This document shows positions 1 to 64,000 of a stretch of 64,000 nucleotides of DNA, piece after piece. The notes under the pieces were generated by a model. That model saw nothing but the letters and a program-made list of their open reading frames with translations, was not told the origin of the DNA and made no database searches. Position numbers and translations under genes: made by a program. Location of the stretch: NCBI GenBank assembly GCA_021234155.1, contig JAJEKV010000003.1, positions 29,061,166 to 29,125,165 of the forward strand. Direction: 5' to 3'. The DNA comes from Isoetes taiwanensis (lineage: Eukaryota; Streptophyta; Lycopodiopsida; Isoetales; Isoetaceae). Every line of letters starts with the position of its first letter. Positions within the stretch are counted from its first letter, which is position 1.

Positions 1-358
1 GCAAGGCTACCAATTCTAGTATGGTCAAAGATGTAGGAATCGACAAAGATTTATGTGATAGGGAAGAACCCCTTCAAGTTGAAGCATGATATCGAGCAGG
101 AGAAGAAGGAAGCAAGGAGCGTCACAATTGGTCTAAAACCTGCTTGGCCCTTAGCTCTGTATTTTTCTCCTCTGCCCAGTACTGATTTTAGAATTTAGTA
201 CAGTTGCAAAAAGGTTAGAATACAAACTGCTAACCACTATCATTCGATAATTATCTAGATCTGCCTCATCTCCTGATTTGTGCAGGAATAACTCTATTTA
301 TGCTCTAAGACGAGGGGAACTGTGACGTCTCCTACTCGTATACAATGCTTCCATCATA

Positions 359-420
359 TCCTATATTATAATGTTGTGTAATGGACCACGCCCTAGATCC
401 GACGGCTGAGGTTTAATCCC
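359..420 (+). mobile_element. Helitron-like 5' terminus (copy A)
   Basis: The segment begins TCCTATATTATAATGTTG after an A at 358. It matches the 5' end of the well-delimited Helitron at 55801 (TCTTATATTATAATG), followed by shared CCCTA..GACGGCTGAG sequence. A 5' TC preceded by A fits the Helitron rule. No matching 3' hairpin/CTAG end occurs before 47511, so the element belonging to this end is not resolved here. The same end is repeated at 31513 in copy B. Confidence 0.6.
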
Positions 421-2539
421 TTTATTCTATGGTTACGATTTGCCAATCTTTCGAACTTAGGGTTGAGAGTTAACGCAACACAGTTTTAGCGCTATTCCTA
501 CTCCGGCAGGATCAAAGACCAAGGCATGATAGAAACCGACAGCATTATGCTATAGGTTTACCAAGAACGGCCAGCATGATTTCCAAGTTCCGGTCTTGCG
601 TTTATCCTCTGAGCTCCTGCCGTGGAGGTTCTAGCCGTGGAGGTGGTTATGGCTATGGATCGTCAGCTGCTACTTATGGCTCTGAGCGTAGCTATGGCGA
701 AAGCTTTAGCTTTGGCAGCGGGCATGTAAGAACCGATGATTGGTATTGTTTGACCGATAGCTCCAACGCTCAAATCTACGCAAGCAGATTAGCGCATACA
801 AAGATGAGCCTTTGGAGGGTTTGTCAGGGAGTTTATGATAGAAGTCCAGAGTCTGGAGGCACGGGTTTTCGAGGTTATGGGTTTGGATAGTAGTGGAGGC
901 AGTGCAAGATCGGGATGGACCGCATTTGCACTAGGTAACTTATTCTATAAAGTATATGAACGAGTCATTTTTGCTGCTTATTCATGAAATCTGTTTACTT
1001 CATTTTCTACAACTAAAGCAATTGGTGATTGTTGCAACATGTAGAGGTTATCCTCTTTATGACAATGAGATAGCTGGATGCAGGAACACCATCAAAAGCC
1101 CTGGCTGATCAAGGTAACCCTGCTGGCTTTCAGAAATAGCTAAATGGCTTAGCATCATGGGATTTCGTAGGATTTGAGTAAGAGCAACAAATTTGCAGCA
1201 GATCAATCAAAGTTGCGCTATTACTTGGAGCACCTTTTTCAAATACATAGATAATCTTGCCACATAATTCTCCATCTTAATAATAGTCATGCCTCTACAT
1301 TGGTATGTATGTTACCTTTTTGAATATTGAAAGGGCTATTGCTGCTAAATCATGCTTTCCATTCCAACTAGCATAACTAAAGGCCACAATGATGGACTTT
1401 CCATATTGTTGCGACTGCGAGCTATGCTGCACCAGAATATCTTCAAACTGGACATCTACTGTAGGCTTACCTTAGGCATCACATGTCTTAGATCTTGGCT
1501 GTAGCTATAACAGATGGTGTCCAGGTCTTTTGCTAAGTATAATGTTGAAGTTTTATGCTAGAAGCATACAGGTTTAGCTGCAGTATATAGATTTAGAGGG
1601 GAACTTCGTGGGGCAACGTGCTGGTTTGTCAATAAAGACCCTGTATTTAGTGGCAGATGCTAGGGCTTTTGGATGCAGCTTAATATTGCAATGATAGTCT
1701 AGAAGAGGATGCCTCAAACTTGGAGATAAGGACTTTAAAAGAATAGGTGAACAAAAGATCTCTGGATCCCAAGCTTCGGCAACCACAGACTGTGCAAGCG
1801 CATCATAATGCTGAGGTAAAGATCCTTATGCCTAATGCTAAAAACCAATAGAGATGTGAACTTTGTCTAATTGTCATTTAGCGGTGATTGCCTTAAGGAC
1901 AAAAGTAAATCAAGATGGGTGATAGCAAACGCACAAGTTACTCGAACATTTTAGTAACAGTCTTATCTTAAGTTACAAGTGCTGAAAATGTTGTTTCTAC
2001 ACGTATTTCTTTATCTGGTTGGTCCAGTAATCATAAAGTAGTTGACATAGCATCAACACATTAGTGCTTTGGGATATGCTTAAAAAAACAGTATCTTAAT
2101 TCTTCTGTTTTTCAGTCGTGACCAAGTATCTAGGAGAGTTGTGGGCCACTATTTTTCAACCGCCATAGATTAAAGGCTTATAAGCTTGCATGCCTGCTCT
2201 TACGTGTTGGTCCGTTCTTCTGCCTAGGTTAGCACATATAAATATGAGGTCCTGCATTTGGTTGCCTTAATATTTGTTGCAAATGCCGACGAGGATGTGC
2301 AACTGTTTAATGTCGAAAGCCTCAGAAAATTCGTCCAAGTAACCATCATTCAATTAAATTGGGTTTATGTCTTAATTTTGGGACAAATTTCATATTGCAT
2401 GTTTTTAGTAGCATATTCAAATTCACACATTTCACCTCAAAATTATGAAAACGTAATATCATGTTATTTACAAAATAGTCAATATTTCACAATATAGCAC
2501 CATATCATAAAAACGTGATAACAAAAATTTACATAGTTA

Positions 2540-5330
2540 TTCAACTTTCTTCAAGCACCCCCAATGATATCATAGCCTTATTCCTGACATCCTGAGGTAT
2601 TGTAATTCTCGCATTTCTAGCTGGAATAGTGTTTGGAGTCCATGAGTACAAAAACACTTTCATAGTCTAGCCAAAGATCGTGATCACTCGGATTTCTCCT
2701 CCATTTCTTTGTCCAACAACTGAAAGTACCTTTCTTTATCCGATACGCTGGTCAACTCGATGCACCGACACCACCATTCCACCCGCATTACGGTTGAAGT
2801 TAATATTACCTTCTTTCTTTGCAAATATCAGAGATAGTGAACCCCAACCACACCGATATGTATCTAAATCACGGGGCTTTACTACCACAAATTGGTGGCA
2901 TTCCAAGTCGTGGAAGGTTCATAAGCATGCATGCCTAGAAACTTTGGCCTATTGTTCTTAGGACCAACATAGTGTTTGTCGAAGGAGGAGGAGCATATTG
3001 TTTTGGCGAATGCTACTTACAAGGTCATCAAAATCCTCAAAGACCGCTAAGGTCTTCCACCTAGTTTTAGGCAACCACCCTTCTTTTTCAATTCATCCGA
3101 GGATGTGTCTATCTCCCCAACAAAGTTAATCACCTTTTTCCAAAGAAGCCACCAAGGCACGGTTGGTGTCATCCGATTGGTTTGCCAATGCTTTATATAG
3201 TCTTGGATTCCTTCCTTAGTCAATCCCAATTGCTTCACTTCTTCAAGAGGTTTTAAAGCTTTTGGTTGACCTAGAGGTATCATAGGCTTGCCATTCTCAT
3301 CTCTACGCCCATATTTCCTCCCTCCTCTCCACTCATCCTCCTCAAGGTCTCATCTTCCATTGGAAGATTGGAATCCCATCTCTCACCCAAAAAGTGAACT
3401 GCAGAGGCCCTGAATGACCTTCAAGATCCAATGTATAACCATCCACAAAGCTCTTCCAATCTGCACTTCTTCTATGAGAGAAGCTATAGGGTTTGGAGTA
3501 GTGCATTCATGCAAGATTTCCATTAGCCTAGGAAAGTTGGTCACCGCTTGCTCGCTTCAAAGATACAACTATATTTGCCAAATAATGCATCCACATCCTC
3601 ATGGGTATGCCCGGCATAAGAAACCCTAAATTAACTCTTTTCAAATATCCCCACAAATTTAAGTAGGATAGGAAAGAAAAAACATCCACTGTTTTATTTT
3701 GGCCAAAGACAATTATCAAGTTGCAAGAGAAACCTTTGGGTAGATCTTGAGGTTTAGCACGCGAAGTTGAAGCTCCAACATGTTCATTAGACCCATGCTT
3801 CCTAAACCTTGCCTTGTTTGAACTCTTTTCAATATTGTTAGGTTTCCATCTAACAATGCTCTATGTAGTGCCCTGCTAGTCAGAAGGTCCTCGAGGTGAC
3901 CATTGTATCCATTTTCATAGTTTCTCAAACACCTCATGATACTCCCAATATGAAAAATCCGACCATCACTCCACAACTCCAAACTAAAATGGCCATAGTA
4001 GGTTTGATTCTCGCCCATGCAAGATTGCCCCAAATATTGAGATCTCAGAAGGGTATGATCTTCCACATGACTTTGGTATGTACTTGAATTGTGGAAGACA
4101 AGTCTTTTGTCGGGTCCATCTTGTCATGTATAATACATAAATAGTTATTGGGTTCCAATGCGTATAAAGTCCTCCACATCCAATAACATGATCTACATGA
4201 TAGTTGGTCACCATATGGTCCTTCATATGCTCCTTTATCCTAGCCCTTGACTAGGTTGCACAGCCTTATCAAGAGTCTCCTTCAACTTAGCACATAAATT
4301 GCACTTTGCAAAGTTGTTTGAAGTTGCTATGGTGACATGATTGAAATGCTTCTTCCATAACCTACTAAAGCTAGGTTGATATTGGAAGAATTCCCACCCT
4401 CTCGGCAAAAAACCCCTGTAGGGAATTCACTTTTCCAAAATACTCTTTTGAGTACAATGTGATGGCAACCTTTTCAAACAACCGCTTTTTCCTTTTCATC
4501 CCTTCTCGCTTTTGTGTGGCATAGACTCTCGCATTGAAATCAATATATTTTTCAAATATCTCCCCGCGCTGTGGTCCTAGCCGCTGGTCTCAACAAACCA
4601 TTATTTCCATGTAAAGCAATCCCGCTCCCTCTCTGCTTTTTTGCCAATTATGCCATGAAGAAGTTGGAATTGCATGGATACTCCGCCATGCTTTTTGCAC
4701 ATATCCATTTGCCTAGCAAAGGGTATCTTTTTCTGCTTGGGTTTCTTTCATCTTGAAGTGCATGCTCAAGATTGTGTACATGTAGGTCCTCCTCTCATCA
4801 AACAAGTACTTTTGAAAAGTGGCTCTTGCTTCCACCAATTGTTCTATTGTGAAGAATTGCATACAATCACTCCAACAACAACTGAGCCCCTAACCTTCAC
4901 CATTGTCTCAATGCTTGGTGTCACTAATCAACTTGGCTCTTTTGCTAGGATAATGTCCGGCAACCGATACTTCTCCCTTTTGCCTAGGTTTAGAGTTCCA
5001 ACCGCCAATGGATCAATATCAAGACAATCATTGTCCCCAACAACCTCAAAATTCGAAAAATATAATCCTCCACAAATTGAACACTACTTATAGGCTATGC
5101 CATGATGCAAGGAACCTCCAATTGCTTGACACAACCAAAACATTCCTTGTCACCCAAACCTTTACCTTTCCAAATTGTCTTCCAACATCGAAATTGCAAT
5201 ACCAATATTGTCTTCCCCTAGCCTTTCATCATTAACAAATTTTGACCAGATCCGCTAGCACAATGACTCCTTGGCCTACTATTTCCTTTTGTTGCACTTG
5301 TGCATGATTCTCACCTTCTTGTTCCTCCAT
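2540..5330 (-). pseudogene. Decayed DUF7869-like (transposase-like) gene, copy A
   Basis: Read on the minus strand, this block is a chain of short frames that together look like one protein. It starts near an ATG at 5330 (MEEQEGENHAQVQQ) and runs to about 2540. Recognisable pieces in order are VVGDNDCLDIDPLAVGTLNLG, a HDKMD..KT.LPQFKYIPK segment, FLSYLNLWGY..VNLGFLMP, and HTHEDVDALFGKYS at about 3590-3630. The DKMD...LP...DN...GHTHEDVDALF order is what I know from the DUF7869 family of transposon-like plant genes. A one-base slip precedes HTHEDVD, and it is also present in copy B. The frame breaks many times, so it is not functional as written, although some breaks may be sequence error. Function beyond a transposase-like origin is unknown. 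Confidence 0.6.
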
Positions 5331-5840
5331 TGCACCCTACTATAGAGGACTAATTGTTTTTCTTCAACATTCTTGCTAGGAGTTGGTTTTTCATTGATAT
5401 TGCTCTTTTCACCATCTTGAGTTGAGGGGCACCATTGACCTAGGCAAATTGCACCCTTTTTTAGTCAATGAGTAAGAAAAAAATTATTACACCATAAGAT
5501 AAAAAAGTAATGCATATTTATGGAATATGTAGAAAATCAAATTTTTAAAAGCAAGAAATTCTTGGAAATAGGTTTAATATAATAATAACAATGGGCGAAA
5601 CGAAATCATTTAAAAACAAGAATTTTCATGGCAACAACAAGGAAATGATATTTATATAAATATATCCAAATTTTTAATTATCGAAAATTTGATATATGAT
5701 TACTTAAAAGACATATAACTAATAGACGGGAGAATTTATTATCCATAATAATATACCCTAGATAATATAGTCATGGAAATTTCAGACGCGGGCGTGTTAT
5801 TTGAGGCAATTAATTATTCACGCTAAGAGCTAATTAACCC

Positions 5841-5848
5841 TATATAAA
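5841..5848 (+). promoter_or_regulatory. TATA box upstream of acidic ORF, copy A
   Basis: TATATAAA lies 59 bases before the ATG at 5900, within an AATTATTCACGCT..CTAATT..CCTATATAAA context. A similar context recurs at 6920-6972 and in copy B at 36975. Spacing and repetition suggest a core promoter, but there is no expression evidence. Confidence 0.5.
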
Positions 5849-5899
5849 CCGGCTCACGCCTCAAGACCATTCTCGTCCCAATTTTTTTTTCGCCTCGCC

Positions 5900-6294
5900 A
5901 TGAAGCATTCACGGGCCATGATGAAGAACCCGAGGTCTCGGCACAAAGAGACGCCGGTTGAAGAACCCCTCTTCCCCCGGCCATCGATTTCTTGCCCAAT
6001 TCTCCTCTCGATTCCCGATTCAGGGATGATGCTGATTTTGAAGAGGAGGGAGTTGAGCTCCTCCCGATTCCTCCGATTCTGAAGAGGAGGAAGAGGAGGA
6101 AGAGGAGGAGTTGGAGGAAGAGGAGGAGATGTCCTCCCAAGAGCATGAAACTCGCCTGCCTCGTGGTTGGCTTGACTCTCAAACAGAATGAAATCTCTCA
6201 AGAAGAGGAGGAGGAGGAAGAGGAGGAGGAGGGGAGGAAGAGGATGAGGAGGAAGGTCGAGAATTCACCCGCTTTTAGAATGGCCGAGAGATGA
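5900..6294 (+). pseudogene. Small acidic (Glu-rich) ORF, copy A
   Basis: After the TATA box an ATG opens a frame beginning MKHSRAMMKNPRSR. The coding theme is clearer in copy B: DDADFEEEELSSSS, then a long Glu run from a GAGGAA repeat, then EMSSQEHE and a stop after SWLA. In copy A the frame switches inside the GAGGAA tract, so the Glu-rich stretch reads partly as Lys/Arg. No known domain is visible. It could be a real small acidic protein or just an expanded purine repeat. Confidence 0.35.
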
Positions 6295-8230
6295 GCCAGT
6301 TTGCATGTCCTGCTTTTATTTTTTTTTCACCTTTCTTTCTTTTCTAACACCTTTCTTTCTTCTTTGTTCCGACGGGAAGATCAATGATGCATCCCTGCAG
6401 CATCTTGTAAAGCCTTCGGCATTTTGTAAAGCCATTCTTGGCATCCAGACATATCAATTTTGAATGAAATCAAATAGTTTTCTTCACAAACTTTTTCTTC
6501 AAAATGCTTTTCTTCAAAACAGCTTTTTCAGACATAAAAATATTTTGAATGAAATCAAACTGCTTTTCCAAGCATTTTGTCTCCAAAGTGTTTTCTCCAA
6601 AATTTTGTCTCTCTCGCATTTGTGTCAACAAAGTCTCGAACACTATAAATCAACCAATCACGCAATAAGATATAGGAAATTTTCCTATAATGACCTAAAA
6701 ACAATTCCCCAACTCAACAAGTCATTTTTTAGCCTTGATAATTTTGCCTTTAAAATTATTTTTAATTTAGCCTATATAAAATTTCGAAATTCTTTTTTTT
6801 CTAATGCAATGAATGGAATAAAATGTCATGGAGAATTTATTGCATGAAATGCAATATTCTCCATATATACCATATACATGTCATGTCCAAGGAAGACCAG
6901 TACGCCAGCGCAAAGCAATTCAAGCAATCAATTATTCACGCTTAACTTATTTTCTAATTGTGCCTATATAAATCCATTTTACTTCCTCAAAGTTCCTACA
7001 TTTTCTTCCTTCCTTCATAATGATTTGGTTTGCTATGTCATTGGTTTTGATCCGCCCTCCCGAAATCTTGGTGAGCAGATTTATATTCATCAATGTTAGA
7101 TGTTTGGTTTCGTAATTCCTAACTTACTAAAAGACTCGCTTTTGTTCTCAGAAAGCATCTCGTAGCGCAGGACATCTGAGACTCGCATTAAAACCAAAAA
7201 GCAGGACTAAGGTCTCATAATCGAAAAGCCTCTAATTAAAAACCACAAGCATCTATCCTCCTTCCAAACCTTCTAACTCAAGGTTAGTTTTCATTTAGTT
7301 TTAAGTATCATCTCAATGGCGTGTTTAATCCAAGAAGACAAGCTTTTGCATTTGCTCGAGGCGAGGAAGCGATGATGTTTATGAAAACCGTAATAGTTTT
7401 TTATAAACTTCATCCGCTTTTTTTTGTTTCGAAAATTCTTGAGTTTCTTCCCAATTAATCATGCTATTGCATGCAAGTTTCTATTATGAATGTGTAGTAG
7501 AAAGCATTAGAAAAATCAAAGATAATATTTGAAACACGCTTAAGCGTGTTTTAGGGTAATCTTAGTTTTTCAACATGAATACACGCCGGCGTGCATTCAG
7601 CAGGAGGGAGAAAAAAAAAAAAACATGTGATAGATAAGTAAATAGATAAAGGCCAGCAATTATTTACACCGGGTTATCGAATGCACGCCGAGCGCAGTAT
7701 AGTTTTTCCTATATAGCGCTTTTTACACGCCGAAATGCAAAACAATTGTATCCCTACTTTCAACTTTACGCTTAAACACGGGCGGTTCTTAGTTTCTAAG
7801 TTTATAAATAAAGAAATATAATACTGTGCTGAATACCGATAATTCACCACTTCCCATTGATAGATGCCGTTACATTAATCACCCTGGTGACCTAAGATGG
7901 GATTGGAATTACATTTGGGCCGAAGAATCACGTTCTCGGCCCTAATCTCCACCGCTGGAACTGTACCGAAAGCACCGGGCTCTGCTCTGAGCACCGCCTT
8001 GCAACCCCTGGAGTACTTGGATCAAGTAATGATGATGCGCGAGCGCCAGTGGCAATGATAGATCTCGGCTCTGGGCCCTTGTAATCGCATCTTAGGTTTC
8101 CGCCTTATCTTTAATCACTTCGAGAATGCAAAGATACGCATTGATCGAGAGTAATCTTCATCCGCCACCGGTGATTCAAAATGAGTGAGCCGCGCTTAGT
8201 GGTTAGCCTTATGCCCGGATGCCTCAACAT
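6295..8230. other. AT-rich tail of copy A, no gene recognised
   Basis: This stretch has CTTTCTTTCTT runs near 6330, weak repeats of AAATCAAA..TTTTCTTC at 6465-6600, and a TATA-like site at 6773. At 6920-6972 a second promoter-like module (AATTATTCACGCTTAACTTATTTT then TATATAAAT, the first part 24 bases and given here in two halves: AATTATTCACGC, TTAACTTATTTT) resembles the one at 5805-5850. Between 7530 and 7830 there are short palindromes of the CACGC..GCGTG type. I see no credible coding sequence. Confidence 0.5.
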
Positions 8231-8243
8231 CATCTAACCACTA

Positions 8244-8365
8244 CCACAGCGTATAACGATGCAATGGAGATGGCTCAACCAATGTTCACTAAAGGAAGAT
8301 GCCATACGCATGCATTGGAGGTTCAACCAATGGAAGGTGAGGTGGAGCAGAGGAGGAGCAGGAGA
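8244..8365 (+). pseudogene. Remnant of small Gln/Glu-rich ORF, copy A
   Basis: The sequence reads in part as AMEMAQPM..ALEVQPME.EVEQ, matching the better-preserved ORF at 39430-39636 in copy B. Copy A carries a CACTAAAGGAAGATG variant and loses the frame before the copies stop matching. No domain is known. Confidence 0.35.
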
Positions 8366-11300
8366 GAGTAACCATCTAGCTACCCAAAATCCAATATTTA
8401 TGTTTCTCCATCTAGCTACCCAAACCAAAAATTCATTCCCCATTACCGTCACGCTTTTGTGGATCTATTTTACATTTTGGTTCGAGCATTTAAAACCACT
8501 TACTATTTTGGCACCATTTTGTCGTGACAAAGCCTTTTACTAGCGTAATGACCCTCCTCACAATTATCTAGTACATAGGTCAATCTATTAATTTCAAAAT
8601 ATCTATTTCCTAAGATTTGGCTTAGGTGGGGCTTGTGGAGGATCTCAATTTTTTTTTTTCCTATAGTCCGGTAATGCCTTTTTCTTTTCTTCCGCATGGT
8701 CGGAATACCAGGCTTCACTAGGTCGCTATTAAGAACAACCCACAAGTAGGAGGCCTGGATAGTCAAGCCGAGAAATGGTGGTTCTCAGGTAAATCGGTCA
8801 GCGATGGTATCTTTTCTTCTTGCGATTTTGTTTCTTGGATTCGGGATCGCGGGTCTTTTTTTCCCCTATTGCTTCCCCTTTTTGTCGCTTTTTTTTTCTA
8901 TTGCTTCCCTTTTGCCGCTTCTCACCGGAATTGACTTCTCGCCATGAACATTTTGTTCTCTAACTTTCTCAATAAAAATTTTGAATGATTTCTGAGTTGT
9001 TCGGCCAGTTGATTGCCATGAACATTTTGTTTTGCGGTAGAGAATGAGGATTGTGTTAGGGTAGCCGAGCGGTTTCATTGTTTCCATTTCGGTTGTAGCA
9101 AAGCGTAGAATGTGAGCAATGGTTTGGCCTCTCTTATATCGCCTTTCGCGCTTCCTTCCATTGGCCTTTGATTTGCGAAACATTTTCATCCCTCGGTGAT
9201 TGTTACCGTGTCTCGGTAGATTGTGCACCTTCGTGATAGATTGTGCTCGAGAGATTGTGCATTACGCTGCCTCCGACCGATTGCAAAAACATTTTCTTGC
9301 CTTGCCAATGGTTGATGGCAATCAGATTTTGATTTGCAAACGTATTTTTATACCAGATATGACGCTACAGTGCTATATCGGTGTGTGGTGTAAAATCCCT
9401 TGCCCTTGATCTTAGCATATTCTCACGATTATACCTTCATCCAATGCACAAGAAAAACATTTACACATGGAGACATTAAGACATGGACGACTTCAAATAA
9501 GAAACATAAAAGCAATCATATTTTTCCCTTTTCTATGTCCATCTGTTTTGGCTTAATTAGAGGCAATAACTTAAAATTTATTATTTTAGAAGAGAAGCGG
9601 ATTATTATATGGTTTGGTTTAAGAGTCATCGTTCTTGCTTAACTATGGATAGATCTGGCTTTTCCAAATATATGCAAATTGAAGCAAAGATATTCAAAGC
9701 TAAATTCCCATCGGGCGATATATTATGAAGATGTCTTTTGGCGAGGCTTCCCCTCTATATGCATATGTAAGACAAGAAAATGACATTACAAAATTAAACC
9801 TCACCAGATTCATTTATCGCACCTTACAAACAGTCTAAGTTGTTTGTTGATGGCACTAGAGAAGGTGTAACTAGAATCCCCAATTAGTGTGATTAAAAAT
9901 CCTTTGGACATTAACTTCCTCGTAAATATGGGGTAAATGCTCACTCTATACCCCTCCGATATATTCTCCATACGAATCTTGCAAAGACTGCTTTTGAGAG
10001 AGAAAAAACCAATATAAGATTTCCTTGATTCGGCTCCACAAATATATAACCTTTGACCAGCAGGCCGGGTATATTAAGCACACGCCACCCTAGACAAGGA
10101 ATAAGATGTGGAGAATTGGCGAAACTAAAAAAAGCTTGGAAGAGCGGGCGTGTAGTGGTTATGGCAAGCCATCCGCCAATGCACTCCTTATAAACCCATA
10201 TTTGCGTAAAAGGCATTCTCCCGCCAATTTTCCCCTTCGCACCTGCTCAAACACACACAGTGATCGATCTTTCATCCCCAAAATGTGATAACCGAATCGA
10301 TCTTTACCTCTTCACTGTCAAACTTAAACCTCTGAGGTCGAATTGGAGCACACCATCTCTCGGTTCTGTATTTTTCTCAGCCCCAAAATGCAATGCGATC
10401 CATTAAATCCATGAATGCGCTAGAATTGTGGACCGCATTTCTATCGTAATGTTTTGCAAAGTAGATCGAAAGTACGAGAATTGGATCCGTGATCCGCTTG
10501 ATCCGGATCCATCTTTTTGTGAGGATTTATGTGGGTATTTATTTGGCCTTTAACCATAGCCGCTTATTTTCCTTCCAGGTGTGCCTTTTTTTGGCAAATA
10601 AAACCCTGTTATATATATATCCTCGATTCACCTGATCCGTGATGCCTTTTTCAATTGTGTATTGGTCGAGCATGACGATGTTGCCGCATCCAAAGGCATC
10701 TTTACTTGTGCATTTGAACAATGTCTTAGCTTAAACCGCAGACAAGTTTTTTGGGTTCCTCGATATTGACAAACAGAGCACCAAATGGCACAACCATGGC
10801 CGTGAGCCTTGCATTATTCTCGCCAAAACTCTCTATTATAGCACGTAATTTTCGCTCTCTAAATTTTCTTTGGTTAGCACGTAATCCAAAATGGTGCTTG
10901 GCTTGGCGATGTTGATGGAATGTAACAATAAAAGACCTCCGTCAAGAGCTCAAGGTAAACAATCATTCTACCGGGCTTATTGCTTAGCTTGGAGTAAATT
11001 GTTGCCAAAGCTGGCTCCTCAAAGCGTTGAGGTATTTATCTCCTTTGGTACAGCTCCATTCCATAACCCATAGAGGTTCACAAGATAAAACAAAGGAAAA
11101 AGTTTAGCAAAAAAAAAATAGCAGAGTGGAAAAGTCTGGTAATTCACCTGATTGAAAACTAGCCGGAGGCCATACAAATCCTCATAGTGCATATACACCT
11201 TGGCTGCCGCTTTTTGGCGCTTAGCATTTTACCGCCCCTAAAACCAAGTAAATGAAAGCCAAAGTAAATGTAAGTTCAAGGAACCAAGCTTTGTCTTTAC

Positions 11301-12802
11301 TTGTCGCCGCTGGCCGACCGGGTTTGTCACAAAGATTCTCGTTTCCGCTATGTGTTGAATCTAAACCCTCGGCCAAAGCAAAATTTGTTTGCCGAGAAGA
11401 AATCAAGGATTATTGCAGAGGAAGGATTCCTTTGAGAGGAAGAATGTCGGATCCTTTTCCCCGGCTTTGTGGAAAGTGTAAGGATGAGCCATGAATGAGT
11501 CCATGCCGCTGAGCACCACTTTATTGGGTCTCAAACCGGACTTTGTCGTACTAAGCGGGCTAACCCCAAAAAATTCTCCTCCCAATACGTCCGGATTCGC
11601 GAGGGCTTAACCCGAAATGACGCAGGGCGCCGCTGGGGCGGATGCTCGCGGCAGCAGCAAGCAACCGGTTCGCCAGCAACCCCAAACCGGTTAGTGACGC
11701 TATCGATGGCGTGAGGGCATAGCGTGCATTGATTGTCGCGGGGCATCGCGGGGCGGATGCTCTGGCGTGGCGCTGCACTGGTTATTCAGCGAACCCCCAA
11801 ACCGGGTTAGTGACGCTATCGGCAGATGGCGAGGGCATGGTGCATTGATTGTCCCGGCCGGGTGCCTCTCTTCAGCAACCATTTTGACCGGTTTGGGTTT
11901 CCAAAGCTTCAAGGCAATTGCCTGATGAGCGTGGACAGAGGAATCAAGATTGACTGCTCAAAGTTGGGCTTTGGCTTGGATCGCCCGATGGGTTGAATAC
12001 ATGGAGCTTGCCGCAAGCGGCGCTTCATAAATGCTTCGCTTGTGCTCTAGAATGATGGGTGTAGAAGGTGGAGCATGATGGCGCAAAAGATCTCGAAAGC
12101 ACTATGGACATGGGATAGCCACTGATGCAGGAGGTATAGGCCCAAAAGTTCGCGGAAAAACGCCCACAAAACCCTCACTGGAAGAAGAAGTTCCAAATCG
12201 GTATATGAAGAAAATGGAGGGCGAAGCGCGGTACCAAAACGACTGACAATATCCTCAGACCTGCACATGCAGAGGCTTTAGACCTCCTCAAGCGCATCCC
12301 CAGCCCGCCAGAGCTTGAGTTTCCTTGGCAGCTCACTGACTGCCTCTGTCAATTGGCCATCCCCACCGATTGCTCCAGACCCCCAAAGAACGAAGTTTCC
12401 CTGCATATCCCCTGATTTCCTCCCCAAAATCCGGATACCCTTCCAAGCTCCAATTATCCCCATGTTGCAGCAGCCAGCTCCTGAAAAAATCCCGATTTGG
12501 GTTTGTTCCGAATTTTGGGGTTCGCTTACGAACCCTACATGACTGAAGTTAGTTTCGAGCCGATCAAGCACCGGTTGAGTAGGGCTATTGATTGCGCACT
12601 AAGAAAGGGGATGCCGCTTTTTTTTTTTTATTTATTCTATTTTAAGGGACACGCGTCTCTCTCGTGATTCTTCCTAGGGAAAAAAATATTAGCATCAAAC
12701 ATATATGGCAACCAATTTTATATATACAAGAAGCGATCATGCGCCAAGGTCAGCCGCTTAACATTTCTCTTTCTTCCAAATCCATTAGAGGGGATTTATG
12801 TC
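8366..12802. other. Unique AT-rich region, no gene recognised
   Basis: Both strands give only short frames without recognisable motifs. The longest, 120 codons on the minus strand at 8866-9228, is Lys/Arg-rich and looks like chance. A GC-rich patch at 11560-11880 holds a tandem duplication, listed separately. Frequent CCGCC/CGGG runs resemble the CHG-site distortions seen between the two 8.4-kb copies. Confidence 0.5.
11680..11857. repeat. Two-copy GC-rich tandem repeat
   Basis: The string CCAAACCGG(G)TTAGTGACGC recurs at about 11680 and 11795. Each copy is followed by CTATCG, GAGGGCAT, GTGCATTGATTGTC. Period is about 115 bases. Function is unknown. Confidence 0.7.
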
Positions 12803-13061
12803 GGTGAAAGCATGTTAGGGCCTACATATGTTACCAAAAGTACTTTTTTCAGTAATTCCTCGGTAAGTACATAATTGTATTTTAAAGTACCTAGACTACA
12901 AGATTGACTAAAAGAAATTGTGTTATATTCAAGAGTAGTAGTACATACATGTTATGTCAAGAAGATGGTTAAATATCAAATATATCATCATCTTTTTGAC
13001 TACCCAGAAGTATTTTCCGTGTAGTTTCCAAAACATGTAGACCCTAACATGCTCTTACCCT
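12803..13061. mobile_element. Short TIR element (hAT-like MITE), copy 1
   Basis: The left end GGTGAAAGCATGTTAGGG and right end ACCCTAACATGCTCTTACCC are inverted copies. The ends match the 46319-46643 element, whose TIR starts CAGGGTAAAAGCATG. Internal AAAGTAC motifs are shared as well. No clean target duplication is visible. It has no coding capacity. Confidence 0.65.
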
Positions 13062-13753
13062 CAACTTGGAACCAACGTGAAAACACATCTTCAAGCATAT
13101 CTCAAGCCATGATGCTTTGCCCTTATATTGAAGATAATAATGTTATTTCAAGGCTCTCAAAATGAGGTTCAAATTTTGTGATTCACTTTTGCTCGCATTA
13201 GTGTTTAAAAGCAAACATTTAAATAAAACCTAATTAACCAAGGGAAAATGCCATTTTAACATTAAGTATTGAACCTAGTAATGCTAACCATACATTAACT
13301 TATAGCCTAGTATCTTCGCAAAAAATATTATATTGTTTTGATATGTGGATCGCCCTACATTCTTGTTTCCTACAGAGCAATCCAACTTCGTGGTTCCAGC
13401 CCAAGGAATGGGATATTGGCTCAAGTGGTCGATCTAGAGCTGGATGGTCCTTGTCTTCGTAAGGATTTGCCTTTAAATTCCAAAAAAGGCATAGCTAAGA
13501 TCCTCCCAGTAGCGTGGAACCCTTCAAAACAAAGGTGAGTCTACAAAGATTGTGAAGAGGATGTTAGATCCTCCTGGGGATATCTCTGTTAAAATGAAAA
13601 GGGAGGACCCCAGCCCACTTGTAGTTCATACAATTGATAGTGAAAATGAGGTTAGCAACAAAGAGAATAGGGTATGCAAAGTTGATCGGCAAGAAAAAGG
13701 CAATGTGGTAAGCTGTAACCGCAAAATGTCGTGAGAAAACGGGGGGAAACAAT
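13062..13753. other. No gene recognised
   Basis: AT-rich sequence to 13320. It is followed by plus-strand frames (13338-13538 and 13552-13734) that show no domain, although LELDGPCLRKDLP has a LINE-ORF1 feel. I do not call a gene. Confidence 0.4.
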
Positions 13754-14080
13754 GAGAATGTAAGACCTAGAGAGGATGTTCATATGGCGATAAGACGATA
13801 CATCCTAACAAAATGTGAGAATGTAAGACCCAGAGAGGATGTTCATATGGCGATAAGGCGACAATACATCCAACAAAATGTCGGCCTCACGCCGGTGCAA
13901 ACAAATGGCAGATCAAAACCAACCAAAACCATGGTTAACAAATTTTGTTAACCATGGTTTTGGTCCGAGAATGTAAGACCTAGAGAGGATGTTCATATGG
14001 CGATATAAGGCGATACATCCCAACAAAATGTCGGGCTACCAAAAAAGAAATGGCGCACCAAAACCATGGTTAACAAATCG
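13754..14080. repeat. Three-copy direct repeat
   Basis: Three units start GAGAATGTAAGACC at 13754, 13817 and 13967. Each continues AGAGAGGATGTTCATATGGC and GATACATCC.AACAAAATG. The second unit is longer because it ends in the palindrome at 13922-13964, and a half-copy of that palindrome follows the third unit. Function is unknown. Confidence 0.85.
13922..13964. repeat. Perfect 43-bp palindrome
   Basis: CCAAAACCATGGTTAACAAA is followed at once by its reverse complement with a one-base centre. As RNA or single-stranded DNA it would fold into a long hairpin. One arm recurs alone at about 14060-14080. Confidence 0.9.
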
Positions 14081-17000
14081 AGACCACGCAAACAGGCAAC
14101 TTTAGTCGATGCATGTCCTTCGTGACCATCGTGATGTTCATTTTTCATGGTTGTGCGTAAGGGTGCAACGGAATGTACAAATTTTACCAAATGGTTTTTG
14201 AGCAAATAAAAACTTCAAAGGAAAATAGAATCCCAAATTGCGGTTTCTTGCCTCCCCTTAACCAACTCAAGAAGATGCCCTCTATGGAACATCTTCGCCA
14301 CACAATTCCCAGGGGGCTTATCTATCAAGCATTTGGCTATGGCGTCAACCTGCTTTTTGTTCTTCTCCCCACCGCACCATTTCCATCGCTACTATTTGGA
14401 CAATGCGCTTTACGAAGCGCCGATCCATGTTTATTTTTCAAAACCGAGCCACCCAAATCTTCAATCCACGCCGGAATAGGGATTGAAGATTCAAAGATTT
14501 GCCAGCCATTAGGGCAAACAAACGTAGCAACAAGAAGATTCGTCCACCGTAAAAGCAAAGAAGAGGCCATATAGCACGTGCAAGGCGTGCCTCGGGTCAT
14601 GGGTACTAGAGAAGCCAAGAAAGCCAAGGTCCGCCTGGTAAAACAGAGGATTCAGAAAAGCAGCTTAGGTTTACAGCTGAGATTCCGCTTTTGAAGAAAC
14701 AGGCAAAATATAGCTAATCTAGCATCCTTTTTTCTTCAGATCGCCACAAATCACCCTCGTGCCCTTACCCATCACTAATACCATGCACTGCACTGGTTTT
14801 TGGGCGAAAACCTCTCGATGGGGATTTATAGTCTGACTTGTTGGATGATTTGGCCACTGTGGTTATAACAGTAAAGGCCCCTCGCTTAGTCTTATCTGGC
14901 TTCCCCCGCCAAGGGATTACTCCCACAAGTCTGATTCTTTAGAGAATCCCCATAGTTCAACACCTTTCGTGATGCTTTTACCCCTCGACGTGCCTTTGCA
15001 TTATCAAACCGCTATAAGATCTTCGCATACTTTTGGTTTAACCCGACCTTGGTCTGGGTTAATTCGCTATTGATGATTATGACTGCCTCAAAGCCCCACT
15101 ATCGATTCGAATCCACTCTGATCTCTATAGCCCGGTCTATGAATCCTACAAAGAAATGGTTTTGCAGAATCAGCTTCCAATCTCAAGAACTCGATTCATC
15201 TGTTGCTCAATTCCATCTCTCGGCTTTATAGAACTTTTCTTTGAGTTCACAAATAGTTCTCAGATACTTAACACCGCCGACAAAGCCCCTTGTTCGACCC
15301 AAATCCAAGCTCGAGCTCCACTTGAAGATCCGCAAGTCCGGTTTGTTCCACCATTCTATTTCGGAGGTATTGTTCTCTCTAAACTCCCCTACCTTCTCAG
15401 ATTTTAATGGTTGAGTCATTTTGCATATACTCTTTTTTTCCTCAGAAAAGCCTTTGCATCTTAATCCTGTAGAAAAGTATGGTTTTTTGCAACCATATAA
15501 TGCTTTCACAGATAGTGCAATCGATGGAGGGAATGGGAGAATTTAACGGCCCAAATTGATTTAGATTGCAATTCTCGACCAATCGCAATTGCCCTGCACT
15601 CCATTAGGGATTACCGAGGAGCACTTGGAAGGATTACGAGTTGCTTTTGCCATCTCCACTAAAAGGAGCCGAGATTTCAGAGTCAACAACCCCCACAAAA
15701 AGAGTAACTTCGAGATAAATTTAAGCACATTGTAGCCAAACCCTAACACCGCCAATAAAAGGGCCGAGCTATTTCATGCATTTTTCACCGTCAAAATAGT
15801 CTAATCATCATATAACTACATATCAACAGAAAAGAGCAAGCGACAAGCTTTCTAATGAGTCCAACATCTCAACCGACATGGGAATCAAAAGTTATGTGCA
15901 AAAAATCGGGCTGAAACCCTAGGCCATCACTGCCGCCCTTCAAATGCAAGGCTCTTTATCCCAATCGCCATGGTCACATGGGGTTTTGTATGTTTTGTAC
16001 TATTTTCTAAGGTTTTCATATGATTTGATGGCCAGATTCATCGGGTGTATTAAATAATATTTCTAGAGTGCACCCTTTGTTAGCCATTCATTTTAGAAAA
16101 GAGGGCAAATCCCGGGAGGCTTTTTTTGTGTGGAAGTTGATCTAGACAAAGCATGCAAATATCCTCCCATTATTTTTAGAGTATCAAAGAATCCCAAAGA
16201 CTTGCCTTGGGAAAGCCCTACACGATTCTTCCTCGATATACAACATTTTATGGTTATAGTTGTTGCCATGGGCTTGTCTTCTTGCCATAGCTGGTTTTCT
16301 TCCCGCCATAGTTGGTGTAAGCAGTGGGTTTCATTCATCTCCGTAGAGAAAATCAGTACAACTATTGTTTTGAATGAGCCATTTTTTATTTAAATGCATC
16401 CGCTCATACTTTTATGCGTGATGATGCAATATAAGGGTGTTATCGACCGATTTTTAAAATGAAGAATTGAAACTCGAGAGGCTAAGTCTTTCCAGTGCTG
16501 CCGATGAGATGCCTTACGTAGTTTGTCCCGCTAGATTTATCATATACATCTGCGGATAAATCTGCTACCATTGAAGGCGTGGATCTAGAAGTTGAATCCA
16601 TTTTTTGTAAAGACGATCTTTACCTAGTCCGGGAGAGATTAAACCCGCCATGGTGTCGCATGTTTTGTGATTTTTCGCTATTGAAGAAGGGACTTTGGTG
16701 AAGCTTCTCGAGCTCAATTTAGAGCACCGCCAAATTGAAAGGTCGCCGACGTTCGTAAGGCCGGATTCTTATCCGCTTTGAAGAGATTGATCCCGCCGGG
16801 TTGCCCATCGAAAGAGCTACCAATATCCATGCAATCATAGGAGCCGGATCTCGTTCGCTGGAGTTGATCTGAGCTTCAATTGTTGTCCCAAAGTTACAGA
16901 AGTTGTTCGTCTGCCTCTCATTCCTTAAAATATCTTCAAAGGCTTTGCCTTTTAGCACTAACCCTTTCCAAAGGCCACAATTATAACTAAACTTTCCTAT

Positions 17001-19494
17001 CACTTGGCTTAGAAATACAAAGGCTATTATCGCCAAATTTTTGGCAAACACTATCATGACATATAGGTGGTTTGCTCCGCTATCTCCAAATTTATTTTGT
17101 GCTCTTCCATGTCGAGTAGTTGTAAATCACCCCTTTGTTTCTTTGTAGGTGGACACGCTGTAATGCACTTTGAATGGGAGGCAAAGTCCATCACGTGGAC
17201 ATGAGAAGAGTTCTTAGTATTTGATCAAACCATTATCGCTTGTGTTATCCTAGACAATATTGTTCCCTAAACACTTGTGCTTTGTATGGAGTTTTTCATA
17301 TATTTTCAAGAAGTTGTGTTTTTTTGAAGTGCCTAGGTATTTACTAGGGCCGGAAGGGCCCACTTATTTTCAATATAAAAACTAAACATCGCCGTCAGAT
17401 GCGACGGTTTCCAAATGGTTACATTCCATGTCCGTTGGTCACGGGTCGACGCCGCATGGACGGATCCAATCCGATGCCGCTACAGACGCCGCTAAATGGC
17501 CTTTCTCCCCGCTAGACAAAACCAACACATTTAAATTAAAATCCCCCTGAAAACCCCCCTTTGGTTTGAGTGCATATTCACACGGAGGTTAAGGGGCAGG
17601 CCAGAGCCCCTAAAAACTTGCAATACATGTACAAAATTAGCACCATTAAGTATATATTCCTCAAACCTTATAGTATTTTGCAAACCTCAATATATAATAT
17701 ACAAAACTTGTATATGCATACCCCACAAAGGAGGACCGCTATTTATGGTCCACATCAAGGAATAAAGGGCAATATGCCCATCCGACAAATTTGTTCTAAT
17801 AACCCCCATGTGAATATGCATCCAAAAAAGCAAAACTATTAAGGGATTGGTTCACTATGAACCTTCTTGCGATCTAAAATCATGAAGTGGGCTTTTCATC
17901 TTCTTCTAGTTGGATTTTGTGGTCTATCCGGGAGAGGCGACGCTTTGTGTATTTTTCAAGGAGCAGATATTTCGATCAATGACTTCTTCATTGTATACTC
18001 AAGCAAATCCACATCGTCAGTGAAACAACTCACAAGCACATCATCATGAAATCCAACACGAAAGCATGTTTAACTACCCAACACCTGTAAGACAAGAACA
18101 AGATGCAAACATGCATTAGTTCTTGTTTTGAAGCAACAATGTCCTTGGGAACTCCTTGGTTGCACATGTATATTGGGTTTAGGTAGTAATCCACTTCGCA
18201 ATCCTATATAGTTCATCATAGTGAGGGGTGGTAAATAAACCCTTATCACGACTTTGATAATCATGCACATGTTATGCTAGCTACATGAATGTTTGCACCA
18301 TCACCCCACAACTTTGTGTGTAATGAACATAATTAGGGGCACCATGTCCCCGATATGTTCCCTCATCACTTGTGCTAGATATATTTTTTGTTAATCTATT
18401 TTTTCCATGAAAGAAGCATAGATACTTGCCTCAATGGTTGACATACATCTTCACATCCAATACGAGGCCTTGCATAAAGCCTCTTCCAATTGTGTCTCCA
18501 TTTTATCTTTTTTAGCCAGACGATATGTTACGATTGGAGAAGCTGCTATGACCCTGTCGCAATTTCCTACATATAGGTTGCCAAATTATTCCCAGTAAAG
18601 ATTTCATAATTTTGGCGAGATAAGGGGATGTCTTCTGTAGGTAAAAGGGCATGAAAGTGCAGGTGTGTGTGTGTGAGAAAAAACAATGGTTAGAAGTGTG
18701 TGAGTAGAGAAAGTGAGCCAGAAATAGAGCTTCATTCGGGCAAGGGATCCTAGCATGGCGGGCAGCCAGATCTAACCCATGTGTATTGAGCTGTTTTGCA
18801 CGTTAAGTGCTGCGTGGAGTTTCAAGAAGGTCGCCGGAGATGCTGCTAACCCGGGCAAACATCGGCTAATTTCACTGGAACGTTTGCCATGGAGGGCGGA
18901 TTTGGATGAGAAGCCAAGGGTTCGGTTGTGCGTGGCATGATCTATTTCCATACCATATACAGGCTTGTGACATGGCTATGGCATCCTTTTGCTTTGTTTA
19001 TGTACGAGTTTGTATACACACCTTCTCGAGGCTTCTTTATTGAGGGCTTCGTTTGTAGCTACTTTATGAATGGTAGAAGTTTGAAGTTAGCCCATTTTTT
19101 TGTTTCTTTTGATGCACTTCAGTTTATCGCCCTCTGTTATAAATCGCCCACTTTTAGTGAGTACTTAAGGGGTTAGGACTATGTTGCAATAGATCCTTTC
19201 TTGTGTTATTTCTGATTGTTTATATGGGCTCTTTGTAGGGCAAATTTTAGTGGCCAATTCCTTATATGGTTTTGCCATAGCCATGCCCGCCTTCCGTGAA
19301 TTCAAGCTCTTACTCAAAAGTACAGAAAGTGCGATACAAAATTAGAGATGATGTGATTTTGTTCTGTTGAAGCCCACTTTTGTCCGCAGGCGAGGGCAAA
19401 CTTATTATGCGGCAAACTTATTTCCTCAAACTTGTATTTTTCTGCCATGCATCGTCCACTTTTGTTGCAATATGAAGTGTTCACTTCCTCTCTT
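14081..19494. other. Degenerate region, no gene recognised
   Basis: Frames up to 133 codons (14173-14574 plus; 16719-17057 minus) have no motif I can name and are interrupted at typical random intervals. A TG-rich microsatellite lies near 18662-18674. The base pattern, with many CCGCC/CGGG strings, is like the CHG-distorted copies. It is probably old transposon sequence. Confidence 0.45.
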
Positions 19495-19705
19495 GGTTAT
19501 TGTTTTTTCATTGGATCCAAGCATAGTTTCATGAATATGCCAAATGAAGGGCCGGAATTTATACATCAGCCCCATGTATGAGTTTATGACCCATCATCAA
19601 ATATGTATATACATACATGGTATACTTGAATCTATACACATAAGAAACGAATGTACTACCATTGTGCATTTGCATAAAACATAGATAAGAACAACCCATA
19701 AAGTG
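19495..19705. repeat. Dispersed repeat, paired with 22930-23125
   Basis: It shares GAATATGCCAAAT.AAGGGCC, GGTATACTTGAAT.TATACAC and ACACATAAGAAA in the same order with the later block. Probably two old copies of a non-coding transposon; ends are not defined. Confidence 0.7.
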
Positions 19706-19714
19706 AAGAAACGC

Positions 19715-21310
19715 TTTGCAATAAAAAGAGGGGTCAACAAGGTTGTCCCTCTGCACCCTTTCTTTTAAATGTTATGGAAGCTTGGGTACGCCAGGATTGA
19801 AGATACCAAAATAACAAATTATCAAAAGGCCTTCTTCCGTGATGATTCCCCGGTGACCAAATTCCAACGGCATTTTGGTCGATGACACCTTCATTTTGAC
19901 CTCTATGGATTTAACTCTATCATCAACACTCTCAAGAAAACTCCTTCATGACTTTGTCGTATCCAAAAGCGTGATTAATCCTCTTGGGCTATTCAAATCT
20001 GTGGATTGGACAAGGTGTACCCAAGCAGCCTAGCCTTTTGAAGAAGTATTACTCCATGTACTAAATCTAAGATTTTGGGATCCCTTGCCATTAAAAAGTA
20101 ATGCTTTGATTTAGGGGATGATATTACCGATAAATTTATGCGTGCTGATTCCCCTCGAACTCTAAAATACCTTCAAAATGGTAGAGCTATAATTGCCAAC
20201 TGCGGATCTCATCCTCGCAGTTTACCAATCCTCGCTATTTGCCCCAAAAAGCTACTACGCTTCAAAGCATTATTATGTGTTTATCTCTTGTTGCCAAAAC
20301 AGAAGATGCCGGCACCCGCCTTATGGGAAGAATGCTCGAAACCCAAAAATTGAAGGTGGATTAGCACAATGAACATCGTGAAGGGTTTGCATTGGCAACA
20401 AATACTTCCATAAAAGCTTCCCATGATAAAAATACATCCCATCCCGCTTTGATCAGGCATTATATCAACAAGTGCCACCCTATGGGTCGAGAAACCTCAA
20501 AATGGAATCATTTCATCTTTTTTTTCCCCTTCTCGTCCTCGCCGCATACCCAGCCTTATCAAGAAAATGGATCAAGGCCCGCTTGAAGTCGTGACAATGT
20601 ATACTTGGGGAAATGGTTTATCCATGGAGCAAATCCATTTTCTGAATCCCAATTCTTTTGATAATCCTAATATGTGCCTTGCTTGCCACTTCCCTCGGTA
20701 AGCAAAATTATGGAAGCAAAAGGGATTACCCCGACAAGATCTTTATGATGATAATGGGATTATTCTATTCCGTAATTTCGCCCTGCGGGAGAAGGTCATC
20801 AAATGCAAATTGCTTTACCGGCCATTATCAATACCGGTGGTCGCAAGGCGCTTAGTCTCACTCCCCCGACTCATGGGAATCGTCAATGGTACAACCGCTA
20901 CAAAGTCAAATTTGCTTACGCATTTCATGAGACAACAAAAGGTTACCATTCACCTAAAAAATGGGAGTTTCTCGATATGGCCGAAAGAACCCTCAATTTT
21001 ACGTGTGGAGTACCCAATCAATCCTAAAATTAAAACTTTTATGTGGCATCCTCGCATAAGGGCCCCGTAAACTAACCAAATCGTAAGAGGGTTTGTTATC
21101 TATGTCAAAAGATATATGACATGTGCCTTGCTAATAAAGGGAAAGATGAAGACCATCTTTTTTTTCAGATCTTGCTTAATGGTCGAACGGTATTGGAACT
21201 TCGTCCGACATCATCCCTGGTTGTTATTATCCCGAACCAAAAGGACTTCTTCATGCCCAATAACCCTCGACGGATCGAGAATCTATGTCCTTTTTGAGGA
21301 TTTGGAAAGG
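19715..21310 (+). pseudogene. L1-type LINE reverse-transcriptase remnant
   Basis: Three landmarks occur in the right order. QQGCPSAPFLLNVMEA at about 19740 matches the LINE RT block RGVRQGCPLSP.LFN. VDDTFIL near 19880 matches the (F/Y)ADD catalytic motif with A changed to V. Near 21000-21170, NPKIKTFMW..CYLC...KGKDEDHLFF matches the C-terminal zinc-binding domain of plant LINE transcriptases (zf-RVT). Many frameshifts separate them. The VDD reading comes from GTCGATGAC, where GCTGATGAC would give ADD; this CTG-to-TCG swap is the same kind seen between the 8.4-kb copies and may be a base-calling fault. No 5' end or endonuclease is visible. Confidence 0.7.
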
Positions 21311-22929
21311 AGAAAGGAAATTTATTTTAACTATGAAATCATCCCTAAACAAATCCATTAAACGTAATATACGATACAATTGATCTTGCACAAATGAGAG
21401 TGATTTATTGTTATGCATACCTTATCCGGATGACTCAGGAGGCCTCAAATGGAAGAAGAAACGTAGCTGAGACGTATAAGGAGGATCAAATTTTTTCGGG
21501 TCCTTGATAGTTCCCTGCATATGAAGATACCATCCGTCTCGCCGTCGCCACCGCACCCTTAATATCCCAAAGGAGCCGCTTACAAGCCAAAGATGTCACG
21601 GAGACCAATACGGCCAAAGCGTACTTGCAGATGCATCTATTGCACATTCCATACCATCATGAAAGGAGGGTACAGAAAACATCTAACCTCAAGATCTTAA
21701 AAGGGAATTCACCAGTTCAAGGTCCGCCACTTATTAAAAAAAACTCTTTCGACTGCTAGTTGAAATTTAAAGCAGAATAATTTTCCGTGGTTACACTTCC
21801 CTTGAAAAAAGTTTTTGTATATTTAACTTATACCTAATATAAATAGATGCCTCAACAAAAAAAAAAAAAAAAATGAATGAGGTATCATCTATTGAAAATC
21901 ACATAGCTCGACAGAATCGTTTTTTTCGCCAAAAGTTGGAGTTTCTTTCAAACCTCTCGTGGAACCTCTCGCAAGATTCCCCTCAACCTCCCGTCCCAAA
22001 CACCAATGCACAATCCAATTAGAATTTCAAAGCTTTTGACATTGCAAACCTCAAGAAACATTATCCTCAAAATGCAGATTCACGAAGTTTTTTATCATTT
22101 GAAGCTTTGGTAAGATCAAGGCCTCACAAGATTCGGCCGTGAGGCAACTTGAATGGGATCCCACTTCATAATTTGGAGAATGAAGACGATATGAGCTGAA
22201 GGATCGTCGCCCAATGATTATCCGCTAAAATTATGACAATCGAAGCGCTTACAAGAAAGTACATCTCCTGATAGCTCAGCTTATTACATCGATTCTCTCT
22301 CACCGCTCCAAATTATTGATGAGGTGACCGGCCGGGGCCCGTGAACTGATCCGCCTTCTTCAGTCGGTGCTGTGAAAACCTCCTGCGGTGCACTACACGG
22401 CCTTTGACTCCGGTCGAGAGCTATATCTTGAAGGTCGCGATTGAAGATAAAGTAAAAGCAAATTTGTTTCTATTGTCGCGCTTCATAGAGGCTTCAAGAA
22501 ACAAAGCGTAAAGCAAAACAGAAACAACAGGTGTTTCAAGTATATTTGCATGTTTATCCGCCTCTTGGCAGCTCCATGGTGGAAGCTCCTTGGTACAAGC
22601 AAAGATTCTCGCCAAACCTTCCGTAGAAGCTTCGGGCTTTCACTGGCAATTTTCTCAAAATTAACTTTGCTTCCCCGCCATGCTTCGATTTAGATGCAGC
22701 CAATGATTTTTGTAATCGCACAAATTAGCTGTGGTCCAATTTTTTTTTTACCAAAACCCCACCCTTATTTTTCACCAAAACCATTAACAAAATCATAAAG
22801 AAGAGATAAAACCTCACCCCTGCTTTTTCCAAACCATTAACAAAATCATAGTAAGAGATATTTTGGCCAACCTTATGACATATATTTGCTCTATCCTTAT
22901 TGCTCTATCCTTATTGCTTTTTTCTCGAT
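21311..22929. other. No gene recognised; short AACAAAATCATA repeats
   Basis: Poly-A runs lie near 21857-21873. At 22745-22870 the phrase AAACCATTAACAAAATCATA occurs twice within T/A-rich sequence, and close variants recur at 23800-23875. No coding motif is seen. Confidence 0.45.
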
Positions 22930-23125
22930 CATTGATTGAAGCATTATTTGTGAATATGCCAAATCAAGGGCCGAGGAATTTACAAGACATCGTATCTAAC
23001 TGAATGCAAGACGCACCTATACTACCTTACATTATAATGATATACATACACCATATACTTGAATGTATACACATAAGAAATGACAATTACTAATTAATAC
23101 ATTCACAAAACACGATAAGAACAAA
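22930..23125. repeat. Dispersed repeat, second copy
   Basis: Second copy of the 19495-19705 block, with added TATACTACC/ATAATG sequence in the middle. No ORF. Confidence 0.7.
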
Positions 23126-24299
23126 TCGTAACAAAGAAGACCGGGCACAAATAAGAACTTGAATTGAAGAAATAAGAACAAATAACAAGAATCGAGACCA
23201 TAGCCATAGCTAGAAACCTAGCTTAGCCGGAGTAACCATTGTTATTCAAACTTCGTGAAGCTAAGCTTTGTAAGTGCCTCCCCGCTTTTACACAATCAGC
23301 CAAGCCTCCTGCTTTTTACGCCACCAAGTCACGATCTTCCTCACCATGTGCCCCACCCACCATGCTCTGGACTGGCCACTAACAAAAGCAAAGCCCAATT
23401 CAAAGATAACTACCAATCTTCACCTCAAGCCCCCGAGGTTGATTTCTGCGTTTACCAAAGATAATCTGCTACCCAAAGGCCGCATGAAAATCCATGCAAT
23501 AAGACCTAAGCTAGGCAAAGAAGCAACAGGCTTTCGCCTCCATGCTTTCAACATGCTTAGAACCTCGTGGAGATTAGAAGCCACCCAAGCACACCGGCAA
23601 GCACCAACAGCCCCCCGCCACCGGCTTCTTCCCCGCCGCTTCACCGCAAGCTTCACAGCCACAAGCTTCACCACCGCTGTGCAGCTCCTCGTCCCAGCCA
23701 TGCCCTGGCTCGCCTTCCGCTTCCCCGCTTCATGCTCTGATGGCGTAAGGCCCACCCACGTCCCCAATTTTTCTTCCTAAAACCCTAAATTTTTTCGCCT
23801 AAACCACTAACAAAATCATACTTAAAAAAATAAGACCCTCACCCCTTTTCCCCGCTAAACCAATCACAAAAATCATAGGAAAAAGACAATTTGAACTCAT
23901 TTACATGTGTGCATATAAAAATACGTTAGATTTGGAAATTCCACATCCCTGATTTGCATATTCATATCTTAGGATTTTTGGGATCCAAAAAAACCCTACT
24001 TGTTGGTAAAATTTAACTGAGTCAATATACAAGCAACACTAGATACATTATGTTTGGAAGGAAAGAATGAGAACCTTGGGGCAGAGTTCAGGCCTCAGCA
24101 TGTGCAAGAGGAAGAAAAGCATTGTCCCTGTTGTTGCCCCCATTCACCCCAGCATTTTGTTCTGCAGCCCGCGTGATTGCAGAAGAACAAGAAGAATACA
24201 TTGCAGCCACCAACGTATCAATTAGTAGTCCGACAACGATAACGCATTGAGACCCGTGACAAGGCCAGATGCTGGCTTCTAGAAGGGAAATAAAGAAGA
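23126..24299. other. No gene recognised
   Basis: A 168-codon plus frame (23274-23780) is rich in Pro, Arg, His and Ala from CACC/CGCC strings and has no motif. I treat it as chance. The AACAAAATCATA repeat recurs at 23800-23875. Sequence becomes normal in CAG/CTG content on approaching the PPR gene. Confidence 0.4.
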
Positions 24300-24300
24300 C

Positions 24301-26132
24301 TTGGACATAATCGAAGCAAATAAAATCCTGAAGGGAGTATTAATGCAGGTTCTCTTGTTGCGTCACTGTGGCACAGCAACTGCTTTTATTAGAAGGGCAG
24401 AGTTATCCATGCCCATCATCAGAGATGGGCATCATCACGACAGATTCTTAGGAAATCTTCTTATTCAGATGTATGGAAGATGTCTAAACCCCAGATGATG
24501 CAAAGAATAAGTTTTTATAATATGCACAACTGGAATCAATTTTCATGGAACATTATGCTCACAACATATGGTCATCATCGGCATGTTGATGATGCTCTTA
24601 GATTGTATGGTATCATGCGGAAATCGAACTTGATGTCAAACGCTGTATCATGGAACGTGATAATCTGGGTTCTTGGAAAATGGGCAGGGGACAGAAGGCG
24701 ATACAAGTATTCAGAGAAATGCAGGCAGAACATATCACCCCTGCAAGGTAATTTTTTTCAATATTCTCAATGTTGTTCAGATCCAACATTTTTGATGAGG
24801 GGAAGCTTATCCATGCTCAAATTATTGGCAGTGACTTGCACTTTCAATAGTTTGTGTTGTAAATTGCCTTATCACCATGTATGGAAAAATGTGGAAGAGC
24901 TGAAGAATCAGCAAGGATATTTGATTTGATAGTTGAGAAGGATATAGTGGGTTTTTCAGTGCCATGATTGCAGCATGTGCAAGCAATGGAAGATGCAAGG
25001 GATGCATTACAATTATTCAAGCAAATAAGGGAAGGAGGATTAAATCCAAATCCAGTTACCTTGTTAGTGCTCTTTGATGCATGTGGCAGCCTAACTGACT
25101 TAAAGGAAGGCAAGGCATTGCATAACCTCATCTCTGAAAGTGGGCTTGAGCTAGACACCATTTTAGGGACGGCCTTGTAAATATGTATGGAAATAGTGGA
25201 AGTGTTGAAGATGCCCGGCTGGCATTTGAAGCAACACCTAGCAAAGATGTGGTAGCCTGGACTTCTATGATTGCAGCATATACCCAGAATGGGTATGGTG
25301 AGGAGGCTCTGCTGTTGTTTCAACAAATGATGAAGAATGGCGCTTGTGCCAAACAAGGTTACTTTTATCAGTTGTTTAGAAGCTTGTACTAATCTGGGAG
25401 ATGTCGAGGAAGGCAAAGAGATACATCGATACATTGTCGACATGGGTGTTGAATCTGATATTGCAGTTGCAAATGCACTTCAAACATGTACGGAGTTGTG
25501 GTAGTTTGAATGAAGCATGGGGCATTTTGACAAAATACACATGGAAGATTTGATCCCATGGAATACACTTATTCGATATGCTCAACATGGCCAGGGTAGG
25601 GATGGCCTTCTTTTATTTCAAAAAATGCTGGAAAAAGGATTGATGCCTGATCAGTTCACTTTTGTTAGTTTTCTCTGCGCAGCCATGCTGGTCTATTAGA
25701 TGAGGGTAACCATTATTTTATTTCATTATGTCACATGAATTCTCTTTACCCAACTGTGGAACAATATGGTTGCATGGTCGATCTCCCCTGACGGGCGGCA
25801 TTGGTTTTCTTGGTCCAGCAGAAGACATGATTGATAGCATGCCATTTGACTGTTCTGTCATGCCATGGACATCCTTGCTCAGTGCATGCGAAGGTACTCA
25901 AACGGAACAGGCAAAACGAGCTGCACAGCATCTTATAAATGTGGATCCTAGGAATCCCACACCTTATGTGTTGCTGAAGAATATCTCTTGCAGCAGCTGG
26001 CAGGTGGGAGTGATGCAGCTGGCTGAGGAAAGAAATGGAAGAACACTGCCGCAAAAAACAGCTAAGCAAGAAAAGAGAGAAATTCATTGCAGATATGGAA
26101 GTGGAAGAAAGATATGCAGGACTATATTTTGA
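24301..26132 (+). pseudogene. PLS-type pentatricopeptide repeat (PPR) pseudogene
   Basis: PPR proteins bind organellar RNA, one base per helical repeat; PLS-class members usually direct C-to-U editing. Visible repeats include HHHDRFLGNLLIQMYGRC, WNVIIWVLGK, LVNMYGNSGSVEDARLAFEA (an L/S-type repeat), KDVVAWTSMIAAYTQNGYGE, DKIHMEDLIPWNTLI.YAQH, and LMPDQFTFVSFLCA. The 3' part (WTSLLSACEG..AAQHLINVDPRNPTPYVLL) is the E domain. No DYW deaminase follows. Frames break near 24490, 24720, 25175, 25390, 25480, 25690 and 25960, and stop codons interrupt the alignment, so I call it dead. CAG/CTG content is ordinary here, so these breaks are more credible than those in the 8.4-kb repeats. The neighbours are transposons. 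Confidence 0.85.
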
Positions 26133-28360
26133 AAGAGATAAATGAATTTTTATTTGACCAAGTATTATATGGATGCAGTGGATTAGTAAGTTGAAAGAGA
26201 AAAAGATTTTGGTCTTTCTATTCCATGTCTTTTCTCTGTCAAAAGCAGCTGATATTGCAGGTTGATTCTAGGCCATTGTGTGGAGATTCTGCAAACAAAC
26301 GGCACAGGTAATCTTTGCTTTTTCAAAAATTTCACATCCTTCATTTTTTAGTATTTTGTTGCTTTTACAGGAATAGCTATGGGATTCGCTTTGACAAGTA
26401 TGTAAGATACATCCTGCCTTTCTGCTATCTCCCCTGCTATAAGCACCTTTAAACTCAACTGGTTCATCAGAAGTAAATTGTGCAGAGTTCCAACTGTTAA
26501 GTGGTTTCTCAATCTTGTATCTAAGAATTGCAACTTTCTACTTTTTTTTTCTATTTCGACTATGTGCCTGGTGTTTTGGTGCTCTTACAAACTTTCCTCG
26601 TAGCATGCCAAGGTCAAAACAATTGTGTTTGTACATATCTTAGTAAAAGCAGACGAGCATGGAGTTGAACATGCATATGCATAAGGTCACCAGTCATTAA
26701 ATAATCAGATTCGCCATATCAGATGTAGCTCAAATGCGGTGGTTATATGAATAAATTAGAGTTCCTGGACCTGAAGAGCCCAAGACAAGTAAATACTACC
26801 ATTGTTGTGAATTTCAGGGATATAACAGAACCAGCATACCGCTGGGATTTGCAGGTTCAACAAAGGATTTGACATTGGGGAAATATATGTTACGGTTTTC
26901 CCATTTCCAGAGGTAGAATGTTTAGAGCATTTGTGGTTTCCATCAAAATGTTATTTAGTGGCATTAATGATATTAAAGTGTGAAAATGCTTGTTGAATTT
27001 ATGTATATGATATGAAAATTCTGTTAGGAATATTTATTTGCTGTTTGTGGTTGTGGCAAAGTTTAGGCTTTCCTAATTTCCTCAAAAAAATAATTTTTTC
27101 GATTTGCTTTAAAATATAGTAGGATATACTACATTGAAAAGAGGCTAATAAATATTTATCCCATTCATTTTGATATAGGTAGGAATCAAATTTGATAGTA
27201 ATAAAAATTTTCCCAACCAAATTTTATTACTAGGATAAGTCTCATCCAAATCAGAGGGTGCCCTGCTCATCCTAAAGCTAGAAGGAAAATGTCCTATTCA
27301 TCTCAAATACTTTGCCATATTCATGCCGTGAATAGGAACAAAAGGGATAAACCGAGGAGTATTTCTTCATAAGCATGCTAGTGTGGATGTGGAATTGGCC
27401 TAGCTTCCCCTTTTTTTTTTTTTTTTAAATTAAAATTTGCAAAAAGATTGACCTCAAATTTATCATCCGCTAATTTAATATTGCCTTGGTGAACCCTCAA
27501 CGTGATCTAAATATCTTGCCAATGAGTCCCACAATGTTTCTCCTTGTACCCCTATTTATCACAACATTAGTACATACTTGGTTTCTTTCTACAAGGTTTT
27601 TGAACACTCTAAAATGCCTCCTTTTCCCTTTGAGACTTCTATGAATCATATATGACCAATAGGAACTAGTTCCTAGTGGTCAGGTGTGTCCAAGAACTTG
27701 ACGACAAGTTGGCATGGAATGAAGCAATTACTTGGTGATTTGTAGATGGAATTGAATTAAATTGCAGTCCATCATATGGTTTCTTATTCCGATGCGCATT
27801 TGATGTATTTTTTTCTACTAAATATTAAATTGTGTTCCTAGACGTATTTTTCTTTTGATGGTATGTTGTTAAGTTATCTCCAAAATTAACTTACTTTCCC
27901 CTTTAGAGGGATATGACCTATTTTTGCATTGGTGCTCTTGCTATTTAAGTTACTTCACCTTTTAGAACGATATGACCTATTTTGCATTAATGGACTTGTA
28001 ATTTGGTTCATGTCTTTTTCCTTTTTTAGACCTATTGTTCCAACGTTGTTCCTAGATAGCAACATGTTCTAACATGCACACCAAACATTGAGGATATTAT
28101 ACTAATTTGCACAATGGTTATTTTCTTCAAACTCCATGCCATTGTTTATGTTGATCATATGATATCATAGACAAATTTTATTAGAGGGCCCATATTTGAT
28201 AGTTGACATATGCCTATGTGATCATCCACCCAAAATTTTGATTTTAATTTCGCTTGATACTTTTGCATTTTATATTTAGTTTTATTTGGATATGAAGTAT
28301 ATATCGTTCGTCACTGCATTGAGTTTTTGTTACATGGGTTTATATTGAAAACATTCTCGT
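26133..28360. other. No gene recognised
   Basis: AT-rich sequence with a T run at 27413-27426 and the direct phrase AGG(A)ATATGACCTATTTT twice near 27908 and 27970. No coding motif is seen on either strand. Confidence 0.45.
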
Positions 28361-28555
28361 TTGGCCTTGCTAGCAGGATACCACAACATTAGCTTGTTTG
28401 TGACTTGCATTTCAAGCATTGGTGGAGTTGCTTTTACTAATAATATGTTACCGGTTTTCATGGTTCAATTGGATTCGAAGGGGTATTTGGCAATTGCTTA
28501 CTATACCTTATTACTAATGACTAATCCATCATGGCCTCGCGAAACAACCAAATGA
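28361..28555 (+). pseudogene. Possible Ty1/copia RNase H remnant
   Basis: The frame reads SIGGVAFTNNM..KGYLAIAYYTLL. This resembles the copia RNase H stretch (GGVAFTW.SK.Q then EAEYLAIA.). Only about 40 residues match, the catalytic residues are not identifiable, and no flanking integrase or RT was found. It could be chance. Confidence 0.35.
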
Positions 28556-28579
28556 TCGCAGAAGTGATCTTATTGGTAT

Positions 28580-30100
28580 GATGTCTCCGTATATCCTAGG
28601 TCCACATCACCATACAAATCTACATTAGTAGACTTGTATGCACCAAGTGTGGGGCATGGCCAAGTTATTTACATTTAGGAGGTGACCCATTTCCACATGG
28701 CTTCACTCTATAGGTGACCCGCCACATGGGTTCGCCCCTATTGGGGCCAAGTGCCCCCTGCGGAACCCTAACACATAAAAGGCCAAACCCCAAACGTAGG
28801 ACCACTTTTGGCTCCACCAACTTCGATCCACCAAAGATGTGCCCACAACACCCATTTGAGGATCGCCTTCGATAGCCAAGGTTGCGGTGAGAGCAACCGG
28901 CAAGCAAGCATGCTAGAGATGGAGAAACAGAGTCGAGGCGTACCGTTAGGAGAAGGTACTGAGACTCCAATTGAGTTGCACATTGTGTCCTAGTAGAGCC
29001 ATTCTAGAACCTATAGTTCGAGATAGCATGAACCCTAATCAATGAAGCCTAACTATAAGTTAGATGTATGTGATTAGATCGCTTGTTATTCTTGTTATTT
29101 AACATGTTATGTTGATATATGATGATGGTTGATCTTATGTTTGCACCTCTTGTGTATTGGGAAGGGGGTAGAGACCTAGTAGCTATTATTTAGATGATGG
29201 TCCTAGTTTAAACCCATTAGTTCCCATTATTATGCGACATGCATAGAGCCCACCTCGCCACGGAGGGTACCGAGGAAGCAATGCACACAACGGGTCAAAT
29301 GTGGCAAAGTGGAGGGAGGACCTTGTCGAAGCGCTGCCACCGGGTCCCATAGCCGAATTAGGCTCATAGTTGGTCACTTCGCGGTGGGCCGGTATGGATC
29401 CGACACTTCCCCGGTCAATGGTGTCGCCTCGATTCTCAAGAGTTGCAAGTGTCGGGTTGGCTTTGTTTTGGGGAGTTCACCGGGTATGGACGCAGGTCGC
29501 CACAATCCTCTAGCCATGGAGCCACCGGTGACCGAGGGGAGATGCAACCCTTCCTACCTCATCGGACGGGGAGATGCAAACCGAGTAGTCTCGCGGTGAT
29601 ACCATGGGATTACGCCTCCTGTGAGGTTACAGCCATGTCGGAGCCCCATTTAGCCTATCTACAAAGTATGCAATGGAGGGGCTTGATGGAGCGTCAACCC
29701 TGCCATTGTTATTGCCATCCCAAGTCATTGCCATAACTCTGCCTGTTCTATATGGAGCCCCCACCATCACGACTCCCTTTGAGTCGAACCCTCGGGTAGG
29801 AGCCCTATTTGATGTATTTGATGCATTTGTTGTATTATTGCATTCGATAACATGGATGGATGGATTATCACTACCCCTTCGAGGTAGTTTTGTTATTATT
29901 AAGCTAGTGCTTATGTTGTATATTTTGCTTCACCGATATAGGAACCCATAGAGGATGATGGAATGACACCCCTCAAAGTTCTCTACCGATAGTCCGCCAC
30001 CCTAGATGCGAAGTTAGACAGAGGGCCCATAATGACGGTAGCCGCTGGATGGGGAAGGTCCTTCGTTGTATACCGCCATGCCGATATAGCGAGCATCACA
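28580..30100 (+). mobile_element. Degraded gypsy-family LTR (copy 1)
   Basis: It is colinear with the better LTR at 61043-62604. Shared landmarks are a TATA-like ACATAAAAGG region near 28770, GATTAGAT..CTTGTT near 29070, TTGGGAAGGGGGTAGAGACC at 29157, AGTATGCAATGGAGGGGC..GATGGAG near 29665, and a CATCACA end at 30100 followed by a primer-site remnant. The left end is not fixed. Orientation is plus. No internal coding region follows. Confidence 0.65.
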
Positions 30101-30101
30101 A

Positions 30102-30113
30102 TGGTAGTCAGAG
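30102..30113 (+). other. Decayed retroelement primer-binding site
   Basis: TGGTAGTCAGAG aligns with the intact TGGTATCAGAGC at 62606. The next bases (AATGATCTTGG..GACCAAGA) also match the leader there. It has a one-base insertion relative to the tRNA-iMet complement. Confidence 0.55.
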
Positions 30114-31157
30114 TAATGATCTTGGTTGACCAAGATCAAGCACCGGGTCATTCTCCTAAGTAGCTAACCCGCCTAGTAGAAAATTTGGGGTAAAACCCCA
30201 ATATGAACCCTAAATTTGGGAGAATGTTTTTCTTCCATCGCTAGAATGTCATTAGCAAGTCAAATCTAGTTGTTAGGTAAGCTAATTTTGAATAGAGAGT
30301 CAAACAAACCCGTGGTGGTGGAACGATCTAGATTCAAGATCTTCGATTGATTCTTATCATTAGTCTCCTATTCGAGTAAGTACATTGTGCCCAGGCTCGT
30401 CTTCCCTTGCATGGCATCTCTGTGCTTACACGCTAGATGAGACATGTAAATTTTGTACTTTTTCCTCGATTAATAAACTTCTTGGCTTTCAGCCCTTCAA
30501 AAAAAAAAAAAAAACACCTTTCTAGTAAATTTGAGCTCAAAGTTATTCATGAGCCCCATTTGATTAAGTGGAAATTGAACGAAGAATCGCCAATAGGGTG
30601 CGATGATTAATATTTGGCCCAAAACAAATGGGGAAAAATTTTGAAAGATAGTTAAGTAATTAGAAAAAGTACTTTAATTAATAACCCTTATTTATAATAT
30701 TCACACTTACAAAAGGTGACCGATAAAAATCTCTTTGAAAAGTACCCCCAACCTTAGATCTTTCAAGATTCTATCCTTGAGCCCTTTCCTATTGTAGAAT
30801 TCCTAGGGAAAATTTTCTAGTCATCATGGAGTAGACCCAATATGCAAGTTTCACCTCAAAAGGTGACCCGTGATGGAACGCAGCACTCCAGTAGCTCAAA
30901 TTTACTCCAACAACCCCCCCGACACCATGGTGGACCAAACCCTCAATGCTTCTAGAAGTTCCTTAGGGGAATGGGAGTCTGATCTTCACAAGAAGAAGTG
31001 GCCCAATAGGAGCTAACAGGAGAGCAAAACCAAGGAGGTAGATGAACAAGCACACCAAAGGATAGAAGGTAAGAAAAGGGGAGGAGGACCTGGCGATATA
31101 ATAGTACCTAGAGCGAGTAAAAAGTATCCCAACATGAGGAGGAGGCTCTAAAACAAG
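30114..31157. other. Non-coding; retroposed poly-A end at 30499
   Basis: AATAAA at 30472 lies just upstream of sixteen A residues at 30499-30514, the usual look of a reverse-transcribed mRNA, SINE or LINE 3' end. The body upstream is not recognisable. From 30515 to 31157 nothing was identified; an AACAACCCCCCCGACACC stretch at 30910 is unremarkable. Confidence 0.5.
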
Positions 31158-33689
31158 TGGCAAGGCTACCACCCTAGTATGGTCAAAGATGTAGGAATCG
31201 ACAAAGATTTATGTGATAGGGAAGAACCCTTCAAGTTGAAGCATGATATCGAAAGTGAGAAGAAGGAAGCAAGGAGCCGCCACAATTGGTCTAAAACCCG
31301 CTTGGCCCTCTTAGCTCAGATTTTTCTCCTCCTTCAAGATCGATTTTTTTAGAATTTAGTACTTGCAAAGGTTAGAATACAAACCGCTAACCACTATCAT
31401 TCGATAATTATCTAGATCCCTCATCTCCGATTTGTGCAGGTGAATAACTTATTTATGCTCTAAGACGAGGGGAACTGGACGCCTCCTACCGTGATACAAT
31501 GCTTCCATCATATCCTATATTATAATGTTGTGTAATGGACCACTTCCCTAGATCCGGACACCTGAGGTTTAATCCCTTTATTCTATGGTTACGATTTGCC
31601 AATCTTTCAACTTAGGGTTGAGAGAGTTAACGAACACGCTTTAGCTTATTCCTACTCCGCAGGATCAAAGACCAAGGTACGATAGAAAACCCCACAAAGA
31701 TTATGCTATAGGTTTACCAAGAACGGCCAAAGATGATTTCCAAGTTCCGGCCTTCATGCTTATCCTCCAGCTCCCCGCCAGGAGGTTCTAGCCGCGGAGG
31801 TGGTTATGGCTATGGATCGCCACCGCTACTTATGGCTCGAGCCGTAGCTATGGCGAAAGCTTTTAGCTTTGGCAGCTGGCATGTAAGAACCGATGATTGG
31901 TATTGTTTGACCGATAGCTCAACGCCAAATCTACGCGCATTAGCCGACACAAAGATGAGCCTGAGGGTTTGTCGGAGTTTATGATAGAAGTCCGTAGTCC
32001 GAGGCACGGTTTTCGAGGTTATGGGTTTGATAGTGAGGAGGCAAAGGTAAGATCTGATGGACCGCGATTTGCATTAGGTAACTTATTCTATAAAGTATAT
32101 GAACGAAGCCATTTTGCCAAGCTTATTCATGAAATCTGTTTACTTCATTTTCACAACTAAAGCAATTGGTGATTGTTGCAACATGTAGAGGTTATCCTCT
32201 TTATGACAATGAGATAGTCGATGCAGAACACCATCAAAAGCCCCGGGCTGATCAAGGTAACCCTCCGGCTTTCGTAAATAGCTAAAATGGCTTAGCATCA
32301 TGGGATTTCAGGATTTGAGGCATTAAACAAATTTGCAGCAGATCAATCAAAGTTGCGCCATTACTTGAGCACCTTTTTCAAATACATAGATAATCTTGCC
32401 ACATAATTCTCCATCTTAATAATAGTCATGCCTCTACATTGGTATGTATGTTACCTTTTGAATATTGAAAGGGCTATTGCCGCTAAATCATGCTTTCCAT
32501 TCCAACTAGCATAACTAAAGGCCACAATGATGGACTTTCCATATTGTTACGACCGCGAGCTATGTCGCACTGTAATATCTTCAAACCGACATCTACCGTA
32601 GGGCTTACCTTAGGCATCACATGTCTTAGATCTTGGCCGAAGCTATAACAGATGGTGTCCGTGTCTTTTGCTAAGTATAATGTTGAAGTTTTTATGCTAG
32701 AAGCATACGTGTTTAGCTGCAAAGATATAGATTTAGAGGGGAACTTTAAGCAACGCGGCCGGTTTGTCAATAAAGACCTCAGATTTAGTGGCGTGATGCT
32801 AGGGCTTTGGATGCAGCTTAATATTGCAATGATAGTCTAGAAGAGGATGCCTCAAACTTGGAGATAAGGACTTTAAAAGAATAGGTGAACAAAAGATCTC
32901 GATCCCAAGCTTCGCAACCACAGATCGCGTGAAGCGACATCATAATGTCGAGGTAAAGATCCTTATGCCTAATGCTAAAACCAATAGAGATGTGAACTTT
33001 GTCTAATTGTCATTTAGCTGATTGCCTTAAGGACAAAAGTAAATCAAGATGGGTGATAGCAAACGCACAAGTTACTCGAACATTTTAGTAATAGTCTTAT
33101 CTTAAGTTACAAGTGCCGAAAAAATGTTGTTTCTACACGTATTTCTTTTATCCGGGTTGGTCCAAGAATCATAAAGTAGTTGACATAGCATCAACACATT
33201 AGTGCTTTGGGATATGCTTAAAAAAACAGTATCTTAATTCTTCTGTTTTTCAGTCGTGACCAAGTATCTAGGAGAGTTGTGGACCACTATTTTTCAACCG
33301 CCATAGATTAAAGGCTTATAAGCTTGCATGCCCGCTTCCACGGTTGTTGGTCCGCTTTTTCCGCCTAGGTTAGCACATATAAATATGAGGTCCCCGTGAT
33401 TTGGTTGTTTTAATATTTGTTGCAAATGCCGTGATTTGGTGGATGTGCAACTGCTTAATGTCGAAAGCCTCGAAAATTCGTCCAAGTAACCATCATTCAA
33501 TTAAATTGGGTTTATGTCTTAATTTTGGGACAAATTTCATATTGCATGTTTTTAGTAGCATATTCAAATTCACACATTTCACCTCAAAATTATGAAAACG
33601 TAATATCATGTTATTTACAAAATAGTCAATATTTCACAATATAGCACCATATCATAAAAACGGATAACAAAAATTTACATAGTTATTCA

Positions 33690-36461
33690 ACTTTCTTCAA
33701 GCACCCCCAATGATATCATAGCCTTATTCCTGACATCCCGAGGTATTGTAATTCTCGCATTTCTAGCTGGAATAGTGTTTGAGTCCATGAGTACAAAACA
33801 CTTTCATAGTCTAGCCAAAGATCGTGATCACTCGGATTTCTCCTCCATTTCTTTGTCCAACAACTGGAAAACCTTTCTTTATCCGACACGCTGGTCAACC
33901 GATGCAATCGACACCACCATTCCACCCGCATTATGGTTGAAGTTAATATTACCTTCTTCTTTGCAAATATCGAGATAGTGAACCCCAACCACACCGATAT
34001 GTATCTAAATCTGCTGGCTTTACTACCACAAATTGGTGGCATTCCAAGTCAAGGAAGGTTCATAAGCATCCATGCCTAGAAACTTTGGCCTATTGTTCTT
34101 AGGACCAACATAGTGTTTGTCGGCGGAGGAGGAGCATATTGCTTGCGAATGCTACTTACAAAGTCATCAAAATCCTCAAAGACCTGCTAAGGTCTTCCAC
34201 CTAGTTTTAGGCAACCACCCTTCTTTCAATTCATCCGAGGATGTGTCTATCTCCCCAACAAAGTTAATCACCTTCTTCCAAGAAGCCACCAAGGCACGGT
34301 TGGTGTCATCCGATTGGTTTGCCAATGCTTTATATAGTCTTGATTCCTTCCTTAGTCAATCCCAATTGCTTCACTTCTTCAAAAGGGGTTTTAAAGCTTT
34401 TGGTTGACCTAGAGGTATCATAGGCTTGCCATTCTCATCTCTACGCCTATATTTCCCTCCCTCCTCTCCACTCATCCTCCTCAAGGTCTCATCTTCCATT
34501 GGAAGATTGGAATCCCATCTCATCTCACCCCAAAAGTGAACTGCAGAGGCCCTGAATGACCTTCAAGATCCAATGTATAACCATCCACAAAGCTCTTCCC
34601 AATCGGCACTTCTTCTATGAGAGAAGCTATAGGGTTTGGAGTAGTGCATTCATGCAAGATTTCCATTAGCCTAGGAAAGTTGGTCACCGCTTGTCGCTTC
34701 AAGATACAACTATATTTGCCAAATAATGCATCCACATCCTCATGGGTATGCCCGGCATAAGAAACCCTAAATTAACTCTTTCAAATATCCCCACAAATGT
34801 TAAGTAGGATAGGAAAGAAAACATCCACCGTTTTATTTTGGCCAAAGACAATTATCAAGTTGCAAGAGAAACCTTTTGGGTAGATCTTGAGGTTTAGCAC
34901 GCGAAGTTGAAGCTCCAACATGTTCATTAGACCCATGCTTCCTAAACCTTGCCTTGTCTGAACTTTTCAATATTGTTAGGGTTTCCATCTAACAATGCTC
35001 TATGTAGTGCCCGCTAGTCAGAAGGGTCCCTGAGGTGACCATTGTATCCATTTTCATAGTTTCTCAAACACCTCATGATACTCCCAATATGAAAAATCTG
35101 ACCATCACCCACAACTCCAAACTAAAATGGCCATAGTAGGTTTGATTCTGCCCATGCAAGATTGCCCCCCACCATTGAGATCTCAGAAGGGTATGATCTT
35201 CCACATGACTTTGGTATGTACTTGAATTGTGGAAGACAAGTCTTTTGTTGGTCCATCTTGTCATGTATAATACATAAATAGTTATTGGGTTCCAATGCAG
35301 ATAAAGTCCTCCACATCCAATAACATGATCTACATGATAGTTGGTCACCATATGGTCCTTCATATGCTCCCTTATCCTAGCCCCCTTTGACTAGGTTGCA
35401 CAGCTTATCAAGAGTCTCCTTCAACTTAGCACATAAATTGCACTTTGCAAAGTTGTTTGAAGTTGCTATGGTGACATGATTGAAATGCTTCTTCCATAAC
35501 CTACTAAAGCTAGGTTGGGATATTGAAGAATTCCCACCCTCGGCGTAGGGAATTCACTTCTTCCAAAATACTCTTTTGAGTACAATGTGATGGCAACCTT
35601 TTCTCAACAACCGCTTCTTCCCTTTTCATCCCTTCTCGCTTTGTGTGGCATAGACTCGCATTGAAATCAATATATTTTTCAAATATCTCCCCGCGCAGCC
35701 GTGGTCCTAGCTGTTGGTCTCAACAAACCATTATTTCCATGTAAAGCAATCCTGCTCCCCTCTCGCCTGCTTTTTTGCCAATTATGCCATGAAGAAGTTG
35801 GAATTGCATGGATACTCGCCATGCTTTTTGCACATATCCATTTGCCTAGCAAAGGGTATCTTTTTCTGCTTGGGTTTCTTTCATCTTGAAGTGCATGCTC
35901 AAGATTGTGTACATGTAGGTCCTCCTCTCATCAACAAGCAGTACTTTGAAAAGTGGCTCTTGCTTCCACCAATTGTTCTATTGTGAAGAATTGCATACAA
36001 TCACTCCAACAACAACTGAGCCCCTAACCTTCACCATTGTCTCACGCTTGGTGTCACTAATCAACTTGGCTCTTTGCTAGATAATGTCCGGGTAACCGAT
36101 ACTTTCCCCCTTTTGCCTAGGTTTAGAGTTCCAACTGCCAATGGATCAATATCAAGACAATCATTGTCCCCAACAACCTCGTGCTCGAAAAATATAATCC
36201 TCCACAAATTGAACACTACTTATAGGCTATGCCATGATGCAAGGAACCTCCAATTGCTTGACACAACCAAAACATTCCTTGTCACCCAAACCTTTACCTT
36301 TCCAGCTTGTCTTCCAACATCGAAATTGCAATACCAATATTGTCTTCCCCTAGCCTTTCATCATTAACAGCCTTGACCAGATCTCGCTAGCACAATGACT
36401 CCTTGGCCTACTATTTCCTTTGTTGCACTTGTGCATGATTCTCACCTTCTTGTTCCTCCAT
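33690..36461 (-). pseudogene. Decayed DUF7869-like gene, copy B
   Basis: Counterpart of the copy A gene, starting at an ATG at 36459-36461. Segments legible here include IYVLYMTRW / IIHDKMDQQKTCLPQFKYIPK near 35210-35290, GQNQTYYGHFSLEL, FLSYLN-type blocks and VDALFGKYSCILKRQAVTNF near 34690-34740. The one-base slip before HTHEDVD is shared with copy A, so it predates the duplication or is a repeated sequencing error. Other breaks differ between copies and fall at CTG/CAG sites, which suggests the parent gene was less damaged than either copy looks. Confidence 0.6.
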
Positions 36462-36974
36462 TGCACCCTACTATAGAGGACTAATTGTTTTTCTTCAACA
36501 TTCTTGCTAGAGTTGGTTTTTCATTGATATTGCTCTTTTCACCATCTTGAGTTGGAGGGGCACCATTGACCTAGGGCAAATTGCACCCTTTTTAGTCAAT
36601 GAGTAAGAAAAAATTATTACACCATAAGATAAAAAAGTACGCACATTTATGGAATATGTAGAGGTAAATCAAATTTTTTAAAAGCAAGAAATTCCTTTGG
36701 AAATAGGTTTAATATAATAATAACAATGGGCGAAACGAAATCATTTAAAACAAGAATTTTCATGGCAACAACAAGGAAATGATATTTATATAAATATATC
36801 CAAATTTTAATTATCGAAAATTTGATATATGATTACTAAAAAGACATATAACTAATAGACGGAGAATTTATTATCCATAATAATATACCCTAGATAATAT
36901 AGTCGGCGGGAATTTCAGACACCGGGCGTGTTATTTGAGGCAATTAATTATTCACGCTAAGAGCTAATTAACCC

Positions 36975-36982
36975 TATATAAA
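36975..36982 (+). promoter_or_regulatory. TATA box upstream of acidic ORF, copy B
   Basis: TATATAAA at the same place as in copy A, 60 bases before the ATG at 37035. It is conserved between copies with its AATTATTCACGCTAAGAG context. Confidence 0.5.
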
Positions 36983-37034
36983 CCGTTCACGCCTCAAGAC
37001 CATTCTCGTCCCCAATTTTTTTTTTCTCCCCGCC

Positions 37035-37317
37035 ATGAAGCATTCTCCTAAATAAGCTTCTCATGAAGAACCCGAGGTCTCGCAAAGAGACGCCGGGTTG
37101 AAGAACCCCTCTTCCCCCGCCATCGATTTCCTTGCCCAATTCTCCTCCTCGATTCATTCGTGAGGATGATGCTGATTTTGAAGAGGAGGAGTTGAGCTCC
37201 TCCTCGATTCCTCCTGATTCTCAAGAGGAGGAAGAGGAGGAAGAGGAGGAGTTGGAGGAAGAGGAGGAGATGTCCTCCCAAGAGCATGAAACCGCCTCGC
37301 CTTCGTGGTTGGCTTGA
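37035..37317 (+). pseudogene. Small acidic ORF, copy B
   Basis: From the ATG at 37035 the frame is broken once. From 37132 it reads cleanly through DDADFEEEELSSSS, a Glu run interrupted by one Leu, and EMSSQEHET to a stop. The Glu run is a GAGGAA purine repeat that continues after the stop to about 37400. The product would be strongly acidic with no known domain. Whether it is translated is unknown. Confidence 0.35.
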
Positions 37318-39429
37318 CTCTAAAACGTAGAATGAAATCTCTCAAGAAGAGGAGGAGGAGGAAGAGGAGGAGGAGGGGAGGAAGAGGATGAGGAGGAAGG
37401 TCGAGAATTCACCAGCTTTTAGAATGGTCGGAGATGAGCCGTTTGCATGTCTGCTTTTATTTTTTTTTTTCACCTTTCTTTCTTTTCTAACACCTTTCTT
37501 TCTTCTTTGTTCCGCATCGGGAAGATCAATGATGCATCCCTGCATCTTGTAAAGCCTTCTCGGCATTTTTTTTGTAAAGCCTTCTGGCATTTTGTAAAGC
37601 CATTCTTGGCATCCGTACATATCAATTTTGAATGAAATCAAATAGTTTTCTTCACAAACTTTTTTCTTCAAACAGCTTTCTTCAAACAGTTTTTCAGACA
37701 TAAAAAATATTTTGAATGAAATCAAACTGTTTTTCCAAGCATTTTGTCTCCAAAGTGTTTTCTCCAAAATTTTGTCTCTCGTGATTTGTGTCAACAAAGT
37801 CTCTGAACACTATAAATCAATCACAAAGAAGATAGGAAATTTTCCTATACGACCTAAAACAATTCCCCAACTCAACAAGTCATTTTTTAGCCTTGATAAT
37901 TTTGCCTTTAAAATTATTTTTAATTTAGCCTATATAAAATTTCTAAATTTTTTTTTTTTTTAATGCAATGAATGGAATAAAATGTCATGGAGAATTTATT
38001 GCATGAAATGCAATATTCTCCATATATACCATATACATGTCATGTCCGGGCGGAAGACCGTGACGCCAAGCGCAGTTAATTCAAGCAATCAATTATTCAC
38101 GCTTAACTTATTTCTAATTGTGCCTATATAAATCCATTTTACGCCTCAAAGTTCCTACATTTTCTTCCTTCCTTCATAATGATTTGCCGGCTATGCTTCA
38201 CTGTTTGATCCGCCCAAATCTTGGTGAGCAGATTTATATTCATCAATGTTAGATGTTTGGTTTCGCAATTCCTAACTTACTAAAAGACTCGCCTTTTGTT
38301 CTCAGAGCATCCAGAAGTGTAGGACATCTGAGACTCGTAATTAAAACCAAAAGCAGAGGACTAAGGTCTCATAATCGAAAAGCCTCGAATTAAAACCACA
38401 AGCATCTATCCTCCTTCCAGCCTCGTAACTCAAGGTTAGTTTTCATTTAGTTTTAAGTATCATCTCAATGGCAGGTTTAATCCAAGAAGACAAGCTTTTG
38501 CATTTGCTCGAGGCGAGGGAAGCAGATGATGTTTATGAAAACCGTAATAGTTTTTATAAACTTCATCCGCTTTTTTTGTTTCGAAAAAATTCTTGAGTTT
38601 CTCTTCCTGAATTAATCATGCTATTGCATGCAAGTTTCTATTATGAATGTGTAGTAGAAAGCATTAGAAAAAATCTGAAAGATAATATTTGAAACACGCT
38701 TGCCGCGTTTTTAGGGTAATCTTAGTTTTCAACATGAATACACGCCGCTGCAGCATTCAGCAGGGAGGGAGAAAAAACCCGCAGATAGATAAGTAAATAG
38801 ATAAAGGCCGCAATTATTTACACGCTCCTCATCGAATGCACGCCGAAGCGTATAGTTTTTCCTATATAGCAGCTTTACACGCCGAAGCGCAAAAACAATT
38901 GTATCCCTACTTTCAACTTTTACGCTAAACACGCCGCGGTTCTTAGTTTCTAAGTTTATAAATAAAGAAATATAACACGCCAGCGTGAATACCGATACCC
39001 GCCACTTCCTATTGATAGATGCCGTTACATTAATCACCCGGTTGGTGACGAAGATGGATTGAATTACATTTGGGCCAGCAATCACACATTCCTCCAGCCC
39101 CGCCGCTCCAATCTCCAAATTTGAACCGCAAATGAAAGCACCGCCTCGCCCGGAGCACCAGTCTTGCAACCCCTCGAGTACTTGGATCAAGTAATGATGA
39201 TGGCAGCAGAGCGCTGGCAATGATAGATCCGGGCTCGGGGCCCTTGCAACGCACGGAGGCTCGCCCTCTTATCTAATCACTTCGAATGCAAGACATGCAT
39301 TGATCGAGAGTGAATCTCGCGATCCGGCCACCGAGATTCAAAATGAGGAGCCAAGCTTTTCTTAGTGGTTAGCCTCTATGCCCGGATGCCCCAACACGAA
39401 CCACTACCACAAAGCGGTATAATGATGCA

Positions 39430-39636
39430 ATGGAGATGGCTCAACCAATGGAACCACTACCGCAGGCGCTATACGATGCATTGGAGGTTCAACCAATGGA
39501 GCAGGAGGTGGAGCAGGAGGAGGAGCAGGAGGTGGAGGTGGAGCAGGCGGGGGTGGTGGAGCTAGAGCCTGGTGTTTTTGCCGGGTTTTACCGTAAGAAT
39601 TCACTATGCCCCGCAATGGAAATGGGAGATCGATAG
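39430..39636 (+). CDS. Small Gln/Glu-rich ORF of unknown function
   Basis: A 68-codon frame opens MEMAQPMEPLPQ, repeats a QPME motif, runs through alternating Glu/Gln/Val from a GGAGCAGGAGGTG repeat, and ends GVFAGFYRKNS..GDR. The frame passes the right edge of the 8.4-kb repeat, so its C-terminal half is unique to this locus. No domain is known and a simple repeat-derived frame is a fair alternative. Confidence 0.3.
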   Translation: MEMAQPMEPLPQALYDALEVQPMEQEVEQEEEQEVEVEQAGVVELEPGVFAGFYRKNSLCPAMEMGDR

Positions 39637-40980
39637 CCCAGCTACTCAATAGACCGGGCTTGAAACAAGAGGTCCGATTTTGTCCGGTTTATCCAAATTT
39701 ATCCGATTATATACAATTGTAATCTTTTTCCAATGAATACAACAAATTTTGTCTACTTCTATATTTCTACAATGTAATACATGTTACATACCTTTTTTAA
39801 GCGGTTTCTTGGCCATGCAACAAATGTTCCAACACTTTCTCCAACCGTATCCCCACCGGGTGTCTCATGAGGTAAAGCTTCATCCATAGCGCAAAGCTAA
39901 TCAATCAGAACTCTGGACATACTTATCCCCGAAGCGGAATTCCATGACAAGCATACGGATCGATGGAGTCGATCTTGCATAATCCTACTTTCCTTTTCTC
40001 GATTTGTAGTTAACATGAAACATTCATCTTCGACACCGCAGAAAATTGCTATTCGTGACACCTACTATTGGAAATTAATGTTCAAGCTATTGAATGAGAT
40101 GAGTACCGTAATTCTCAGAGCCATTCTTGAGAAGCTGATTTGAGTCTCCAAGCTGATTTGAGAAGTCGGCGCCATGGAAACTCCTGGGGCCGGAAAATTC
40201 AATTAGAAGAAAGATTAGGTTAACTACGCTTAGGCGGGATAAATTTTTGCGGATTTTAAAAACTTAATGAAAGAAGTCTACGGACGGGTCTTCGCCATTA
40301 TTATTTGTATGTGTCAAGAATATTTCGAAACCGCATTTTGTGTTTTCTTTGAAATTCAAATTTCTATTTCTCGCATTGCAGTAGAAAAAGCTATTTCTTC
40401 GAAAGCAGCTCGAAAGGCCAGATCCGAAATGACCTTCCCGACTGCTACTAGGCTTAATTCCCGAGATGTCTTCTAAAGCCAATCGAGGTCGAGGCGACGG
40501 GCAGAGGAAGCGGTGGAAGAGGAATCTCTAAACCCGCTCTTCTCAAGTTTCGAGGACGCTGATCGTAATACACGTAATACACGTAACCCTATTCAAGGTA
40601 TTTAATTTGCCACGTATCACACAATCGTGGTGGAGAGTATTATGCTTGCATGAATTTGAGATATTTCCTTTCACTTAATATGCTTTGCATGAGTTTGAGT
40701 TATTATGCTTTGCATGAATTTTAAGTATTAACATCGCTAATGCTTTGATTGTCCGCTCAGAGAACATAATTTTGCTCGCTTTTATATATAGAATATAGCG
40801 GTGTTAGACGCTTTGGAGATAGCAATGTTCAATGAGGTTAAATAGTGTGAAATATGGATTCATGAAGGGTATGTAGCTTAAAAATGTGGATGCAAAATAA
40901 TTTAGTTTCAAATTAACGATAGCATGGTCAATAATAGAGATACCAACACGCCAAGCGGATTTGTACTAATTTAGGTTTAA
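39637..40980. other. No gene recognised
   Basis: AT-rich sequence with short direct repeats (TATTATGCTT.GCATGA.TTT near 40640-40720; AATACACGTAATACACGTAA at 40568-40587). A 69-codon plus frame at 40267-40476 has no motif. Confidence 0.45.
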
Positions 40981-43900
40981 ATGCACGCCAAGCCGCGATC
41001 TCTTGTTCTGAAAAAGTACTCTAAAAAGTGCTCATCTTCATTTGCGCTGCTCAAGAGGAAGAAAACCCCTACTAATTCGGGTTCTAATCCCCGCCAAGAA
41101 AGCAAGGGCGCATCGACCCGTGATGCGGTACCATATGATCTCACCTTAGATGATGAAGGGTCGATTCTTATAGCAACCAATCGACCCTCGCCGGCCCTCG
41201 GAAGAGGAAATGGACGAGGGTGTCGAGTGGTACGCTGACCTTGCCAAGACAAATGGCAAGCTCGACTTAACTCTCTTCTCGAGGAAAAAGGAAGCGCACA
41301 AGATGGCCAAACAAGGATCCTAATCTCTTTGTGAGGAAGAGGATGACACCCAATCGCAAATTGCTCTTGGAGATTACACAATGTAGGTAAGAAAGATCCG
41401 CCGTGACTTACTCACCGTAGAGCTACCGTGATACAAGGATACGCTCATGAAGACAGATGTGAACGGTGAGACATGTTTTAAGTATGGTTGGCCAACCAAT
41501 GTAGCAGCTTACGCCAATATCTATTTGCCAAGGGGTTACAAATGCGTAGAGGCATGTTCACTAAACCGACACCAAGTCACTATTTGCAGCAAGCTAGGGA
41601 ATTAGCTGACTTGAAAGCTTCTAAAAGGGTCCTAGATCTAGGGAAGAATGTTCAACCCGGCAGCTTGTCGGGCATGGAGGCTTCGCTTTTGAGAATGAAC
41701 AGACAGAGTGGCGCAGCCTAGAGGCCATGAACAAGCTCAATAAGTACGACCATTATCCATTGGGTCTTAAGGAAACTTTTATGATCCATGTGAAGTCCCT
41801 CATCCGCTCACCAAGCTCCATTTATGTTAGCAGAGATATGATCCAAAGACATGCCATGGAGATTGTTCGAGCATGATTAGTAATCCGTGTCAAATGCCTA
41901 TGCCGATGATGTGCTACCTTGGGATATGATCTCAACAAGTTCTCGGCCAGGTGGATCTAACGCCCGTGAGCTATTATCAAGTGATGATATTAAATATGTC
42001 ATCATCGACGGGCAAAGATTCCGCTGAGGCACAAAAGGCCATCATCGCAAAAGTAACAAACAGCCAAAAGTGTTCTACAATCACTATGCGATAGGAGGTG
42101 TCAGATCTTGATGCCAATACTTCACCCGCAGATTTACTGAGATTAGTGCAACTTTGAATGAAATGGGGAAGACATTTCTATACAAAAGGTAATCAACCCG
42201 GTTTCATAAATTGTATTCACGCCAGCGCAGCTTTCAAATCAAACCAATTCACGCCAGCGCATTTGAATCATCACGCCACGCCAGCGCCAAGTCAACCAAT
42301 TGATTTGAAAACACCGGGCGCGGAATTTCATTGATTTGAAAACACCGGGCGCGGAATTGGTTTGATTTTGAAAGCACGCGGGCGAATTGCATTAGTAACT
42401 TTATTCATTTCACGCCAGCGCGATTTTTCTCTTCATCAATTCTATTCAAATCACGCCTACATGTTTCTATTCTATGATATCATTCAATGTCCGCATTTTA
42501 TTGCAGTCCATACGCTTGAACAACCGCGCCACGCCCGCCAACAAGGGTGGAATATGGTTGCCCATTGCCCACCGCATGTGGCGGGTCAAAGTCCGAGGCA
42601 TTCAAGCCGGAGCGGACTCGCCGCAGCACAATTATACAGAGAAGAAGAAGACCGCAAGAAAATCAAAGAAAAAAGGTGGTGATGACATTGCATCCTTCCA
42701 AAAGCTCATCCAAAGGTCGTCAGACCAACAGATCGTGATAAGATTGTGTTTTGTAAGGAGGCAAGATGGCTCAAGTGGAATGAATTTCGACGCTTTATGC
42801 ACAAGGGAAGCCGCCGATACTATGGGTAGGGTGCCTCCTCGCTGATGTAAGCATCTTTGACTTGAATGTGACAGATGAGAAAGACTCGTGGGCTAGACGA
42901 CGCCGAGACCATTTGGGTTTTAGACCGGTGCTTAAAGAAGGAAGTCTTATACAAGAAGGGTGCTTTCACCAAGGATAGGATGTCCTTCGCTGAGTGCCGC
43001 AAATCATGTAAAGGATGTAATGTGATAATGAAGTCACCGTAGGAGCCGAAGTTACAAAGGCTATCGGGGATGTGGCATTATCCGAAATTGGATTGTCGGA
43101 CAAATACAAGGTCAAGAATGATGACATCAAGAAGTTTGTATTCTGTCAAAGGACTTCCTAAAGAATTGGAAGGCTAAAAAATACAAAACATAAGGAGACT
43201 CTACCCCTAAGGTAATCGGGCCGAAGTTGAGAAGAAAAGTGGCCCTTTGTGAAGAAGATTATCGAGAAGACGACAATCGCCCAAGATTCGGGCCTCCATT
43301 GGGTACAAAGGTCTCTTTGCCGATTCAACTTCCGCCTTAAAAAATATATCACTCTTTGTGTTGGACAGCAGGGTGGGAGAGGAGATATGGGCATGAACCG
43401 AAGGACTACAAGAGCTTCTTTACCAGTCAGATAGGATTGACAACCGAGAGGTCCTTCACTATTGTCATCGCTTGTCCTTTCGTGAGTCACATCTCGAGAT
43501 GCACTATCTGCCGCTCATGATCCGAGTGCCTCAAAGTTATTAGGGAGGGATGCCTAATATATGATGTTAAGGATAATGAGTCAAACGTAACCAAGATGGC
43601 ACATGTGATCTTTATTATGATATCCATGTCGCCGACGAGGAATATGATATTGCTAAGGCCAAGGGTGACAATAGCAAAGCATGGGAATGTTTTCTTCTAG
43701 ATGATCCGCACTTAAGAACTATATTCTTTCATACGGATCGTGATCACCGTAATGATGAGTCGAAGAGGATGAGGATCGACCCTCCTAAGTGGGGAAATCA
43801 AGCACGAAGCTACAAACTAAGGAGAAGGGCCCCTTAAATAAAAATGGATTTCCGCCTATGGCTGCTTACCTCGTCGAGGCATTTGCTCCAATTGATACAA

Positions 43901-44545
43901 CCCGCTTGGAGCTTCATGTTGGAGGTTATATTGCCCGAGAGGCTCTTATGGGTGCAAGAAGATGTCACCGCTTTGTGAGTGATGAGCGCCAAAGACTTTC
44001 TTGAACCATTCCTCATGCATGTGCTTGCCAAGTCTCCTAAAGGCCCTTATGGCAACCTGAAATCATCAGCAATCAAAAGTCTCGTGAGACTTGTCCAATT
44101 CGGAAGTGGACGCTGCTCCCGGAGAGGGAACTAGTAATCTGCAACTGATAAGGAAAGCAAGAATGAACAAATAGCTGCTAAACCGGTTGCTCAAAGTAAT
44201 CGCGGATGGCGGCTAACTTAGGGAATATCCTTGCCCACATTGGGTGATGCAAGCAACAATAGAGTAGATTCACAGTGTTAACAATGAAATAATTGACAGG
44301 GAAACCGAAAATGAAGGCAACGGCGGCTCTAGTGATTCACGTGGGTTTGCCAAATCAATAGTAAAATAATGTCGGGCCAGAAGGACGCAAATGAACTAAT
44401 AGAAAATAACAATTCTAACAAATGTAAGAAGACGAAGATTAAGGGTGGCGGAGGGGAGAATGACGCCGATGACGGCAGCGAAACTGAAGATGATAGGTAT
44501 GGCCTTGCCGACGAAATAGCGCCACGCGTGATTTAATTTGTATTA
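40981..44545 (+). pseudogene. Decayed multi-segment coding sequence, unknown
   Basis: Several stretches look protein-coding but lie in different frames. They include KPRSLVLKKYSKKCSSSFAL and GVEWYADLAKTNGKLDLTLF (40981-41390), YGWPTNVAAYANIYLPRGY and ARELADLKASKRVLDLG (41480-41880), KAIGDVALSEIGLSDKYKV (43050-43140), AKAKGDNSKAWECFLLDD (43650-43715), and an acidic tail GGGGENDADDGSETEDD (44450-44500) just before the NIF-like exon. I cannot assign a family. They may be exons of the same old gene as the phosphatase domain downstream, with introns around 42190-42450 and 44520-44705. Frame breaks may partly be consensus error. Confidence 0.4.
42200..42440. repeat. Cluster of CACGCCAGCGC motifs
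   Basis: CACGCCAGCGC or close variants occur at least four times, interleaved with TTGATTTGAAA/TTCAAATCA, and in inverted form (ACACCGGGCGCGGAATT twice) in the right half. The block probably derives from a CACGC..GCGTG palindrome family with distorted CAG/CTG sites. It lies between coding remnants and may be intronic. Confidence 0.5.
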
Positions 44546-44660
44546 CCTTTGAATTAAATCGCGCCAAGCGTGCTTTGATTATTTTTCGTTGTCAAATTAA
44601 ATCACGCCGAAATGATTTGGTTATGACTATTTCAAATCACGCTTGGCGTGATTGTATTGT
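44520..44660. repeat. Cluster of AATCACGC..GCGTGATT palindromes
   Basis: Four related motifs sit in 140 bases: CACGCGTGATTTAATTTG, AAATCGCGCCAAGCGTGC, TTAAATCACGCCGAAATGAT, and the nearly perfect palindrome AATCACGCTTGGCGTGATT at about 44637. Spacers are AT-rich. They lie in the presumed intron before the NIF-like exon. Similar motifs occur at 7530 and 53955. Confidence 0.6.
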
Positions 44661-44705
44661 TTGTGTTATCGTATCTTGCTGACCGGATACATGTTTGATG
44701 TTTCA

Positions 44706-45280
44706 GCTTCCATTGCGTTTCTAAGAAGGTTGTGGTGTTCGACCTAAACGGAGTCCTTTGCAAGACTTTTCCGAAAAATAAAGTGGCTAGAGAACAGTTT
44801 CATCAGACACCAGTAGAATCAAACACCAAGTGGATCTATCCGCGGCCGCACTTGAAGGAGATGCTAGACGAGGCATTCAGTGTTATTTCGAAGTTGGTAT
44901 TTGGTCATCCATGGAACTAAGGAACATCAAGGATACTTTGGAGGCACCGGGGAAATGCGAGAAATTGGTTGACCCTTTGGGATCGTAACAAATGTGTGAA
45001 GTTCACTAATCCCAAGGATCCAACAGGCAAGCCTATCTTCATCAAACACTTGAGTAACATGATGGACGAACTTGGTATCGAGAATAAGGATGATATAATC
45101 ATAGTGGATGATGATGCTCTCAAATGCTTCTACAATCAAACACAGTGCCCCGAATCCACCATCTTACGATCCAAAAACTTTGGGACAGATGATTTTCTCG
45201 TGAAGTTTGTGTCTATTATGCATAATTTGGCTATGGGGATGACGGTGGGTGAAGTGTTAGATTCGCACTTAACCGGATAG
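44706..45280 (+). pseudogene. FCP1/NIF-like HAD phosphatase domain, broken
   Basis: The exon begins right after a good acceptor (TTTGATGTTTCAG, ending 44705) with HCVSKKVVVFDLNGVLCKTF. FCP1/NIF phosphatases use DxDx(T/V); here the second Asp is Asn (DLNGVL), as in some plant NIF-like proteins. YPRPHLKEMLDEAF, VGIWSSME, and then KPIFIKHLSNMMDELG, DDIIIVDDDALKCFYN and DDFLVKFV follow in family order. A slip near 44885 and another near 44980 move these between frames. The product would have acted on phosphoproteins, but the changed motif and frame breaks argue against activity. The upstream acidic coding remnant may be its N-terminal part. Confidence 0.65.
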
Positions 45281-45711
45281 AACGGGCCGACATGGAACCA
45301 CACCTTGTTAAATACATGGAAAACATGGATTGATCCCTTAATGTTTTATTGGAATATATGATATTTTTGTATGATATTTGTGCCATGTATCGATAATTTC
45401 GAAGTCCGAATTGCCTCTAAAATAATGCAATTTGTTATTATCAAACCTAATATTATCATCTATTGAGCAAGCAATATTTGTCTCATCTATGTTAGCAACT
45501 TGCTCTTCATTTCTCGCATATTTCAATTCGATATGAAAAGTCACACGCGAATCGCAACCTTATGTTATTTTTGAAGTCCAAAAAAAAAGATTAAAAAAAA
45601 CAAAAACCCCCTAGAAGACAATAGCAGGTTGGCGTGATTTTGGAGTTGACATAATCCCAATTTAATTGGATGATGGTTAAGTGCCTCATGACATGCCTGG
45701 ATTTTCGGCAG
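45281..45711. other. Intergenic, no gene recognised
   Basis: AT-rich, with an A-rich run at 45580-45605. It ends in a splice-acceptor-like TTTTCGGCAG at 45702-45711 that opens the UbiB exon. Confidence 0.5.
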
Positions 45712-46061
45712 GCTGTTAAGGAAGAGGAAGATTTTATTTATATCAGGTGCTGCTCTGACTGTTGGATTTGTTGCTGCTGCCCCATATTTGCATCTTACTT
45801 CTTATCCTGGTTCCAAAGTCCTTATAAGGGGACCCGTTGCTGCTGTTGTTGGCATTGCCCAGGGTTTACACAGGTCAACCAGGGCTGTTTACACCGTGAG
45901 TACCAAAAGTAATTATGATCTTAGTTTTAATTGTGCCATGGGTTTTCAGTAAATTTTTAAGAGCTTTGTCCTGCCAGTTTACAGTGAACACCTGCGATTA
46001 CAAGTACAGCTTGCATGGTTATGATAAGAAGTCTGAAGATTACCTCAGAATTTTATCCGAG
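45712..46061 (+). pseudogene. Two-exon fragment of a UbiB/ABC1 (ADCK1-like) kinase
   Basis: Exon one (45712-45895) follows a CAG acceptor and ends at a GTGAGT donor; it reads LLRKRKILFISGAALTVGF..GPVAAVVGIAQGLHRSTRAVYT. Exon two (45978-46061), after a CTGCCAG acceptor, reads FTVNTCDYKYSLHGYDKKSE and ends LRILSE before a GTAATT donor. Both join in phase 0. The R(A/S)..T...DYKYSLHG...E block is the N-terminal part of aarF-domain (ABC1/UbiB) kinases of the ADCK1 type, which act in mitochondria or plastids on isoprenoid-quinone metabolism. The kinase core is absent: downstream is transposon sequence and then the Helitron 3' end at 47511. Intact splicing with missing ends is typical of gene capture by a Helitron. 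Confidence 0.7.
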
Positions 46062-46318
46062 GTAATTGCAGAGGTTTGGTAGTCTGTTTAATCTTCCATA
46101 ATAGTTCAACTAAAAACATCTACGCATCCTAGCATCATATAGAATTATATGATGCAGTGTGTCGTGGCATAACTGCTACTGTTATCTATGGTGATGTAAA
46201 TTTGTAGAATGCTTAGAACTTCCTCCCAATATGTCCAAAAATTAGTTCAAAGATCTCTTTGCATGGAAGGGGTCTGACAGGAGTTACAAGAACTATGCAG
46301 GTGGCAAACAAATGATTG

Positions 46319-46643
46319 CAGGGTAAAAGCATGTTAGGGTGTGCCTTAAAAAGTATCATTTAGGGACTAAAAGGATACCCAAAAAGGTAGCCAGCTCTGG
46401 GTACTGGGTACCTGTGTAAGATCTCAATAAAAGCTACGTTTTAGAATTATTGTATTTATTTTGACCTCCAATAGCATTACCTTTATCGTAACGTTGAGTA
46501 TTAACATGAGATTGACTTTTATTTTGGATTTTTGAGTTAGTTTTGATGAAAAGAACATTAAAAAAGTACCCAATTCTAAAGTACCTAGTGTATGTACTTT
46601 TGCAGGTTCCAAAAGTGGTACACCCTAACATGCTTTCACCCTG
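46319..46643. mobile_element. Short TIR element (hAT-like MITE), copy 2
   Basis: Ends are CAGGGTAAAAGCATGTTAGG and, inverted, CAGGGTGAAAGCATGTTAGG, about 24 bases with one mismatch. CAGGG ends are usual for hAT elements. Expected 8-bp duplications (aatgattg left, cacttgat right) do not match, so the insertion is old or rearranged. Internal AAGTACC motifs are shared with the 12803 element. Non-coding. Confidence 0.7.
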
Positions 46644-46821
46644 CACTTGATCTGCATATTCTCCCCAGTCCTATAGCAGGTTACAGTGACATGTGCCTAC
46701 AGGGTAACATTTTTTAAAAACTCAAGCCAGTTATGTTTTGGTGATATTTGGAGACAAAAGCATAGATTATTGGAATGAGCCGGATTTTGTTTAATTTGTA
46801 CCCATTTTGAGGAAGGATATC

Positions 46822-46897
46822 ATATTCAGTAAATTCTCTGCTGTTTGTTCCTTTATGCTATATTCAGTAAATTCTCTGCTGTTTGTTCCTTTATGCT
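46822..46897. repeat. Tandem duplication, 38 bp x2
   Basis: The unit, starting ATATTCAGTAAATTCTC, is repeated exactly at 46822-46859 and 46860-46897. Confidence 0.95.
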
Positions 46898-47070
46898 TAT
46901 ATAACTGTATTGCCATATCCTTTTCCAACAGCTACAACTTTATATTTAAATTAAATAAGTGTGTTGCCATGTCCATTTCCAACAACTACAACTACAAGCC
47001 ATGTTCTTTTCCAACTACAACTTTATACTTAAATAATTGTATTTCCATGTCCTTTTTTAACAACTACAAC

Positions 47071-47120
47071 GATAGTAAAGGATGTAACTACGTGTGATAG
47101 TAAAGGATGTAACTACGTGT
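47071..47120. repeat. Tandem duplication, 25 bp x2
   Basis: The unit starting GATAGTAAAGGATGTAAC is repeated exactly at 47071-47095 and 47096-47120. It lies at the beginning of the region shared with the other Helitron's 3' part. Confidence 0.95.
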
Positions 47121-47511
47121 GACGTGGATAAAAAGACGGAACATTAAGTTACAACCACATGAACAAGGTTACACTAAATAATGCAATACATGCAATAAAT
47201 GCAATCCCTTCAAAGGCGTACATGGGTATGGGTGTTGTGCACATTCATACACAAGCAACAAAAATGGAATAGACGTTTGTAGCCAGAAGACATCCATATT
47301 CATATACAAGTAGCAAGAATAGAACACAATAGAAGGAAAAGTGACTATACGAGATTAGATACACAACATCAACAACTCATAAACATAGCCACTTGCAATC
47401 TACAGCTTCCCCAAATGATTCAATGACTGAGAAGTTATCATATGCAAATGCACATTCTCAACATTTATAAGTTCCCAAATTATGCCCAGCAATGCTGGGC
47501 ACCGTTACTAG
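47120..47511 (+). mobile_element. Helitron 3' subterminal region and terminus
   Basis: The sequence parallels 58490-58904: CATTCATA.ACAAG.AACA repeats, ACACAACATCAACAACTCAT, CTTGCAATCTACAG and AAATTATGCCCAGC. It ends with the hairpin GCCCAGC-AAT-GCTGGGC at 47484-47500, then ACCGTTA and CTAG, with T as the next base. This is the standard Helitron 3' architecture. Confidence 0.85.
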
Positions 47512-48324
47512 TAAGATCTAGGGTTTATCCCTCGTGCCAATGTGCATGCTGACAGAGGTCGTCCACCTAACATCGAATCCTTGTTGATCACAAGAACCCG
47601 ACGGTGCAGAATGGACGTGTCATTCATCCCCTCGCCCTCGGGATCGACCTAGCAGTGGAAGCGTATAAGCACATAGCATCAAACACACATAGTTCCACCT
47701 CACCATAATATAGCATCTATAACAATAACATTAGTAATATCAACATAAGGGAGATCCTACCCAGGGCTCAGACTCAAGTGGATCGACTGACAGCTTGGAT
47801 CTCCAGAAGTCAAAGCAGACAGAGTTCATAACAATGGACTTGGCTAGCATAGAACATGGTCATTGGGTAGTCCACTCCATCTGCCCCTCCTGTGCATACT
47901 TTGCAGAATAGGCTCATAAGTCTTGGGACTTGACTGTAGCCTGCAGAGGCACGCATGCCTATTATAGGTGGCTAGCGAGCCACTGCTCGTCTATGACCTG
48001 AACCCCATTGAAGGTGACGCATTACCCAAGAGGTGTTGAGCCCATGCCTTGCCCACACCCGGTGGCAAACCATCAAGCCTAACCTGCTCAGTTCCTCGGT
48101 AGGCTTTACATACCAAAGGGATCAATCTGTAATGGGACATGCCCTCCTTTTATGTCGGTCTAGCCCCACCACCCACAACCAGGCAGGTTCGATTGCACGG
48201 GCTGCATTTATTTGGGAATTATGGAGGTTAACTAGGTGCATAATCTACTAAGGCCTTCAGGGTCTCTACCCCCTTCCCCAAGACATAGGATTTCATAGAA
48301 ATCAACTATAATCATCCATAGAAC
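47512..48324 (-). mobile_element. Gypsy-family LTR (copy 2), 3' part
   Basis: Reverse-complemented, this matches LTR 61700-62400. Shared landmarks are TTGGGGAAGGGGGTAGAGAC, TATTCTGCAAAGTATGCACA, GGAGGGGCAGATGGAGTGGA and TTGAGTCTGAGCCCTGGGTA. It is cut on the left by the Helitron end and interrupted on the right by the hAT element; its other part continues at 60412. Frames within it, such as 48033-48251, are incidental. Confidence 0.8.
48317..48324. repeat. hAT target-site duplication, left
   Basis: catagaac, identical to 60404-60411. An exact 8-bp direct repeat is the hAT signature. Confidence 0.95.
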
Positions 48325-48447
48325 CAGTGATAGGTTCAATACTGTATACGTTTTATACGTAATACATATTTTTCGTTTGATACGACACAAATTTGACGTT
48401 TAATACGTCAAAAATACGTCTAAAAAAATTTTCGGCGTCGGAAAAAT

Positions 48448-48624
48448 TTCGCGTAAGCGAAAACAACTGTTTCCTTAAACGAAGTTTCTTTCGCGTAAGC
48501 GAAACAGTTGTTTTCGCTTACGCGAACCAAAAAAAGTTTCGCGCAAGCGAAATCAACTGTTTCGCTTACGCGAAAATATCTTCGCGTAAGCGAAAGAGTT
48601 GTTTTCGCTTACGCTTACGCGAAA
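48448..48624. repeat. Subterminal motif array, left end of hAT
   Basis: Seven copies of TTCGCGTAAGCGAA or a close variant, in both orientations, within 177 bases. The motif is an imperfect palindrome: TTCGC, a GTAA spacer, GCGAA. hAT transposases bind short repeated subterminal motifs, so these are likely binding sites. Confidence 0.9.
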
Positions 48625-48639
48625 GAAACTTTGCAAAGC

Positions 48640-49083
48640 ATATTGGGGCGTTTTGCAAAGGGAAAAAAACTTTTTGTGCCACTGTTTGGTCTATTTTGTG
48701 CAGATGAAATATTATATATAAGAAAAATGTGTTTAGCTCTAGAATTCGCCTCGAACGTTGACTACCAGGTCGAGTCCACATACTCCTTGGGAAACGGTCA
48801 GCCTTTGAGGTGTGGGTTTTTGCGTTTGGGGCCTGACGCCGGAATTGTGAAGTGAGATTCCTCCTTCACAGAGTTTTCCGACCTTGGGTTCCTACCCTGT
48901 TCCTTAGAGACCTATAGGTTCCTGTCCTTCACTCCTTACGTTCGAACGGGACGTCGATATAACCTATGCGTAGTGAGCTTGCTCCTTTGCGTATATAGAT
49001 GTCAGCCTTTGGTTCGGACGATTAAGGAGTCTTTACCCTTTAGCATACCAGAGCAGAGACAGTAATTTTAGATAGCAGCAGGG
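48640..49083 (+). promoter_or_regulatory. Likely transposase promoter/leader
   Basis: ATTATATATAAG at about 48709-48720 is a TATA-like site about 365 bases before the transposase ATG at 49084. Between them is ordinary sequence with no competing long frame. No start site is known. Confidence 0.4.
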
Positions 49084-51551
49084 ATGGCAGCTGGTCATGC
49101 ATCCACATCAGGCGCCGCTGGCGGCCATGCATCTACATCCGGCGCCGCCGGCGGTCATGCATCATCATCTAGGGGTGCGCGGCCATCGCGCGGTCATGGC
49201 AGGGCCACGGGGGTTGGAACAGCACGTGGAAGAATTATATGTCGAAATACTGGTGGTCGAAAGAGAGGTCCTGAGTGGGGATTTGTGAAGGAATTTGGTC
49301 AGAATGAGTGGCAATGCGTATTTTGTGGGTACACGTCAATAAATGGATCCGCGACAAGAATACAAGCTCATCTTTTACGGGATCCTAAAATTGGGGTGCA
49401 AACATGTACGGCATCTGCTGACATACGACAAGATGCACTTGAAGTGTTGGGTCGAAAAAAGAATAGCAGCAGAAGAACACAGCCAAGGGATAGCCAAGGA
49501 CCTTCACCATGCCAAGAAGAAGAGATCAATTACACCACCCCTCCTGCAGCGCCAATGTACCAACCAGAGGGTGGACTAGGGTCAATAGGAGGGTTAAGTA
49601 CGGGCGAAAAAAGAATGGTAGAGACAATTGGGATAGTGGAAAGACAGACTAAGCAACAGAGGGTTGACCAGTGCTTAACATCAGAGCAACTGAAGAAGAC
49701 GCAATTGAAGGTTGTAGAGGCATTTTTATATGCCGGGTTGTCTCCACATGTTTTGGAGCACAAAGCAATGAAAGAAGCCTTCCAGGAAGTTGCCAAAGCA
49801 GGGCCGGCTTTTAGATTGCCTTCATACAAACATGCCAATAACAAAATGGTGGATGAAATACACGGGAAAATGGTCGAGAGGGTGGAAATGAAGTTAAGTC
49901 GTGTTACTGAAGCCAGGCCAGCCTCACTAGTGACTGATGGTTGGAGCAATGTAAACAAGGACCATCTTATAAATTTCATGATCGTGTATCCAGGGGGCGA
50001 AGTATTCTTGAAAATCGTAGAAACCAAAACGGACCAAGTCACAGGAGATTGGATTTTTCAAAAAACAAAGGCTGTGATAGAGAGTTTTGGGCCGAAGAGA
50101 ATATTTCAGGTCGTAATGGACAACGCGTCTAATTGTAAATTAGCGGGTGAATTGTTGGAGTCTGAATTTCCAAGATTGCACGCGACCAGCTGCCAATGCC
50201 ATTGCCTGAACTTATTGCTGAAGGACTGGTTTTCACAGCACACTTGGTTCAAAGATCCCATTCAAAAGGCCCGTCGTCTCGTGAAATTCATCACAAAGAA
50301 GCCGACAATTTATGCCATATACAAGTCATTGTGTCAGAAGGCCCTAGCACTCATGAATCCTGGGCAGACTCGGTTTGGTTCCAATTACATTTGTCTTGAA
50401 AGAGTGCTTAGGTGTCGCGACTCGATTATCTCGACCTTCAACCATACAGAGTTCTTTGAATGGGAGAGGAGGTAGAAGGGAAAAAATGCTTCAAAACACC
50501 GGCAGCAAGCTGCCACCCTTCGAGAAATGCTTGGGCGGGAGACATTTTGGAGAGGCGTAAAGAATGTTGTCAAGTGCATGCCATCAAAACCCTTGATTCT
50601 TCGAAGGCAAGCACTGGAAAGGTCTGGAGGTGCTGGCACTCCATTCAATCCTTTCTACAGCGTGATGGCCCCAATGCACCCTTTGACAATGCTAAGCGCG
50701 CAGCACTGCTTAGAGACTTTAATGAACGATGGAAGAAGTCCTACAATGATCTTCATGGCGCCGCACATGCTTTAGACCCACACAACCACGATATGGACCA
50801 GCATATAGATAAAGAAGTGATGGGTTCATTGAAGAAGGTTGCAAAAATGTTTTACCCCAACAGCTCGGACTACAAAATTTTCATTGCCGAGTTAACTGAA
50901 TACCAGAACTTGAGTGGAAGGTGGGCAGATGAAGAGCTTCATGATGCACTGGAGAGTCACAAGAAGGAACCAAATATGGAATCTTATGCATGGTGGCAAG
51001 CCCATGGACATGTTACTGATACGTTACATGCCCTTGCAATGACTATCCTCTCCTTGGTATCCTCCAATAGTGCAAGTGACAGGAACTGGAGTGCTTATAA
51101 GTACATACATAGTGTGACACGAAATCGCCTCTTGCATAAGAAGGCTGACAAACTTGTATATAACTTCTCAAATTGGCGGCTCTTGAATCGCAACAGTGGT
51201 GCAGCCGTAGTTGATAAGCTACAGTTTCCTTTTATGGATGCAGATTCTGAAGTGGAAGAGGACAACTTCGAAGACAGTGAGGACGAGCTGCTTGCTGTAA
51301 ATGCCGCTAACCATGTTGATGAGGACATTCAACGTACCCATTTTGTCGATGCCGAAGATGATTTAGACAAGAACATGTTCTCGGATGACTCAGACGACAG
51401 CGAAGATACAGAAGAGGAGTCTGATACAGAAAGGCCAGGTCTAAATAATACAGGAGATCTGCTTGAGGACTTAATAGTACGTGAGCCAGCGGACTCTCCA
51501 ATGCCAATGTCCCAGACAAATAGTCAACGTGTCAGAAGAAATACAACTTGA
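49084..51551 (+). pseudogene. hAT transposase (BED, DUF659, hAT dimerisation), broken
   Basis: It would cut and paste the element in the nucleus. The N-terminus has three GHASTSGAAG-like repeats (residues 4-27). A BED zinc finger follows (C78, C81, H96, C108). The DUF659 catalytic part has SLVTDGW (D285), QVVMDNASN (D346) and a CQCHCLN motif at 370-376. A TAG stop at 50473-50475 interrupts after FFEWERR. The same frame resumes (HRQQAATLREMLGRETFW) and then slips to another frame before 50690. The C-terminal part ends with the hAT dimerisation block: WWQAHGH, SSNSASDRNWSAYKYIHSVT, RNRLLHKKADKLVYN. A long acidic tail (DSEVEEDNFEDSEDE) follows. One stop and one frameshift make it inactive as read; an intron around 50470-50690 is less likely. 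Confidence 0.9.
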
Positions 51552-52287
51552 GGACGTTGCAGTAAGGGAAAGGGCCAAAGGAGGTTGAACCTAGGCCAGC
51601 ATGCAGAAGAGGACGGAAGCCCAGATGATGAAACTGATGAAGACGGTGATGTCTAGACGGTAACCTCCTCTAGAACGAACGATTTCTGCTCCGACCCCCA
51701 TTTTGCGCGTCTTTGTGTAATATAACCTAGCAAAGTATCTAAGATACATTGACACAGAGACACGCAGAAGAGAGTCAGAGCAAAGCTCGCTCCTTCTAAA
51801 GGAGGTAACAAGAATTTCGAGAAGTCTATATTGTTTGCCATGGAGAATATAAAGCCTGGTGACCTGACAACCATTCAAGAGGGTCGCGCTCTTGGCTTAC
51901 TCCCTTTTCGAGTTTCTTGCTTGCTAATTCAGGCTTACTCTCTTTTCGAGTTTCCTGCTTGACGTATCTAATTCGCCACCTAGAGTGAGCGATGTCATCC
52001 CAGGGGGCAAATTAGATACATCAAACAGAAAACGAAAGAGACTAAGTCAAACAGGACAAACAAGCGACTAAGCCTGACATGAGGTCCAGATGTCAAATAG
52101 GTTGCGTGTGCAGATGTTTTGACTCACTCACATACTTACTTTACTTAACTATAATACAAACAACTCAATGTGGCAACCCAACCCCCAAAATTTTATTACG
52201 ACAAAGAAATCCTCGTCAACGAACGTTGGTTCATTCATGTGCATCTGAGATCTTAGGGAAAAATATCAAAAAATAAATGTAGACCGC
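51552..52287. other. Intergenic between convergent hAT genes
   Basis: It holds two direct copies of CTTACTC(C/T)CTTTTCGAGTTTC (given with one ambiguity; about 51897 and 51933), and an inverted pair GTATCTAATT / AATTAGATAC around 51963-52018. Nothing coding is seen. It probably carries the 3' ends of the transposase and RING transcripts. Confidence 0.5.
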
Positions 52288-53824
52288 TCATGGGTTTAAG
52301 TATTCGTCTGCATCCAAGTTCACACCTTCGTCACCTGCTGGCCCAGGAGGCGGCGGTAATTGATTAATGTCTGGTACCTCTTCACCTTCACACGGTTCTT
52401 CTACCCCCCTCCAAAGGTCCATTTCACGTTGGGATTGGAACGCATGAGCCATTCCATCCCTCCTGCGAGCAACCAGAGGTGGCAAGGGAGGCATGCGTGA
52501 TTGCAAGTTGAGCATTGCATACTGGTGCTCTGGTATAATATATCCATCATCTGCTGGACAGAACCTACTGCCCATCATCCAATCCAACAAGCACCTCAAA
52601 TGCAGACGATGTCCACACCCTAAGGCATACCAACCAACTTGGGTTAGATTGTCCGCACACACCTGACAATATCTAAAGTCCCCGTTCTTTATATCGTCCC
52701 ACTGACTTTCATATAGGTATTCAGGAGGGAGGTATGCAATACCCTGCTCCTTGGAGACTCTAAGGGAATCATAATCTAAGACTCTTGATATTGTGCGCAT
52801 GTGCTCATTGTCTACTCTCAACACCGCATTTTCCCTACCCAAAGCTGCAAGTTGATTCTTCGTGTCTAATAATTGTGCAGCCATCTTGTCATGAGCATTT
52901 GCACGATCTTTTAAGCGCAAGTTTTCCTCTGACAGAGTCAGGTTTTGACTTCTTTCATTCTCTAACTGAGCCTTCAGTTCTACCTCATCATCCCATGCAC
53001 TTTGCTTTTGCAACCCCCGCCACATCTAAAAGTTTTATGGCATCTTGAAGCAGATAGGTTATAGTCACGGGCTTATCACCAAGAGCGCTTTCAGAATCGT
53101 CCATGAGCTTCACTCTCTTTGTTGCTACCACTTCTTGCTTCCTTGTTTCCACTTTCTCTTGGCATAATTTATGGGCTCCCCTCTCACAATCTCATAGTAC
53201 ACTTGCTTGGCAAACGTCTTCTTGAATTATTGGTTTTATCATTGTTCCTTTCACTTGCACCCACCTCTCCAAAGCTTTAGCTCGGACTTCAGGGATCTTG
53301 CAGTCATATGCCTTATACTTACCTGCTCTCCTGCTTGGCCAGTCGACGTCAAACTGTTTGGCGTCTAAATTGGCCTCGATATCCTCAAAATCTGCTCCAT
53401 GTGGGCAACAACCTGGGCCCATGTCACATGCAACTCCATGCACCTCTGTAATTGTGACACCCTCTTTCTTGGCCACTTCTGCCATTGCCCTCAACCTTAA
53501 CAACTCTTTTGCACGCGCTTCATTCATTCTAGCATGTTCCTCTGCTTTTTGTATCTGTTGTGCCCTAACCTCTGACAATGTAGGTAGAGAAGGGAATTCA
53601 AATCCATCTGGGTCTGGAGTTCTCAAAGTGTCCGACATAGAGAAGTCTCCTCCATGCGCGGTTTCATCAGCCCCTTCTCTCATGTGCTGATGAGAAGAAC
53701 TCGGTTGCCGATGAGACGAACTAGGTCGTTGAGACATTCTTAAGTGTTTAGCACTAGGTAGTTGTGAGTTCGTTTTCTTGCGGATAGGCTTTACATTAAC
53801 TGCGCGAAATAAAAAACAACTCAA
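52288..53824 (-). pseudogene. Coiled-coil/RING-like cargo gene, frame-broken
   Basis: The C-terminal 245 codons (53025 to 52288) begin with a Glu/Leu-rich coiled coil (about residues 15-80: ELKAQLENERSQNLTLSEEN). A RING-like finger follows: C120, C123, C137, H139, H142, C145, C156, with Asp159 where the last Cys should be. A Pro-rich acidic tail ends it. The N-terminal 210 codons (53824 to 53192) contain a His/Ser-rich start, a helical AEEHARMNEARAKELLRLRA stretch and a CDMGPGCCPH motif. Between them, KQVYYEIVRGEPINYAKRKW and DKPVTITYLLQDAIKLLDVA lie in other frames, so I read one gene with several slips. RING proteins are usually E3 ubiquitin ligases; that role here is inference. An acceptor-like TTTCGCGCAG near 53800 hints at an upstream intron. 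Confidence 0.6.
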
Positions 53825-53961
53825 TATGACTTATAAATTACAAAAAAAAAAACAAGTGCAACAATGATAAATACATAAAGATGTTTTATTGAATGTATTT
53901 AAAGCAATTGTTCAATGATTATTTTTTTTGGTTGCATACAAGAGAACTCATAAATGGCACG
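53825..53961. other. Short spacer between RING-like and kinase-like genes
   Basis: AT-rich with a 13-A run at about 53841-53853 and a T run at 53924. The CACGCTAAGCGTGA palindrome at 53958 overlaps the last codons of the kinase gene. Confidence 0.5.
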
Positions 53962-55652
53962 CTAAGCGTGACTTGGTCCAGCTTGGTCAGCATCGTCTGC
54001 CCCTAACCCAACTTGAGGAATCCAATCTGATTCCGTTTGGGGTCTTGTGCAATGTGTTGGAGAGCAATTCCAGGTGCTCCGCATGGTGTTCAGTAGCTGG
54101 TTCAGATCAAACTTGCGTGCCTTATCTCTTATTGGGGATTCGACACAGTGCTTCAAATAATCGCACATGTTTCGAAACCTCTGGCTTTGTTCATTGGTAC
54201 CCATACTCTCCAAGAAAGAGTACTTGCGTGCAAAATCAGCAAGGTAATAGATAAAGTAGGCTGCCCCTAAGAGATCGAAGTCTACCCTTGCAGGCACCGT
54301 CTTAGTTCCATCTCTTTTTGGACCCCAATACAAATCATCATGCATGTATGGATAGGCAAGCCTTTCATTCTCAATGGCCTTTTTGGCAGCAGCATCCATG
54401 CCTTTGTATGCCCACTGCTTCACTTCCACTGGCTCGCCTATTAGGCGTTCTTCTCCCCAGTCACATATACCAATATAAACAGCCTGGGGCTCCGTGCATC
54501 CTCTCTCTTTCCCAAATTCAAAATGAAGCAAGACATTGCCCGGGTGTAAGTCCATGTGTAGATGGTGCTCTTTATGAAGCTTAAACAAGCCGCTTAAAAA
54601 CGACATAGTTAGATCACCCACTCTTTGAGCAACATATAACTCCTGCTTTCTTCGTTGCTCAAGCTTATGGACGTCAACCTCATTGTGGGCTTACACCCTA
54701 ATCTCTTAAATGCATGCACGGCAAACTCATTATCTCCATGATGCACAAAAGTGATGCACAAGAACCCCCATTCCAAAGGGGAAATATCAACCCCCGTTCT
54801 TTCCAACCCGGTTAATGCGACCAATGCAAATATGATAGAGCCATGTCTAACCTGCATTTGTGATTCCCTCATGTTTTTCATCATGGCCTTTACTATCACA
54901 TCAGGTCTGGCCGTACCTAACCGCACATCCTCATTCTGAAATTTAACACAATAGGGTTCGTCTTTAAGAAAACTAGAACCCAAGATATTGCATTTGAACA
55001 TCGTTCCATATGTTCCTGAACCAATTCTGGTCCTGTTCATTATTTGAGAGGAATCCACCATTGCAAACCATATAGTCTTGGCATCTGCCCTTTTTCTTGC
55101 TTCCCACTCTTTATCAGTCTCACCAGGATGCTTGGCTCTAATAGTCTGTGCCAACACTTTCTTAACTAGGTGAGGGGGTTGATGGGTTTCTTTTCTAGGC
55201 TTTCGATTCGTCCAAGTTGTGTTCCATTCCACAGCTTTATCTTTTAAAGACTCTCTCAAGCGGGGACTAGTTAGATTTGCCACTGCATGAATCATATTTC
55301 CAGTTGCACGGGATACATTGCCATCTATCCAAGCATACCTTTTAGAATCAATCTTTTCAGGTTCTACGTCTATCATTCGAGGCCCAAAAGCTCTCTCAGC
55401 ATCTCCCATGAGACTTGAGTGGAAGTCTAGCCATCCTTCATCTGTTGTAGTAATCAACTCTAACTCAGATGGGGTGGCAGCACATATTCGCTCACAGAGC
55501 CAATTCATTAAAGCGGGTCTTAAGGAGGACCATGGCTGTTGGGGTCTTGATCTCTTTCTCTGCATCTTAGTAGAGGACTCAACCTCTGGGTTCATGTGAG
55601 GCTCTGCTTCTACCCTAGGTCCTTCTTTACACTACTACAAAAATAGGTAGAA

Positions 55653-55801
55653 ATGGCACAAAAGTGACATTTATCCTCCGCCTTTTTACCGGGCATAAAC
55701 GTCACTTTTGTGCCATTTATGACGTTTGTGCTCCCCAAATGGCACAAAAGTGACGTTTATGCCCGGTAAAAAGCGGAGGATAAATGTCACTTTTGTGCCA
55801 T
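55653..55801. repeat. Long hairpin inside the MITE
   Basis: Arms 55653-55718 and 55737-55801 are reverse complements over about 65 bases with one 1-base indel; the loop is about 18 bases. GGCACAAAAGTGAC occurs four times in alternating orientation. With the terminal repeats the stem would reach nearly 90 bp. Confidence 0.95.
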
Positions 55802-58800
55802 CTTATATTATAATGTTATTGTGTAAGTGTTGGACCCAGCCCTAATTTGGACGGCTGAGATCCATCGACATTGCACGGCCAAGATTTCTTCTCTTCTCAT
55901 CCTTTTTTTTTTTTAGGTTTCAACGGTGTAGAGCTTTGGACGGTGCAGAGCTCGGGACGTTTTGCCCCTCCTGAAGCGTCTTGCCACAGCCTGAGCTCTC
56001 CAAGCGCAGAAGAGACTGCCGGAACTTGAAACAAATTTTGATGCAAAAGACTTGAAACAAATTTTGATGCAAAGGGAAAACAATGGCTGAAGCTTTAGCT
56101 TTGGCAATGGGGGCATAAGACCCAGGGATTGGTATTGTTTTGTCGTGTTTAATAAGAACAGCTCTCGCTCCTGGCATCTTGAGGTTCTTGAGGTTCTGGA
56201 CTTCTGCCGCTTTCCCTGTAGAATCTGTATCTCCAGCTATGGCGATGGGTTCGAATATTGATGGACTATGGCGATGGCAATTTGCACGGGATGGCTCTTC
56301 TTCTTCCTGACGATCACGGGTAAGATTTGTCTTTAGTTGTTGCTTTTCGTTTTGCATTGTTTCTACAAGCGAACAGGCACCAAGAGCTGAAGAACGAGCT
56401 GAGCTGAAGGCGGGTCATGGGTTTCCCTATTCTCTGCACCTTTACGTTCTTCTATCTTCTCGGCATGCTTCTACAAATAAGGTAGGGTATTCTTGCATCA
56501 AACACGGCCGAGTAGCAGGTCTTAGAGGTAATATGATACTGAGGGAAGTAGTTGGAAAACCAAATGGGATCCAAATGCCGAGCTTTTAGAACTGGTTTTT
56601 CTAGCAAGCAAGAAGGCCGTCTTACATCTTTGACTTGAGTAGTATTACGAAAACCTGCAGCTATGGCTTTTGCAACCGAAGTTTTGTCGCCTCCTGCAGA
56701 TGCATCGTAACACGTGCATTTGCAATAGGGTTCCTTCGGCATCGCCTATCCGTTGTTGTTTTTTTTCACAAAGGGCCACTGAACCGGAGTGATTCGGGAG
56801 GATGTTTGAATAAAACAATGTCTCGGCCAAAACCTTAGCCAAGTCCGGCTATGGCTATGGCTTTTGCAACCGAGTTTTTGTGCAATGAGTTTTGTCCGCC
56901 TCCCGGAGAGATGCATCGTAACACGTGTGTAATCTTGCCTAACGTCCAAGATAAATGCATAATCCATATCGGACTTGGAGATCCTATCTACGCATATAAC
57001 TCAAAAGTCCTCTTTTAAGAAACAACGCACCACATTTGCAAGACCAATGATGGATTTATCCTTTTGAGTCATCCTTCCTTTACATGGATGTTAGTGTTTG
57101 GTCCATCTTACATATCAACCAATAAGTTTCATTCTCGCATTTCAAAATTCCTTTTGTCTTTTCTAACAGGGCATTGTTGATGCGGGTTTGCCATCACATT
57201 CTAAAGGTTTACAAGTCACTACAAAATTTTCTTGGTAAACATTCACAAGGTGTTGCCTTCTTTGGAACTTATTATAGGTACATCTTATATCCTATACCAA
57301 ATCTTTTAGAGGTGTTGCCAATCTATATATTGTTAAATTTGTTCAAATAGCTAGCCCCTTCATAATGCAATTGCAATGTTTACGAGATCACGGGGTTTCG
57401 TGATAAGGTGTTATCCGCCTAGCTAGGGCAAAAAAAGGCATATTGTTTATTGTCTTGAAGGCATGAGCTACAATGGGAGGTATTGTAGCCATTGTTCATG
57501 CTAAGCAAAGTCAGATTTATTGCTCTCAAGATATTCCTTGGTTTCCATAACATGGGCTGTGCAATGCATTTTGCAACAATGCATTTGAATGGTGGGATCA
57601 ATTGGATATTTGTCTTTGCTTTTAGAGTAGGTTCTGTGTTTAGCTTCCTTCATGAGATGGTAGAGTACCTTTATAAGATGTCAAAGAATACTGGTTCATG
57701 ACTATGGCACACAACTAATCTCTGTAGGACTTTGCACCTTCAGCTATAGCCTTCAGTCAGTTTCAGCAAATAGTACCTAGCATTTGAATTGGTATCATTC
57801 TTTTGATTTGGAAAAATTATCTGCCGATATATTTAGTGATATTAAGTCACAGGACAAATCTGAAGATCTCGAATGTTAACCTTCCCCAGGCTATCATAAT
57901 TTCTTTAGAACTAATCCCTAGCTTTGCAATAAAAATGCAAAAGCTCTATTATATCATTCAAGAATTGTCAGTTCTTTAATACAGATATATTGTATGGAAG
58001 TGCTGTATTGTTGAGATGGTTCAATACAGATATATTGTAAAAGGAAGCGTTGTGTTATGATGAGATGGACCTCTTTAATACAGATATATTGCAATGGAAG
58101 TGCTGTGTTGTTGAGATGGTTCAATACAGATATATTGTAAAAGGAAGTGTTGTGTTATGATGAGATGGACCTGAGAACACGATTTAATGTTGAAATTCCA
58201 CTAACGTTCTTCTATGCCATGTCTCATAAGAACATAAGTTAATGTTGAAATTCCACTAACATTCTTCTATGCCAGCCTTAAAAAAAGAACTTAGTTTTTC
58301 ATAAATTTAACACTAGCACACATGAAATACATATATGAAGAAAATCCATTAAGCCCATCTTTCATATTTGATTTTCAAAAGACGAACACATGTTTCATTA
58401 TTTATTTGCAAACACAATTAAAATGTCAAGTATTTTTAAAGGTATCTCTAATCAAAGGAGCAAAGTACTTCTAGAGGTAGCTATAGATAAAGGTGTAGTG
58501 CATAATGAACAAAATGTCTAAGGTTACACATAATCATGCAATGCCTTCAAAAGGTTACGTGCAACGCACATTGACATTCATATACAAGCAGCAATACATC
58601 ATAGCCACCACACATCCACATTCATATACAAGCAACAAGAGAGAGCGACTTAATGAGATTTAGAACACAACATCAACAACTCATAGACATGGCCTCTTGC
58701 AATCTACAGGTTCCCAAAATGATCCAATGGCCCGGACTTGCAATCTACAGGTTCCTAAAATTATTCAATGGCTTAGAAGTTATTGTATGCAAATGCAAAG

Positions 58801-58904
58801 TTCCAATGGCCTAGAAGTTTACTGTAGGAAAATGCATAGGTTCTCAGGTTCCCAACGCTTACAGGTTCCAAATTATGCCCAGCAACGCTGGGCACCATTA
58901 CTAG
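55801..58904 (+). mobile_element. Non-autonomous Helitron, 3104 bp
   Basis: It starts TCTTATATTATAATG directly after an A (55800). It ends with the hairpin GCCCAGC-AAC-GCTGGGC (58877-58893), ACCATTA and CTAG (58901-58904) before a T. Joining 55800 to 58905 restores the MITE palindrome exactly, which proves both ends. Rep/helicase is absent. Inside are a GAAGCTTTAGCTTTGGCA block shared with 690-715, a duplicated GCTATGGCTTTTGCAACCG/ATGCATCGTAACACGTG block at 56663 and 56850, and the tandem arrays at 57974. Frames such as 57492-57701 have no motif. Confidence 0.92.
57974..58275. repeat. Tandem repeats inside the Helitron
   Basis: A 98-base unit (57974, 58072) carries TTTAATACAGATATATTG and GTTGAGATGG sub-repeats. 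It is followed by a roughly 55-base unit beginning AACA(C/T)..TTAATGTTGAAATTCC at 58176 and 58231. Variation is slight. Helitrons often hold such arrays near the 3' end. Confidence 0.9.
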
Positions 58905-58990
58905 TTTCTACCTATTTTTGTAGTAGTGTTAGGGCTCATGTGAGGCTCTACTGCTTCTAGTCTAAGCCCGTCTAACTCTTGTGGATTCAT

Positions 58991-60077
58991 AGCAGCTTTA
59001 GATAGATAGATAGATAGAAGAAACTGTGTATAGATAGCGATATGCAAACTGTAGCAAAGCAGCAACAATACCTACAAGTCTGGGGAAAAAAAAAACCCAC
59101 TTTAGTGAGTGTCACTAATGCCGAAATAGTTCATTAAGATTCTACTAGTAAACTACTAAGTTTCAAGCTTGACAGTTGTAGGCACCCTACTGAGTTTAAC
59201 AAGTTCTCTCATTCTCTTCAACAAGTTTAACTTATGATCTGACCCAGCTACTGACTCCATTAGGAAACTCCCTGGCGGCACTCAACTGAACATATTGCAT
59301 AAGACCACCTAGCAAAGTCACGAATATTTAATGAAATATACGCCACTCCCTATATTAGTGTTGGACTTTCGTCAACAACATCGTCAGAAAATAGGGTATA
59401 TCTCATTAAATATTCTCCTGACCTTCCATAAGAGTACAACACCCACCTTTTAGCACCGCGTGACCGAAGCCAACAAGCGGCAGGAGAGGGCTATACACCT
59501 AAATGGGAGGTTGACCCTAGCAATCCTCGATATCAGCAATGACACCCACCCTCGGCATGGCACAATTCAATGTGGCACGCCAGGCGAGGGTCACTGCCTC
59601 AGCCAAGGATCACTTCGAACTAAAACCTAGTCTCTCTTAAGGATCACTCCCTACCCTAACTGCTACTGTTGTCGATGAAAGGGTAGGCAACCAAATTTCT
59701 CTTTCTTATTTTTTTTATTTTTATTTTTATTTCATTAATTTTTTTCCTTTTTTTATTGTTTCTGTTCCATTGTTTTTTTTTTCTTTTTTTTTTTCATTAT
59801 TTTTTTCTCAAAAATCAGTCTGGATTCGACCATAGAACGAGACGCTCACCATCGTCACGCCCCTCAATGGAGGGGGGCAACAGGCGAGGGCCTCACTATG
59901 GAGGAACCCTAGACCTACAATAAAAAAACAACAAAAAAACTAACTAGGCTTGCCTAAAAACTAAGAAAAAATGAAAAAAACGGGAAAAGGGGCACAGGTT
60001 GTGAAGGAGGGCGCAGGTGGTTTACCTTTTTCTGCGCAAAAACAAAGAAAATGCGCCTCCGTATATATAAAGAAAAG
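58991..60077. other. hAT right interior, no gene recognised
   Basis: It holds GATA microsatellite (about 59003-59019), ordinary sequence to 59690, and a T-rich low-complexity tract at 59697-59812. Also present is a paired phrase, GGCGAGGG(T/C)C and CAGGCGAGGG, near 59583 and 59881. It probably contains the promoter of the kinase-like gene, which reads leftward from 58990. Confidence 0.45.
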
Positions 60078-60276
60078 TTCGCGTAAGCGAAAACTACTGT
60101 TTCGCTTACGCGAAACCCGCTTCGCGTAAGCGAAACTTATAAAACAGCTTACGCGAACGAAAAAAAGTTTCGCGTAAGCAAAACCTCCTATTTCGCTTAC
60201 GCGAAAAAAGTTTCGCGTAAGCGAAATTTAAGACTTCGCTTACGCGAAGTCGGGGACGAGATTCGCGTAAGCGAAA
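60078..60276. repeat. Subterminal motif array, right end of hAT
   Basis: Nine copies (one partial, one with a mismatch) of TTCGCGTAAGCGAA in alternating orientation. It mirrors the left array at 48448-48624, likewise followed by AATACGT-type motifs towards the terminus. Confidence 0.9.
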
Positions 60277-60403
60277 AATAAATACGAAATATTTCCGGCC
60301 GGCGAGTATTAAATACGAAAAATACGTATTTTTCCCAAAAATACGTATTTTTGGACTTTATACGTCTGAAAAAATAATTTCATACGTACAGAACCTATCC
60401 CTG

Positions 60404-60411
60404 CATAGAAC
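60404..60411. repeat. hAT target-site duplication, right
   Basis: catagaac, identical to 48317-48324. Confidence 0.95.
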
Positions 60412-60839
60412 AGAACAATAGAATATCATCTAATCTATCTACCTAACATACATGGTTAGGTTCTTTCGTTAGATGCTGAGTTCTTGGCATCTATAAGGCC
60501 TCTAAGGCTAATCTAACATACTAACTCGGCCTAATGTCGGACTGAAAGTCGGCATTTCCTGATCCTTGGATTGCTCCAGCTCCTCAGAATGCGTCCACGC
60601 TTCTGTTCGACTGAAGATGATCAAATTCGAAAGGTTTGTTGTGCAAAGACAGCTTAGCAACGTCTGGCAAGGTGGAATGGCACAGACATTGGCAAACCAG
60701 CTCTTGGACACTGGAACCCGAAAAGGAAAAGTTTAGGGTTCCAATCTCTTTTACATGACCCTTTTAGGGTTAGGGCCAAAAGGTCATGTAGGGTTTTGCC
60801 ACGTGGCAAAAATGGGGTTATATGAACATTATAAGGACA
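60412..60839 (-). mobile_element. Gypsy-family LTR (copy 2), 5' part
   Basis: Continuation of 47512-48324 across the hAT element. Reverse-complemented it shows AAAGAACCTAAC and TAGATTAGATGATATT..TTGTTCT, matching 61630-61665, and GGAGC..CCAAGGATCAGG, matching 61508-61528. A Helitron 3' end in opposite orientation abuts it at 60840. Confidence 0.7.
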
Positions 60840-61042
60840 CTAGTAATGGTGCCCAGCGTTGCTGGGTGTAAGTTAGAAACTTGTAAACGATTAGCCAGCA
60901 ATGCTCCTAAGATGGAAGGTGTTGAACTGCCCTTTTAAGGCTAGATGCTTTTCACTTTTCAAAGCTTCTGCAAGATCATTTGTACAATGCAATAATAGCT
61001 CGTAATAGGGTGTGCATTGAGGTTGAAGTCAAGGTGCAAAAG
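60840..61042 (-). mobile_element. Truncated Helitron 3' end
   Basis: On the minus strand it ends with a hairpin GCCCAGC..GCTGGGT (60851-60867, one G:T pair), then ATTA-CTAG at 60843-60840 before a T. The family is the same as 47511 and 58904. Only about 200 bases remain before the LTR at 61043; no 5' end is seen. Confidence 0.7.
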
Positions 61043-62604
61043 TGTGACGTTCCAGCACAGTATACGGTCCCAGGATATATACTGTACTGCCTCGTCACGC
61101 GTACACGCCATCCCGACTGACGTGTACGCCGACGTGTAGCCAAGCAAGTAGCACCCTAGGGGGCAACTTGCAAGGTGTGTGCATTTATTAATATGCACAT
61201 TTACCCATGTGCACATGTATCCAAGTGTACACATTTACCGACTTAGTTATTAAAGGCAAGTGGGCCATACCCAATTATCCCACATGCTTAAAGGGATAAT
61301 GGGAAACCCTAGCCCTAACCCTTTGTCTATATAGGTAAAGAAAACCTAAACTTGCTATTTTTGTTCATGCCATTTTAGGGCTCTGTTTTGCTTGCCCCAG
61401 GAGCAAAACCCACCTCCCAAACTCTGTTTGAGCGATCTAGCTTATTAGTTCCCCTTTCTAGCTTCATCTTCTAGCAGTTCAGCAGGATGGTCGAGTTCAG
61501 AACAGGAGGAGCGAGCCAAGGATCAGGTATTTTGTCAATTGAATAGCTTAAACCGCCTCCAAGTCATTGAAAGCCTATTAAATTGCCCATAGTAGCCATC
61601 TAGATCTCTAGATACCCAGTCCTAACTAAAGAACCTAACTCTATGATATAGATTAGATCTTGTTCTTTAGTTCTTCTGTGATATGTATGATGATGTATCT
61701 CTGTGAACTCATTGTATTGGGAAGGGGGGTAGAGACCTTAAAGCCTGGTAGTTGATGCTCCTAGCGAGCCTCTTTAGTGCACTGTAAATTCGGCCCGTGT
61801 GCAAGAGCCACACCTGGTTGTGGGTGAAGGGGCCAGACTGGCTTATAAGGAGGTTCATGTCCTGACTCATGAACGATCCCTCTGGTGTGTAAAGTCTACC
61901 AGGGATCATTGTGAACTAGGTCTAATGGCTTGCCACTGCGTGTGGGCAAGGCATCGGCTCGACACCCGTGGAGTGATGCGTAACTCTCCATTGGGTTCAA
62001 GTCGAATAAGGGCAGTGGCCCTCTAGTCACCTTGAGTCAGCATGTATATCTCTGGAGGGAGTGATCCCCACCTGCCCCATCAAAACTGGGGAGATGCAAC
62101 CCAGGAATAGCCCCTTTGGCTATGCATCCGGCTGGCTACAGTCAGGTCCCAACACTTTTCAACCTACTCTGCAAAGTGTGCACAGGAGGGGCGGATGGAG
62201 TGGACTACCCTAAGCCATGTTCTTATGCCAGCCAAATCCATTGCCATGAATTCTGTCTGCAATGACCTCTGGAGGCCCAAGCCGTCAGTAATCCCCTTGA
62301 GTCTGAGCCTTGGGTAGGATTCCCATATGTGATGTACTGATCTTTGTCTATGCAGATATGTGATGAGCCATCCTTCAAGATGGTTATGTGATGTTGATGT
62401 TGTATACTGACATGTATGTTTACGCTTTCGCAGCTAGGTAGGCCCTGAGGGAGACAGGGTAAATGACCCCTTCATTCTTCCCACTGGAACTCACCAAGGT
62501 TACAGTGATACGTGGAGGGCCCTGTATCAGTATGGAGCTGGTATGGGGGATGAACTCCTGTTCGTATACGGTGAATGCACCGTATATGAGTAGGGGACGT
62601 CACA
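61043..62604 (+). mobile_element. Gypsy-family LTR (copy 3), intact ends
   Basis: It starts TGTGACGT and ends ACGTCACA (short inverted ends, TG..CA) and is followed within two bases by a tRNA primer site. Length is 1562 bp. It has a TATA box at 61328 (TATATAGG), and carries TTGGGAAGGGGGGTAGAGAC near 61717. The two other LTR copies in this window (28580-30100 and 47512-48324/60412-60839) align to it. Only about 100 bases of its own interior follow before opposite-strand pol sequence starts. Confidence 0.85.
61328..61335 (+). promoter_or_regulatory. LTR TATA box
   Basis: TATATAGG in TTTGTCTATATAGGTAAAG, about 285 bases inside the LTR, where a U3 promoter is expected. Confidence 0.6.
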
Positions 62605-62605
62605 G

Positions 62606-62617
62606 TGGTATCAGAGC
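62606..62617 (+). other. Primer-binding site, tRNA-iMet type
   Basis: TGGTATCAGAGC, complementary to the 3' end of plant initiator-methionine tRNA, one base after the LTR end at 62604. Standard for plant LTR retrotransposons. Confidence 0.9.
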
Positions 62618-62712
62618 AATGTTCTTGGAGACCAAGAGCAAAACACTGGCCATGCTCCCAGTAGTACTAACTTGATAGAGTTCTCAAACCTCGAAAAAAG
62701 TGGGAAAATTTT

Positions 62713-64000
62713 TTCTTATTGACAATGATCTTCAATGGACTTGCTGTAGACTAGAATGTCGTCGAAGAATACAATGACAAATTTATCTAAGAACTCCCTG
62801 AAGATGTCGTTCATGAGACGCATGAAAGTTGCCGGGGCATTCGATAAGCCAAAGGGCATTACCGTAAATTCGAAGTGCCCGTACCGCGTTCTGAAGGCGG
62901 TCTTATGGATATCTTCTTCCTTTATCCTTATTTGGTGGTAACCCGACCTTAAGTCAATCTTAGAGAAAACTTTCGCTCCTTGGAGCTGATCCATCAAATC
63001 ATCTGCCCTTGGCAGCGCATACTTATTCTTTATCATCTGTTTGTTAAGCTGGCGATAATCTATACACATTCTTAGACTCCCGTCTTTCTTCTTTGCGAAG
63101 AGTATGGGTGCTCCAAAAGGAGACACACTTGCTCTAATGAATCCAAGGTCAAGCAATTCCTGCAGCTTCTTCTTGAGCTCTATCAACTCTGGGGTGCTCA
63201 TTCTGTAAGGTGCCTTGCTAGTAGGTTTAGCATCTAGAGCTAGTATGATTTCACACTCTACACCCCTATAAGGTGGTAGCTGACGGATTTGATCCGAAAA
63301 TACATCATTGAACTCCCTAATGAGCCTTGCTACTGGCTAGGGCAACTGATTCCCACTTAGGTTACTTCCCTTCTCTTTAGTTGGTTCAATTGCCTCTAAC
63401 CTCAGAATATAATCCACCTTATTTCTTACTATACTTTTTCTTAGCTGCTTCATAGAAATGCACTGCACAGGAGAAGCTACCTTCTTACCTTTTACTATGA
63501 ATCTGTTGTCGTCCGACGCCGTCATGGAGATCTGTTATGCTCGCAGTCAATCATCGCTTTAGCTGGCTTTAGCAACTCCATTCCTACTATAAGGTCATAC
63601 TTTCCAATATCCATGACCTCTGCCCCCATCGACCACTTGCTTCCACTAAGGTCTATGTCAAATGTGATCCTCCTCCCCTTAATGTGGCGAATGACACCGC
63701 TTGTCATGCTAACTGGCCTTGGCTTTGACTTCAAGACTTTATTCTTCATTAGGGCAGCAAGCCTAGGAGAGGCAAAGTTGTGGGAGCTACCTGTATCTAT
63801 CAAGACTAGGTATGGATTGCTATCTATGATTCCCTCAACCGAAATGACTGTGGACTGATTTTCAACATCACCTGACTCAATAGCTGCACAAATATGGCAC
63901 TCACCATCTATGAAATCTTGCGCTTCCTGCTGGTCGTCCTCTTCGTCATCTCCTTCGGTTGGTGACTCCCAATCTGCAAGTTCTGCCAACGCTGCCTGCA
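62713..64000 (-). pseudogene. Ty3/gypsy protease-reverse transcriptase, truncated and broken
   Basis: The polyprotein enters from the right edge. The aspartic protease has the active site LVLIDTGSSHNF in 63989-63522. The frame slips near 63522 and continues as MTASDDNRFIVKGKKV to a TAG at 63337-63339. The same frame resumes with [17 protein letters not shown] and then the reverse transcriptase: [56 protein letters not shown] and the catalytic [12 protein letters not shown]. It stops at 62716, a few residues after the FFDD box, where typical elements continue to RNase H and integrase. So the 3' part was lost at the junction with the plus-strand LTR leader. Gag lies outside the window. Confidence 0.9.

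Follow-up and report, generated by a model that had tools for sequence, protein, structure and literature searches.

Descriptions of DNA transposons usually present them as parasites that encode a transposase and nothing else, and plant hAT elements usually have a single gene and a length of 2-6 kb. In the 64,000-nucleotide stretch of the Isoetes taiwanensis genome analysed here (the window), an earlier note had described a 12-kb hAT transposon with a kinase-like and a RING-like gene on the strand opposite to the transposase, which raises the question of whether these two genes belong to the element. The observation itself is confirmed: positions 48325-60403 are a hAT element, and the CAG ends, an exact 8-bp target site duplication (TSD), two motif arrays, the transposase and the two opposite-strand genes were all found. 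The features that define its boundaries, together with a second transposon nested in it, are as follows.

48317 to 48324, no strand: left copy of the TSD, 8 bp, CATAGAAC, with the same letters as the right copy
48325 to 48337, plus strand: left terminal inverted repeat, CAGTGATAGGTTC
48447 to 48623, no strand: left subterminal TTCGCGTAAGCGAAA array in both orientations, 11 matches with both strands counted
55630 to 58928, no strand: nested CACTA-like element, 3,299 bp, ends CACTACTACAAAAATAGGTAGAAA, with TTA at 55627-55629 and 58929-58931
60078 to 60276, no strand: right subterminal TTCGCGTAAGCGAAA array, 11 matches with both strands counted
60391 to 60403, minus strand: right terminal inverted repeat, GAACCTATCCCTG, ending at 60403
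60404 to 60411, no strand: right copy of the TSD, 8 bp, CATAGAAC, with the same letters as the left copy

In the window copy the 13-bp inverted ends agree at 12 positions; in the nine further TSD-flanked copies of the genome all 13 agree and the left end reads CAGGGATAGGTTC. With up to two mismatches allowed and both strands counted, the motif TTCGCGTAAGCGAAA matches 22 times in the window, never outside the two arrays, compared to a mean of 0.06 in the shuffled window; since it is palindromic, some sites are counted on both strands and the matches correspond to about 15 separate sites. These arrays are likely to represent putative transposase-binding sites. As to the reported length, the span is indeed 12.1 kb, but about 3.3 kb of it is the nested insertion, which lies in the kinase gene's 5' portion and is not the hAT element's own DNA, so that the element proper measures about 8.8 kb. 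Within it, the transposase gene is opposed by convergent RING and kinase genes, and all three frames are interrupted in the window copy.

49084 to 51656, plus strand: hAT transposase gene with DUF659 and a hAT dimerisation domain; broken, read as ORFs 49072-50475 and 50460-51551 followed by a frame-shifted tail
51660 to 51923, plus strand: structured non-coding unit, a long imperfect hairpin, immediately 3' of the transposase stop
52288 to 53737, minus strand: RING gene, window ORFs 52288-53025 and 53192-53830
53962 to 58990, minus strand: kinase gene, ORFs 53962-54690 and 54609-55631, with a frameshift near 54690; the nested element cuts off the gene's 5' end at 58990

The window transposase matches DUF659 (E 6e-28, 97.8 bits, cut-off 34.7) and Dimer_Tnp_hAT (E 8e-8, 32.4 bits, cut-off 21.4), and a 640-codon uninterrupted frame in copy C1026 spans the first of its breaks. 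TDGW at 288 and MDNA at 349 of the first ORF are candidate DDE catalytic motifs, with no position assigned to the glutamate; a search of PDB sequences returned weak matches to Hermes structures (E 0.27 and above). The unit behind the transposase folds as RNA with -93.9 kcal/mol (z -7.7), and each element contains one or two near-full copies of it plus fragments; its interpretation as a coding exon was not supported by codon-position variation.

In less damaged copies the RING protein is encoded in a single frame of about 480 aa, comprising an N-terminal part, a stretch that by eye resembles a coiled coil, and a C-terminal RING, while the kinase occupies a single frame of about 590 aa. One kinase and one RING protein from each of two subfamilies (A and B, described below) were compared with the Pfam cut-offs. 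For the window RING protein and the two representatives, zf-C3HC4 scored 24.6, 22.4 and 21.3 (cut-off 21) and zf-RING_2 26.2, 23.9 and 23.8, all under its cut-off of 27.3. By eye the domain has seven Cys/His positions, with an Asp nearby and no final Cys after CP as the eighth zinc ligand, and for this reason we class the protein as RING-like rather than as a ligase. An odd RING-motif place on C988 turned out to be a decayed relative, interrupted by stops and 31-34% alike over 119-133 residues, with no kinase match in the 4 kb read there. Pkinase stays under the Pfam cut-off in the broken window piece (E 2e-4, 21.2 bits); in the less damaged kinases both Pkinase (cut-off 31.7) and PK_Tyr_Ser-Thr (cut-off 23.1) are passed, with 33.3 and 28.6 for C1075, and 37.3 and 43.2 for C941, where a Helitron-type protein adjoins the kinase. 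Ten aligned kinases share invariant HMDLHPGN, ICDWGE and the lysine of YC(V/I)K, presumably the HxD...N and DxG motifs and the kinase lysine; the glycine loop is altered in C1049, C13, C941 and C1081. Among PDB sequences only weak matches to RAF kinases were found (best E 0.013 and 0.003).

Do these two genes accompany the transposase elsewhere? In the genome of the window, to which the copy search applies, exact 8-bp TSDs, each different, flank ten copies including the window. Transposase sequence is present in all ten; eight have all three genes, a rate biased by the fact that nine of the ten are the window itself or were chosen for known kinase or RING matches, while C1054 has remnants of both the RING and the kinase gene and C645 a kinase gene without detectable RING. 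Eight of the other copies measure 8.4-10.5 kb, and C645 6.9 kb. The comparison proposed in the earlier note, between independent copies with different TSDs, thus yields three genes in a common order and orientation. Chance capture or a host neighbourhood is ruled out by this common order in TSD-flanked copies. That a plain hAT element lies beside, or is interrupted by, some other repeat bearing the kinase and RING genes is scarcely credible: nesting does occur, as exemplified by the CACTA-like element in the window and the Helitron-type protein by the C941 kinase, but the two genes lie inside differing TSDs in eight copies, their spacing is near-constant in both subfamilies, and no linked pair out of 97 breaks the subfamily match.

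Copies without the cargo, and loci without matched ends, were also encountered. A matched pair of ends was not found at eight of the 16 fetched loci. Among five loci chosen by their ends, C645 and C1046 have cargo, and it is absent within 10 kb in C930, C1078 and C23, of which the latter two also lack the transposase. Of three transposase loci without listed cargo, C1079 on reading carries both genes; at C379 and C930 neither was found in the roughly 7 kb that follow the transposase. Short copies with the same ends, 624 and 740 bp long, carry no gene, transposase included, and are the usual non-autonomous derivatives. The earlier note had counted two outcomes against travelling genes: a single occurrence, or host DNA, is contradicted by the 231 kinase and 271 RING places with exact motifs, and gene-less copies with the same ends do exist, as does C645 without RING.

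The number of exact-motif places for the transposase is similar (202). In protein searches, a RING match lies within 15 kb of 59 out of 119 kinase matches, downstream on the same strand in 58 of these pairings and otherwise in one, and the kinase-transposase (n=23) and RING-transposase (n=36) pairings are on opposite strands in every case; by chance, roughly 0.3 pairs of kinase and RING and 0.2 of kinase and transposase would be expected. Up to contig C1010, for which motif places were listed completely, a RING motif was found within 15 kb of 47 of 89 kinase places, 46 of them in the expected layout and 43 of these at a distance of 1,649-1,949 bp. A RING or kinase match lies within 20 kb of 42 of 91 transposase protein matches, and a cargo motif or match in the expected layout is absent at 42 of 80 sampled transposase-motif places within 15 kb and at 40 of 80 within 25 kb. 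Two related hAT transposases (C919:8305443 and C974:21433664) are 31-74% identical by segment, with no kinase or RING match in about 9 kb at each locus; at C919 an opposite-strand ORF of 340 aa, a candidate for other cargo, turned out to be a repeat protein that occurs often (131 matches; 119 scored of 3830 candidates) and for which a Pfam match was not found.

The elements fall into two subfamilies, A and B, labelled by hand, each of which keeps the three-gene set together: the labels agree for every linked pair (46 kinase-RING, 28 kinase-transposase and 23 RING-transposase), with no mixed pair among the 97. Between A and B, both the kinase and the RING gene have nearly or fully saturated synonymous sites, at dN of about 0.24-0.32 and 0.28-0.39, respectively. 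The dN/dS values, calculated only on frames free of interruptions and so biased towards young copies, are for the kinase 0.22-0.28 within A (6 pairs), 0.13-0.34 within B (15 pairs) and 0.10-0.16 between A and B (20 of 24 pairs computable, the others being saturated), and for the RING gene 0.24-0.52 within A (28 pairs), 0.24-0.58 within B (10 pairs) and 0.10-0.13 between A and B (3 of 40 pairs computable). As the earlier note had anticipated, dN/dS is therefore below 1 in every computable pair, for both the kinase (0.10-0.34) and the RING gene (0.10-0.58), and this, together with the shared three-gene order, supports its interpretation that both genes travel with the element.

According to PMC13317346, DNA transposons of plants commonly capture genes, and stops and decay are seen in many copies, which would agree with a single capture of host gene pieces, of the Pack-TYPE kind, that hitchhike without use to the transposon. 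We regard this as very improbable, because dN between the subfamilies has stayed at the values given above with synonymous sites nearly or fully saturated, long uninterrupted frames occur in both subfamilies, and Pack-TYPE elements are non-autonomous, whereas the present ones hold a transposase gene. Moreover, the 100 listed of the 231 kinase motif places form, by eye, two codon types and a few intermediates, with no clearly separate host-like type among them; a host ancestor of the kinase was not found by motif search, which could miss a diverged one. It is about as improbable that the host took both genes into use and that the selection reflects its own benefit; host and element benefit look alike when selection is measured from sequence only, but more than 200 dispersed places per gene, a copy number like that of the transposase and the subfamily linkage to it fit selection during transposition better. 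Since the set is kept in two near-saturated subfamilies with low dN/dS, both genes seem to have resided in the transposon for a long time, and their preservation across two old lineages suggests that the transposon itself needs them. With high confidence, based on these substitution patterns, we consider the kinase and RING genes to be resident in the element and under purifying selection.

The cargo half and the transposase half of the element may differ in history, the kinase and RING pair having been swapped from one hAT lineage to another through recombination close to the spacer that follows the transposase. Compared with the A-type query, the B-type copies C490, C1076, C1067, C1032 and C1079 have a silent-site divergence (pS) of 0.25-0.56 in the transposase, 0.67-0.71 in the kinase and 0.67-0.78 in the RING gene, and in several copies the hairpin unit is closer between the subfamilies than the coding DNA, being nearly identical to A-type in some B-type copies (C1067 96%, C1049 97%). 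On the other hand, the remaining B-type units are just 78-89% alike, the A-type transposases C1031, C1034b, C1026 and C1046 also have pS of 0.27-0.50 to the window, indicating that decay and alignment across frameshifts push such values up, and the same pattern could arise from gene conversion or from silent rates that differ. The lack of mixed pairs (0 of 97) implies that any such exchange is old. We consider the swap possible but on the unlikely side; it concerns history and is compatible with an autonomous hAT family of three genes.

The window element very probably belongs to such a family, as a decayed copy, and the kinase and RING genes would encode accessory proteins for the element. 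The transposase would bind the subterminal palindromes and move the element by cut-and-paste, and the kinase and the RING protein would act in trans. Most likely, the kinase would phosphorylate and the RING protein ubiquitinate either the transposase itself or a host factor involved in silencing or chromatin, the outcome being better transposition or better escape from silencing. Host silencing may be the target with a likelihood approaching even, the transposase is a somewhat weaker candidate, and something else would be unlikely. A more doubtful extension is that the two act as a pair, the kinase marking one target and the RING protein having it destroyed, which would disable a host silencing factor or time the transposase, with the hairpin behind the transposase as possible control at the RNA level.

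VANDAL elements belong to the MULE superfamily, with duplications of about 9 bp, and alpha-kinases are a different kinase family. The present family has hAT domains and an 8-bp TSD instead of the VANDAL/MULE features, and shares with the hAT superfamily (Ac/Ds, Tam3, Hermes) the 8-bp TSD, short inverted ends, subterminal arrays and a transposase with DUF659 and hAT dimerisation domains, but differs in its two further conserved genes. The following comparisons extend to the accessible parts of the cited papers. Fungal transposons bearing TET/JBP, including hAT7, have resident accessory enzymes in conserved order, and IS3EU elements combine a transposase and TET/JBP with an alpha-kinase gene on the opposite strand; the authors argue that the TET/JBP enzyme lets the transposons escape silencing (PMC12730594). 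Resident enzymes, conserved order and a kinase gene opposite to the transposase thus recur here, but IS3EU is fungal, from another superfamily, with an alpha-kinase and no RING mentioned in that text, and while hAT7 makes 7-bp duplications and IS3EU 6-bp ones with ends TAYGG..CCRTA, our family has 8 bp and CAG (PMC12730594). Kaonashi (KIU) elements, non-TIR MULEs with a Ulp1-type protease gene, are likewise plant DNA transposons with an extra protein-modification enzyme, but of SUMO-protease type, with neither kinase nor RING mentioned in the text available (PMC13317346). VANDAL elements similarly combine an accessory gene with non-coding motif arrays, and their VANC, which was shown to counter silencing and binds DNA motifs, is neither a kinase nor a RING protein (PMC5735166). 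Pack-TYPE elements, including Pack-hAT, also enclose gene-derived sequence in DNA transposon ends, but are non-autonomous, whereas the present family has a transposase gene and whole conserved genes (PMC8903248). A word search of the Isoetes sinensis genome paper (PMC10541799) did not find hAT. Accessory enzymes in DNA transposons are thus already known, and a hAT element with a kinase and RING pair was not met in the literature searched, most of it openly accessible papers.

We know of no plant transposon running its own protein-degradation circuit, and the paired kinase-RING module, if true, would be the first. The family has kept two signalling-type genes until synonymous sites approach saturation between its subfamilies, which raises a testable question: which host or element protein needs phosphorylation or ubiquitination for the success of cut-and-paste? 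For annotation it carries a warning, as the kinase-like and RING-like sequences at more than 200 places of this genome seem to be genes of transposons and not of host signalling.

The element occupies positions 48325-60403 of the window (G000:C1034:29061166-29125165) and is flanked on the left and on the right by CATAGAAC. It is a hAT transposon by the features tested, and the duplication, matching ends, subterminal motif arrays and hAT transposase described in the earlier note have all been found. A 15-bp palindromic motif, matched 22 times when both strands are counted (about 15 distinct sites), is confined to the two ends of the element and absent from the window outside them. The transposase, RING and kinase frames are all interrupted in this copy, the kinase gene being split in its 5' part by a nested CACTA-like element. 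The features of the window copy, and of stretches from related loci (L-numbers), are:

Plus strand: transposase gene, with DUF659 and hAT dimerisation domains
Minus strand: RING gene, then kinase gene, convergent to the transposase
51660-51923: 264-bp spacer (hairpin) unit, directly behind the transposase stop
55630-58928, 3,299 bp: nested CACTA-like element, bounded by identical inverted ends of 24 bp, with TTA on either side
L006, reversed, 6163-6786 (624 bp): short copy
L020, reversed, 777-1516 (740 bp): short copy
L001, L003, L005, L009, L015, L020, L042, L044: further hairpin units

Less damaged copies have been found elsewhere in the genome (1,658,258,908 bases in 1,110 contigs). The kinase is a single uninterrupted frame of 596-621 codons, stop to stop, at loci C908c, C13, C1075, C941 and C1081. 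For the RING protein such a frame, of 476-543 codons, is present at C1034b, C379, C908d, C1040, C954, C1026 and C1067; the other frames used in the analysis are shorter than these. One kinase and one RING protein scanned per subfamily passed the Pfam cut-offs for protein kinase and zf-C3HC4. All ten aligned kinase copies share the motifs HMDLHPGN and ICDWGE without change, and no Cys is present in the RING domain where the eighth ligand is usually placed. At locus C941 an uninterrupted 1417-aa Helitron-type protein (PIF1 helicase, Helitron_like_N; L017:3146-7396, plus strand) lies about 0.24 kb from an uninterrupted subfamily B kinase frame. Locus C988 harbours a degraded sequence, interrupted by stops (L046:1745-2092, plus strand), that is distantly related (31-34%) to the coiled-coil and RING part and possibly represents a third, older lineage.

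Sixteen loci were fetched, chosen for kinase or RING matches, and matched ends with an exact 8-bp duplication were found in eight (C1075, C1082, C1054, C908a, C908b, C1031, C1067 and C1076); the other eight show no such pair, with one or no end in the stretch, and at C490 the candidate ends are flanked by unequal 8-mers. With the window copy and C645 this makes ten copies, whose duplications are all different. Eight of the ten carry all three genes, which bears out the earlier claim that the kinase-like and RING-like genes travel with the element; C1054 has lost parts of both, and C645 has the kinase, no detectable RING gene and a diverged transposase N-terminus. The family's ends, with their own exact 8-bp duplications, are also present in the gene-less copies of 624 and 740 bp, the former nested inside a full copy with its own duplication.

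The same arrangement recurs across the genome, where protein searches revealed at least 119 kinase, 150 RING and 91 transposase loci. Among the matches listed, a RING match lies within 15 kb of the kinase in 59 of 119 kinase loci, downstream on the same strand in 58 pairings and otherwise in one; all 23 kinase-transposase and all 36 RING-transposase pairings are on opposite strands, and a RING or kinase match lies no more than 20 kb from 42 of the 91 transposase loci. Exact protein-motif scans of the whole genome gave 231 kinase, 271 RING and 202 transposase places, and 0 matches for the reversed control pattern of each motif. Linkage was evaluated through contig C1010, up to which all three motif listings are complete (89 kinase, 95 RING and 80 transposase places): a RING motif lies within 15 kb of 47 of the 89 kinase places (46 with the expected layout, 43 of these at 1,649-1,949 bp), and a transposase motif lies near 30 of them (28 with the expected layout).

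For 40 of the 80 transposase places through C1010, neither the motifs nor the protein matches listed show cargo with the expected layout up to 25 kb away. As a less biased sample, seven further loci were examined, five picked by end match and two by transposase match without listed cargo. Among the former, C645 and C1046 carry cargo, C930 has the transposase only, and C1078 and C23 have none of the three genes within 10 kb; among the latter, C1079 has both RING and kinase, and C379 neither in the stretch examined. Decay, truncation and nested insertions can account for part of the cargo-less places, and some copies may never have had cargo. At locus C919, a 340-aa frame (L047:3080-4099, plus strand) lies opposite a related hAT transposase. 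The genome contains over 100 relatives of this frame, and Pfam gives no match to it up to E 10; it may be a nested repeat or belong to a different hAT family as cargo.

The three genes are inherited jointly, the subfamily (A or B, assigned by hand from codon type at the motifs) agreeing in 46/46 kinase-RING, 28/28 kinase-transposase and 23/23 RING-transposase linked pairs. Purifying selection, proposed earlier as a check, is seen in all computable pairs of uninterrupted frames (ten kinases, 13 RING proteins; Nei-Gojobori), with dN/dS below 1 throughout (kinase 0.10-0.34, RING 0.10-0.58). For the kinase, dN/dS is 0.22-0.28 among A copies, 0.13-0.34 among B copies and 0.10-0.16 across the two subfamilies (20 of 24 pairs computable); for RING it is 0.24-0.52, 0.24-0.58 and 0.10-0.13 (3 of 40 pairs computable, the rest saturated at synonymous sites). 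In decayed copies pN/pS is closer to 1 (for example, kinase of C1082 0.07/0.09 and of C645 0.27/0.32). The dN/dS values and the subfamily-matched linkage argue that both genes have long been under protein-level constraint while travelling in the element.

The history of the element may be mosaic. In five B-type copies the transposase differs from the window copy by a silent-site pS of 0.25-0.56, below the 0.67-0.71 (kinase) and 0.67-0.78 (RING) obtained against A-type queries; some A-type transposases also reach 0.27-0.50, so this contrast is blurred by damage and by alignment over frameshifts. The predicted fold of the spacer unit is a long hairpin (-93.9 kcal/mol, z -7.7), and most elements compared have one or two near-full units, with fragments alongside. 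Between the window and C1067 its DNA identity is 96%, versus 78% (transposase), 70% (kinase) and 66% (RING), and in several copies it is more similar between subfamilies than the coding parts are. Identity is between 78% and 97% for eight units from B-type copies. Among the best 40 genome matches are B-type places with identities of up to 99%; 34 of these 40 adjoin a family match, and a 35th falls within locus C1046. Across 24 aligned units, 98.3% of the cells are paired, versus 31-56% when slid. With kinship ignored, both sides have changed in four of the 41 pairs, a number reached in 187 of 500 shuffles, and the covariation score is reached in 0 of 500. Recombination or gene conversion between the subfamilies, or RNA or DNA structural constraint, could account for the similarity.

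The transposase would act on the end arrays, resulting in cut-and-paste movement, and the kinase and RING proteins would be trans-acting accessory proteins that target either the transposase itself or a silencing factor of the host. This putative accessory role is suggested by precedents. According to the available portions of the sources, fungal transposons carry a TET/JBP dioxygenase and IS3EU an alpha-kinase gene opposite its transposase (PMC12730594), VANDAL elements encode VANC anti-silencing proteins (PMC5735166) and Kaonashi MULEs bear Ulp1-type genes (PMC13317346). In those portions no kinase and RING pair is described for these precedents, and no hAT element with both was found in the open-access literature, as far as its available text goes. 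DNA transposons with resident accessory genes are a known kind, to which the hAT element described here belongs; its kinase and RING pair appears to be new.
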